This document shows, piece after piece, positions 1 through 46,786 of a stretch of DNA of 46,786 nt. Source of the DNA: Arenimonas sp. (lineage in GTDB: Bacteria; Pseudomonadota; Gammaproteobacteria; Xanthomonadales; Xanthomonadaceae); NCBI RefSeq assembly GCF_022842045.1, contig NZ_JALHQI010000018.1:1-46786 (forward strand), in the 5' to 3' direction. Each line of letters opens with the position of its first letter. Position 1 is the first letter of the stretch. The notes under the pieces are model-generated. The model had not been told where the DNA came from. It searched no databases and saw nothing but the letters and a program-made list of their open reading frames with translations. A program made the translations under genes and the position numbers.

Positions 1-2
1 CG

Positions 3-392
3 CCGGCCGGCCCGGCGTTGCCGCGCGGCGCGGTGCGCGCCGGCACCGCCGCGGGCGCCCTTCGCGCGGCATCGGGTTATGGGTTCCTTCGCATCCAGGC
101 CTGGGCCGACCGCTGTGCCGACGCCGTGATGCGCGGCCAGCCGCCGGTCGGCCATCCGGCGGAGCCGCGGCTACGGGGCTGGATGGACGGCGTGTTCCTG
201 CGCGCGCTGGCCCGCCATCCCGCGCGCACGCCGGAATTCTTCATGCGGCTGGCGCGGGCGGTGCCGGCGGCGGCGTTCGCGCGCTTCATGTCGGACCAGG
301 CCAGCTGGCGCGACCAGCTGCGGGTGATGGCGGCGCTGCCGCCCGGGCCCTTCCTGCGCGCCCTGCCGGCGCGCGCGGGGCTGCCGGCATGA
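3..392 (+). CDS. crtY: Lycopene beta-cyclase, C-terminal part (5' truncated by window edge)
   Basis: CrtY cyclises the ends of lycopene to give beta-carotene at the inner membrane. Only the last ~129 codons are present; the frame is open to the left edge, so the first in-frame start-like codon (TTG at 18) is not the real start. The tail shows the typical CrtY end: a 'FMSD' motif, then 'LRVMAALP' and 'GPFLRALPARAG'. The TGA stop overlaps the ATG of the next gene by 4 nt (ATGA), so the two are translationally coupled. The neighbours (carotene dioxygenase and IPP isomerase) fit a carotenoid/retinal operon. The family is assigned from the C-terminal motifs only. Confidence 0.8.
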   Translation, partial: PAGPALPRGAVRAGTAAGALRAASGYGFLRIQAWADRCADAVMRGQPPVGHPAEPRLRGWMDGVFLRALARHPARTPEFFMRLARAVPAAAFARFMSDQASWRDQLRVMAALPPGPFLRALPARAGLPA

Positions 393-1285
393 GCCGGGCG
401 TTCGCGGCCTCGCCCGAGACCTGGGTGTTCCTGGCGCTGGGCGGCTTCATGGTCGCGCTGTGGCCCGGCGCCGGCGCGCCGGCGGCGCCCGCGCTGCTGG
501 TCGTGCTGGCGCTGGCGGTCGCCGTGACCGGGCTGCCGCACGGTGCGCTGGATCCGTGGCTGGCCCGCCAGTCCGGGCTGTGGCGCACGCGGCGGGGCCT
601 GGTTGCATTCCACCTGGCCTATGTCGCGCTGGCGGCGCTGGTACTGGTGGCCTGGCGGTGGCTGCCGGGTCCAAGCCTCGCGCTGTTCCTGGCGATCTCG
701 GCCTGGCATTTCGCGGGCGACTGGCGCGGGCACCTTCCGGGCGCGGCGCGCGCGGTGGCCGGCGGCGCGCTGCTGGCGCTGCCGGCCTGGCGCTGGCCGG
801 GCGAGGTGCAGGCGATCTTCGTGATGCTGTCCGGTGCGGACGGCGCGGCGGTCGCCGAGGCGCTGGCGACGATGGCGCCGTGGCTGGCGGCCGGCATGGC
901 AATCGTGGCGGCGTTCGCGCTGCGCCGCTCGCTGACGACGGCCATCGAGCTGGCGGCCATCACCGCGCTGGCGCTGCTGCTGCCGCCGCTGCTCTTCTTC
1001 ATCGTGTACTTCTGCGCGCTGCACAGCCTGCGGCACCTTCGCCACGCCGCCCTGGGCGCGGATGCCGGCGCTCGGCGGCGGATGGCGGGCGTGGCCGTGG
1101 GCTACACGCTGCTGGCGCTGGTGCTCGCGGCCGTGGCGTGGCCCTGGCTGGCGCGCGCCGGGGACGCGCTGCCGGTACCCGGCACGCCGCTGGCGCAGCT
1201 GGTGTTCATCGGCCTGGCGGCGCTGACGCTGCCGCACATGCTGGTGGTGATGCACGCCGAACGCGCAGCGAGGGCCGCGCCATGA
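389..1285 (+). CDS. blh: Brp/Blh family beta-carotene 15,15'-dioxygenase
   Basis: Members of this family cleave beta-carotene symmetrically into two retinal molecules. The 298-residue protein is almost entirely hydrophobic (about 7-8 membrane segments) and has the family histidines: H51 in 'PHGALD', H107 in 'AWHFAGDW' and the pair H212/H216 in 'HSLRH', which in this family bind the catalytic iron. It starts inside the crtY stop (ATGA) and its own stop overlaps the ATG of the IPP isomerase gene, so it sits mid-operon directly after the enzyme that makes its substrate. The product implies a retinal-binding protein (a rhodopsin) elsewhere in the genome; none is encoded in this window. Confidence 0.85.
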   Translation: MSRAFAASPETWVFLALGGFMVALWPGAGAPAAPALLVVLALAVAVTGLPHGALDPWLARQSGLWRTRRGLVAFHLAYVALAALVLVAWRWLPGPSLALFLAISAWHFAGDWRGHLPGAARAVAGGALLALPAWRWPGEVQAIFVMLSGADGAAVAEALATMAPWLAAGMAIVAAFALRRSLTTAIELAAITALALLLPPLLFFIVYFCALHSLRHLRHAALGADAGARRRMAGVAVGYTLLALVLAAVAWPWLARAGDALPVPGTPLAQLVFIGLAALTLPHMLVVMHAERAARAAP

Positions 1286-2307
1286 GCCTGATGTCGGAAC
1301 GCAAGGCCGGCCACATCGAAGCGGTGCTCTCGGGCCGGGTGAATGCGCGCGCGGTGGACGCCGGCTTCGACCGACTGCGCTTCGAACACTGCGCGCTGCC
1401 CGAGCTGGACCTGCAGGACATCGACCTGTCGACCGACTTCCTCGGCAAGCGGCTGCAGCGGCCCTTCCTGATCAGCTCGATGACCGGCGGCCACGCGCAC
1501 GCGACGCGGATCAACGCGGTGCTGGCGGAAGCGGCGCAGGCGCTGGGCATCGCACTGGGCGTGGGCTCGCAGCGGGTGGCGCTGTCCGGCGGCGGCTTCC
1601 AGGGCACCGACCGCAGCCTGCGCCGGCTGGCGCCCGACATCGCGCTCTACGGCAACCTGGGCGCCGCGCAGCTGCGCGAGTACGACACCGACGACATGCG
1701 CCGCGCGGTCGACATGATCGACGCCGATGCGCTGATCATCCACCTCAACCCGCTGCAGGAAGCGCTGCAGGCGCGCGGCGACACCCGCTGGAGCGGCCTG
1801 CTGGCGCGCCTGGAGCGCGTCTGCGCGACGCTGCCGGTGCCGGTGATCGTCAAGGAAGTCGGCTTCGGCATTTCCGCGCCGGTGGCCCGGCGGCTGGCAG
1901 GCTGCGGCGTGGCGGCGATCGACGTCGCCGGCGCCGGCGGCACCAGCTGGAGCGCGGTGGAGGGCCACCTGGCGACTGATCCGCAGCAGGCGGCGCTGGC
2001 CGAGATCTACCGCGACTGGGGCCTGCCGACCGCGACCGCGCTGCGCGAGGTGCGGGCGGCGCTGCCGGCGCTGCCGCTGATCGGCTCCGGCGGCATCCGC
2101 CACGGCCTCGATGCCGCCAAGGCGCTACGCCTGGGCGCCAGCCTGGTCGGCCAGGCCGGCCCGCTGCTGCGGGCCGCGATCGAGGGCGTGGCGCCGCTGA
2201 TGGCGCATTTCGCCCAGCTCGAGCAGGGCCTGCGGCTGGCCTGCTTCGCCACCGGTTCGGCCGACCTGGCCGCGCTGCGCCGCGTGCGGCTGCTCGAAGA
2301 CGCCTAG
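1282..2307 (+). CDS. fni: Type 2 isopentenyl-diphosphate delta-isomerase (FMN dependent)
   Basis: Interconverts isopentenyl and dimethylallyl diphosphate, supplying both C5 units for carotenoid synthesis. The 341-residue TIM-barrel protein shows the family motifs in order: 'SSMTGGHA' near residue 65, 'GVGSQR' near 93, 'HLNPLQE' near 153, 'KEVGFG' near 190, '[10 protein letters not shown]' near 214 and 'IGSGGIR' near 266 (flavin phosphate binding). The ATG at 1282 overlaps the blh stop (ATGA). A much longer upstream reading frame exists but is a GC-driven extension over blh. This is the last gene of the visible operon. The flavin-dependent type 2 enzyme is unrelated to the Nudix type 1 isomerase. 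Confidence 0.93.
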
Positions 2308-2657
2308 CCCGGGCTGGCTTTCAGGAAGACCTGGCGTGAAGGCGGGAAGGGTCTCGGGGCTCCACCCGCCCCTTGGAAGGCGTGCTACTCGATTTCGCTG
2401 GTTACCCGCAGGGCGAGAGTCTCGGTATTGCCCGACGCCAAGAGGCTGGCGGTAGGTGCGATGTACGTGCGGGCGCTGCCGTCGGCGGGCCGGAGCAGAC
2501 TCAGGGAAGACACCGCGAAGGCAACCCACGAGGCTTCAACGCCAACCTGGCAGGGTGGAGGGCGGCGCGGTAGCGGTGCTAACGAGCGCCCCCCGGTATT
2601 GGTTGCGTGGCCACCGCCCGTGCGACGGTGAACACCCACGTTGGATCGAACCTGCCG
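2308..2657. other. 350-bp intergenic region with no confident gene
   Basis: This stretch lies between the fni stop and the stop of the minus-strand CVNH/PASTA gene (tail to tail). It holds only short overlapping reading frames. The least unlikely is a minus-strand GTG-initiated frame at 2385-2639 (84 codons) whose last ~30 residues look protein-like ('ARTYIAPTASLL', 'LALRVTSEIE'). It is in the same frame as the secreted-protein gene, beyond that gene's TGA. No strong terminator hairpin with a T-run was found for either convergent gene. Confidence 0.4.
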
Positions 2658-4748
2658 TCAGAACTTGCAGGCACCCTTGGTGAAGGGGCACTGATACCCA
2701 TACTTCTGCCTCAGGAAGGACTCGGCGCTTTCTTCGCTGCAGACGAAACCTTCGTCCTGGAACAGCGTGGGCTTGCACACCCCGTTGTTCTCCAGCTTCT
2801 CCTGGTCACTGCAGATGTTGTCCTTGCAGGCGCTGCAGTAGACGAGGAACTTGGGTTCCTTGCCGTCACATACCTTGGTGCCGGACGTTCCGCCGGCGGT
2901 CGGCTTCAGTCCCAGGCTCAGATCGACAGCCGATCCGTGGACCGCCGAGACTCCGGCCGCGGGGGTATGCGAGAGCACCACCAGGGTCTCGTCGGTTCCA
3001 AGCAAGCCGTTGGTGTTCAGCCGACCCAGGCTCAGGCGCACCTGTGCGAGGCTGTTCTTGGCCTGCCCCAGGGTCTGGCCAACAAGGTCCGGCACGGTCG
3101 AACTCGGGATGTCGCCACAGATCAACTTGCCGTTGTGGTTGTTGATGGGCTGGTTGCAGCCCGAGACATTGAGGCCGTGCAGGGTTGAGTATCCCCCGCG
3201 GAGCGTCTGGCAGGCGGCCGTCAGTATCCCGCGCTCGAACGTGATGCCAACGCAGGAGTCTTGGTAGGGTCCCGCCGGCGGAACGTCTGGGCTGCAACGG
3301 AGCTTGTTGGTATCCGCGGAGATGCCGCCGGCGCACTGGCGAACGTCGGCGATTTCGCCGCAGGTCGAAGTGAGCCTGAAGTCGGTCAGGACGAACTCCG
3401 TGCACTTGGCCCGGCGGCTGGTCCAACGCAGGGAATCGAGCCGCGACCCGACAGAGCACTTGAGGATGCCGTTGGCATCGGCGAAAGGAATGGACGTGCA
3501 AGCCGACGTGTCCAGGCTGGTGTCCACCAAGGCCTCGCTCAAGTTGCGGCATTGCCCCCGCAGCACGCCCGTCCCCGGGCGCAAGGGGTTCGGAAACAGG
3601 CTCTGCATGTAGGCAAACAGGCCGAGCGGGGCCTGCTGCATGCCTCGCACTTCCCATTCGTACCTGGCGCTGACGATGCCTTCCGAGAGGTTTCCGGGAA
3701 TCGGCCCCTGCTCGTTCGACAGGGCGCACGCGCTGTAAAACGCGGCGTCCCGGTCGCTCACGCACCGCCCGTCGATTTCACGCCTCCCTCCGCGGCAACT
3801 CGGGAAGGCTTCCGCTGCGGTGCAGGCCCGCTGGCGATCACCGCCGCACGCACCGCTTGCCAGGCAGATGCCCCGGATCTCGACCAGGCCCGGATCGCAG
3901 CTGCTCCGTCCCACGATGGCGCAGGCACGCTCATCGAGGCGTCCGCACGCAGGACGGATGCAGACGTTGTTCTGCGGCACCAGGGTCGCCACGCATCCTG
4001 TCAGCGGCTGCCAGGCGCCCGGCTCGCCGGCCAGGCAACGCCGTTTCCCCTCGGCGCCGCAATCGCCGCGTACCTGGCAGACATTGTCGAACTCGACCAG
4101 GCCGCGATCGCAGCTGTTGCGGCCGGCGATGGCGCAGGCCCGTTCGCCGACGCGTCCGCAGGCGACGCGCCCGACCAGTGTCGCGGGCCGCACGTCGGTC
4201 CTCGCGGGCACCACGCAGGCCTGGTTTGATTGAACGTGGGCCGTACCCCTGACCGCGCCAGCCGGGCACGTCCAGCACGATCCGATATCCGCGAACTGCC
4301 CGGCGCCGCAGCCCGCGCGCCGGATGAAGGTCGCTGGCTGCTTGCGGTCGAACACGCCGCCCGGTTGGCCACAAGCCGCAGGCCCGTTGACCGGCGACAC
4401 CGTCCTGACCAGGCCGGAAGGGCAACGCCAGCACTCGCCACCGTTGCGCGGATCAGTGACGTCCCCGGCATCGCAGACCGCCGAGCCCTGCCTGGTGGCC
4501 GGACCCGTCGTAGCTGGAACGGCAGCCTCGCAGGCATTGGCTGCCGTCACGGGGAAAACGGTCCGATTGAATCCGGCCGGGCACTCCCAGCACTCGCCGC
4601 CGTTGCGCGGGTCGAGGAATCCGCGGGGGCAGGTTTGGGCACTGGAGATCGCCGGCCAGGCCAGCAGCGCGGTCAGCACCACCAGGCACCAATACCCGGC
4701 AAGCCGTCGAGGAAGGTCGTTGTTGACGCGGGATGTCTGGGGAGTCAT
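2658..4748 (-). CDS. Secreted Cys-rich protein with cyanovirin-N-like (CVNH) region and PASTA domain
   Basis: A 696-residue exported protein of unknown function. The start (ATG at 4748) is chosen because it gives a signal peptide: charged residues to 15, a hydrophobic core at 20-36 and an 'SSAQ' cleavage region. Residues ~38-180 hold three Cys-rich repeats of the pattern DPRNGGECWxCPxG, and ~187-330 hold further CGRxxERACAI modules. Residues ~395-545 resemble the cyanovirin-N homology fold; the clearest half-repeat is 492-544 ('GPYQDSCVGI', 'TAACQ', 'NHNGKLIC'), with an earlier one at ~395-431 ending 'ANGILKC'. Residues ~549-613 form a PASTA domain ('VPDLVGQTLGQAKNSL'). The tail is again Cys-rich. 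CVNH domains bind mannose glycans and PASTA domains often bind cell wall, so glycan binding outside the cell is inferred. It stands alone between convergent fni and divergent ior. Confidence 0.7.
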   Translation of the reverse strand: MTPQTSRVNNDLPRRLAGYWCLVVLTALLAWPAISSAQTCPRGFLDPRNGGECWECPAGFNRTVFPVTAANACEAAVPATTGPATRQGSAVCDAGDVTDPRNGGECWRCPSGLVRTVSPVNGPAACGQPGGVFDRKQPATFIRRAGCGAGQFADIGSCWTCPAGAVRGTAHVQSNQACVVPARTDVRPATLVGRVACGRVGERACAIAGRNSCDRGLVEFDNVCQVRGDCGAEGKRRCLAGEPGAWQPLTGCVATLVPQNNVCIRPACGRLDERACAIVGRSSCDPGLVEIRGICLASGACGGDRQRACTAAEAFPSCRGGRREIDGRCVSDRDAAFYSACALSNEQGPIPGNLSEGIVSARYEWEVRGMQQAPLGLFAYMQSLFPNPLRPGTGVLRGQCRNLSEALVDTSLDTSACTSIPFADANGILKCSVGSRLDSLRWTSRRAKCTEFVLTDFRLTSTCGEIADVRQCAGGISADTNKLRCSPDVPPAGPYQDSCVGITFERGILTAACQTLRGGYSTLHGLNVSGCNQPINNHNGKLICGDIPSSTVPDLVGQTLGQAKNSLAQVRLSLGRLNTNGLLGTDETLVVLSHTPAAGVSAVHGSAVDLSLGLKPTAGGTSGTKVCDGKEPKFLVYCSACKDNICSDQEKLENNGVCKPTLFQDEGFVCSEESAESFLRQKYGYQCPFTKGACKF

Positions 4749-5011
4749 GTCAGGCTTCAGGGGGGTGGGCCTGAAGAAAGAAACGAGCAATGGGTCCTCG
4801 CTCGGCCATGCGAGGCCGTGCGGGACAAACGGGTGACGGCAGTCGGGACCGCTCGGCAACAGGCAGCCCGGCCCGGTGGCGCGGGGTTTGGCAGCCGCCG
4901 CCGCGGGAGAGGCCGTGGGAGTGGGTGGCCCGCTTCACGCCCTCCCCACCCGGCCCGGGACCGCGACCCGGGTATAATTCCGAGTCTTTGCTCCAGCCCC
5001 GGAAACCGCCC
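4749..5011. other. Divergent intergenic region between the secreted-protein gene and ior
   Basis: 263 bp that must carry the promoters of both divergent genes. A perfect TATAAT is present on the plus strand at 4973-4978 (annotated separately). Long reading frames crossing this region on both strands are extensions of, or antisense shadows of, the flanking genes. Confidence 0.5.
4973..4978 (+). promoter_or_regulatory. Candidate -10 element for the ior gene
   Basis: A perfect TATAAT hexamer lies 33 bp before the ior ATG in otherwise very GC-rich DNA, which makes chance less likely. No TTGACA-like -35 is visible at 16-18 bp spacing, so it could depend on an activator. Transcription would start near 4985, giving a short leader of about 27 nt. 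Confidence 0.45.
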
Positions 5012-8000
5012 ATGTCCGTCCCGACCCTCCCGACCGAACGTCCGCTCGACCGCGAGTACACGCTCGAGCACAAATACACGCGCGAAGAGGGCCGGATCTA
5101 CCTGTCCGGCGTGCAGGCGCTGGTGCGGCTGCCGCTGATGCAGCAGATGCGCGACCGCGCCGCCGGCATCAACACCGCCGGCTTCATCTCGGGCTACCGC
5201 GGCTCGCCGCTGGGCGGCTTCGACCTGGAGCTGTGGAAGGCGCGCAAGCACCTCAAGGCCAGCGGCATCGAGTTCACGCCGGGCCTGAACGAAGACCTTG
5301 GCGCGACGATGGTCTGGGGCTCGCAGCAGACCAACCTGTTCCAGGGCGCGAAGTACGACGGCGTGTTCTCGATGTGGTACGGCAAGGGCCCGGGCGTGGA
5401 CCGCTGCGGTGACGTGTTCAAGCACGGCAACGCCGCCGGCACCTCGAAGCTGGGTGGCGTGCTGGCGCTGGCGGCCGACGACCACGCCTGCCGCTCGTCC
5501 ACGCTGCCGCACGGTTCCGAGGGCGAGTTCGAGAGCGCGATGATGCCGGTGCTCAACCCGGCCGGCGTGCAGGACATCCTGGACATGGGCCTGCTGGGCT
5601 GGGCGATGAGCCGCTACACCGGCCGCTGGATCGGCTTCAAGACGATCGCGGAAACGGTGGAGTCGTCGGCCTCGGTGAACGTGAACCCGCACCAGCTCGA
5701 CATCATCCTGCCGGGCGACTTCGAGCTGCCCCAGGGCGGCCTCAACATCCGCTGGCCGGACCCGCCGCTGGACCAGGAAATGCGCCTGCACCAGTACGCG
5801 GTGAAGGCCGCGCAGGCGTTCGCGCGCGCCAACCACATCGACAAGGTCGTCGTGGATTCTCCCAAGGCGCGGCTGGGCATCGTCACCACCGGCAAGAGCT
5901 ACCTGGACGTGCTTCAGGCGCTGGAATACCTGGGCATCGACCGCAAGGTGGCCGAGGACATCGGCATCCGCGTCTACAAGGTCGGCATGACCTGGCCGCT
6001 GGAGCCGCTGGGCATCCGCGAGTTCGCGCGCGGGCTGGAGGACATCATCGTCGTCGAGGAGAAGCGCAGCTTCGTCGAGCGGCAGATGAAGGAATACATG
6101 TACAACTGGGAGCATCGCCCCTCCATCGTCGGCAAGTACGACGAGCTGGAGAACTGGGTGCTGCCGAGCACGAACGAGCTGACCCCGGCGCGCATCGCCC
6201 GCGTCATCGCCGGCCGCGTGCAGCGCTTCTTCCGCAGCGAGCAGATGGACAGCCGCCTGCAGTGGATCGCCGCCAAGGAGAAGGAGCTGGCCGCCCCGCG
6301 CGCCAACTTCCCGCGCGTGCCGCACTACTGCTCGGGCTGCCCGCACAACTCGTCCACCGTGGTGCCGGAAGGCTCGCGCGCGCTGGGCGGCATCGGCTGC
6401 CATTACATGGTCACGTGGATGGACCGGAAGACCGACACCTTCACGCACATGGGCGGCGAAGGCGTCACGTGGTCCGGCCAGGCGCCGTTCACCGAGGAAA
6501 AGCACGTCTTCCAGAACCTGGGCGACGGCACCTACTTCCACTCCGGTTCGCTGGCCATCCGCCAGTCGATTGCCGCGAAGGTGAACATCACTTACAAGAT
6601 CCTCTACAACGACGCGGTAGCGATGACCGGTGGCCAGCCGGTGGACGGCACGCTCACCGTGCCCGACATCGCGCACCAGGTGCGCAGCGAGGGCGTCAAG
6701 ACCATCGTCGTGCTCTCCGATGACATCGAGAAGTGGTCGGATCGTTCGATCTTCCCGAGCGGCGTGGAGTTCTTCGACCGCAGCGAGCTTGACGCGCAGC
6801 AGAAGCGCCTGCGCGAGGTCCCCGGCACCACCGTGCTGATCTTCGACCAGACCTGCGCGGCCGAGAAGCGCCGCCGCCGCAAGCGCGGCAAGATGGTGGA
6901 CCCGGCCAAGCGCATCGCCATCAACTCGCTGGTCTGCGAGGGCTGCGGCGACTGCGGCGTGAAGTCGAACTGCGTGAGCGTGCTGCCGAAGGAAACCGAG
7001 TACGGCCGCAAGCGCGAGATCGACCAGAGCAACTGCAACAAGGACTTCAGCTGCGTGAAGGGCTTCTGCCCGAGCTTCGTCACCGTGAAGGGCGGCGGGC
7101 TGCGCAAGCGCAAGGGCACGGGCAACAAGGAGCTGCTGGCGAACCTGCCGGCGCCCGTGATCCGCGGCGACCTGGAACAGCCCTGGAACATCCTGATCAC
7201 CGGCGTCGGCGGCACCGGCGTGGTGACCATCGGCGCGCTGCTGGGCATGGCCGCGCACCTGGAGAACAAGGGCGCGTCGGTGCTCGACCAGACCGGCCTG
7301 GCGCAGAAGGGCGGCGCGGTCACCACCCACGTGCGCATCGCGCGCACGCCGGCCGACATCCACGCCGTGCGCATCGCGGCCGGTGAGGCCGACCTGGTGC
7401 TGGGCTGCGACATGGTCGTCGTGAACGACTACTGGGCGCTGTCCAAGATCCGCGCCGACCGCACCGAGGTCGTGATCAACGACTACCAGGCGATGCCGGG
7501 TCCGTTCACGCGCCAGCCGGACATGCAGTTCCCGGCCGCGGGCATCGTCGAGGCGATCCGCACGGCGCTGGGCGGCCGCGAGCCGCTGCAGGTCGCCGCC
7601 ACCGAGATCGCCACCGCACTGATGGGCGACGCCATCGCCACCAACCTGTTCATGCTGGGCGTGGCCTGGCAGCGCGGGCTGGTGCCGATCAGCTTCGAAG
7701 CCATCGAGCGCGCCATCGAGCTCAACGGCGCCGCGGTCGAGATGAACAAGACCGCCTTCGCCTGGGGCCGCCTGTCGGCCATCAACCCCGAGGCGGTGCT
7801 CGAGGCGGCGGGCCTGGTCGAGGCGCCGGCGGAAGCCAGCACGCTCGCCGACTCGCTCGACGACGAGGCCATCAGCCAGTCGCTCGACGAACTGATCGAA
7901 CGCCGCGTGAAGTTCCTCACCGACTACCAGGACAAGGCTTACGCCGGCCGCTACGTCGCGCTGGTGGACAAGGTGCGCCAGGCCGAGGCCCGCAAGGCCG

Positions 8001-8509
8001 ACGGCTCGACCGCGCTCACCGCGGCCGTGGCCCGCTACTACTTCAAGCTCATGGCCTACAAGGACGAGTACGAAGTGGCGCGCCTTTACACCTCGGGTGA
8101 TTTCCAGAAGCGCATCGCGCAGCAGTTCGACGGTGACTACAAGCTGCACTTCAACCTGGCGCCGCCGCTGTTCTCCAAGCGCGATGCCGATGGCCACCTG
8201 GTGAAGCAGGAATACGGCCCGTGGATCTTCACGGCGTTCAAGCTGATCAAGAAGCTGAAGTTCCTGCGCGGCGGCGCGTTCGACGTGTTCGGCAAGACCG
8301 AGGAGCGCCGCATGGAGCGCCAGCTGATCACCGACTACGCCAACACGGTCGAGGAACTGCTGGGCAAGCTCGACGCCGGCAACGTGGCGCTGGCCACCGA
8401 GATCGCCTCGGTGCCCGAGCACATCCGCGGCTTCGGCCACGTCAAGGAAGCCCACTTCGCCAAGGCCAAGGCCCGCGAGGCGGAGCTGCTGGCGAGCTGG
8501 CGCGCCTGA
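5012..8509 (+). CDS. Indolepyruvate ferredoxin oxidoreductase, fused alpha/beta (aerobic type)
   Basis: Oxidatively decarboxylates aryl pyruvates (indolepyruvate, phenylpyruvate) to aryl-acetyl-CoA using thiamine diphosphate and iron-sulfur clusters, in aromatic amino-acid catabolism. The 1165-residue protein is the fused aerobic form. An N-terminal pyrimidine-binding region begins near 'GYRGSPLGGFD'; a TPP-binding region follows 'CSGCPHN' near residue 440; a four-Cys cluster motif 'CEGCGDCG' is near 642; and the gamma domain begins with 'GVGGTGVVT' near 730. The start at 5012 is the first ATG matching the family N-terminus; upstream sequence in frame is low-complexity leader. A bidirectional palindrome/terminator follows at 8521. 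It could work with phenylalanine hydroxylase (25132) in aromatic amino-acid breakdown, which is inference. Confidence 0.92.
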   Translation: MSVPTLPTERPLDREYTLEHKYTREEGRIYLSGVQALVRLPLMQQMRDRAAGINTAGFISGYRGSPLGGFDLELWKARKHLKASGIEFTPGLNEDLGATMVWGSQQTNLFQGAKYDGVFSMWYGKGPGVDRCGDVFKHGNAAGTSKLGGVLALAADDHACRSSTLPHGSEGEFESAMMPVLNPAGVQDILDMGLLGWAMSRYTGRWIGFKTIAETVESSASVNVNPHQLDIILPGDFELPQGGLNIRWPDPPLDQEMRLHQYAVKAAQAFARANHIDKVVVDSPKARLGIVTTGKSYLDVLQALEYLGIDRKVAEDIGIRVYKVGMTWPLEPLGIREFARGLEDIIVVEEKRSFVERQMKEYMYNWEHRPSIVGKYDELENWVLPSTNELTPARIARVIAGRVQRFFRSEQMDSRLQWIAAKEKELAAPRANFPRVPHYCSGCPHNSSTVVPEGSRALGGIGCHYMVTWMDRKTDTFTHMGGEGVTWSGQAPFTEEKHVFQNLGDGTYFHSGSLAIRQSIAAKVNITYKILYNDAVAMTGGQPVDGTLTVPDIAHQVRSEGVKTIVVLSDDIEKWSDRSIFPSGVEFFDRSELDAQQKRLREVPGTTVLIFDQTCAAEKRRRRKRGKMVDPAKRIAINSLVCEGCGDCGVKSNCVSVLPKETEYGRKREIDQSNCNKDFSCVKGFCPSFVTVKGGGLRKRKGTGNKELLANLPAPVIRGDLEQPWNILITGVGGTGVVTIGALLGMAAHLENKGASVLDQTGLAQKGGAVTTHVRIARTPADIHAVRIAAGEADLVLGCDMVVVNDYWALSKIRADRTEVVINDYQAMPGPFTRQPDMQFPAAGIVEAIRTALGGREPLQVAATEIATALMGDAIATNLFMLGVAWQRGLVPISFEAIERAIELNGAAVEMNKTAFAWGRLSAINPEAVLEAAGLVEAPAEASTLADSLDDEAISQSLDELIERRVKFLTDYQDKAYAGRYVALVDKVRQAEARKADGSTALTAAVARYYFKLMAYKDEYEVARLYTSGDFQKRIAQQFDGDYKLHFNLAPPLFSKRDADGHLVKQEYGPWIFTAFKLIKKLKFLRGGAFDVFGKTEERRMERQLITDYANTVEELLGKLDAGNVALATEIASVPEHIRGFGHVKEAHFAKAKAREAELLASWRA

Positions 8510-8520
8510 CCAACGCGTGA

Positions 8521-8594
8521 TGTGGGAGGGACGTCAGTCACGATGCCTTTCGTCGGAAGGCATCGGGACTGACGTCCCTCCCACAGTCTTTTTT
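8521..8594. terminator. Long palindromic repeat element acting as terminator between convergent genes
   Basis: Two 29-nt arms (8521-8549 and 8557-8585), complementary except at one position, flank a 7-nt loop. They begin TGTGGGAGGGACGTCAGTC and end with its reverse complement. A T-run (8589-8594) follows on the plus strand, as in a factor-independent terminator. The element lies between ior and the minus-strand M56 gene, whose stop codon sits in the T-run. One arm recurs at 38197-38221, so this is a dispersed REP-like family as well as a terminator. Confidence 0.75.
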
Positions 8595-10969
8595 CAGAGG
8601 CTGGCGAAGCGGTCCAGGGCTTTTTCGGCCTGGCCGCGTTCGTGGTCGGAGAGGCGGCGGGTGGCGGCGCGGTAGCGTTCGATCAGGATGGGGTCGGCGG
8701 GCATGACGGCCGCCAGGCCGCGCAGGGTGGCGGCGGCTTCGTGGCCTGAGCCGATGTCCGCGATCGAGTCGAGTACCGCGGTGGCCAGCGCCACGTCCAC
8801 GGGGCCAGCGCCGACCAGGGCTTCCAGCGCCTGGCGCTGTTCGTAATCCGAGCCGATATCGGCCAGGACCGCGAACCATTCCCGGCGCACGCCGTCGTCA
8901 CCGCGCGCCAGCGGGATCGCAGCCTCCAGCACCTGGCGCGCCTCGTAATCGCTGCCGATGCCGCGCGCGCTTTCCAGCGCGAGTCGCGCCGCGGCCGGTT
9001 CGTCGCGGGCCAGCAGGGCATCCAGCACGCGCCGCTGTTCGTAGTCGCTGCCAACGCTCTCGAGGGCCGCGCGCCACGCTGCCAGCACCGGGCCAGTGAG
9101 TGGCTGGCGCTTGGCCAGGTCCATCAGCAGCAGGGCCTGCTCGTAATCGGAGCCGATGTCGGCGACGACTTCGAGCAGCTGCGCCTGCCGCGCGGGCGAC
9201 ATGTCGTGGCTGGACAGCGCGAAGGACAAGGCCAGGCGCCGCTCGTGGTCGGAGCCCAGGCCGCGCACGGCCTCCAGCGCGCGCTGCATCTGTACGTCAT
9301 CCAGCGTGGCGTTCGCGAACAGCACCTGCAGGTAGTTGCGGCGGGCATGGTCGGCGTCGATCCTGTCGATCTCATCCAGCAAGGCGGGCGTGCCGCCCGT
9401 GGCCAGCAGGCGCTTGCCGCGGGCCTCGGCGTTCATGCCGGACTCGCGCACCAGGTGCGGCAGGCGCTCGGCCAGCCAGGCGCGACCTTCATCGTCGAGC
9501 GGCCGGGCCTCGCCGTCCACGCGGTAGTCGCGCACCAGCTTGCCGTCGACCACCGTTACCACCAGCTGCTGCTTGACGCCTTCGCGCGTGTCGGCGAAGT
9601 CGAAGCTTGCTTCGGGATCCATTCCCGCGATGTCCGATTCATCGGCTGTGAACTCGACGCGGCCGCGCATCGTCAGCGCGATGCGCTCGCCCTTGCCGGT
9701 GTGGCGATAGCGGTAGCTGTCCTTGCCATTGGTCTGGATATGGGTGCTGCCCTCGCCCCAGTTGAACAGGCCGTCGGCGAAGGCGTCATTGGCGATGCTG
9801 CTGACCGCCAGCCCCGGCAGCGCGATGGCGGCGGCGAGGGCGGCGACCAGCGCGGTGCGGCGCAGGGCGGTGGGGATCGGACGCGTCATGGGGGTTTCCT
9901 CGAGCAGGTTGCGGACGCGGCGCACCACCTGGCCGTCGTCATCGGCCATGGCTACCGCGAGCGGTGGGTGTCCGGCGCGGCGACCGGCGTGGGTAAGGCA
10001 GACGGCCAGGCACTCGGCCAGCGGTCGACCGCTGCCGCAGAGTTCGGCGGCGCGCGCGTCGCAGGCGTCTTCGGCCAGCGCATCGAGGCGGCGCACGGCC
10101 AGCCAGGCCAGCGGATGCACCGACAGCGGCACCCGCGCCAGCCGATGCGCGATGCGCCAGGCCGGATCGTGGCGTTGCAGGTGCGCCAGTTCGTGCGCAA
10201 GCAGGGCACGCTGGCGCGGGGCGTCCAACGTGTCCACCCACTCGGGCAACAGCAGGCGTGCGCCGGGCAGGAGCATCGGGCTGGCGAGGCCGGGCACCAG
10301 GTGCAGTGATGGCAGCTGCGCCAGGCCGAGCTGGTCGCCCAGCGCGCGGGCCTGTTCGGACACCGCGTGCGCCGGCGGCGCGTCGTGGATGGCCAGCGCG
10401 CGCGACCAGAGGCGCAGGTGCCGCCACTGCAGCGCGAAACGGGTGCCGGCGAAGGCCAGGCCGATCGCCCAGGGCAACCACAGCAGCACGGTGGCAAGCA
10501 CCGGCAAGGTCAGCACCGTCGTCCCGACGGGCGCCGGGATCGGCGCCAGCGCGTTGCCAGATGCCGACGCCCGCGCGGCATCGGCGTGCCGTGCAGCGTC
10601 CGGATAGGCGGCAGGGTCGGGCGCGGCCTCGCGGCGCGCCTGCCCGAGGTCGCCGGTTACGGCGAGCGGCGCGGGTGCCGCAGCGGCCGATGCGTCCGCT
10701 ACCCGGTCGCGGGCGGCGCGAACCTCCGGGGTGAGCGGGGCGTCCGTCGCAACGTTCGCCAGCGGCGGAGCCTCGCGAAGCACCGGCCCGAGCACGGAGA
10801 CCGACGCCGACAACAGGGCGCCGAACAGGGCAGCCCGCCAGGCCAGCTCGGCCCAGGCCGGGTTCCCGAGGGCACCCGTGCGCTCAAGCAGCCACGCCAG
10901 CGACAGCAGCACCGTGGCGTGCAGCAGCAGCGTCAGCTGGAAGGACACCAGCAGGTCGAGCCCGCTCAT
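8594..10969 (-). CDS. BlaR1/MecR1-like M56 family metallopeptidase with C-terminal 34-residue repeats
   Basis: A 791-residue membrane protein. Residues 1-330 form the M56 region: membrane segments at ~8-28, ~43-62 and ~150-178, the zinc motif 'HELAH' at 259-263 and a likely third ligand in 'EDACDA' at ~300. In BlaR1 this domain signals to the cognate repressor. A further membrane segment lies at ~372-390. The following domain, presumably on the other side of the membrane, is not a penicillin-binding sensor; it ends in seven repeats led by 'GSDYEQ' or 'GSDHE' at 572, 606, 640, 672, 706, 740 and 774, i.e. every 32-34 residues. The ATG overlaps the stop of the BlaI-like gene by 4 nt. The pair is likely autoregulated through the operator at 11381. 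The ligand is unknown. Confidence 0.85.
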   Translation of the reverse strand: MSGLDLLVSFQLTLLLHATVLLSLAWLLERTGALGNPAWAELAWRAALFGALLSASVSVLGPVLREAPPLANVATDAPLTPEVRAARDRVADASAAAAPAPLAVTGDLGQARREAAPDPAAYPDAARHADAARASASGNALAPIPAPVGTTVLTLPVLATVLLWLPWAIGLAFAGTRFALQWRHLRLWSRALAIHDAPPAHAVSEQARALGDQLGLAQLPSLHLVPGLASPMLLPGARLLLPEWVDTLDAPRQRALLAHELAHLQRHDPAWRIAHRLARVPLSVHPLAWLAVRRLDALAEDACDARAAELCGSGRPLAECLAVCLTHAGRRAGHPPLAVAMADDDGQVVRRVRNLLEETPMTRPIPTALRRTALVAALAAAIALPGLAVSSIANDAFADGLFNWGEGSTHIQTNGKDSYRYRHTGKGERIALTMRGRVEFTADESDIAGMDPEASFDFADTREGVKQQLVVTVVDGKLVRDYRVDGEARPLDDEGRAWLAERLPHLVRESGMNAEARGKRLLATGGTPALLDEIDRIDADHARRNYLQVLFANATLDDVQMQRALEAVRGLGSDHERRLALSFALSSHDMSPARQAQLLEVVADIGSDYEQALLLMDLAKRQPLTGPVLAAWRAALESVGSDYEQRRVLDALLARDEPAAARLALESARGIGSDYEARQVLEAAIPLARGDDGVRREWFAVLADIGSDYEQRQALEALVGAGPVDVALATAVLDSIADIGSGHEAAATLRGLAAVMPADPILIERYRAATRRLSDHERGQAEKALDRFASL

Positions 10970-11373
10970 CGGCGTGGGCCCTTCTTTTCGTCAGCGGCCG
11001 CGAGCAGCGCCTGCACCTTGGCAAGGTCGCCCGGGGCCACCTCGCGTTCGCTGACCAGGTGGGCAAGCAGCGCCTTCGGGTCGCCCTGGAACAGGCTCTG
11101 GATCAGGTCGCCCACCATCGTCCGGCGCACCTGCGACTCGCTGACGAGGGCGCGGTAATAAAGCTGCCGGCCGTCGCGGCGCGGGGCCACGGCGCCGCGC
11201 CTGGCGAGCCGGGTCAGCAGGGTGGCGACGGTGGTGTGGGCGAGGCCACGCTCGGCGGCGAGGGCGGCGGCGACGTCGGCCACGCTGGCCTCGCCGCGCC
11301 ACAGCACGCGCATGACGTCGAGCTGCAGTTCGCTCAGGGCGATGTCTTCGCCGTCGGGGAGTTCGGGGGCCAT
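10966..11373 (-). CDS. BlaI/MecI/CopY family transcriptional repressor
   Basis: A 135-residue winged-helix repressor. The BlaI-family pattern is clear: 'LSELQLDVMRVLW' starts the first helix, 'HTTVATLLTRLARRG' is the recognition helix region near residues 46-60, then the wing 'RRDGRQLYYRALV'. The C-terminal half would form the dimerisation helices cut or released on signalling in BlaI homologues. It is the first gene of a two-gene operon with the M56 protease, and an inverted repeat typical of this family lies just upstream of its ATG. No beta-lactamase gene is adjacent, so the targets are unknown. Confidence 0.9.
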   Translation of the reverse strand: MAPELPDGEDIALSELQLDVMRVLWRGEASVADVAAALAAERGLAHTTVATLLTRLARRGAVAPRRDGRQLYYRALVSESQVRRTMVGDLIQSLFQGDPKALLAHLVSEREVAPGDLAKVQALLAAADEKKGPRR

Positions 11374-11380
11374 CGGCGTT

Positions 11381-11412
11381 CTTCTACAAGTGTCGTACTA
11401 CAGTTGTAGAAG
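11381..11412. promoter_or_regulatory. Inverted-repeat operator for the BlaI-like repressor
   Basis: The arms CTTCTACAA (11381-11389) and TTGTAGAAG (11404-11412) are exact reverse complements. Read on the minus strand, the region also holds an inner dyad TACAACTGTA followed by GTACGACA, matching the TACA/TGTA half-sites typical of BlaI/MecI operators. It lies 8 bp upstream of the repressor start, so binding would block transcription initiation (autorepression). Confidence 0.7.
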
Positions 11413-11471
11413 ATTGCCCGGCCCCGCGCAAGGGGCCGGAAGTCATGGCAAGCCGTCCCCCCACCCGCCCG

Positions 11472-12260
11472 TCAGGCGAGGGCGTCCCAGAGGGCGGGGT
11501 CTATCTGCGGCAGCGCCTCGAGCGCGGGCCGCGCGAACAGGAAGCCCTGGAAACGAGTGATGCCCATGTCGCGGAGCACGCGGTATTCGGCCTCGGTCTC
11601 CACGCCCTCGGCCAGCACTTCGCAGCCCAGCGAGCGGCAGGTGGCGACGATGCCGCTGGTGATCGAGCGGCGCACGCGGTCCTGGTCCAGGCCGCGGATG
11701 AGGGCCATGTCGAGCTTGACCAGGTCGGGCTGGAATTCGGCCAGCAGGTTCAAGCCCGCATAGCCCGCGCCGAAGTCGTCGATGGCGGTGAGGAAACTGC
11801 GGCCCTGGTAGTCCTTGATGATGCGCACCACGTGCGGCACGTCGCGGATCTTCTCGGACTCGGTGACCTCGAAGATCAGCTGGCGCGGGTCGAAGCCGCA
11901 GCGCTCGGCGGCCGCGAGGGTCAGGCGGATGCAGGTGGCGGGTTCGTACACCGCGTTGGGGGCGAAGTTGATCGACAGTCGCGTGGCCATGCCCAGCCGG
12001 GCGGCGGTGTCGATGGCCAGCACGCGGCAGGTCTGGTCGAAGCGGTAGAGCTTGTCGGGCGTCACCCGGGCGATCACGTCGGCGGCCTCCTCGCCCTGCT
12101 CGCCGCGCACCAGCGCTTCGTAGGCCCAGATGCTGCGCGTGTCGATGTCGACGATCGGCTGGAAGGCCACGCGCACGTTGAAGTCGAGCGTCTCGTCACC
12201 CCGGCAGTTCACGCACGGGTGCGGGCTGCTGACGTCGCCGAAGAATTGCTTGAGGTACAT
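11472..12260 (-). CDS. EAL-domain cyclic-di-GMP phosphodiesterase
   Basis: Hydrolyses c-di-GMP to pGpG. The 262-residue protein is a stand-alone EAL domain. Catalytic signatures are intact: 'YEALVRG' at 47-53, 'SINF', 'FEVTESE', 'IDDFGAGYAG', the lysine in 'VKLDM' and 'EGVET'. The N-terminus carries a Cys pair ('HPCVNC', C16 and C19) that could bind a metal or be redox active (inference). The ATG at 12260 is preferred over an upstream GTG (12281) because GGGGGAG precedes it at good spacing. It is one of four c-di-GMP turnover genes in the window and the only phosphodiesterase. Confidence 0.9.
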   Translation of the reverse strand: MYLKQFFGDVSSPHPCVNCRGDETLDFNVRVAFQPIVDIDTRSIWAYEALVRGEQGEEAADVIARVTPDKLYRFDQTCRVLAIDTAARLGMATRLSINFAPNAVYEPATCIRLTLAAAERCGFDPRQLIFEVTESEKIRDVPHVVRIIKDYQGRSFLTAIDDFGAGYAGLNLLAEFQPDLVKLDMALIRGLDQDRVRRSITSGIVATCRSLGCEVLAEGVETEAEYRVLRDMGITRFQGFLFARPALEALPQIDPALWDALA

Positions 12261-12388
12261 CCGGCTCCCCCGCCGCCACACCCGGGCTGCGTGATGCCCG
12301 GATTCTAGACCAGCCGGCCCGCCCCACGATGCAAACGCCGTGCGAACCCGGTAAGGCTTTGGGCTCGGGAGCGGATGTGGGGCAAATC

Positions 12389-12421
12389 AACCTGGTTCAT
12401 TTGATTCAAATGAACCAGGTT
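12389..12421 (-). terminator. 16-bp-arm perfect palindrome downstream of the OmpA-like lipoprotein gene
   Basis: AACCTGGTTCATTTGA (12389-12404) and its exact reverse complement (12406-12421) are separated by one base, forming a stable hairpin 15 bp after the lipoprotein stop. It is AT-rich compared with its surroundings. The T-run on either strand is weak, so termination is probable rather than certain; it could also be a protein-binding site. Confidence 0.5.
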
Positions 12422-12436
12422 TGTTTGTCATATTTG

Positions 12437-13129
12437 TCAGGAGCGGATGGGGACGAGGGTGATTTCGACGCGGCGGTTTTCGGCGCGGCCGGCTTCGGTG
12501 CTGTTGCTGGCGACCGGATGGTTGGCGCCGGCGCCGGTGATGATCAGGCGCTCGCCGTTGATGCCGCGGCTGGTCAGGTAATTGCCGACGGCCTGGGCGC
12601 GCTGCTCGGACAGCTTCTGGTTGTAGGCGGCGGAACCGACGCTGTCGGTATGGCCGGCCACTTCGACGATGGTCTGATCGAATTCCTTCAGCGTGTCGGC
12701 GACGCGGTTGAGCACGGTGTACGAACCCGGGCGCAGGGCGTAGCTGTCGAAGCCGAAGGTGATGGCCTCGGGCATGTCGAGCGTGATGTTGTCGCCGTCG
12801 CGCACGACCTCGACGCCGGTGCCGGCCATGCGCTCGCGCAGGGCACGTTCCTGGTTGTCCTGGTAGCGGCCGATGGCGCCGCCGGCCAGGCCGCCGACAC
12901 CCGCGCCGACCAGGGCGCGCTGGCGGCGTTCGGTGGCGTCGTCGCCGCTGAGCAGGCCGGCCACGGCACCGGCGACGGCGCCGATGATCGCGCCCTTCTG
13001 GGTGCGGCTCATGCCTTCTTCCTCGCCCTGCGGGGGCGGGGCGGACGAATACCCGCCGGTACTCTGGCAGCCGGCGATCAGCGCGGCGAGGACGGTAGCG
13101 GACAGCACGGTCTTGAATTGGGTTTTCAT
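12437..13129 (-). CDS. OmpA-family outer-membrane lipoprotein with glycine-zipper region
   Basis: A 230-residue lipoprotein. The signal peptide ends in the lipobox 'LIAGC' (Cys21). Residues ~42-95 are a glycine-zipper region ('GAIIGAVAGAVAG', 'GAGVGGLAGGAIG'), and ~125-230 form an OmpA C-terminal domain that binds peptidoglycan, with 'GHTDSVG' and 'NRRVEI' containing the usual Asp and Arg ligands. The overall design resembles YiaD-type proteins. The ATG at 13129 has AGAGG upstream; a TTG two codons earlier is less likely. An eight-base C tract (coding sense; G at 13141-13148) directly precedes the ribosome-binding site. Confidence 0.9.
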   Translation of the reverse strand: MKTQFKTVLSATVLAALIAGCQSTGGYSSAPPPQGEEEGMSRTQKGAIIGAVAGAVAGLLSGDDATERRQRALVGAGVGGLAGGAIGRYQDNQERALRERMAGTGVEVVRDGDNITLDMPEAITFGFDSYALRPGSYTVLNRVADTLKEFDQTIVEVAGHTDSVGSAAYNQKLSEQRAQAVGNYLTSRGINGERLIITGAGANHPVASNSTEAGRAENRRVEITLVPIRS

Positions 13130-13250
13130 GGTCAACCTCTGGGGGGGGACGTGCGGAATTGCATCCCCAGAGATACACCCATGCGGGCCCGATTGCGAAC
13201 CCGGGCATTGTCGCCGTTCAGCTACCGGAACGGCCGCTGAGCCAATCGCT

Positions 13251-13826
13251 TCAGGCCGAAGCGGCCTGGTTCTTGAGGATGAGTTCGGCCAGCCAGGCCT
13301 CGCCCTGTTCCATCAGTTCCAGCGGCGTCTGCTGCCAGCCGGTGAGCACCATGGCTTCGGCGATCGAGAACTCGAGCTGCTGCTTGGTGAACTTGCGTTC
13401 GCCGGCGATGACCGCCTCAAGCACCGCGCGGCCCGGCATCGGCGCCTCCATCTCGGCGCTCTTGGCCGCCGCCGCCGCACCGGGATCGGCGCCGCCGTGG
13501 TTGGCCAGCCATTCGATGCGGCGCAGGGCGTCGCTCTGGGCATCCTTGCTGGCGTCGACCTGGGGCGCCGCGGCCGCGAGCGCCTTCTGCAGGGTGTTGA
13601 GCTGGCCGGCGACCTTCATGCGCTGGAGGTTGGCGGCGTCGCGGGCGTGTTCGGCGTCCTCGACGTCCTGGCGCAGGCGCTCGAGCTGCGCGGCCGGCGG
13701 CGCGTTTGCCGCCAGGGCCTGGAGGGCGGCATCGAGGCGCGCGAGCCAGTCGGCGCGCTCGGGCAGGGCCGGGGCGGCCTCGATGCGGGCGCGGAGGTCT
13801 TGCAGCTGGGCGCGGGGGTCGCTCAT
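13251..13826 (-). CDS. Hypothetical cytoplasmic coiled-coil protein
   Basis: A 191-residue protein of no family I recognise. It lacks a signal peptide or membrane segment. The N-terminal ~100 residues are Ala/Leu/Gln/Arg-rich helices likely to form a coiled coil. The C-terminal ~70 residues ('RAVLEAVIAGERKFTKQQLE' onward) are more conserved-looking and possibly globular. Codon use resembles the neighbours and the ATG is followed by a continuous frame, so it is probably a real gene. It is co-oriented with folE upstream. Confidence 0.7.
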   Translation of the reverse strand: MSDPRAQLQDLRARIEAAPALPERADWLARLDAALQALAANAPPAAQLERLRQDVEDAEHARDAANLQRMKVAGQLNTLQKALAAAAPQVDASKDAQSDALRRIEWLANHGGADPGAAAAAKSAEMEAPMPGRAVLEAVIAGERKFTKQQLEFSIAEAMVLTGWQQTPLELMEQGEAWLAELILKNQAASA

Positions 13827-13871
13827 GCGGCGATTATAGGCATCGGGCGTGTTACCGCCACCTTGCCGCCC

Positions 13872-14453
13872 TCAGCGACCCGGGCCGACCTCGATGAAGC
13901 GCAGGAACTCGGCCCGGGTGCGGGCGTCCTCGCGGAAATCACCCAGCATCTTCGAGGTCACCATGCTCACGCCGCGCTTGTGGATGCCGCGCGTGGTCAT
14001 GCATTCGTGCGTGCCGACCACCACCACGCCGACGCCGCGCGGCTGCAGCACTTCCTCGATGCAGCGGGCGATCTGCGCGGTCATCTTCTCCTGCACCTGG
14101 AAGCGGCGCGCGTAGGCCTCGACCACGCGCGCCAGCTTGCTGATGCCCACCACCTTGCCGCTCGGCAGGTAGCCGATGTGGGCCTTGCCGATGATCGGCG
14201 CCATGTGGTGTTCGCAGTGCGATTCGAACTCGATGTCGCGCAGCACGATCATCTCGTCGTAGCCGGCCACTTCCTCGAAGGTGCGCTCGAGGTACGCGCG
14301 CGGGTCTTCGCCATAGCCGCTGAACCAGTCGCCGTAGGCATCCACCACGCGGCGCGGGGTATCGAGCAGGCCCTCGCGGGTCGGGTCGTCCCCGGCCCAG
14401 CGCAGCAGGGTGCGCACGGCGGCTTCGGCTTCTTCCTTGCTGGGCTTGTCCAC
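13872..14453 (-). CDS. folE: GTP cyclohydrolase I
   Basis: Converts GTP to 7,8-dihydroneopterin triphosphate, the first step of folate and tetrahydropterin synthesis. The 193-residue protein carries the zinc/catalytic motifs 'SHCEHHM' (~76-82), 'HIGYLP', '[13 protein letters not shown]' and '[10 protein letters not shown]' (second zinc Cys). The start is a GTG (14451-14453) with a strong GGAGGA ribosome-binding site seven bases upstream. Phenylalanine hydroxylase in this window needs a tetrahydropterin, so folE may serve both uses (inference). Confidence 0.97.
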
Positions 14454-14507
14454 GTAAATCCTCCGGTCAGGCCCCCATCCTACGCCCGCCCCCCATGACG
14501 ACGGGGT

Positions 14508-15782
14508 CTAAGCGCGGGGCCCATAACCGCGTTCTTGGGCGCGTTCCTTGGTGACGTGCCAGGCAAGCACGCCAGCGGTCGAGACCATCGCGGCGGCCAG
14601 GAGGAAGGTGGCGCCGGCAAGCGGGCCCTGCACGTTGTTGGCCGCCACGAACGCCAGGGTCTGCGTGAAAAGCGTGGGGCCGAGGATGCCGGCGATCGAA
14701 TTGAGGCTGCCGAGCGCGCCCTGCAGGCGGCCCTGCTCTTCCGGACCCACGCGCGCAGTCATCAACGACTGCGCGGCCGGGCCGGCGATGGCCCACAGCG
14801 CCGCCACCGGCATCGCTGCCCAGAACCAGTAGCCATTGGGCGCCAGCGCGTACAGCACGAAGCCGATGCCACCCATCGCCGCGCCCAGCAGCACCGTGCG
14901 GCGGTCGCCGAAGCGGCGCGTGATCGGACCGATCAGCCCGCCCTGCACGATCACGCTCAGCACGCCCACCAGCAGCAGCGTCCAGCCGATCATGCGCAAG
15001 CCCTCGGGGCCGTTCCAGCCGAAGCGGTAGTCGGCATAAAGCACGAAGGTCATCGGATAGACCAGGTGCGCCAGCGCCATCAGGAAGCTGACGCCCGCCA
15101 GGCCGAACAGCTCGGGATGGCGGCGCAGCAGCACCAGCGAACCCAGCGGGTTGGCGCGGCGCCAGTCGAAGGCCGAGCGCCGCTCCGGCGGCAGCGACTC
15201 GGGCAGCACGAAGTAGCCGTAGCAGAAGTTGGCGCCGCACAGCGCCGCCGCCACGTAGAACGGCAAGTGCAGGTCGATCGCGCCCAGCCAGGCGCCGAAC
15301 ACCGGCGCCAGCGTGAAGCCGAGGCCGAAGGCCATGCCCAGCCGCCCGAAGGCCGCGGCACGGTTCGCGGGCGCGGTGACGTCGGCGATGTAGGCATTGG
15401 CCGTGCTGAAGCTGGCCGAGGTGATGCCGCCCAGCAGGCGCGCGATGAACAGGATCGGCAGCGTGTCGGCCAGCGCCATGATCAGGAAATCGATCGCCAG
15501 GCCCGCGTTCGAGATCAGGATGACCGGCCGCCGACCGAAGCGGTCCGACAGCGCGCCCTGCACCGGCGAGGCGAAGAACTGCATCAGCATGAAGCCGGTC
15601 GCGAACAGCCCGTGCCAGACGGTGCCGGCGGCGATCTCGCCGCCGGTGACCTGCTTTAGCAGCGCCGGCAGCACCGGGATGACGACGCCGAAGGCCAGCA
15701 CGTCCACCAGCACGGTGATGAAGATGAAGGCGAGCGCGGCACGACGGCCGGGCGGCGCGACGACGGGGGCGGGTGCGTCCAA
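14508..15782 (-). CDS. MFS transporter, TetA-like (drug:H+ antiporter family)
   Basis: A 424-residue 12-helix major facilitator. The first helix, 'VLVDVLAFGVVIPVLP', and loop 2-3 motif A, 'GALSDRFGRRPV' (near residue 80), are typical of the TetA/TCR group. Loop 8-9 carries a second motif-A-like stretch, 'GPITRRFGDRRTV'. The inferred role is proton-coupled efflux of a small drug-like compound; the substrate cannot be read from sequence. The start is uncertain: the frame begins at a TTG (15780-15782) without a clear ribosome-binding site, and there is no ATG before the second membrane helix. Confidence 0.82.
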   Translation of the reverse strand: MDAPAPVVAPPGRRAALAFIFITVLVDVLAFGVVIPVLPALLKQVTGGEIAAGTVWHGLFATGFMLMQFFASPVQGALSDRFGRRPVILISNAGLAIDFLIMALADTLPILFIARLLGGITSASFSTANAYIADVTAPANRAAAFGRLGMAFGLGFTLAPVFGAWLGAIDLHLPFYVAAALCGANFCYGYFVLPESLPPERRSAFDWRRANPLGSLVLLRRHPELFGLAGVSFLMALAHLVYPMTFVLYADYRFGWNGPEGLRMIGWTLLLVGVLSVIVQGGLIGPITRRFGDRRTVLLGAAMGGIGFVLYALAPNGYWFWAAMPVAALWAIAGPAAQSLMTARVGPEEQGRLQGALGSLNSIAGILGPTLFTQTLAFVAANNVQGPLAGATFLLAAAMVSTAGVLAWHVTKERAQERGYGPRA

Positions 15783-15832
15783 GCGGAAGGGTCCGGGCGG
15801 GAGGGGCGCAGTCTAGCCGAAGGCCGCGCCGG

Positions 15833-16420
15833 CTACGGCGTGGTCCAGCTCGACTGCCAGCCCCCGGGCTCGCGCTCGAACCGGGCGCGGACGTGGCCCT
15901 GCGCCGACAGCGACAGCCAGTCCAGCGCGTGCACCTGAACGCGGGCCAGCGCGAAGTGGCCGCGCGCAGCGACCAGCGCAGCGGCATCCAGCGGCGGCGC
16001 GCCCAGTCCGGGCGGCCCGCCCTCGCCCGGCTGGCCGACGAAGGTGCCGGGTGCATTCAGCCCGGCGTAGTTCTGCCGCGACGAACGCCGGCTGGCCGAC
16101 CAGGCCGCCTCGGCCTCGGCATCGTCGTGGTGCAGCACCACCGTGCCCGACAGCCGCACCTGCTCGCCGTGCCCGAAGAAGCACCAGGCCACGCGCGGAT
16201 CGACCGCCAGCTGCGCGACCTTGGGGCTGCGGCGATCGGTGTGGAAGGCCACGGTGCCACCTGTCGGGTCAACGGCGCGCAGCACCGCATAGCGCGCCTG
16301 CGGGCCATCGGAAGACACCGTGGCCAGCACGCCCTGGTGGAAGGGATCGCCACCGCTGCGGGCGCCGGCCAGCAGGCGCGCCCAGGCGTGGGTCCAGACG
16401 GCGTCGAGGGAATCGAACAT
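15833..16420 (-). CDS. Pyridoxamine 5'-phosphate oxidase family flavoprotein
   Basis: A 195-residue split-barrel protein of the PNPOx-like superfamily: 'GVLATVSSDGPQARYAVLRAVD' style strands at ~30-50, 'FHTDRRSPKVAQL' (FMN phosphate region) near 75, and 'VAWCFFGHGEQVRLSG' after it. True PdxH has a longer C-terminal signature for PLP that I do not see, so this is probably a general FMN-binding oxidase/reductase of unknown substrate. It lies between rlmI and the MFS gene, all minus strand, with gaps of about 45-50 bp. Confidence 0.75.
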   Translation of the reverse strand: MFDSLDAVWTHAWARLLAGARSGGDPFHQGVLATVSSDGPQARYAVLRAVDPTGGTVAFHTDRRSPKVAQLAVDPRVAWCFFGHGEQVRLSGTVVLHHDDAEAEAAWSASRRSSRQNYAGLNAPGTFVGQPGEGGPPGLGAPPLDAAALVAARGHFALARVQVHALDWLSLSAQGHVRARFEREPGGWQSSWTTP

Positions 16421-16465
16421 GCGGCGATTAACGCAGCGCCGCCGTGTCGGGGGCGCGAACGGCGG

Positions 16466-17638
16466 TCATTCGACCCGGCAGAACACGGCCTTGAGGTAGC
16501 GGCTTTCCTTCACGTGCGCCATGAACGGATGGTCGGCGCCGGCGCCAGCCACCTTCAGCACCTGCACCGTGCGCCCGGCGTAGAAGGCCGCGCGGCGGAT
16601 CATGTCCAGAAATTCCTCTTCGCTCACCAGGCCCGTGCAGGAACAGGTCAGGAGCACGCCGCCGGGCTTGATCACCTGCATGGCGAGCTTGTTCATGTCG
16701 TTGTATTTCTTCAGCGCCGCGATCACCTGGTCGCGGTCGCGGGTGAGCTTGGCCGGGTCGAGGATGACCACGTCGAACAGCTCGCCGCGCTGCTGCGCAT
16801 CGCGCAGGTAGTGGAACAGGTCGGCCTGCACGAACTTCACCTTGGCGTCGTTCAGGCGCGCGTTCTTCTCGGCGACCTCCAGGATTTCCTCGTCCAGGTC
16901 GATGCCGATCACTTCATCCGCGCCGCCGCGCGCCTTGGCGTAAATCGCGAAGCCGCCGGAATTGCAGCAGATGTCGAGCACGCGCTTGCCGGCGGTGAAG
17001 CGGGTGAGGAATTCGCGGTTGTCGCGCTGGTCGGCGAAGAAACCGGTCTTGTGGCCGCTGCCCGGGCTGGCGCGGAACTTCAGGCCGTGCTCGGTGATGA
17101 CGCTGGGCTCGGGCGCCGGCGGCGAGCGGAAATCAAAGCTTTCCTGCTTCTGGACGTGCTCTTCCGAGAAGCTGTAGACGCGGCAGCCCGGGAACTCGGT
17201 GCGCAGCGCGCTGTAGATCCATTCCCGGTAGCGGAACGGGCCGGCCGAGAAGAACTCGACCACCAGCAGGTCGCCGTAGCGGTCGATGACCAGGCCGGAG
17301 ATGCCGTCGCCTTCGGAGTGCACGACGCGCCAGGCGTCGGTGGTTTCGTCGAGCCTGAGCAGGTCCCGGCGCAGCGCCACCGCGGCGCGGATCTTCGCCG
17401 CGAACCAGGCTTCGTCGATGGCCTCGTTCCGGTCTTCGGTCAGCACCCGCAGCGCGATGCGGGAATGGCCGTTGTAGAACCCGCGCCCCACCCACTTGCC
17501 GCTGTTGTCGACGATGTCCACCAGGCTGCCCGGCTTGGGCTTGGCCACGGGCTTCTCGACCATTTTCTGGAAGATCCAGGGGTGGTTGGAGCGGCGTTCG
17601 ATCTTGAGCTGGATGACGGGCAGGGCGGCGTTGTTCAT
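16466..17638 (-). CDS. rlmI: 23S rRNA (cytosine-5) methyltransferase, RlmI-like
   Basis: Uses S-adenosylmethionine to methylate a cytosine of 23S rRNA (C1962 in E. coli). The 390-residue protein has an N-terminal PUA domain (residues ~8-85; 'RRSNHPWIF', 'GKWVGRGFYN'), a middle domain ending 'GLKFRASPGSGHKTGFF', the AdoMet motif 'VLDICCNSGGFAIYA' near 223 and the catalytic cysteine motif 'TCSC' near 346. Length and order fit RlmI well. The ATG at 17638 is preceded by a non-coding gap to the diguanylate cyclase gene. Confidence 0.9.
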   Translation of the reverse strand: MNNAALPVIQLKIERRSNHPWIFQKMVEKPVAKPKPGSLVDIVDNSGKWVGRGFYNGHSRIALRVLTEDRNEAIDEAWFAAKIRAAVALRRDLLRLDETTDAWRVVHSEGDGISGLVIDRYGDLLVVEFFSAGPFRYREWIYSALRTEFPGCRVYSFSEEHVQKQESFDFRSPPAPEPSVITEHGLKFRASPGSGHKTGFFADQRDNREFLTRFTAGKRVLDICCNSGGFAIYAKARGGADEVIGIDLDEEILEVAEKNARLNDAKVKFVQADLFHYLRDAQQRGELFDVVILDPAKLTRDRDQVIAALKKYNDMNKLAMQVIKPGGVLLTCSCTGLVSEEEFLDMIRRAAFYAGRTVQVLKVAGAGADHPFMAHVKESRYLKAVFCRVE

Positions 17639-17671
17639 GCGCGAATGATACCGGGGCCGGCCCGGGGGCGC

Positions 17672-18847
17672 TTACCGCGGGTTCGCCAAGGCCATCTCCA
17701 CCCGGTCGCCGCCGGCGCGCTTGGCCCGGTACATGGCCTGGTCGGCGCGCTTGAGCAGGCTGTCGAGCACGTCGTCGTCCGCCTGCAGCTGGGCCACGCC
17801 GATCGACAGCGGCGCCGGCACCTCCTGGCCCTGGAAACGCATGTGGGCATGGTTGATGCCGTCCCGCAGCCGCTCCGCCACCACCCGGGCCCCGTTGAGG
17901 TCGGTGCTGGGCAGCAGGGCCACGAACTCGTCCCCGCCCAGGCGCGCCAGCACGTCCTCGCCACGCAGCACCAGGCGCGCCCGCTCGGCCAGGTGCCGCA
18001 GCAGGCTGTCGCCGGCGTAGTGCCCCAGGCTGTCGTTGACCGACTTGAACTGGTCCATGTCCATCAGCAGCAGCGAAAGCGGCCGGCCGTGGCGGCGCGA
18101 CTCGGCGATCAGGCGCGCGCCCTGCTCGGCCAGGCCGTTGCGGGCCAGCACGCCGGTCAGCGCGTCCACGGTGGCCAGCTTGCGCAGGTCGGCGTAGGCG
18201 CGCTCGGTGTGCATCAGGATGAAGCCCAGGCTCAGGAACATCACGCCCACGCAGGCGTAGACGAACACCACCATGTCGCTGGCGGAGGCATCGAGCAGGC
18301 TGCCGGTGGCCCGCGGCGCCCAGGCGTGCTCGCCGAACCGCCAGGCGGCCACCAGCACGCCGAAGGCCGCGAAGGCACCGGTGAGCCGGGCGGCCGTGAA
18401 GCCGCCCTGCACGATCGCCGGCCGCAGGGCCCAGGCGATGGCGCCCATCAGGGTCATGGCGCAGGCCGAATTCACCAGCACGCGGGCGCTGTAGTGCGGC
18501 CGGTATTCGCTGAACACCACCAGCAAGGCCATCGCCCCCAGCACCGCGCCCCACCAAAGGAAGCGTCGCTCGGGCAGCCCCTGGAAGCCGCGCACCGCCC
18601 GGCACATCTCGGCAAAGCCGAGCAGCAGCAGGCCATTTCCCAGGGTGATCGAGGCCGCGTCGGGCAGGACGCCGCGGCCGGCCAGCAGTGCCCAGGCGGC
18701 GGGGTGCAGCAACAGGCCGACGGTCCAAATCCGCAGGTGGCGCCGGCGTTCCGCCGGGAAGCCCCGGCCGGCCTGGGTCAGCAACAGCACAGTCAGGGCG
18801 CTGAGCAGCACCCCCACCAGCATCACCGAGCGCACATCCAGACCCAT
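17672..18847 (-). CDS. Membrane-bound diguanylate cyclase (GGDEF)
   Basis: Makes c-di-GMP from two GTP. The 391-residue protein has six or seven membrane helices in residues 1-215 (a sensing module of unknown ligand), a short linker and a GGDEF domain at ~220-385. The active site 'GGDEF' is intact, and the product-inhibition I-site RxxD (RGED) sits five residues before it, so feedback control is expected. It is clearly a paralogue of the gene at 20941: the membrane parts align in layout and the GGDEF parts share 'RRHGxPL', 'GHxAGD' and 'EDVLxRLGG'. It is divergent from the terC riboswitch/operon. Confidence 0.9.
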   Translation of the reverse strand: MGLDVRSVMLVGVLLSALTVLLLTQAGRGFPAERRRHLRIWTVGLLLHPAAWALLAGRGVLPDAASITLGNGLLLLGFAEMCRAVRGFQGLPERRFLWWGAVLGAMALLVVFSEYRPHYSARVLVNSACAMTLMGAIAWALRPAIVQGGFTAARLTGAFAAFGVLVAAWRFGEHAWAPRATGSLLDASASDMVVFVYACVGVMFLSLGFILMHTERAYADLRKLATVDALTGVLARNGLAEQGARLIAESRRHGRPLSLLLMDMDQFKSVNDSLGHYAGDSLLRHLAERARLVLRGEDVLARLGGDEFVALLPSTDLNGARVVAERLRDGINHAHMRFQGQEVPAPLSIGVAQLQADDDVLDSLLKRADQAMYRAKRAGGDRVEMALANPR

Positions 18848-18913
18848 CCCCGCCTCCCGCGCCGCTGAGGTCGCCCCCTTAACCTACCCCAGAACGCCCC
18901 GGCCAAACCGTGA

Positions 18914-18944
18914 TTGACACCCGGTTCACCGTTCGTGCCAGACT
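18914..18944 (+). promoter_or_regulatory. Candidate promoter for the terC riboswitch transcript
   Basis: A perfect TTGACA -35 hexamer lies at 18914-18919; a weak -10-like CAGACT is at 18939-18944 (19-bp spacing, so the -10 is uncertain). Transcription would start near 18951, immediately before the riboswitch. Confidence 0.45.
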
Positions 18945-18954
18945 CTGGCCCGTA

Positions 18955-19059
18955 GAAGGGGAGTAGCTCCCGCTGCCGATATCGTCATCACGGACCCGGA
19001 CCTTTGTCCACGGCCCCGGTACGGCAGGCAGGTCCCACGGACCTGCGAGCGAGACCTTC
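18955..19059 (+). ncRNA. yybP-ykoY manganese riboswitch
   Basis: The two conserved ends of this riboswitch class are present. The 5' strand reads GAAGGGGAGTAGC (18955-18967) and the 3' strand GCGAGACCTTC (19049-19059); GAAGG pairs with CCTTC as helix P1. A strong internal hairpin (GCAGGTCC/GGACCTGC, 19028-19046) lies just before the 3' conserved strand. The class binds Mn2+ and turns on manganese exporters. The downstream gene is terC/alx-like, a standard partner. Between aptamer and start codon (19060-19139) there is a GC hairpin (19079-19095) but no T-run, so control is more likely at translation than by termination. Confidence 0.88.
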
Positions 19060-19139
19060 GCCCGCCAGCGACGAACGCCGTCCCGTCCCGGGACGTCGCG
19101 CCCGCCGGCGGTCGAGGCAGCTCGCCACCGGAGAAATGT

Positions 19140-20102
19140 TTGGAAACCATCGCCACCCCCCTGATGTGGGTCGTCTTCACGGCCTTCGTACTCGCTGCGC
19201 TCGCGGTCGACCTGCTGGTGCTGCGCCAGAACGGCCCGCACAAGGTGTCCACCCGCGAGGCGCTGCTGTGGTCGGCGGCCTGGATCGCGCTGGCCCTGGT
19301 CTTCAACGCCGGCCTATGGTTCTACCTGCAGGGCCGCCTGCCGGAACCCGAGGCCAACCGGATCGCGCTGGAGTTCCTGACCGGCTACCTGGTCGAGAAA
19401 GCGCTGGCGGTCGACAACATCTTCGTCTTCCTGATGCTGTTCACCTACTTCGGCGTGCCGGCGCAGTCGCAGCAGCGGGTGCTGATCCTGGGCGTGCTGG
19501 GCGCGATCATCCTGCGCGGCATCCTGATTTTCGTGGGCGCGGCGCTGATCGCGAAGTTCCACTGGGTGCTGTACCTCTTCGGCGCCTTCCTGCTGTTCAC
19601 CGGCATCAAGATGTTCTGGGCCGTGGGCCAGGAGCCGGACATGGACAAGAACCCTATCCTGCGCTGGATCACCGGCCACCTGCCGCTGATCCGCCGCTAC
19701 CACGGCGAGGCGCTGTGGATCGGCGAGGGCAAGCGCCGCAAGTACACGCCGCTGTTCGTGGTGCTGGTCATGATCGCCATCACCGACGTGATCTTCGCGG
19801 TCGATTCGATCCCGGCCATCTTCGCGATCACGCTCGACCCCTTCATCGTGCTGACCTCGAACGTGTTCGCGGTGCTGGGCTTGCGCGCGCTGTACTTCCT
19901 GCTGGCCGACATGGCCGACCGTTTCCACCTGCTGGCCTATGGCCTGGCGCTGGTGCTGGTGTTCATCGGCACCAAGATGCTGATCATCGACATCTTCAAG
20001 ATCCCGGTCGCGGTGTCGCTGGGCGTGGTGGGCGCGACGCTGGTGACGGCGATGGTGCTGAGCCTGATGATCAAGCCCAAGGACGCGGCCGGCCCCGCCT
20101 GA
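19140..20102 (+). CDS. TerC/Alx family membrane protein, likely Mn2+ exporter
   Basis: A 320-residue integral membrane protein with about nine helices. Family hallmarks are 'VEKALAVDNIFVFLM' (helix 3, Asp for metal) near residue 83 and 'DVIFAVDSIPAIFAIT' near 218; the acidic residues in these paired motifs are thought to carry the cation. TerC/Alx proteins export Mn2+ or help load secreted metalloenzymes. The start is a TTG (19140-19142) with GGAG at 19130-19133; an overlapping ATG is out of frame. The yybP-ykoY riboswitch upstream strongly supports a manganese role. Confidence 0.93.
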   Translation: METIATPLMWVVFTAFVLAALAVDLLVLRQNGPHKVSTREALLWSAAWIALALVFNAGLWFYLQGRLPEPEANRIALEFLTGYLVEKALAVDNIFVFLMLFTYFGVPAQSQQRVLILGVLGAIILRGILIFVGAALIAKFHWVLYLFGAFLLFTGIKMFWAVGQEPDMDKNPILRWITGHLPLIRRYHGEALWIGEGKRRKYTPLFVVLVMIAITDVIFAVDSIPAIFAITLDPFIVLTSNVFAVLGLRALYFLLADMADRFHLLAYGLALVLVFIGTKMLIIDIFKIPVAVSLGVVGATLVTAMVLSLMIKPKDAAGPA

Positions 20103-20145
20103 GGCCGGCCTTGCCCCCGCCGGCGCCGGCCCCCACCTAGTGGCG

Positions 20146-20907
20146 ATGGACGAACAAGCCCGGGAACACGCCGCCGCGGTCCGCGACCGCTTCCGCCGCG
20201 CGCTGCTGGCCAGCATGGCCTTCGTGGCGGCGCTGGGGGCGATCTTCTTCGCCGGCCCCTGGCTCGGCGACCTGCGCCCCTTCACGCTGTCGCCGCAGTC
20301 GCCGGCGGGCCTGCTCGGCGTGCTGACCGCGCCGCTGCTGCACGGCTCGGCCGGCCACTGGCTGGCCAACAGCTCGGCGCTGCTGATCCTCGGCACCCTG
20401 GTCGGCACCGTGTACCCGCGCGCCGGCCTGCGGGCGCTGCCGGTGATCTGGCTGCTGTCGGGCCTGGGCACCTGGGTGATCGGGCAGTCGCCGTCCTTCC
20501 ACCTTGGCGCCAGCGGGCTCACGCACGGGCTGGGCTTCCTGCTGTTCACGCTCGGCGTGCTGCGCCGGGACAAGGCGGCGATCGCGGCCGGTTTCATTGC
20601 GTTCTTCTTCTTCGGCGGCATGCTGCTGACGGTGCTGCCGCGCGAGGCCGGCATCTCCTGGGAGTACCACCTGTGCGGCGCCATCGCCGGCGTGCTGGCG
20701 GCCTTCGTCTGGCGCCACGCCGACCCGCAGCCACCGCGGCCACGCTACAGCTGGGAAGACGAAGCGGACGAGGCGGCGCCGGATCCCGAGCTCGAGCTGC
20801 CCTCGCCCGGCGAGGTGCCGGTGCTGTGGCAGCGCCAGGACGAGCCCACCGGCGTGGTGCTGCCGTTCCGGCCGCGCGACCCGTCCCAGGCGCCCGACGA
20901 CCGCTAG
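20146..20907 (+). CDS. Rhomboid family intramembrane serine protease
   Basis: A 253-residue six-helix membrane protein. The catalytic dyad is visible: Ser123 in 'GASG' and His175 in 'EYHLCGAIAG'. The supporting H71-N75 ('HWLAN') corresponds to the HxxxN of rhomboid helix 2. A cytoplasmic, acidic and Pro-rich C-terminal tail of about 60 residues follows. ATG 20146 is chosen; a GTG two codons earlier (20140) is also possible. It follows terC by ~40 bp and may be cotranscribed with it. The substrate is unknown. Confidence 0.88.
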   Translation: MDEQAREHAAAVRDRFRRALLASMAFVAALGAIFFAGPWLGDLRPFTLSPQSPAGLLGVLTAPLLHGSAGHWLANSSALLILGTLVGTVYPRAGLRALPVIWLLSGLGTWVIGQSPSFHLGASGLTHGLGFLLFTLGVLRRDKAAIAAGFIAFFFFGGMLLTVLPREAGISWEYHLCGAIAGVLAAFVWRHADPQPPRPRYSWEDEADEAAPDPELELPSPGEVPVLWQRQDEPTGVVLPFRPRDPSQAPDDR

Positions 20908-20940
20908 ACCGGGGTCGCGACGCGGCGCAGACTCGCGGCC

Positions 20941-22152
20941 ATGACCGCTACGGCCACCGCCTGGCTCTTCGACATCCGCTCGGCGCTGCTGGTCGGCGCG
21001 CTGCTGACGCTGATGATCGGCATGGTGCTGCTGCTGGTCGGTCGGTCGCTGGCGGCCGACTACCGGCCGAGCCTGTTCCACTGGATCGCGGCGACGCTGC
21101 TGCAGCCGGCCGGGTTCGTGATGCTGAGCCTGCGCGACCAGCTAGACCCCTGGGTCAGCACGGTGCTGGCCAACACCTGCATCGCGCTCGCCTTCGCGGC
21201 CTATGCGCGCTCACTGCGGCTGTTCTACCGGACGCCATCGCCGCCGTGGCGGCTGTCGGCGCTGGTGCTGCTGTCGGTGCTGATCTCGGTGTACTGGGGC
21301 GTGGTGGCGCCGGACCTGACGCTGCGGCTGATCGCGATCTCGCTGGCGCTGGGCGGCCTGCTGGCTTACAGCGCCTGGACCGTGTTCCGGCACGCCGAAC
21401 GGCGCGGCCCGATCCGCCTGGTCACCGGCGGCGTGTTCGCCGGGTCGGCCGGCATCATGTTCTATCGCGCCGGCGCGCTGGTGGTCGATCCGGGCCTGGT
21501 CACCGGCGTGTTCCAGATCACCCACGTGCAGCTGCTGACCTACGCGGTGGGCAGCGTGCTGCCCGTCATTGCCACGGTCGGTTTCCTGCTGATGTGCACC
21601 GAGCGCAGCCAGCGGGAGCTCGAGCGCGCGGCGCGGGTGGACTACCTCACCGACTGCTACAACCGGCGCGCGATCGAGGAGCAGGGCGCGCGCGCGATGG
21701 CGGCGGCGCGCCGGCACGGGATGCCGCTGGCGGTGCTGGTGATCGACATCGACCACTTCAAGCGGATCAACGACGAGCTCGGGCACGCCGCCGGCGACCA
21801 GGCGCTGGTGCAGTCGGTGGCGCGCATCCGCGCCGAGATGCGGGCTGAGGACGTGCTGGGCCGGCTGGGCGGCGAGGAGTTCATCGTGCTGATGCCCAAC
21901 ACCGACAGCGCCAGCGCGGTCAGCGCCGGCGAACGCATCCGGCTGGGCTTCGCGGCGCGGCCGCTGGTGCTGGCCGAGGGCCGGCGCTCGGCCACGCTGT
22001 CGATCGGCGTGGCGATGCTGGCGCCGATGGACCGGCACTTCTCGCAGCTGCTGCAGCGCGCCGACCGCGCGATGTACGCGGCCAAGAACGCCGGCCGCAA
22101 CCTGGTGATGGCCGACGCGATGAGCGGCTGGGAGCCCGGTCCGTCGCGCTAG
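20941..22152 (+). CDS. Membrane-bound diguanylate cyclase (GGEEF)
   Basis: A 403-residue c-di-GMP synthase with an N-terminal module of about seven membrane helices (residues ~10-220), a linker and a GGDEF domain at ~228-390. The active site reads 'GGEEF', and an I-site RAED is placed exactly five residues before it. It is a paralogue of the divergent gene at 17672. The stop lies in a CTAG that also supplies the stop of the convergent DUF2238 gene. Confidence 0.9.
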   Translation: MTATATAWLFDIRSALLVGALLTLMIGMVLLLVGRSLAADYRPSLFHWIAATLLQPAGFVMLSLRDQLDPWVSTVLANTCIALAFAAYARSLRLFYRTPSPPWRLSALVLLSVLISVYWGVVAPDLTLRLIAISLALGGLLAYSAWTVFRHAERRGPIRLVTGGVFAGSAGIMFYRAGALVVDPGLVTGVFQITHVQLLTYAVGSVLPVIATVGFLLMCTERSQRELERAARVDYLTDCYNRRAIEEQGARAMAAARRHGMPLAVLVIDIDHFKRINDELGHAAGDQALVQSVARIRAEMRAEDVLGRLGGEEFIVLMPNTDSASAVSAGERIRLGFAARPLVLAEGRRSATLSIGVAMLAPMDRHFSQLLQRADRAMYAAKNAGRNLVMADAMSGWEPGPSR

Positions 22153-22778
22153 CCGATGCCAAGCTGGCGGTCGTGCCGGCGGCCGAGCAGCAGCAGCGCC
22201 AGGATGGCGCCGCACAACGCCAGGAACATGTCCCACTGCGTGTCCCAGACATCGCCCTGGGTGGCCAGGAAGGCATCGGCCTCGCCGCCCCACACCAGCG
22301 CCGCCCACCACTCGATCAGCTCGAAGAAGGCACTGAACGACAGCGCCGCCGCGACCACCAGGTAGTTCAGCCAAGGCCCGCGCAACAGGGGCGTGCGCCG
22401 CAGCAGCAGTTCGCGCGCCAGGATCGCCGGGACGAAGCCCTGGAAGAAGTGGCCGACGCGGTCGTAGTGGTTGCGCGACAGGTCGAAGGCGTCCTTCGCC
22501 CACAGTCCCAGCGGCGTCTCGGCATAGGTGTGGGCGCCGCCGTAGATCAGCACCAGGGCGTGCGCCGCCAGCAGCCAGGCCAACAGCCGCGTCAGCGGGA
22601 AGCGGCCCCAGGCCAGCGCGACCAGCGGCAGGCCGACGACCACCCAGATCACTTCCAGCGCCCAGGTGAGGCGGTCGTGCGGCGCAAGGCCCGACCACGC
22701 CAGCGCCACCAGCACGAGGGTGACGATCAGCCAGCCTTCGCCCCTTCCGGGGGAAGTGAGGGTTCCGGTTCCCGCCAT
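22149..22778 (-). CDS. DUF2238 (YjdF-like) inner-membrane protein
   Basis: A 209-residue protein with six predicted membrane helices. Family-like motifs are 'YGGAHTYAETPLG', 'RNHYDRVGHFFQGF', 'FFELIEWW' and 'GDVWDTQWDMF', rich in conserved His, Asp and Glu near the membrane face. The function of the family is unknown. ATG 22778 is chosen because the protein then begins just before the first helix and GGAG lies upstream; the longer in-frame extension to 22955 runs over the next gene's start region and is unlikely. It overlaps the convergent diguanylate cyclase by the four bases CTAG. Confidence 0.82.
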   Translation of the reverse strand: MAGTGTLTSPGRGEGWLIVTLVLVALAWSGLAPHDRLTWALEVIWVVVGLPLVALAWGRFPLTRLLAWLLAAHALVLIYGGAHTYAETPLGLWAKDAFDLSRNHYDRVGHFFQGFVPAILARELLLRRTPLLRGPWLNYLVVAAALSFSAFFELIEWWAALVWGGEADAFLATQGDVWDTQWDMFLALCGAILALLLLGRRHDRQLGIG

Positions 22779-22864
22779 GTGCCTGCTCCCGTTGTCGACT
22801 TCGCCATCATTCCACGGCGGCGGCGACGGTGTTAGCGTCGGCCGTCCTCCCTGGAGCCCCAACC

Positions 22865-24514
22865 ATGCGCCTGAAGCTCGCCCCGCTCGCCCTTTGCCTG
22901 CTCGTCGCCTGCAGCGGTGCGCCCGAAGCGCCACCCGCCGCGGTCGCGCCGGCACCGCCGACGGACGACGGCGCGCGCCGCATCGAAGCCGACGTCGCCT
23001 TCCTGGCCGACGACTTGCTGGAGGGCCGCGCCGCCGGCACCCGCGGCTACGACCTCGCCGCGCGCTACGTGGCCAGCCGCTACCGCGCCATCGGCCTGGC
23101 GCCGGCGGGCGACGACGGCAGCTACTTCCAGAAGGTGCCGCTGCTCGAGGCGCGACGGGTGCGCGAGGGCGCGGCGTTCACGGTGCAGCGCGAGGACGGC
23201 GACCTCAGCTTCGTGTTCCAGGACGAATTCCTGCCCGGCCTGAACTTCAACGCGGGCAGCCATGTGGTGAATGCGCCGCTGGTCTTCGTCGGCCAGGCAG
23301 TGCATGCGCCGGAGCTGGGCCACGACGATTTCGAAGGCGTGGACCTGCGCGGCAAGGTGGCCGTTTACTTCTCCGGCGCCCCGGCCACCTTCGGCAACAC
23401 CCAGCGCGCGTTCCATTCCTCCGGCCTGCAGAAGATGGGGCAGTTGGCGTCTCGCGGCGCCGTCGGCGCCATCGGCCTGGGCAACCCGGTGGACGAGGCC
23501 AAGTACCCCTGGGCGCGCGGCGCCCGCAACTGGCAGATGCCGGGCATGCGCCTGGTGGACGCCGAGGGCAGGCCGGTCGATGCCTGGCCCGAACTGAAGG
23601 CCACGGCCAGCCTGGGCGTCGATGGCGCCCGCAAGCTGCTGGCCGGCGCGCCGATGCCGGTGGACGAGATTTTCGAACGCCGGGAGAAAGGCGAGCTGGA
23701 GTCCTTCGACCTGCCGGGCCGGGTGACGCTGGCGGGTGCCACCGAGCTAAAGCGCGTGGACAGCGTGAACGTGGTCGCCAGGCTCGCCGGCTCCGACCCG
23801 GTGCTGGCCGGCGAACACATCGCCTACAGCGCGCACCTGGACCACATCGGCATCGGCGCCGAGGTGGACGGCGACGGCATCTACAACGGCGCGTTCGACA
23901 ACGCGCTGGGCATCGCGGTGATGCTGCAGGCGGCGACCGAGCTGCAGGCCGATGCGACCAAGCCGCGGCGCTCGGCGCTGTTCGTGGCGGTGACGGCGGA
24001 GGAGCGGGGCCTGCTGGGCGCCGACTACTTCGCGAAGTTCCCGACCGTGCCGCGCGAGTCGCTGGTGGCCAACATCAACATGGACATGCCGGTGTTCCTG
24101 ACCGACGTGACCGACGTGGTGCCGATCGGCATCGAGCATTCCACGCTCGAAGCCGACGTGCAGGCCGCCGCGGCACAGCTGGGCGTGGGCCTGACGCCGG
24201 ACCCGAAGCCGGAGGAGGTGGTGTTCGTGCGCTCGGACCAGTATGCGTTCGTGCGCCAGGGCATCCCGGCGGTGTACCTGGACGCGGGCATCAAGGCGCG
24301 CAACCCGGACGTGGACGCGCTGGCGCTTTACGAGGATTTCCTCACCGGCCACTACCACCAGCCCAGCGACGAAACCGACCTGTCGATCCACTACCCCAGC
24401 GCGGCGATGCTGGCGCGCCTGAATGCCGAGATCGGCCGCCGCGTCGGCAACGCCGATGCCCGCCCCGCCTGGAAGGAAGGCGACTTCTTCGGCAAGACCT
24501 TCGGCGGCCAGTAA
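22865..24514 (+). CDS. M28 family zinc aminopeptidase, lipoprotein, with PA-domain insertion
   Basis: A 549-residue exported peptidase. The signal peptide ends in 'LLVACSG' (lipobox Cys16), so it should be anchored in the envelope. A protease-associated (PA) insertion lies around residues 140-260 ('DLRGKVAVYF'). The co-catalytic zinc ligands of M28 are visible: 'HLDHIG' near 330, 'FDNALG' near 350, 'EERGLLG' near 380, 'INMDMP' and 'HQPSDE' near the end. It removes N-terminal amino acids from peptides; specificity cannot be read. ATG 22865 gives the signal peptide; the earlier in-frame GTG/ATG does not. Confidence 0.92.
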   Translation: MRLKLAPLALCLLVACSGAPEAPPAAVAPAPPTDDGARRIEADVAFLADDLLEGRAAGTRGYDLAARYVASRYRAIGLAPAGDDGSYFQKVPLLEARRVREGAAFTVQREDGDLSFVFQDEFLPGLNFNAGSHVVNAPLVFVGQAVHAPELGHDDFEGVDLRGKVAVYFSGAPATFGNTQRAFHSSGLQKMGQLASRGAVGAIGLGNPVDEAKYPWARGARNWQMPGMRLVDAEGRPVDAWPELKATASLGVDGARKLLAGAPMPVDEIFERREKGELESFDLPGRVTLAGATELKRVDSVNVVARLAGSDPVLAGEHIAYSAHLDHIGIGAEVDGDGIYNGAFDNALGIAVMLQAATELQADATKPRRSALFVAVTAEERGLLGADYFAKFPTVPRESLVANINMDMPVFLTDVTDVVPIGIEHSTLEADVQAAAAQLGVGLTPDPKPEEVVFVRSDQYAFVRQGIPAVYLDAGIKARNPDVDALALYEDFLTGHYHQPSDETDLSIHYPSAAMLARLNAEIGRRVGNADARPAWKEGDFFGKTFGGQ

Positions 24515-24530
24515 GGCATCAGGAACGGGG

Positions 24531-25010
24531 TCAGGCGAGGTGCGCGAGGGGGAGGGCGCGCGCCTTCTTCACGGTGCGCAGGACGAAGCTGGAGTTGACG
24601 TCGGCGACGCCGGTGGCGTTGAGCAGGTGGTCGAGCAGGAAGCGGGAGAAGTGCTCGAGGTCCTGCACCGCCACGTGCAGCAGGTAGTCCATGTCCCCGG
24701 TGAGGGCGTGGCAGGCGATCACCTCGTCCCAGTCGTTGACGCGCCGGGTGAAGCCGGCGATGGCCTCGGCGTCGTGGCGCGAGAGCTGCACGCGCACGAA
24801 GGCCTGCAGGCCCAGGCCGACGCGCGCCGGATCCAGCACGGCCGAGTAACCCGCCAGCACGCCCGCCTGCTCCAGCCGCTGCACCCGGCGCAGGCAGGCC
24901 GAGGCCGACAGGCTGACCCGCTCGGCCAACTCGGCGTTGCTGATCCGGCCCTCGCGCTGGAGGATGGCAAGCAGGGCGAGGTCGGTGCGATCGAGGCCGG
25001 GGCTGTCCAT
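24531..25010 (-). CDS. Lrp/AsnC family transcriptional regulator
   Basis: A 159-residue regulator: an N-terminal helix-turn-helix ('LAILQREGRISNAELAERV', then 'SASACLRRVQRL' as recognition helix) and a C-terminal ligand-binding RAM domain ('ALTGDMDYLLHVAV'). The ATG at 25010 fits the family N-terminus ('LDRTDLALL'). It is divergently transcribed from phenylalanine hydroxylase with 121 bp between them, holding two Lrp-type 15-bp palindromes. The simplest reading is that it senses an aromatic amino acid and controls phhA and itself (inference). Confidence 0.92.
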   Translation of the reverse strand: MDSPGLDRTDLALLAILQREGRISNAELAERVSLSASACLRRVQRLEQAGVLAGYSAVLDPARVGLGLQAFVRVQLSRHDAEAIAGFTRRVNDWDEVIACHALTGDMDYLLHVAVQDLEHFSRFLLDHLLNATGVADVNSSFVLRTVKKARALPLAHLA

Positions 25011-25034
25011 TCGTGGCGTACCTTGGCGTATTGA

Positions 25035-25049
25035 CGCAATTATATTGCG
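25035..25049. promoter_or_regulatory. Lrp-type operator palindrome, site 1
   Basis: The 15-bp dyad CGCAATTATATTGCG has 6-bp perfect arms and an AT-rich centre, the standard geometry of Lrp/AsnC sites. It lies 25 bp upstream of the regulator ATG and shares its half-sites with site 2. Confidence 0.6.
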
Positions 25050-25074
25050 CCAGGCAGGCCAATCCGCGCAACAA

Positions 25075-25089
25075 CGCAATCCTCTTGCG
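25075..25089. promoter_or_regulatory. Lrp-type operator palindrome, site 2
   Basis: CGCAATCCTCTTGCG has the same CGCAA/TTGCG arms as site 1 and its start is exactly 40 bp away, about four helical turns, so both sites face the same side of the DNA. It lies just upstream of a -10-like TAGACT (25102-25107) for phhA. Confidence 0.6.
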
Positions 25090-25131
25090 TCGGCTCGCCG
25101 CTAGACTGGAGGCCTGTTCCCGGAGCCGACC

Positions 25132-26019
25132 ATGTCCCAGCCCAACCGCGTCGAACACCAGCTCACCGACAAGGGCTACGTCCCGGTCTACACCACGGCC
25201 GTGGTCGAGCAGCCCTGGGCCAGCTACACCGCGACCGACCACGAGGTCTGGGCGACGCTGTTCGAGCGCCAGCAGACGCTGCTGGTCGGCCGCGCCAGCG
25301 ACGAGTTCCTGCGCCAGCAGCGGCTGATGGGCATGTCGCCCGACCACATCCCGAAGTTCGACGAGCTCAACCCGGTGCTGCGCAAGGCCACCGGCTGGGA
25401 GCTCATCGGCGTCGAGGGCCTGCTGCCCGAGCTCACGTTCTTCGAGCATCTCGCCAACCGCCGCTTCCCGGTGACGTGGTGGATCCGCAAGCCCGAGCAG
25501 CTCGACTACCTCAGCGAACCCGACCTCTTCCACGACCTGTTCGGCCACGTGCCGCTGCTGATGAACCCGGTGTTTGCCGACTACATGGCCGCCTACGGCC
25601 GCGGCGGCGTCAAGGCGCACGCCATCGGCCCCGAGGCGCTGGTGAACCTGACGCGGCTTTACTGGTACACGGTTGAGTTCGGCCTGATCAGGCAGGACGA
25701 CGGCCTGCGCATCTACGGCAGCGGCATCGTGTCCTCGAAGGGCGAGTCGATCCACTGCCTCGACAGCGCCGCGCCCAACCGCATCGGCTTCGACCTCGAG
25801 CGCATCATGCGCACCCGCTACCGCATCGACACCTTCCAGAAGACCTACTTCGTGATCGACAGCTATGAGCAGCTGATGGAAGCCACGCGCCCCGACTTCA
25901 CCCCGATCTACGCCAGGCTGGCGCAGCTCGACAGCTTCCCGGCCGGCGCGGTGCAGCCCGGCGACGCGGTGTTCAACCGCGGCACCGGCGAGGGCTGGCT
26001 CGACGACGGCGACGTCTAG
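25132..26019 (+). CDS. phhA: Phenylalanine 4-monooxygenase (bacterial phenylalanine hydroxylase)
   Basis: Hydroxylates L-phenylalanine to tyrosine using O2, tetrahydropterin and non-haem iron. The 295-residue protein is the single-domain bacterial form. The iron ligands are seen as H134 and H139 in 'FHDLFGHVPLL' and E182 in 'YTVEFGL'. Other conserved parts are 'WWIRKPEQLDYL' before the ligands and 'IYGSGIVSSKGE' after. The ATG at 25132 has a GGAG nearby. No carbinolamine dehydratase (phhB) follows; the pterin could derive from the folE route. The stop shares CTAG with the convergent gene. Confidence 0.97.
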   Translation: MSQPNRVEHQLTDKGYVPVYTTAVVEQPWASYTATDHEVWATLFERQQTLLVGRASDEFLRQQRLMGMSPDHIPKFDELNPVLRKATGWELIGVEGLLPELTFFEHLANRRFPVTWWIRKPEQLDYLSEPDLFHDLFGHVPLLMNPVFADYMAAYGRGGVKAHAIGPEALVNLTRLYWYTVEFGLIRQDDGLRIYGSGIVSSKGESIHCLDSAAPNRIGFDLERIMRTRYRIDTFQKTYFVIDSYEQLMEATRPDFTPIYARLAQLDSFPAGAVQPGDAVFNRGTGEGWLDDGDV

Positions 26020-26720
26020 CCGCCGACGCGCGCGCCCTCCGGCGGCGACGCGCGCTTGGGCAGGAACTTGCGGGTCAGGTAGGTGCCGGCGACGAAGGCC
26101 ACGACCAGCGGGCCCAGCCAGGCCAGGTTCATCAGCGTCGAGCCCGCCAGCATCGGCAGCACCTTGGGCAGGCCGATGCTCAGGAAGGCGATATGGGTCG
26201 CGACGCCGTTGCCCAGCATCGCGGTGAGGTGTTCGCGCAGCCACCAGCGCGGATCCTCGGGCGGCTGGCGCGAGAAGCGCCACATCTGCACGAAGGCGAG
26301 CAGCCCGATGCCCGAGAACGAAACGATCACCAGCTGCATCTGCTTCGCCATCAGCAGCCCGACGCCGGCGATCGCGAGCGCGCTGGCCAGGTTCAGCCAC
26401 ATCAGGCCGCGGAAGACCGGTCCGGTGTAACGCGCCCAATCCTTCTTGTCCTTCACGGCGCGCCAGCTGCACCAGACCGAGGTCACGGTGATCACCAGCA
26501 GGTAGCACAGGAAGCTGCCGATCACCGGCCGGTGCGGGAACGCGGCCAGCGCGAGCGGCACCGCCGCCAGCAGCAACCCGGCCATCGCCGGCAGGTAGAC
26601 CTTGCCGGCCGCGCGGTGCACGGGGCTGCCCTTGCGGCTGAGACCGGCGATCCAGAACGTGGCCAGGGCGAGCATGCCGAGGCCGGCGTGGGTGTAGAAA
26701 CTGAGGGTATGCAGGTTCAT
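26016..26720 (-). CDS. DUF2306-like integral membrane protein
   Basis: A 234-residue protein with seven predicted helices. The first helix begins 'FYTHAGLGMLALATFWIAG' and is followed by 'SPVHRAAGKVYLPAM', the arrangement of paired His residues and HRxxGxxY seen in DUF2306-type proteins. Further His residues lie in 'EHLTAMLGNGVATHIAF', suggesting haem or metal binding, but this is inference. The function is unknown. It overlaps the end of phhA by CTAG. Confidence 0.65.
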   Translation of the reverse strand: MNLHTLSFYTHAGLGMLALATFWIAGLSRKGSPVHRAAGKVYLPAMAGLLLAAVPLALAAFPHRPVIGSFLCYLLVITVTSVWCSWRAVKDKKDWARYTGPVFRGLMWLNLASALAIAGVGLLMAKQMQLVIVSFSGIGLLAFVQMWRFSRQPPEDPRWWLREHLTAMLGNGVATHIAFLSIGLPKVLPMLAGSTLMNLAWLGPLVVAFVAGTYLTRKFLPKRASPPEGARVGG

Positions 26721-26862
26721 CGCGGTTCCTCCCGAGGTGGCGCCAGTCTCGCGGCGGGGGCGGCGGGGTTCAGGTGCCGGCGGTCATCGGGTCGCGGTGC
26801 CGGAAGTCACTTTCTTGCCCGCGGGACTTGAGCGCGGCCTGCCCGCGGCCCAAGCTGGCGCC

Positions 26863-28008
26863 ATGAACGAACGCCTGAAGGTGCTGCTGTCGCCGCTGAA
26901 CTTCGCCGCCTACATCGCCTGGGCGGCGATCGGCTGGGAGCTGCTGTTCGCGCGCTGGTCGCCGCCGCCCTGGCTGCCCGGACCGCCCTCGGTGACGCTG
27001 CTGGCGATGATGCACCTGGCGTTCCTGGGCCTGTTCCTGGCCGTCACCGGCGGCCCGCGCGAGGCCGAGGTGCGGATGCTGCCGCGGCTGATGCTGCTGG
27101 GCCAGGTGGCGCTGGCGTTCGCACTGATGCTGCTGGCGCGCAATTCCTCGCTGCCGATCCTGCTGATCCTGTGCGTGATCCAGATCGTGCACCTGTGGTC
27201 GCCGCGTCCGGCGGTGGCGATCATCCTGGCGATCAACGTCGCGATTTACCTGATCTACCGCGACGGCTGGCAGCTGCAGTCGCCGCTGATCTCGACCGTG
27301 ATGCACGGCAGCTTCCAGTGCTTCGCGGCGCTGACCGCGTGGTTCGCCTTCAGCGCCGAGCGCACCCGCGACGAACTGGCCGCCGCCAACGCCGACCTGC
27401 TGGCCACGCGCTCGTTGCTGGCCGAGACGGCGCGCGACTCGGAGCGCCTGCGCCTGTCGCGCGAGCTGCACGACGTGGCCGGCCACAAGCTCACCGCGCT
27501 CAAGCTCAACCTTGCCGCCCTGGCCCGCGACCCGCGCTTCCTGGCCGATGCGCAGGTGCAGCTGTGCGCGCGCCTGGCCGACGAACTACTGGCCGACATC
27601 CGCGGCGTGGTGCAGCAGATGCGCCAGGGCGACGGCCTGGACCTCGAGGAAGCACTGACCGCGCTGGCCCGTCCCTTCCCGCGCCCGCGCCTGCAGCTCC
27701 AGGTCGGCCCCGATGCCCGCGTGGGCTCGGTGGCGCAGGCCGAGGCGGTGCTGCGCGCGGTGCAGGAAGGGCTGACCAATGCCGTGAAGCATTCGCAGGC
27801 ACAGAACCTGTGGGTGGTGCTGCGCCGCGAGGACGAAGCGCTGCGGCTGGACATCCGCGACGACGGCCGTGGCAGCGGCGAGGTCCGCGCCGGCAACGGG
27901 CTTTGCGGCATGCGCGAGCGACTCGAGGCACTGGGCGGCGGACTGAGCGTCGGCCGCACCGGCACCGGCGGCGTGCACCTGCAGGCCTGGCTGCCGGTGG
28001 CGGCGTGA
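26863..28008 (+). CDS. Sensor histidine kinase, NarL/DesK type
   Basis: A 381-residue membrane kinase. Residues 10-165 form about five or six helices with no large periplasmic loop, as in intramembrane-sensing DesK-like kinases. A coiled linker (165-195) leads to the HisKA_3 phosphoacceptor 'SRELHDVAGHKL' (His203) and a HATPase domain with an N-box, 'TNAVKHS', and a G-box, 'DDGRGSG'. The ATG at 26863 is chosen; the longer upstream frame is non-coding leader. The stop overlaps the GTG of the response regulator gene (GTGA). The signal is likely membrane state or a small ligand (inference). Confidence 0.93.
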   Translation: MNERLKVLLSPLNFAAYIAWAAIGWELLFARWSPPPWLPGPPSVTLLAMMHLAFLGLFLAVTGGPREAEVRMLPRLMLLGQVALAFALMLLARNSSLPILLILCVIQIVHLWSPRPAVAIILAINVAIYLIYRDGWQLQSPLISTVMHGSFQCFAALTAWFAFSAERTRDELAAANADLLATRSLLAETARDSERLRLSRELHDVAGHKLTALKLNLAALARDPRFLADAQVQLCARLADELLADIRGVVQQMRQGDGLDLEEALTALARPFPRPRLQLQVGPDARVGSVAQAEAVLRAVQEGLTNAVKHSQAQNLWVVLRREDEALRLDIRDDGRGSGEVRAGNGLCGMRERLEALGGGLSVGRTGTGGVHLQAWLPVAA

Positions 28009-28643
28009 GCGCGCCGATCCGCATCGCCCTGGCCGACGACCAGGCCCTGGTGCGCAGCGGCCTGAAGGCGCTGCTGGCCGGCTTCGACACCGTGGCCGTG
28101 GTGCTGGAGGCCGGCGACGGCGAGGCGCTGCTGGACGCGCTGTCGTCGATCCCGGTGGACGTGGTGCTGTCCGACATCCGCATGCCCGGCCTCGATGGCT
28201 TCGGCCTGGTGCAGGCCCTGCGCGAACGCGGCGACGCCACGCCGGTGGTGCTGCTGACCACCTTCGACGACGAGGCGCTGCCGCTGCGCGCCGCCGCGGC
28301 CGGCGCGCAGGGCTTCCTGCTCAAGGATGCGTCGCCGGAAGACCTGCTCGAGGCGATCACCCGCGTCGCCGGCGGCGAGACCCTGCTCGCGCCGGTGCCC
28401 ACCGACCCGGTGCGCGCCCGCTATGCCTACCGCGACCAGGCCGCCCCCACCGACACCTTCAGCGAGCGCGAGGTGGCGATCCTGCGCTTGCTGGCCGGCG
28501 GCTACTCGAACAAGGAGATCGCGCGCGCGGTGTTCCTTTCCGAAGGCACGGTGAAGAACTACGTCTCCGACATCCTCGACAAGCTCGGCACCCGCGACCG
28601 CACCCGCGCGGTGCTCAAGGCCATCACGCTGCGGGTGATCTGA
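28005..28643 (+). CDS. LuxR/NarL-type response regulator
   Basis: A 212-residue regulator. The receiver domain (residues 1-120) has acidic residues D11/D12, phosphoacceptor D57 in 'LSDIRMPG' and the Lys of 'LLKDAS' near 107. The C-terminal HTH (146-210) reads 'FSEREVAILRLLAGGYSNKEIA', then 'LSEGTVKNYVSDIL'. It starts with GTG inside the kinase stop, so translation is coupled and the two form one system. Targets are not obvious; the adjacent DUF4010 gene is convergent with only 9 bp between the stops. Confidence 0.94.
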   Translation: MSAPIRIALADDQALVRSGLKALLAGFDTVAVVLEAGDGEALLDALSSIPVDVVLSDIRMPGLDGFGLVQALRERGDATPVVLLTTFDDEALPLRAAAAGAQGFLLKDASPEDLLEAITRVAGGETLLAPVPTDPVRARYAYRDQAAPTDTFSEREVAILRLLAGGYSNKEIARAVFLSEGTVKNYVSDILDKLGTRDRTRAVLKAITLRVI

Positions 28644-28652
28644 CCCCGGTGC

Positions 28653-29897
28653 TCAGGTGAGCCACGGCAACACCGCCGCGGCCAACACCGCCGCGCTGAG
28701 ACCCAGCATCACGCGCAGGCCATAGGCGCGACCGCCGCTGGTCCAGGCCACCACCGACTTCGCCACCCAGCTCGCCGCGAGCAGGCCGACCAGGCCCCAG
28801 CGCGCCTGTTCGGCATCAAACACGCCGCTGCGGAACAGGTTGCCGACCGTGGCCACCGCCGCATGCACCTCGGCCAGCGCCGCCAGCGTCGCCGCGACCA
28901 TGGCGCCGCGCGGGCCCAGCCAGTCGTTGAGTGCGGCGGAGGCGAACAGCACGGCCGTGATCACCGCCGCGAAGGTGAGTGCATGCGAGAACCGGAACAT
29001 CCGGGTCTTCGCGGTCGGCGAGGGAATGGCCCCGTCTTCGCCGCGATGCAGGCCCAGCAGCCCCCCGCATGCCATCACCGCGCCCGCCGCCGCGAGCTCA
29101 GGCCAGACCTCGCCCAGCAGGCCCGGCGACACCGCCAGCAAGATGGGCACGAACAGCGTCAGCGAGGCGAAGTTCGCCAGCATCGCCGCGCCCACCGCCG
29201 AGGACAGCAACGCCGGCGTCTCGCGCACGCGCTGGCCGAAGCCGGCCACCGCCGCGGTGGACGACACGTAGCCCGCGAAGAAACCCGCCACCGCCAGGCC
29301 CCAGCGGTTGCCGGTGGCGCGCAGCGCGACGTGGCCCAGCGCGCTGATCGCCATTACCAGCACCACCAGCTTCCACAGCGTGGCCGGGTTGAAGACGTCG
29401 TACGGACCCAGGGTGCGGTCGGGCACCAGCGGCAGGACCACCAGGGCCGAGGCCAGCAGCACCAACCCGTCCTGCAGCTCGCGTTCGCTGAGCAGGTCAC
29501 GGGTGAGCCGGTGCAGCGGCGCCTTGGCGTAGAGCAGGGCGGCCACCACCACGCCGAGCGCGCCGGCCAGGGCCGGCAGCGGCACGGCCAGGCCGCCGAG
29601 CAGGGTGGTCAGCACCAGGGCCACTTCGCCGGTCAGGCCGGGGTCCTGGGCCTGGCTTTGGCGGTAGCTCATCGCCGCCAGCAGGCCCGACAGTGCCACC
29701 ACCACCGCGAACACCGCCGGCCCCAGCCACAGCGACACCGCGCCGGACAGCGCCGCCAGCGCATGCGTGCGCAGGCCCGCGACCACGGCCGGCTCGGGCC
29801 GGCGGCGCTCGCGCACCGCGCCCACCAGCAGGCCCAGGCCCAGGGCGGTGCCCAGGGACAGCAGGAACGCGTTGTCGAACACGGGCACGGCGGACAT
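28653..29897 (-). CDS. DUF4010 (MgtC-like) membrane protein
   Basis: A 414-residue protein with about twelve predicted helices. The N-terminus, 'LSLGTALGLGLLVGAVRERR', resembles the MgtC/SapB start, and the C-terminal two thirds match DUF4010 ('GLAVAGFFAGYVSSTAAVAGFGQR', read in parts; 'NLFRSGVFDAEQARWGL'). The family is of unknown transport function. ATG 29897 is chosen because the upstream in-frame extension lies over fbp on the other strand. It is divergent from fbp with an 87-bp gap. Confidence 0.85.
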   Translation of the reverse strand: MSAVPVFDNAFLLSLGTALGLGLLVGAVRERRRPEPAVVAGLRTHALAALSGAVSLWLGPAVFAVVVALSGLLAAMSYRQSQAQDPGLTGEVALVLTTLLGGLAVPLPALAGALGVVVAALLYAKAPLHRLTRDLLSERELQDGLVLLASALVVLPLVPDRTLGPYDVFNPATLWKLVVLVMAISALGHVALRATGNRWGLAVAGFFAGYVSSTAAVAGFGQRVRETPALLSSAVGAAMLANFASLTLFVPILLAVSPGLLGEVWPELAAAGAVMACGGLLGLHRGEDGAIPSPTAKTRMFRFSHALTFAAVITAVLFASAALNDWLGPRGAMVAATLAALAEVHAAVATVGNLFRSGVFDAEQARWGLVGLLAASWVAKSVVAWTSGGRAYGLRVMLGLSAAVLAAAVLPWLT

Positions 29898-29984
29898 GCC
29901 TGATTCTCGCACCCCGCGGGCCGCGGCTTGCAAGCCCCGCCCCAGCCCGGACAATGCACGGGTCCCCCTGCCCGCCGGAGCGCC

Positions 29985-31007
29985 ATGAAGCCGATCTCGC
30001 TGACCCGTTACCTCATCGAGGAACAGCACGCCGGCCGCATCAACGCCGACCTGCGCCTGCTGATCGAGGTCGTCGCACGCGCCTGCAAGTCCATCTCGAT
30101 CGCGGTGGGCAAGGGCGCCCTCGGCGGCGTGCTCGGCGACGCCGGCACCCCGGGCGCGCAGAGCATGAACATCCAGGGCGAGGCGCAGAAGAAACTGGAC
30201 GTGCTCAGCAACGACATCCTGCTCGAGGCCAACGCCTGGGGCGGCCACCTGGCCGGCCTGGCCTCCGAGGAAATGGACCACAGCCAGCCGATTCCCGACG
30301 CCTTCCAGCGCGGCAACTACCTGCTGCTGTTCGATCCGCTGGACGGCAGCTCCAACATCGACGTCAACATCTCGGTAGGCACCATCTTCTCGGTGCTGCG
30401 CTGCCCGGACGACGTGGTCCAGCCCGGCGACGAACACTTCCTGCAGCCCGGCACCGCGCAGGTGGCGGCTGGCTACACCACCTACGGGCCGAGCACGATG
30501 CTGGTGCTCACCGTCGGCCACGGCACCCATGCGTTCACGCTCGATCGCGAGATCGGCAGCTTCGTGATGACCTCGCGCGACATCCGCATCCCCGAGGAAA
30601 CCAAGGAGTTCGCCATCAACATGTCGAACCAGCGCCATTGGGAGCCGCCGATGCAGCGCTACGTCGGCGACCTGCTGGCCGGCAAGGAAGGCCCGCGCGG
30701 CAAGGACTTCAACATGCGCTGGGTGGCCAGCATGGTGGCCGACGTGCACCGCATCCTGACCCGCGGCGGCGTTTTCTTCTACCCGATCGACGCCAAGTGC
30801 CGCGACAAGGGCGGCAAGCTGCGCCTGATGTACGAGGCCAACCCGATGAGCTTCATCGTCGAGCAGGCCGGCGGCGCCGCCAGCACCGGCCGCCAGCGCA
30901 TGCTCGAGGTCACGCCCACCGGCCTGCACCAGCGGGTGCCGGTGATGCTGGGCTCGCGCAAGGAAGTGGAAGCCGCGGTCCGCTACCACGCGGAACACGA
31001 CGCGTGA
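29985..31007 (+). CDS. fbp: Fructose-1,6-bisphosphatase class 1
   Basis: Hydrolyses fructose 1,6-bisphosphate to fructose 6-phosphate in gluconeogenesis. The 340-residue protein shows the metal-binding '[11 protein letters not shown]' near residue 118, an upstream '[13 protein letters not shown]' acidic region and '[15 protein letters not shown]' near 285. Length and motifs are typical of the class I enzyme. ATG 29985 follows CCGGAG. The TGA overlaps the GTG start of the 2OG oxygenase gene. Confidence 0.97.
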
Positions 31008-31705
31008 GCCACGGCGACTTCATCGAAGTCTACGAAGGCGCGCTGAACGCCGAGGCCTGCGCGCAGATCCTGGCCGCGTTCGAGGAAAGCGGCGCGGCGG
31101 TGCCGGGCCGGGTCGGGGGCGGCGTGATGCCCGAACTCAAGGACAGCCGCGACATCCAGATCACCGGCAAGCCGGAGTGGCAGGAAGTGGAGGCGGCGCT
31201 CAACAACGCCGTGTTCGCCGGCCTGCTGGCCTACCTGCGCAAGTACAGCCACGCGCTGATCGCGCCGCTGATGCTGCAGGTCCCGGGGGCGGACGGGAAG
31301 CTGCGCCGTATCGCCGCCGAGGATTTCCCGGCCATGGACGACGCGGCGCTGGCCAACCTGGTGCGCAGCGTGCTGCGGCCGGGCGCCATCAACCTGCAGC
31401 GTTACACCGCCGGGCAGGGGGGCTATCCGTACTGGCACTGCGAGCTGTACCCGCGCGACGCGAGCGCCGAAACCCTGCACCGGCACGTGCTGTGGACGAT
31501 CTACCTCAACGACGGGTTCCGCGAGGGCGAAACCGAGTTCCTCTACCAGGGCCGCAAGATTGCGCCGCGCACCGGCAGCCTGCTGATCGCGCCCGCCGCG
31601 TTCACCCACACCCACCGCGGCAACCGCCCGCTGGGGGGCGACAAGTACATCGCCACCAGCTGGATCCTGTTCCAACGCGCGGAGCAGCTGTTCGGCGCGC
31701 GTTGA
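31004..31705 (+). CDS. 2-oxoglutarate/Fe(II)-dependent oxygenase, prolyl-hydroxylase-like
   Basis: A 233-residue jelly-roll oxygenase. The iron facial triad is likely the His and Glu in 'YWHCELYP' (HxE rather than the commoner HxD; near residue 147) and a distal His in '[10 protein letters not shown]', with the Arg of that motif (or the following Lys) for 2-oxoglutarate. It starts with GTG overlapping the fbp stop, so it is translationally coupled to a gluconeogenic enzyme. The substrate is unknown; members hydroxylate proteins or small molecules. Confidence 0.8.
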
Positions 31706-31764
31706 GCGGCGCGTGCACCCGGCGTGCCATCATGGCGCCCAAACCTGCGTTCCCGGGCGCCCCG

Positions 31765-33180
31765 ATGCCGTTGAGCGAACTCTGGCCTGACCTCAAGCCC
31801 TGGCTGCTGGCCATCTGGGCGGCCTATCTGGTCGTGCTGGCCGGGTGGATCGTGCTGCAGAAGCGCGAGCCGATCGCCACGCTGAGCTGGATCATGTCGC
31901 TGGCGCTACTGCCGGTGCTGGGCCTGCTGATCTACCACTTCCTCGGGCCGCAGCGGATCCGGCGCCAGCGGCTGCGGCGATCGCGCTCGCGCGCCAGCCT
32001 GGACGACACGCTGCCCTCGGGCCTGAAGGCCAGCGAGGACTGCACCACCGTGGCGCGGCTCGGGCAGTCCAGCACGGGCTTCGCGCCTTCGAGCGCCACC
32101 CGCGCCGACCTGATGAGCGGCGGCGGGCCAACCCTCGACGCCCTGCTCGAAGCCATTGCCGGCGCGATCCACCACGTCCACGTGGAGTACTACATCTTCG
32201 AGCCCGACCAGACCGGCACCACCCTGCGCGACGCGCTGGTGGCGAAGGCGAAGGCGGGCGTGCGGGTGCGGCTCCTGCTCGATGCGATCGGTTCCGGCCG
32301 CCTGCGCGAGGTCTTCCTGGCACCGCTGCGCGCGGCCGGGGTCGAGATCGCCTGGTTCCATCCGGCGCGGCTGCGCTGGCTGTGGCGGCCGCGGGTGAAC
32401 CTGCGCAACCACCGCAAGGTCGTCGTGGTGGACGGCCGCATCGGCTTCACCGGCGGCATCAACATCACCGACGAAGAGAACGAGCGCGTCCGCGCCGACG
32501 CCTTCCACGACCTGCACCTGCGGCTGGAGGGCGAGGTGGTGCGCTGGCTGCAGCTGGCCTTCCTCGAGGACTGGAACTACGCCACCGGCACCGCGCTGCG
32601 CGATGAACGCCTGTGGCCGGCGGCCGCGGCCGGCGGAATCCTGGCCCAGGTGCTGCCGGCCGGCCCGGACTCCCCCTGGGAAGCGATCCACCGGGTGCAG
32701 GTCGAGGCGATCCACCAAGCCGACCGGCGGGTATGGCTGGTGACGCCCTACTTCGTGCCGGGCGAGGCGGCCAGGATGGCGCTTACCTCGGCGGCGCTGC
32801 GCGGCCTGGACGTGCGGGTGATCGTGCCGGCGCGCAGCGACTCGATCATCGTCAGCGCCGCGGCGCGCTCCTACTTCGACGAGCTGGTGGCGGCGGGGGT
32901 GCGCGTGTTCGAGTACCAGCCGCGGATGCTGCACACCAAGGCGCTGCTGATCGACGACGACACCTGCCTGGTCGGCAGCGCCAATTTCGACCACCGCAGC
33001 TTCCGGCTCAACTTCGAGCTCAGCGTGCTGCTGCACGACGAGGCGATCGCGGGCCGGCTCGAGGGGCAGGTGACCGAAGACCTGGGCCACTGCCGTGAGG
33101 TGCGCGCCGACCGGCCGCCAGGCGGTTTTGCCCGGCGGCTGGGCGAGTCCTGCGCCCGCCTGTTTTCGCCCCTGCTCTAG
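31765..33180 (+). CDS. cls: Cardiolipin synthase (phospholipase D family)
   Basis: Transfers a phosphatidyl group between phospholipids to make cardiolipin in the inner membrane. The 471-residue protein has two N-terminal helices (residues ~10-31 and ~38-60) and two HKD motifs: H216-K218-D223 in 'NHRKVVVVDGRIG' and H390-K392 in 'LHTKALLIDDD'. The start at ATG 31765 is favoured because the first helix then begins at the usual distance; ATG 31732 is an in-frame alternative. Neither has a strong ribosome-binding site. A GC palindrome follows the stop. Confidence 0.92.
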   Translation: MPLSELWPDLKPWLLAIWAAYLVVLAGWIVLQKREPIATLSWIMSLALLPVLGLLIYHFLGPQRIRRQRLRRSRSRASLDDTLPSGLKASEDCTTVARLGQSSTGFAPSSATRADLMSGGGPTLDALLEAIAGAIHHVHVEYYIFEPDQTGTTLRDALVAKAKAGVRVRLLLDAIGSGRLREVFLAPLRAAGVEIAWFHPARLRWLWRPRVNLRNHRKVVVVDGRIGFTGGINITDEENERVRADAFHDLHLRLEGEVVRWLQLAFLEDWNYATGTALRDERLWPAAAAGGILAQVLPAGPDSPWEAIHRVQVEAIHQADRRVWLVTPYFVPGEAARMALTSAALRGLDVRVIVPARSDSIIVSAAARSYFDELVAAGVRVFEYQPRMLHTKALLIDDDTCLVGSANFDHRSFRLNFELSVLLHDEAIAGRLEGQVTEDLGHCREVRADRPPGGFARRLGESCARLFSPLL

Positions 33181-33202
33181 CCGGCGCCGGAGCCGGCGCC
33201 GG
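33181..33202. repeat. Perfect GC palindrome after cls
   Basis: CCGGCGCCGG occurs twice, separated by AG, immediately after the cls stop; each copy is itself a palindrome. It can form a strong hairpin, but no T-run follows, so intrinsic termination is unproven. It may attenuate transcription into the small gene at 33265. Confidence 0.5.
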
Positions 33203-33264
33203 GGCACTGGCCGGGGCCGGCCCGGCTTGGGCTACACTCGCCGGAAAATCCGGAGGCTGCACGC

Positions 33265-33525
33265 ATGCATTGGCTCTACCTGCTCGCTTCCATCGCCTGC
33301 CTGGCCCTGGCGATGGTCCGCACGATGCCCACGCTGGGCGTGTTGGTTTTCCTGGCCGGTGCGCTTGGCTTCATGGTGGCGTGGGTGCTGGGCTGGCTGT
33401 CCTCGCGCATTTCCAGCCAGTCGCGCGACATCAGCCACATCCTGGGTCCCGAGGAGCTGCGCGCCATGCGCGAGCAGGCCGAGGCGCGCAAGCGCGCCCA
33501 GGACGCCCGGGAAGGCCAGGACTGA
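33265..33525 (+). CDS. Small hypothetical membrane protein (86 aa)
   Basis: Two hydrophobic helices (residues ~3-17 and ~24-46) are followed by a charged, Arg/Glu/Ala-rich cytoplasmic tail likely to be helical ('EELRAMREQAEARKRAQ'). The ATG has CGGAGG at good spacing, supporting expression. I recognise no family. It lies between cls and the GlsB/YeaQ-like gene, all on the plus strand. Confidence 0.72.
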   Translation: MHWLYLLASIACLALAMVRTMPTLGVLVFLAGALGFMVAWVLGWLSSRISSQSRDISHILGPEELRAMREQAEARKRAQDAREGQD

Positions 33526-33606
33526 GCCACGTGCTAGCCTGAGCGTGTCTACACCCCCGCGCGCCGCGCGGGATTCCGTTCCATTCGTTCCCGGGGAGGG
33601 AGAACC

Positions 33607-33849
33607 ATGAACCTGCTAATTTTCCTGTTGATCGGCGCGCTGGCCGGCTGGCTCGCCGGCGTGGTCATGAAGGGCCGCGGCTTCGGCGTGCTGGTGAACA
33701 TCGTCGTCGGCGTGCTGGGCGCGTTCTTCGGCGGCTGGCTGCTGCCCAAGCTGGGGCTGTCGTTCGGCGGCGACATGGGGCTGTTCATCACCGCCTTCAT
33801 CGGCGCGATCCTGCTGCTGGCCATCATCGGCCTGATCAAGAAGGCCTGA
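33607..33849 (+). CDS. GlsB/YeaQ/YmgE family stress-response membrane protein
   Basis: An 80-residue protein with three hydrophobic, glycine-rich segments ('GALAGWLAGVVMKG', 'NIVVGVLGAFFGGWLL', 'FIGAILLLAIIGLIKKA'), the pattern of transglycosylase-associated/YeaQ proteins induced by envelope or general stress. A very strong ribosome-binding site (GGGGAGGGAGA) precedes the ATG. It is convergent with the DUF2256 gene, 9 bp between the stops. Confidence 0.9.
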   Translation: MNLLIFLLIGALAGWLAGVVMKGRGFGVLVNIVVGVLGAFFGGWLLPKLGLSFGGDMGLFITAFIGAILLLAIIGLIKKA

Positions 33850-33858
33850 GCAGCCCGC

Positions 33859-34023
33859 TCAGCCGGCCCTGCCGCGCGGCGTGCCGCGCCGGCAGGCGTC
33901 GGAGCAGTAGACCACGCGGTCCCAGTCACGCTCCCACTTCTTGCGCCACTGGAACGGGCGCTGGCAGACCGGACAGGTCTTTTCCGGTCGCGGACTGCCC
34001 GGCGCTCGGCGCTCAGCCGCCAT
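33859..34023 (-). CDS. DUF2256 zinc-finger-like small protein
   Basis: A 54-residue protein with two Cys pairs in '[14 protein letters not shown]' and 'YCSDACRR', the hallmark of DUF2256; likely a treble-clef zinc site. Function unknown. The ATG at 34023 lies inside the last codons of the upstream diguanylate cyclase gene (11-nt overlap, different frame), so the two are translationally coupled; an in-frame start nine codons further up is possible. Confidence 0.8.
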
Positions 34024-36883
34024 CGGCGGCGACGCGGTTGCGGCCGGCACGCTTGGCCACGTAAAGGGCCGCGTCGGCGCGGCGCAGCAGCGCGTCCGGC
34101 TCCACCTGCACGTCCGGCACGAAGCCGGCGACGCCCACGCTGACCGTCATGCCGGCGTCGCTGGTGGCGATCGCGGCGCGGATCGACTCGGCGCGGCGCA
34201 GCGCTTCGTCGGGATGCACGCCCGGCAGCAGCAGGGCGAATTCCTCTCCGCCGTAGCGGGCCAGCAGTTCGCGCTGCGGGTCGTGCTGCTGGTTCAGGCG
34301 CTGGGCGATGCCGCGCAGCTGCACGTCGCCCTCGAGGTGGCCGTGGGTGTCGTTGTAGGCCTTGAAGTGGTCCACGTCGATCATCAGCACCGACAGTGGG
34401 CGGCGCTGGTCGAGACAGCGGAACCATTCGCGGCGCAGGCCGTTCTCCAGCGCCCGGCGGTTGGCGACGCCCGTCAGTGCGTCCTCGGTCACCAGCTCGG
34501 CGAGTTTGTGGTTGAGCTCCTCGAGCTCGCGCGTGCGCTCGGCAATGCGCGCTTCAAGGCGGCGGTTGGCGGCCAGGTAGCGCTCGGTGCGCTGGCGTAC
34601 CGCCCACAAGGTAATGGCGACCGCCAGCGCCGCCAGCGCGACCAGTCCGATGACGAGCACCCACCACTGCTCGTACCAGCGCGGCTCGACCCGGAAACGG
34701 TAGTTCATCGCCGCGGCCTGGCGGCCATTGCGGGTGCGCGCCTGCACTTCCAGAGAATAGTCGCCGGCAGCCAGGGCGCGGATGGTGAGGTCGCGGTCGG
34801 TCCAGTCGCTCCAGGCAGGCGTGACGCCGTGCAGCAGGTAGCGGAACTCGGCGCCGCTTTCCATGCTGACCATGCCGAACCGCAGGCTCAGGCCGTAGCC
34901 GGCCGGCACCTGCACCGGTTCGCCGACCGTGCGGGTGGGCAGCGGAAGGCTGTCGCCGGCGGGGCCGCGGGCAATCACGCGCTCCATCTCCAGCCTCAGC
35001 GGCTGCGGACGCGCTTCGACTTCATTCGGGTTGTACTGCAGCAGGCCGTCCCAGGTCGCCACGCGCAGAACGCCATCGCGGCTCATGCGCAGGTTGGAGT
35101 AACCGGCGGCGAAGCTGGCGCCCGGGTAGACCTGCTGCCAGGTGTCCTCGCCGGGCAAGCGGCGCCACAGCTGGCGGGTGGTGAAAGCGAAGTCGCCCAG
35201 CGGCGTGTGTTCGACCACCAGTTCGTCGGGCCGATCGACCAGGGTCACCGGCGGCGCCTGGTCGGGAACGAAGCGGTCGCCGTCGAGGCGGAAGCCGACA
35301 CCGCCACTAACGGCATGGATGCGCCCGTCCAGCCGGAAAATGCTGGTCCCGGTGTCGGCATCCACCGGCAGCCCGCGGGCATCGTCGAACACTTCGCGCT
35401 CGACCAAGATGCCGGCGTCGAGGTCCAGCTGCCAGCGCTGCACCGGGCCGCGGCTGTCGCCGAGCCAGAGTTCGCCCGGTCCGGCTTCCTCGATGCCGTA
35501 GGCACTGATGCCGTGGAACGGGATCGTCGCGACGATTTCCCAGCGGCCCGCCGGACGGCGCAGCAGCATTAGGTCGGACGCGGTGGCCGCGTAGACGAGG
35601 CCCGGGTCGTACTCCGATTCCATCAGTCCGTAGACGCCATGGTAGGCGTGTTCGTAAAGCCGGCGCGGCGCGCGGGCGCCCGGGTCCAGCACCAGCAATC
35701 CTTCGCGGATGCCGACCAGCAGGCCGCCTTCGCTGGCATGCAGGGCCTGGGCCTCGAACTGGGTCCAGGGCAGGCGCTCGTTGGCGACGCCGCCATCCGG
35801 ACGCACCGTCATGCGCTGCAGGCCGCGCGACGACGCCAGCCAGACCGCCCCGTCGTACCACTCGAAATCATTCGGGCTGCCGACCAGTCCATGGTCCTGG
35901 CCCAGGAAAGACCAGGGCGAGGGCAGCGACAGCCGCACCAGGTCGCCTTCGGTCGCGACCCAGAGCCCGCCCTCGCGATCCAGGCCCAGCGCGCGAATCG
36001 CGAAGCCGCCGAGGTCGAGGATCTCGCGCGGCTGCAGGTCGGCGCCGATGCGCAGCAGTTCGCCGTCCTGGGTGCCGATGACCACGCTGCCGTCGTCCAA
36101 GGCCTGCGCGACGTAGGCGGAGCGGCCGGCGACGCGCTGGTCGGCGGCGCCGGTCATGCGGCGGATGCCGTCTTCGTCGGCGATGAACAGGCCATCGCCG
36201 GCCACCATCAGGTTCCATCCCTCGCGCGGCACCACGCCGGACAGGGCGCGATCGGCGAAGGCCTCACCGCCTGGGAGCAGCACGAATTCGCCATCCTCGA
36301 AGCGGCACACGCCCTTGCCGTTCAGCCGCACCCACAGTTCGTCCCCGACGGCGTAAAAGCTGCGGACCTCGGCCGGCAGCGGCCAGCGGCGCGCCTGGCC
36401 GTCGTCATAAGGCAGGAAATGCAGCGCCCCCTCGGTATGGAACCAGACACCGGCGTGGGTCGCCATGACGTCCCAGACGATGCCGATGTGGCGATCTTCG
36501 CCGCGCAGGCCGGCACGCGTCAGGAGCTCCTCGTAAACGAAGTTGCCATCACTTTTGCGCACCAGGCGACCGAAGCCATCGTAGCTGCCGACGTAGACCA
36601 GGCCATCGGTGCCAGTGGCCACCGCACGCGCCGCGACGTTGGCCGGAAGCGGGACCAGGCGCCAGTCGACGCCGTCGTAGTGCAGCACGCCGTCATAGTT
36701 GCCGACGAACAGCTCGCCGTTCGCACCGGTGGTGACATCGAAGTGGCTGGGCGAGGCGTGGGTTTCCTCGGAGCTGAAGTGGCGCGCCAGCGGATTGCCG
36801 GGCAGCGCATTCGCAGCCGCCATCGTCGCCGCCAGCAAGGCGGCGGCCAGGGCAAACCCGCGCAGCAGGGTCAGGTAGGGCAT
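34013..36883 (-). CDS. Diguanylate cyclase with periplasmic beta-propeller (Y_Y_Y) sensor
   Basis: A 956-residue one-helix transmembrane sensor. A signal peptide/anchor is at 1-26. Residues ~40-690 hold repeated propeller blades ('[16 protein letters not shown]', '[10 protein letters not shown]' and similar), then a Y_Y_Y domain near 700-775 ('[19 protein letters not shown]'), a membrane helix near 785-805, a coiled coil and a GGDEF domain at ~840-950 with active site 'GGEEF'. The I-site RxxD is absent (PQRE in its place), so feedback inhibition may be weak. This layout resembles hybrid two-component regulator propeller proteins that sense sugars, but with a GGDEF output. ATG 36883 is chosen for the signal peptide. 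Confidence 0.9.
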
Positions 36884-36970
36884 CGGGCGATTATCCACCA
36901 GGCGCCGGCCCGGTTCCGCGGTCCTGAAGAAGGGATTTCCGACGGCCGGGCGGCAGGGTACGCTGCCGGG

Positions 36971-37728
36971 ATGACCCTGCTCAGCGTCAACGTCAACAAG
37001 GTGGCCGTGCTCCGCAATTCCCGCGGCGGCCTGGAGCCCAGCGTGGTGGTGGCGGCCGAGGCGGCGATCGCCGCGGGCGCCGGCGGCATCACCGTGCACC
37101 CCCGGCCGGACCAGCGGCATATCCGGCCCGCGGACGTGCACGACCTTGCCGCCGTGGTGGCGGGCCGGGTCGAGTACAACCTCGAGGGCAACCCGTTTGC
37201 ACCGCCTCGCCCCGGCTACCCGGGCTTCCTGGCGCTGGTGGACGCGGTCCGCCCGACCCAGGCAACCCTGGTTCCCGACGGCGACGGCCAGCTCACCTCC
37301 GACCACGGGTTCGACCTGGCGCGCGACGCGGCGCGGCTGGCTCCCCTGGTGGCGCAGCTCAAGGCCTGGGGCGTGCGGGTGTCGCTGTTCATGGACCCGG
37401 GGGCCGAGGGCCTGGCCCTGGCGGCAGACATGGGCGTGGACCGGATCGAGCTCTACACGGGGCCGTTCGCCGAAGCGCACGCCACGGGCGACGCCCGGGC
37501 GGCTGTCGCCCTGTGTGCCCGCACCGCGCGCGAGGCGCAGGCCCTGGGCCTGGGCGTCAACGCCGGCCACGACCTGAGCCAGGCCAACCTCGGCGACTTC
37601 CTGCGCGGCGTGCCGGGCGTGCTCGAAGTGTCGATCGGGCACGCACTGTTCGGCGAGGCCTTGCACCAGGGCCTCGGTCCGACGGTCCGGGCCTACCGCG
37701 ACCTCATCCGCGCGGCGTCCGGCGGGGC

Positions 37729-37732
<4 letters not shown>
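36971..37732 (+). CDS. pdxJ: Pyridoxine 5'-phosphate synthase
   Basis: Condenses 1-deoxyxylulose 5-phosphate with 3-amino-2-oxopropyl phosphate to form pyridoxine 5'-phosphate (vitamin B6). The 253-residue TIM-barrel has '[17 protein letters not shown]' at the N-terminus, '[13 protein letters not shown]' (catalytic His and substrate Arg), 'EYNLEGNP', 'VSLFMDP' and 'GVNAGHDLS', then 'SIGHALF'. All key positions appear intact. The stop shares CTAG with the convergent ExbD gene. Confidence 0.96.
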
Positions 37733-38124
<392 letters not shown>

Positions 38125-38196
38125 GGCGCTACTCCTTCCGGGGGTCCCGACTTCCTTGTACGCCCGGGTGGACACCGTCGCAAGACGAGGTCAGGA

Positions 38197-38221
38197 GCAT
38201 CGGGACTGAAGTCCCTCCCAC
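38197..38221. repeat. Second copy (half element) of the dispersed palindromic repeat
   Basis: These 25 bases match the right arm of the element at 8557-8585 with one difference (GACTGAAGTC here, GACTGACGTC there). Only one arm is present, but it contains its own small palindrome GGGACT-GA-AGTCCC. It sits in the gap between exbD2 and the third exbD, next to a terminator. Confidence 0.65.
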
Positions 38222-38227
38222 CGGTCC

Positions 38228-38256
38228 AAAAAAAAACGCCGCCCGGAGGCGGCGTT
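38228..38256 (-). terminator. Intrinsic terminator of the tonB-exbB-exbD operon
   Basis: On the minus strand AACGCCGCC pairs with GGCGGCGTT around a four-base loop, followed by nine T residues (A at 38228-38236 on plus). It begins 24 bp after the exbD2 stop and is the strongest terminator in the window. Confidence 0.85.
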
Positions 38257-38280
38257 GCTGCAGGTGCGGGAAGCGCGGCC

Positions 38281-38691
<411 letters not shown>

Positions 38692-38703
38692 GGGAGTCTT
38701 TCC

Positions 38704-39117
38704 TCAGCGCTCGGGGGAGGACACGAAGCCGACCTTGCGGATACCCGCCAGGCGCACCTTCTTCACGACGTCCTGGATGATCGCGTAGCGCGTGACGTTG
38801 TCGGCGCGCACGTCCACCTGGGGCTGCGGGGAGCGCTGGGCCAGGACGGCCAGGCGCGCCTCGAGCATTTCGGTGGAGATCTTCTCGTCGTTCCAGTAGA
38901 CCTGGCCGCTGGCTTCGATCGCCAGCGTGATCGGAGGCTGGTCGATCTCGGGCTTCTGCTCCAGGGTGGCCTGGGGCAGGTCGACCTTCACCTTATGCGA
39001 CATCAGCGGCGCCGTGATCATGAAGATGATCAGCAGCACCAGCATCACGTCCACGAGGGGCGTGACGTTGATGTCCGCCATCGGGCCGCCGCCACCGGAG
39101 TTTGTAGAAAAGGCCAT
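38704..39117 (-). CDS. exbD1: ExbD family biopolymer transport protein (first copy)
   Basis: A 137-residue partner of ExbB in energising TonB. One membrane helix (~19-38) carries the conserved Asp in '[11 protein letters not shown]'; the periplasmic domain follows ('VDLPQATLEQKPEID'). ATG 39117 is chosen from similarity to exbD2; the longer in-frame extension runs back into exbB. It starts 28 bp after exbB. Confidence 0.94.
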   Translation of the reverse strand: MAFSTNSGGGGPMADINVTPLVDVMLVLLIIFMITAPLMSHKVKVDLPQATLEQKPEIDQPPITLAIEASGQVYWNDEKISTEMLEARLAVLAQRSPQPQVDVRADNVTRYAIIQDVVKKVRLAGIRKVGFVSSPER

Positions 39118-39145
39118 GCCTGCCGCTCCTGGTTGGACTGTTGAC

Positions 39146-39940
39146 TCAGCGCTTGGCCGGCACGTCGCCGACGCGCGAGCCGGTGGCGAAGAAGTCGTGC
39201 AGATCGTGCGCGAAGGTGTCGAACTTGGCGTAGGTGTTGCGGTTGGCGCGGTTGAACGCGTTGTACGCAAGCACGGCCGGAATCGCGACGAACAGGCCGA
39301 AGGCGGTCATGATCAGCGCCTCGCCCACCGGGCCGGCCACGGCGTCGATGGAAGCCGAGCCGGTGGCGCCGATGCGGATCAGGGCGCCGTAGATGCCCCA
39401 CACGGTGCCGAGCAGACCCACGAACGGGGCGGTCGCGCCGACGGTGGCCAGCCAGGTCATGCCGTTCTCGAGCTTGGCGCTCTCGCGGGTGACGGCCTGG
39501 CGCAGGGCGCGGTCGATGAACTCCGAGCGGTTCAGGGCGTCGACCAGGCGGCTGCCCTCATGGCGCTGGTGGTGCGCAGCGGCCTGGGCGCAGTCGAGCG
39601 CGATCTTCGAGAACGGCTCGTTGGCCGGCTGCTCTTCCATGAAGCGGATCGCGTCCTGGGCGTTCGGGGTTTCCCAGAACGTGCGGACGACGGTGTCGGC
39701 GCGGCCGGAGACGACGGTGTTCTTGATGAAGTTCACGATCGTGTACCACCACGAGCCGAACGACATCACGACCAGCATCAGGAAGACCACCCAGGAGACG
39801 AGGAACTCGCCCGGGGCGGAGGTCATTTCCTTCCAGAGGTGGGCGAAGCCCATCTGGTTGAGGGCTTCGGCGTTGTTGGCAGCGCCGCCAACGGCAGCCG
39901 GGACGGCGGCGGCGGCGGTGAGGAGGATGTCCTGCAGCAT
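39146..39940 (-). CDS. exbB: ExbB/TolQ family proton-channel protein
   Basis: A 264-residue three-helix inner-membrane protein. Helix 1 is at ~45-68; a long cytoplasmic loop follows; helices 2 and 3 lie near 160-185 and 205-228. The family core 'ATVGATAPFVGLLGTVWGI' and 'GEALIMTAFGLFVAIPAVLAYN' are intact. It forms the pentameric channel around the ExbD dimer. It follows tonB by 52 bp, with AAAGG as ribosome-binding site. Confidence 0.95.
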   Translation of the reverse strand: MLQDILLTAAAAVPAAVGGAANNAEALNQMGFAHLWKEMTSAPGEFLVSWVVFLMLVVMSFGSWWYTIVNFIKNTVVSGRADTVVRTFWETPNAQDAIRFMEEQPANEPFSKIALDCAQAAAHHQRHEGSRLVDALNRSEFIDRALRQAVTRESAKLENGMTWLATVGATAPFVGLLGTVWGIYGALIRIGATGSASIDAVAGPVGEALIMTAFGLFVAIPAVLAYNAFNRANRNTYAKFDTFAHDLHDFFATGSRVGDVPAKR

Positions 39941-39992
39941 AAGGGTGCCTTTCTTGTGTGATTGACCGTTACGGGATGAACGCTTTTATTGC

Positions 39993-40649
39993 TTAGCCGG
40001 GATTGAAGTTCACGGGCACCAGGACGTCGCCACCGACCTTCTGGCCGCCGCGCATACCCGGGTTGAACCTCCACTTGCGAGCGGCATCCATGGCCGCGCG
40101 ATCAAGATTGCGGTTGCGGCTCGACCGCTGGATCTGCACGTCGAGCACGTTACCGGAAGCGTCGATGGTGACGCGCAGCATCACCACGCCACCGATACCA
40201 TCGCGCAGCTCCTTCTGGGGATAGCGCGGCGGGTTCATCGCACGGCCGCTGATGTCCTCGGACGGGCTGAAGTCGGCGGGCGGGGCCGGCGGCGCGGGCG
40301 GGGCCGGCGGCGGCGCCTCGATGTCGATCGGGCTCGGATCGTCGAACACGACCGGCGGCTCTTCCGGCGGCGGCGGGGCCGGCGTCGGCTTGGGCTGCTC
40401 GATGATGCGCTGGACCACCTTCGGCGGCTCCGGCGGCGGCGGCGGCGGCGGCGGGGGCGGCGGCGGCGGCTCGATGAAGCTGACCTGGGTCACTTCGTCG
40501 GGCTTCTCGGCCTTCTCCGGGGTAGCCACGGGGATCAGCATCAGCATGAACGCGATCGCATGCAGCGCGATGGCGAAGGCATTGCCGCCGATGCGAGCCC
40601 AGCTGATGCCCTGGGGCTTGTCTTCGTAGTTGTAATTCTTGTCCGTCAT
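39993..40649 (-). CDS. tonB: TonB energy-transducing protein
   Basis: A 218-residue protein linking the inner-membrane motor to outer-membrane receptors. One N-terminal helix (~23-42) with the His typical of TonB ('ALHAIAFMLMLI') is followed by a long Pro-rich spacer at ~58-130, including a run of 13 prolines encoded by a GGC-type microsatellite. The C-terminal domain (~135-218) has 'YPQKELRDGIGG', 'VTIDASGNVLDVQI' and 'DAARKWRFNPG'. It is the first gene of the operon tonB-exbB-exbD1-exbD2. Confidence 0.95.
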   Translation of the reverse strand: MTDKNYNYEDKPQGISWARIGGNAFAIALHAIAFMLMLIPVATPEKAEKPDEVTQVSFIEPPPPPPPPPPPPPEPPKVVQRIIEQPKPTPAPPPPEEPPVVFDDPSPIDIEAPPPAPPAPPAPPADFSPSEDISGRAMNPPRYPQKELRDGIGGVVMLRVTIDASGNVLDVQIQRSSRNRNLDRAAMDAARKWRFNPGMRGGQKVGGDVLVPVNFNPG

Positions 40650-40724
40650 GCGGGTGGCGGCTCGAGCTCTCTGGTCTGCCGGCGTTAAGCCGTGACCCGC
40701 CGGGGAGCGGCGGGAACTTGTTAG

Positions 40725-40751
40725 CTTATACCAAGGTTACCGGTTTACCAA
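40725..40751 (-). promoter_or_regulatory. Candidate tonB promoter
   Basis: On the minus strand TTGGTA (40746-40751) and TATAAG (40725-40730) are spaced by 15 bp, shorter than ideal, in the only AT-rich part of the 106-bp gap before tonB. No convincing Fur box was found by eye. Confidence 0.35.
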
Positions 40752-40755
40752 CCGA

Positions 40756-42015
40756 TCAACGGGAAATCTGGGCCAGGGCCTTTTGGGCCTGGTCGCGGGT
40801 GGTCGGGTCCTTGGCAGCTTCCCGGTAAGCGGTCTTGGCGGCCGCCAGGTTGTCCGAATAGTACTCGGCCCGGGCGATCACCATCCATGCCGTGCCGGGG
40901 CTCTTCACGCCCTTGGCGATGGCGGCCCGGGCGGCGGCAATGGCCTCGGCGTTGCGGTCCTCCTGGCCCAGCACCTGGGCCAGGAACAGGCCGGGCTCGC
41001 CGTCCTTGGACAGGTCGGCGGCCTTCTGGGCGGCGCTGATGGCCGGGGCGATGCTGTCGCTGAAGTAGTGGGCCTGGGCCAGCATCGTGTAGTACTTGGC
41101 CTCCTGGGGCAGGATGCCCTTGGCCAGGCCTTCCTCGAGCACGCCGGCGGCCTGCGCCTCCTGCTCCATGTTGTAGTAGGTGGAGAAGATGCGCTCGTAG
41201 TCGACGGCTTCGTTCAGCAGGCCGCGCTTGCGGGCGCCGTCGAGCAGGGCCACGGCCTTCTCGGGCTGCTCGTTGTTGCTGTAGAGCAGCGCCAGGTTGG
41301 AGATGGCGCGCTTGTCGTCCGGGTTCTTGGCGAGGATGGATTCGCCCAGGGCGATGGCCTGGTCGTCCTGGCCCAGCTCGGCGTAGGCGGCCAGCATCAT
41401 CTGGTTCCACTGCGGCTGCGACTCGCCCTTGAGCTCGGAGGCCTTCTTCAGGGACTCGATCGCCTCGGCGAACTTGTCGTTGTTGTAGAAGCTCGAGGCC
41501 TGCATCGCGTAGACGTCGGGGTTCTTGGTCGAGGTCTCGCTGATCAGCCGCGCCAGCAGCGGGTCGGCCTTGTCGAACTGCTCGGCGTTGATGTAAAGCG
41601 CCGCCAGGTTGACCATCAGGTTGTAGTGGTTGTCGTTGACCAGGGCATCCTCGGCGATCGCGCGCTCGAAGTAGTCGATGCCGCGGGCCTCGTCGTCCAT
41701 GGACACGGCCACGGTGCCGGCGGTCATCATCGCGATGGCCTTGTCGAAGGGCTTGGCCCTCTCGTGGTTGATGATTTCCTCGGCCAGCGCCAGCGCTTCC
41801 TGCTCGCGGCCTTCCTCGGTGTAGATCTCCTGCAGCGTCTTGTGCTGCTTGGCCAGGCGCGGCGCGTAGGTACCGGCGGGCGACTTGCGGGCGGCGTCGG
41901 GATAGAGCTCGGTCGGTTCGCCGCGCTTGCGCTGGGCGTCGGCGTCGGGCGCCGCGAACGAAGCCGTCAGGAACACGGCGAGCACGACGATCTTGAGCGT
42001 GTGTAGGGCCTTCAT
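40756..42015 (-). CDS. Exported tetratricopeptide-repeat protein
   Basis: A 419-residue protein with a signal peptide (residues 1-27, 'VFLTASFAAPDADAQ' with an Ala-x-Ala-like site). From ~60 to the end it is a chain of about ten TPR helices ('DNHYNLMVNLAALYINAEQFDKA', read in parts; 'KRAISNLALLYSNNEQPEKAVALL'). TPRs bind proteins; the partner is unknown. ATG 42015 has AAGGAG upstream. It lies directly upstream of tonB in the same direction, so a periplasmic role linked to TonB function is possible but inferred. Confidence 0.9.
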   Translation of the reverse strand: MKALHTLKIVVLAVFLTASFAAPDADAQRKRGEPTELYPDAARKSPAGTYAPRLAKQHKTLQEIYTEEGREQEALALAEEIINHERAKPFDKAIAMMTAGTVAVSMDDEARGIDYFERAIAEDALVNDNHYNLMVNLAALYINAEQFDKADPLLARLISETSTKNPDVYAMQASSFYNNDKFAEAIESLKKASELKGESQPQWNQMMLAAYAELGQDDQAIALGESILAKNPDDKRAISNLALLYSNNEQPEKAVALLDGARKRGLLNEAVDYERIFSTYYNMEQEAQAAGVLEEGLAKGILPQEAKYYTMLAQAHYFSDSIAPAISAAQKAADLSKDGEPGLFLAQVLGQEDRNAEAIAAARAAIAKGVKSPGTAWMVIARAEYYSDNLAAAKTAYREAAKDPTTRDQAQKALAQISR

Positions 42016-42197
42016 TACATGACTCCTTGGCGCCGCGCCGTGCGCGGTGTGGGCCAGCAAGGGTAACGGGGAACGCGTGCCCGGCTCAACCCGGATGTCC
42101 TGTCGGACCGTTCGCCCCCGTATCCATTTCTCTTGGCCGCAGCTTGACCGTTGTCGCGGGCCGTAGGTTTAAATCGGCGTGAAGGCCCCGGCGGCGT

Positions 42198-43169
42198 TCA
42201 GCCAGTGGTCGGGAAGTTGTCGATCGCGAACTGCACGCGCTCGGCCGGGTCCTTGGCCAGTTCGCCGCGGTCACGCAGCGCCTCGATCTTGCGCAGGCGG
42301 TGCTCGAGGCCATTGCCGTTGGCCATCTGGATGGCGAGGCCGGGGCGGGCGTTGAGTTCGAGGATCAAGGGTCCCTTGTCGCGGTCGAGCACGAAGTCGA
42401 CGCCGACGTAGCCCAGGCCGGACAGCTCGTAGCAGCGCGAGGCCATCTGCAGCAGGTCGCGCCAGTGCGGGATGGCCAGGCCGACGATGCTGTGCTCGGT
42501 GTCGGGGTGCTCGCGGATGATCTCGGTGCCCCAGACGCCGCGCTTGGTCTTGCCGGTCGGGATGTCGATGCCGACGCCGATGGCGCCCTGGTGCAGGTTG
42601 GCCTTGCCGTCCGAGAGGCGGGTGGGCAGGCGGATCATCGCCATCACCGGATAGCCCAGGAAGACGATGATTCGGACGTCGGGCACGCCCTTGTAGCTGA
42701 CGTTGTCGAAGATCGGGTCGAACTGCACGCAGTACTCGACGATCAGGTGGTCGGGCTGGCCGCCGAGCGAGAACAGGCCGGACAGGCCGTTCGACAGGTG
42801 GTGCTCGAACTCGTCGCGCGACATCAGCGAGCCGCTGGCGCGCCGGTACTTGTCGCCGCGGCGGCCGGAGATGACCAGGATGCCGTCGCCGCCGGAGCCG
42901 TGCGCCGGCTTTACCACGAAGCTGTCGCGGCCCTTGAGCTTCTCGTGCAGCTCGGCGATCTCGTGTTCCTCGCGCACCACCGCGTACAGGTCGGGCACCG
43001 GCAGGCCGACCTGCAGCGCCAGCTTCTTGGTCAGCAGCTTGTCGTCCACGCGCGGGTAGAACTTGCGCGGGTTGTGCATCAGCACGTAGTGCGCGTTGCG
43101 CTGGCCGATGCCCATCAGCCCGATCTGCCGGAGGCGCTTGGCGACGCGGAAGGGATTGAACCAGCCCAT
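42198..43169 (-). CDS. ATP-grasp alpha-L-glutamate ligase-like protein (RimK related)
   Basis: A 323-residue ATP-grasp enzyme. ATP-binding parts are seen in 'SFVVKPAHGSGGDGI' (~84-98) and 'LIVEYCVQF', and the metal-binding end is 'DFVLDRDKGPLILELNARPG' (~260). Members of this RimK-related group are expected to add amino acids, often glutamate, to a peptide or other substrate. It starts 3 bp after the stop of the transglutaminase-7TM gene, so they form an operon. The real substrate is unknown. Comparative work on amidoligases has linked this ligase type with inactive-transglutaminase membrane proteins in a proposed peptide-tagging system. Confidence 0.88.
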   Translation of the reverse strand: MGWFNPFRVAKRLRQIGLMGIGQRNAHYVLMHNPRKFYPRVDDKLLTKKLALQVGLPVPDLYAVVREEHEIAELHEKLKGRDSFVVKPAHGSGGDGILVISGRRGDKYRRASGSLMSRDEFEHHLSNGLSGLFSLGGQPDHLIVEYCVQFDPIFDNVSYKGVPDVRIIVFLGYPVMAMIRLPTRLSDGKANLHQGAIGVGIDIPTGKTKRGVWGTEIIREHPDTEHSIVGLAIPHWRDLLQMASRCYELSGLGYVGVDFVLDRDKGPLILELNARPGLAIQMANGNGLEHRLRKIEALRDRGELAKDPAERVQFAIDNFPTTG

Positions 43170-43172
43170 GGC

Positions 43173-44774
43173 TCAGGCCTTGCCGGAAGACGCGGTGTCG
43201 GTGGCGTCGGCGGGCGCCGGCGGCGGCGTGATCGGGTCCGGCTCGCGGGCGAGGGCGCGGAAGCGGAACAGCTCGTTCAACCGGTAACCGGAGTAACGGC
43301 CGAGCAGCAGCGAGAACGCGAACAGCACCAGCAGGGTCTCGGGGTAAACGAACACCAGGTGCTCCAGCGGCCGCCAGCTCATCACCAGGTAGGCCAGCGC
43401 GGCGACGATCAGCGTGCCCACGCCCTCGCGGATGGCGGTGCCGGCGCCACGCTCGTCCCAGGCCACCGACATGCGCTCGATGGTCATGGCCATGATCACC
43501 ATCGGGAACAGCGCCACCGACAGGCCGACCTCCAGGCCCAGGCGGTTCGACAGGACGCTGACCGCGGCCATCAGCAGCACCACCAGGATCAGGATCGCAG
43601 TCAGGCGCGGCACCAGCAGCAGGCGCAGGCGCTCGAGGTAGAAGCGCACCAGCAGGCCGAAGCCGACCACCAGGACGAACAGCGTGACGCCCGCCACCAG
43701 CGCGGTTTCACGGAAGGCGAGCGCGATCAGCACCGGCATGAAGGTGCCGTAGGTCTTGACGCCGACCAGGTTGCGCAGCAGCAGCATGATGAAGGCGCCG
43801 ATCGGCACCATCAGCAGCACGCGGTAGGTTTCCTGGGCCTGCAGCGGCAGGCTCAGCAGCGAGTAGCGGACCAGGTTGGCGTCCTGCACCTCGAGCCGGC
43901 GCTCGGCGATGGCCATGGCGTCGGCCAGGTTGCGGCTGACCGAGAACATCAGCGAAGCGGCGGACTCGCTCTCCATCTGCAGCACGCGGCGATCGCTGCT
44001 GCTCCACAGGAACAGGTCGGACGGCAGGCCCTCGGCGAAGGTGCGCGGATCGATGATGGTCCAGGCCAGGCCGTCGTGCACCATCAGCCACGGCTGCAGG
44101 CGGCCCTCGCCTTCGCGCGGCTCGTCGGTCAGGCGGATGCCATGGATGACGCGCGCCGGGATGCTGCGGCGGGCCAGCAGCTGTACGGCGAAGTGGGCCC
44201 GGTCGCTTTCATCGGCGCCGTAGCGTTCGGCCAGCAGGGCCACCTCTTCGCTCGGCGTGGCCTCGCCGAGGCGGCGCAGCAGTTCGCGCGCGTAGGTGAC
44301 GTTGTTGATCGAGCCCTCGCGCACCTGCAGCAGCAGGCTGTCGGCGGCGGTGACGTAGGGCTCCTCGAGCTCCGGCGGCGACGGGATCACCGGGTCGAAG
44401 TCCAGCAGCGCCTGGTCCTGCTCCTGGCTGCGCACGATGGTGGCGCGGTAGTAGAGGTCCTGCTCGCCGACCACGCGGCGGTTGGCCCACTGCACCTCGC
44501 GGCCCTCCGGGCTGGTGGACTCGAGCTTGGAATAGCCGCGCGCGATGAAGCGCTCGTCGAGCACCGCGAAGCCGGGCGTGTAGGACGGGATCTGCAGCGT
44601 CACCGCGTTGGCGGCGGCGCGCGGCTGGTATTCGACGTGCGCCTGCACGGTCCACACCTGCACCTGCGCATCGGGCTGCAGCGGGAACTTGAGCACGTTC
44701 CACTTGTAGTACATGGCCGCGCACGCGATCGCGATGATCGAGAAGGCCAGCAGGTAAAGGTGGCGTTTGCTCAT
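43173..44774 (-). CDS. Inactive transglutaminase-like domain fused to seven-helix membrane domain
   Basis: A 533-residue membrane protein. Helix 1 is at ~6-24; residues ~30-260 form a periplasmic transglutaminase-like domain in which the catalytic Cys/His are not present at the expected places ('DRAHFAVQLLARRSIPARVIHG' read in parts, 'LMVHDGLAWTIIDPR'), so it is probably a binding domain. Residues ~290-510 form about seven helices, starting 'VLLMVPIGAFIMLLLRNLVG'. It is coupled to the ATP-grasp ligase; the pair is conserved in proteobacteria. Confidence 0.87.
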   Translation of the reverse strand: MSKRHLYLLAFSIIAIACAAMYYKWNVLKFPLQPDAQVQVWTVQAHVEYQPRAAANAVTLQIPSYTPGFAVLDERFIARGYSKLESTSPEGREVQWANRRVVGEQDLYYRATIVRSQEQDQALLDFDPVIPSPPELEEPYVTAADSLLLQVREGSINNVTYARELLRRLGEATPSEEVALLAERYGADESDRAHFAVQLLARRSIPARVIHGIRLTDEPREGEGRLQPWLMVHDGLAWTIIDPRTFAEGLPSDLFLWSSSDRRVLQMESESAASLMFSVSRNLADAMAIAERRLEVQDANLVRYSLLSLPLQAQETYRVLLMVPIGAFIMLLLRNLVGVKTYGTFMPVLIALAFRETALVAGVTLFVLVVGFGLLVRFYLERLRLLLVPRLTAILILVVLLMAAVSVLSNRLGLEVGLSVALFPMVIMAMTIERMSVAWDERGAGTAIREGVGTLIVAALAYLVMSWRPLEHLVFVYPETLLVLFAFSLLLGRYSGYRLNELFRFRALAREPDPITPPPAPADATDTASSGKA

Positions 44775-44847
44775 GGGTGTCCAGGTCGGTTGCTTGGAGC
44801 CGCCGGATTTCCCCGGCCGACGGCGACGCGCCAGTGTAACCCCGGAG

Positions 44848-45954
44848 TCAGGAAGTCGAATACGCCAGCAGGCCCAGCGCCACGGCGTTCGCCACCCCGT
44901 GCGCCAGCGCGACCGCCGCGAAGCGCCCGGTCCGTAGGTAGAACAACCCGAAGGCCGCGCCCATCAGCACGTAGATCCCGGCCATGGCCAGCTGCGCTAG
45001 GCGGCCGCCGTTGCCCGCGGTGATCTCGTGCAGGACGCCGAACACCACCGCGCTGGCGACCAGGCCGGTGGCCGCCCGTCCGACCACGGCGAATCGCCGC
45101 AGCAATACATGCCGGAAGAAAAGCTCCTCCCCGACCGGCGCGACGCCGGCCACCAGCAGGAAGGCAACCACCGGCCGCTCTTCGATCAGGGCCAACAGGG
45201 GCTCGAGGTTACTGGGCTCCAGCGGCAGGCCGAGGTCCCGCAGCCCGAGCAGCAGGCCGGTGGCCGCCGCCTGCAGCAGCACGCCGGCGAGCACGGCCAG
45301 CACCAGCGCGCGGCCCAGCGGCATGGGTGCCGGCAGCGCCGGCAGCCGGCGCCCGCGCACCCACCACACCAGCAGCGCGGCCAGCCCGGATGCGCACAAC
45401 GCCAGGATCACCAGCGGGCTGGCCAGGCGCTGCGGCAGCGACTGCATCGCATCCACCAGGCTGGCCAGCGGCGACACCCGGATCTCGGTCACCGGGCAGC
45501 CGGCGGCCTTCACCAGGGCCGGGCCATCGATGTGCGGGCGCTGGCCGGTGTGCGGATGCAGCTCGAAGTAACCGAGTACCGCGGGCTCGTGCGCGCCCTC
45601 CGCCTCGTGCGGCAGCATCAGCACGTTCATGAACTTCGGGATCGGGCTGCCGTCCGGCGCGCGCGCGGGGCGCAGCTCGCCCTGGCGTGCGAGGACGTCC
45701 TTGACCGCCGCCTCGTTCCAGCGCTCGGCCTCGCAGGGCTGGAACACCAGCTGCACGCGCTGCGGCCCGTAGGGCTGCTCGCGCTGGAACTGCAGCACCA
45801 GCGGCGTGGCGAAGGCGATGGTCAGCGCGAGCGTCGCACCGAAGTAAAGCAGCAGGTCGAGGATGGCGCCGCGGAACGGCGTGCCCCGCCACCAGCGCAG
45901 TACGCGGTGGCGAGGCGATGTCGCGGCGTCGTCAGACGTCGAGGTTGGCGACAC
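44848..45954 (-). CDS. CPBP family intramembrane metalloprotease
   Basis: A 368-residue membrane protein. Residues ~28-50 are the first helix, ~55-160 a periplasmic insertion, and the C-terminal ~200 residues the CPBP (Abi/CAAX) core. Motif 1 is '[13 protein letters not shown]' (EExxxR), motif 2 'FGVLHE' and motif 3 '[12 protein letters not shown]'. The start is a GTG (45952-45954) overlapping the gyrB stop by 23 nt; no better start is seen. The group includes prenyl-protein proteases and bacteriocin-immunity proteins; the role here is unknown. Confidence 0.85.
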
Positions 45955-46786
45955 GCAGCGCGTTGTCCTCGATGAACTCGCGGCGCGGTTCGACCACGTC
46001 GCCCATCAGCGTGGCGAAGATCTGGTCGGCGGCGACGGCGTCCTCGATGCGCACCTTCAGCAGGCGGCGCGTTTCCGGATTCACCGTGGTTTCCCACAGC
46101 TGCTCGGGATTCATTTCGCCCAGGCCCTTGAAGCGCTGGATCATGCGGCCCTTCTTCGCTTCCTCGAGCAGCCATTCCTGGGCCTGCACGAAGTTGGACA
46201 CGGGCTGGCTCTTGCCGCCGCGGACGAGCGTGGCGCCCGGCTGCAGCAGGCCGTTGAGCGTGGCCGCCATTTCGTTCACCTGGCGCAGTTCGCCGCCGAG
46301 CAGCTGGGCGGCGGCGAGCACCTGGGTCGCGGCCAGGCCGTGGTGCTGCTTCTGCACCACCAGCGCGCCCGCGTGGCCGTCGTCGCTGGCGGGCTGGATC
46401 GAGAAGACGTAGCGCGCGCGGCCGAGGCCGGTGGCGTTCAGTCGCTTCTCCAGCTCGCGGCACCACGGCGCCAGGCGCTGTTCGTCGGCGAAATGTTCGG
46501 CGGTGAGCGCGGGCATTTCCAGCATCGCCTCGAGCACCGGCGAATCGACGCGATGCGCGAAGCGGGCGATGGTCTCGCGCGCGGCGACGAAATCGAGCAG
46601 CAGTTTTTCCAGCGCCGCGCCGGAGATCGCCGGCAGGCCTTCGCCCGGGCGCAGCTCGGCGTTCTCGACCGCGTTGTTGACGAGGTAGGCGTTGAGCGCG
46701 CCGTCGTCCTTGAGGTACATCTCGTTCTTGCCCTGCTTGATCTTGTACAGCGGCGGCAGGCCGATGTAGACGTGGCCGCGCTCGAT
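45932..46786 (-). CDS. gyrB: DNA gyrase subunit B, C-terminal part (5' end beyond window)
   Basis: GyrB is the ATPase subunit of gyrase, which introduces negative supercoils. The last 284 residues are present and the frame is open to the right edge. They start at '[16 protein letters not shown]' (TOPRIM end), then the gammaproteobacterial insertion, and end '[20 protein letters not shown]', which is diagnostic of GyrB; ParE ends differently. '[17 protein letters not shown]' matches the family. The location near tonB/pdxJ agrees with an origin-proximal gyrB in xanthomonads. Confidence 0.95.

What the first reader, a model, noticed from the sequence alone, without database searches (positions are those of the whole stretch)
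2658..4748. Secreted protein joining Cys-rich repeats, a cyanovirin-N-like region and a PASTA domain
Residues ~492-544 carry the CVNH half-repeat pattern (PxGPYxxSC, TAAC, NxNGKLxC), with a second similar half at ~395-431, followed directly by a PASTA domain and preceded by three DPRNGGECWxCPxG repeats. CVNH domains bind high-mannose glycans (known for cyanovirin-N); PASTA domains bind peptidoglycan fragments in other proteins. Together they suggest a secreted glycan- or wall-binding factor, perhaps acting on fungi, algae or competing bacteria. I know of no described protein with this layout.
Basis: partly seen in the sequence, partly recalled or inferred. Interest (0 to 1): 0.72.

Follow-up and report, generated by a model that had tools for sequence, protein, structure and literature searches.

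The report
Secreted lectin on cysteine-rich stalk
A bacterial gene encodes an apparently exported protein that sets a cyanovirin-like (sugar-binding type) domain on a long cysteine-rich stalk; about half of the stalk's relatives found in other bacteria carry other kinds of sugar-binding domain, so it may be one of a set of interchangeable secreted sugar-binding heads.

Summary
The ORF is real: 696 aa on the minus strand (4748 to 2658), signal-peptide-like start, 49 cysteines. One canonical cyanovirin-N-homology (CVNH) half-repeat lies at 490-545 (46.8 bits; best of 5000 shuffles 8.0); its family profile finds only cyanovirin-family chains in the PDB at E <= 1. A partial half lies at 395-432; a third (436-489) is only suggestive. 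Pfam's CVNH cut-off is not met. PASTA (551-612) passes its cut-off when scored alone, not in the whole protein. Three TNFR/ephrin-receptor-like repeats (40-178, the third degenerate) fold confidently with an alignment. The same repeats occur in 43 fetched loci: 23 carry tectonin or ricin-B lectin domains, and no CVNH or PASTA was detected. The gene fills a ~2.7 kb segment that one congener lacks; no homologue was found in 26 congeners. Most likely a secreted modular lectin with a CVNH head on a disulfide-rich stalk. Glycan, target and export route are unknown, and structure prediction did not resolve the CVNH region. New variant of a known kind, moderate interest.

The parts
2658..4748 (-). 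Whole gene, 696 aa, secreted multidomain lectin-like protein
   Evidence: ORF; GC3 0.82 against 0.93-0.96 for the three nearest genes
4638..4748 (-). Signal-peptide-like start, residues 1-37 (RR, hydrophobic core, SSA site)
   Evidence: read by eye; most hydrophobic stretch begins at about residue 21; no signal-peptide predictor was run
4215..4631 (-). Three TNFR/ephrin-receptor-like Cys repeats, residues 40-178 (40-73, 92-126, 147-178)
   Evidence: Alignment A1; 43 loci with the repeat; PF07699 in relative L002 at 36.5 bits, none in P0001 itself; AlphaFold2 ten-residue block means 78-97 over 41-190
3759..4163 (-). Four CGxxxxRxC modules, residues 196-330
   Evidence: Local profile, four hits of 40-47 bits; the profile was built with these copies, so the scores are not independent. 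Also in L011, L009/L097, L072, L103 (in the profile) and L084 (not in it)
3453..3566 (-). Partial CVNH half-repeat A, residues 395-432
   Evidence: 10.1 bits in the whole protein; 16.7 and 20.2 bits as a segment, 0 of 5000 shuffles reach it
3282..3440 (-). Possible degenerate CVNH half B, residues 437-489 (not claimed)
   Evidence: Cys spacing partly matches; score weak: 62, 42 and 157 of 5000 plain shuffles and 116, 82 and 261 of 5000 cysteine-fixed ones reach it with three profiles
3111..3281 (-). Canonical CVNH half-repeat C, residues 490-546
   Evidence: 46.8 bits with a profile built without it; cyanovirin-N tandem dimer at E 1.5e-5 in PDB; family profile A3 hits only cyanovirin-family chains
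2913..3098 (-). PASTA domain, residues 551-612
   Evidence: PF03793, 27.7 bits as a segment; 21.4 bits in the whole protein, below the 23.2 cut-off; no PDB sequence at E <= 1 by phmmer
2661..2876 (-). C-terminal Cys-rich tail, residues 625-696, 8 Cys
   Evidence: No Pfam family above cut-off; no relative in 199 other genomes of the order
2280..4949 (.). Segment absent at the same place in congener G010; this is the only gene I recognise in it
   Evidence: blastn: window 2201-2279 and 4950-5200 match L056 with 31 bp between the two matches

Best explanation
The gene encodes a modular secreted lectin. Shown: the three repeats have a confident predicted structure, a CVNH half-repeat and a PASTA module follow, and in 23 of 43 fetched loci the same repeats occur in one protein with tectonin or ricin-B lectin domains. 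Inferred: Sec export; the seven N-terminal Cys modules act as a stiff disulfide-bonded stalk; CVNH halves A and/or B pair with C into a glycan-binding head; the PASTA module is a spacer or accessory binder; the protein works outside the cell as an adhesin or agglutinin for a glycan on another organism's surface or on an exopolysaccharide. It was probably gained horizontally.
For: CVNH: 46.8 bits at 490-545, best of 5000 shuffles 8.0; all 17 PDB sequences with E <= 1 found by the half-repeat profile belong to the cyanovirin family. Three tandem halves also in L005 and Rhizobium L113. Repeats: ten-residue block means 78-97 over residues 41-190. Lectin domains on the same repeats: 16 tectonin and 7 ricin-B of 43 loci, all above Pfam cut-offs. 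Hydrophobic stretch near the N-terminus in 40 of the 43. Insertion: one congener lacks the segment; low GC3; 0 of 26 congeners have a match.
Against: Pfam CVNH is below cut-off for this protein (15.5 of 24.5 bits) and absent from the whole-protein list. Only one half is canonical, and a half alone is not a known CVNH fold (recalled). AlphaFold2 gives pLDDT below 50 for 207 of 212 residues of 335-546, for all of PASTA and for 46 of 72 tail residues. The five cyanovirin-N sugar contacts that I recalled are all changed. 20 of the 43 loci show no tectonin or ricin-B domain. Foldseek: no PDB match with E <= 0.001; the repeat profile finds no TNFR or ephrin-receptor chain in the PDB at E <= 1. Two other window ORFs also have GC3 0.81, so low GC3 is weak evidence of transfer.
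Confidence: 0.5

Rival explanations
1. A chimerolectin-type effector: the CVNH part targets the protein to a glycan on a eukaryotic or bacterial cell, and the Cys-rich tail (625-696) or another part is the harmful moiety.
For: An unrelated fungal five-domain chimerolectin pairs lectin domains with a non-lectin domain needed for toxicity (PMC13324453, abstract read). The tail is distinct, Cys-rich and without relatives in 199 other genomes of the order. Stalk relatives read carry long regions of no known family.
Against: No toxin or enzyme domain is recognised in the protein. I recognise no partner or immunity gene in its segment, though only one small ORF there was scanned.
Confidence: 0.2
2. 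A periplasmic or surface wall-binding factor acting through the PASTA domain, with the CVNH-like part as a second wall-glycan binder.
For: PASTA segment at 27.7 bits; PASTA domains of PknB are reported to bind muropeptides (PMC3145798, title and start of abstract in a search listing).
Against: Only one PASTA domain, no kinase or penicillin-binding domain. PASTA was found in none of the 43 stalk relatives, so it is not what the stalk usually serves. The PASTA-like stretch of L013 lies in a protein read by eye as RHS-like, so the module may be a general spacer.
Confidence: 0.12
3. An exopolysaccharide or matrix protein of the bacterium's own biofilm, with the CVNH domain binding self-made polysaccharide.
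For: Signal-peptide-like start, many Cys modules and no enzyme domain fit a structural matrix protein; inference only.
Against: No match in the 26 congeners examined, some of them incomplete genomes, whereas a core matrix protein would be expected to recur. No polysaccharide gene among the 15 other window proteins scanned with Pfam.
Confidence: 0.13

Closest known systems
Cyanovirin-N / CVNH family (PF08881)
   Same: Half-repeat C has the G-x-Y/F-x-x-S/T-C ... L-x-x-x-C ... N-x-x-G-x-L pattern; phmmer finds cyanovirin-N dimers at E 1.5e-5
   Different: Extra Cys pair, as in the other bacterial relatives aligned; possibly three halves of uneven quality; part of a 696-aa protein; below the Pfam cut-off
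CVNH-LysM lectin (PDB 2l9y; MoCVNH3 5c8o; both listed)
   Same: CVNH joined to a second module of wall-glycan-binding type
   Different: LysM rather than PASTA; recalled as fungal, with LysM inserted in the CVNH domain; no Cys stalk (recalled)
Bacterial CVNH proteins (Rhizobium lusitanum WP_183686486.1; L005; L003)
   Same: CVNH halves with the same extra cysteines in most copies; L005 and Rhizobium have three halves in tandem and, by eye, signal-peptide-like starts
   Different: No ephrin-receptor-like stalk or PASTA reported by Pfam in L003 or the Rhizobium protein; L003 shows no signal peptide by eye
Stalk + tectonin or ricin-B proteins of Thalassospira and other bacteria
   Same: Same Cys repeats, hydrophobic N-terminal stretch, lectin domain elsewhere in the chain
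   Different: Tectonin or beta-trefoil head, long middle region in those read; no CVNH or PASTA detected

Membership tests
CVNH (PF08881) | Pfam curated cut-off 24.5 bits | tested here: not met
   15.5 bits on the cut-out region; not listed for the whole protein
CVNH (PF08881) | CVNH half-repeat signature | tested here: met
   46.8 bits, best of 5000 shuffles 8.0; family profile finds only cyanovirin-family chains in PDB at E <= 1
CVNH (PF08881) | Two pairing half-repeats per domain | tested here: inconclusive
   C canonical, A partial (0 of 5000 shuffles), B weak (42 to 157 of 5000 plain shuffles)
CVNH (PF08881) | CVNH beta fold | tested here: inconclusive
   Two AlphaFold2 runs; region nearly all below pLDDT 50. 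No CVNH homologue was in the alignment: those I had came from sources the tool does not list as permitted
CVNH (PF08881) | Mannose-type glycan binding | not testable with these tools
   needs a binding assay
PASTA (PF03793) | Pfam curated cut-off 23.2 bits | tested here: inconclusive
   27.7 bits as a segment, 21.4 in the whole protein
PASTA kinases (NF033483) | Kinase plus PASTA repeats | tested here: not met
   NCBIfam 10.5 bits against 450, PASTA part only; no kinase domain listed
Ephrin_rec_like (PF07699) | Pfam curated cut-off 23.1 bits | tested here: not met
   Not listed for P0001 at E <= 10; 12 of 44 members of A2 hit at E <= 0.01, best seen 36.5 bits in L002, which is the L069 protein
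Stalk-plus-lectin proteins (grouped here) | CW.CP repeats, hydrophobic N-terminal stretch and a lectin-type domain | tested here: met
   the lectin-type part rests on the CVNH half

The most novel reading that the evidence does not exclude
The Cys stalk is the constant part of a bacterial plug-in lectin system: different species mount tectonin, ricin-B or CVNH heads on one secreted scaffold to choose which glycan-coated partner is bound, and the window gene is its first CVNH version, with up to three uneven half-repeats.
Probability: 0.3. Interest if true: 0.6.

Novelty: new variant of a known kind. Interest (0 to 1): 0.42.

Why it matters
CVNH domains look rare in this class of bacteria at Pfam sensitivity (2 of 369 genomes matched, 1 above the cut-off; the window's own genome did not match, so divergent ones are missed) and are, as far as I know, little studied. 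A CVNH head on a stalk that elsewhere carries tectonin or ricin-B lectins would show that secreted bacterial lectins are built by exchanging the recognition head on one scaffold, and would give a testable set of natural glycan probes.

Tried and rejected
Rejected: a CVNH domain passing Pfam (it does not). Rejected: chance Cys patterning for half A (plain and cysteine-fixed shuffles) and for half C (whole-protein shuffles only). Half B is not claimed. The beta-lactamase matches (E 0.63-0.76), the alginate-lyase match (E 1.3) and the docking-domain match (E 0.09 and 0.023) were set aside as chance. Phage origin: no match among 50,697 phage records and no confirmed relative in IMG/VR with four queries. 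A whole-protein scan of genome contigs found no relative; its patterns were exact 8-residue stretches, so this is weak evidence of absence. The phospholipase-type look of L104 and L106 was not supported by Pfam (0 families). The Foldseek list is headed by TNF-receptor chains, none significant. Literature: 8 papers hold both 'cyanovirin-N' and 'pasta'; by titles and abstract starts none describes such a protein; the other searches listed none either among the rows shown (listings only).

Full report
The observation. The gene runs on the minus strand from 4748 to 2658 and encodes 696 aa with 49 cysteines. The start looks like a Sec signal peptide by eye: two arginines, a hydrophobic core and an SSA site; no predictor was run. 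The layout is: signal-peptide-like start, three CW.CP repeats (40-178, the third without DPRNGGE), four CGxxxxRxC modules (196-330), a CVNH-like region (about 395-546), PASTA (551-612) and an 8-Cys tail.

CVNH. Pfam alone would not have called it: not listed for the whole protein at E <= 10, and 15.5 bits, E 0.03, for the cut-out region against a cut-off of 24.5. A whole-protein phmmer search of the PDB has cyanovirin dimers at the top, but only at E 0.24. Four other lines support it. First, phmmer with the half alone finds cyanovirin-N tandem dimers at E 1.5e-5, helped by their repeated copies, and other cyanovirin-family chains at E 0.09-1.2, mostly over the first 34 of 57 residues. Second, L003, with a Pfam CVNH domain above the cut-off (28.4 bits), aligns with residues 488-546 at E 2e-4. 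Third, a profile of nine half-repeats from six loci (L003, L005, L012, L020, L021, L022), built without this protein, scores 46.8 bits at 490-545, while the best of 5000 shuffles has 8.0. Five of these six loci (all but L005) were themselves found by searching with P0001. Fourth, the family profile A3, which includes the query half, finds 17 distinct PDB sequences at E <= 1, all named cyanovirin-N, CVNH or (one) mannan-binding lectin.

A second half at 395-432 is reached by 0 of 5000 plain and 0 of 5000 cysteine-fixed shuffles (again 0 and 0 with a larger profile that contains half C). It matches only the later part of the half-repeat (profile positions 19 on); its first hairpin is missing or interrupted. 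For 436-489, 62 of 5000 plain and 116 of 5000 cysteine-fixed shuffles reach its score with the query-free profile, 42 and 82 with half C added, 157 and 261 with the larger profile; I do not claim it. L005 and the annotated Rhizobium lusitanum CVNH protein (50.5 bits) each have three tandem halves, so a three-half region would not be unique.

Structure. AlphaFold2 on the single sequence failed (mean pLDDT 33.5). With an alignment of the window protein and 58 pieces of related-loci loci, the three repeats are confident (ten-residue block means 78-97 over 41-190). But 207 of 212 residues of 335-546, all of PASTA and 46 of 72 tail residues stay below 50. I had no CVNH homologue from a source that the tool lists as permitted; two viral-contig scans with CVNH alignments found none. 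So structure neither supports nor refutes the CVNH fold. Foldseek gave 42 PDB matches with E <= 10 and none with E <= 0.001; TNF-receptor chains lead at E 0.3 or worse. The repeat profile finds no such chain in the PDB by sequence (5 hits at E <= 1, best 0.079, a copper ATPase). A TNFR-like rod is thus only a hint.

The stalk family. A scan of genome contigs with the repeat alignment matched 153 stretches, of which 43 were confirmed, in alpha-, beta- and gammaproteobacterial, Myxococcota, Gemmatimonadaceae, Nitrospinae, Streptomyces and Nostoc records. Three of them are the same proteins as L002, L008 and L009. Pfam on these 43 proteins plus P0001, with 30 of the 43 also listed one by one, gives 16 with tectonin and 7 with ricin-B domains, disjoint and all above the curated cut-offs: 23 of 43. 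One ricin-B protein also has DM9 repeats (L095). NCBIfam names lectin families in several members (5, 4 and 1 for its three lectin models) and none in P0001. In the other 20 no tectonin or ricin-B domain was found at E <= 0.01; two of these are cut by a contig end (L084, L096). PASTA was listed in none of the 43, and CVNH in none, by Pfam or by the local profile. The loci are not independent: 10 of 43 records are titled Thalassospira. The CG modules recur in L011, L009/L097, L072, L103 and L084; in L072, L097, L103 and L084 they share a protein with the stalk repeats, and an ORF beside the L072 gene also scores (31.2 bits).

Distribution and origin. Among 99 related genomes 2 had any match, and none of the 26 congeners, whose completeness ranges from 74 to 100%. 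Order-wide 8 of 397 other genomes matched and phylum-wide 7 of 397 (the samples overlap, and at most two candidates per genome were scored in the rows shown). Each match aligns one part only: repeats, CG module, CVNH half or PASTA; the G576 protein (L009) has both repeats and a CG module. No second protein with the whole layout was seen. The gene lies between an FMN-dehydrogenase-family gene that I read as idi2 (1291-2307) and a POR-type gene that I read as iorA (5012-8509); beyond them are a BCD-family gene and M56, penicillinase-repressor and EAL genes (the names idi2 and iorA are recalled). In congener G010 the two sides, window 2201-2279 and 4950-5200, match 31 bp apart. In G002 two T2SSE-type ATPase genes sit between idi2 and iorA; upstream of iorA in G026 lies a GmrSD-type gene. 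Of 16 congener stretches fetched, idi2 was seen near iorA in two only, G010 and G002, so the 'variable spot' rests on few loci. GC3 is 0.82 against 0.93-0.96 for the three nearest genes and 0.88 for M56, but two other long ORFs of the window have 0.81. This fits horizontal gain without proving it.

Mechanism. I think it most likely that the protein is exported, the Cys modules form a stiff stalk, and CVNH halves form a glycan-binding head outside the cell. Shown: domains by profile, the repeat model and the lectin company of the repeats. Inferred: export route, pairing of halves, glycan, target and benefit. Cyanovirin-N contacts that I recall (Lys3, Gln6, Thr7, Glu23, Thr25; from no call) map to Pro, Asp, Ser, Gln and Leu by the alignment, so high-mannose binding should not be assumed. 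PASTA is as likely a spacer as a wall binder.

Novelty. CVNH, PASTA and ephrin-receptor-like repeats are known. The combination was not found in the genomes searched, in plasmids (one record of 72,556 with a stalk match; a Rhizobium CVNH match at E 0.2 with the C-terminal half of the protein as query), in phages or in the paper listings. I rate it a new variant of a known kind. The wider pattern, one stalk with exchangeable lectin heads, is the more interesting lead.

Noticed in passing
L071:3787-6981, L094:3952-6831, L017, L018: Proteins that join several Cys repeats, a long middle region with hydrophobic stretches (by eye) and a C-terminal tectonin or ricin-B domain; Pfam lists no family for the middle region.
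   Followed up: partly
L104:4039-5367, L106:4243-5376, L007:3086-4561: Nostoc, Methylococcaceae and Streptomyces proteins carry one or two Cys repeats inside what looks by eye like a PI-PLC-type catalytic domain; Pfam reported no family for L104 and L106.
   Followed up: partly
L003:46-1854, L012:130-2067: CVNH domains near one end of ~600-aa proteins with a CxxCH haem-type motif towards the other, with the order reversed between the two.
   Followed up: no
L020, L021, L022: Small proteins with one recognisable CVNH half followed by a segment resembling beta-gamma crystallin by eye; a single half raises the question of how it folds.
   Followed up: no
window 2280-4949 and L053, L056, L060: The place upstream of iorA varies among congeners: this gene, 31 bp, two T2SSE-type ATPase genes, or a GmrSD-type gene (idi2 not seen in the last).
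   Followed up: partly
window 2385-2639, minus strand: An 84-aa ORF just downstream of the gene with a protein-like C-terminal half; no Pfam family. Possibly a remnant.
   Followed up: partly
L105, L108, L109, L110: Enterovibrio versions have a lipobox-like GC or AGC near the N-terminus by eye, so some stalk proteins may be lipid-anchored.
   Followed up: no
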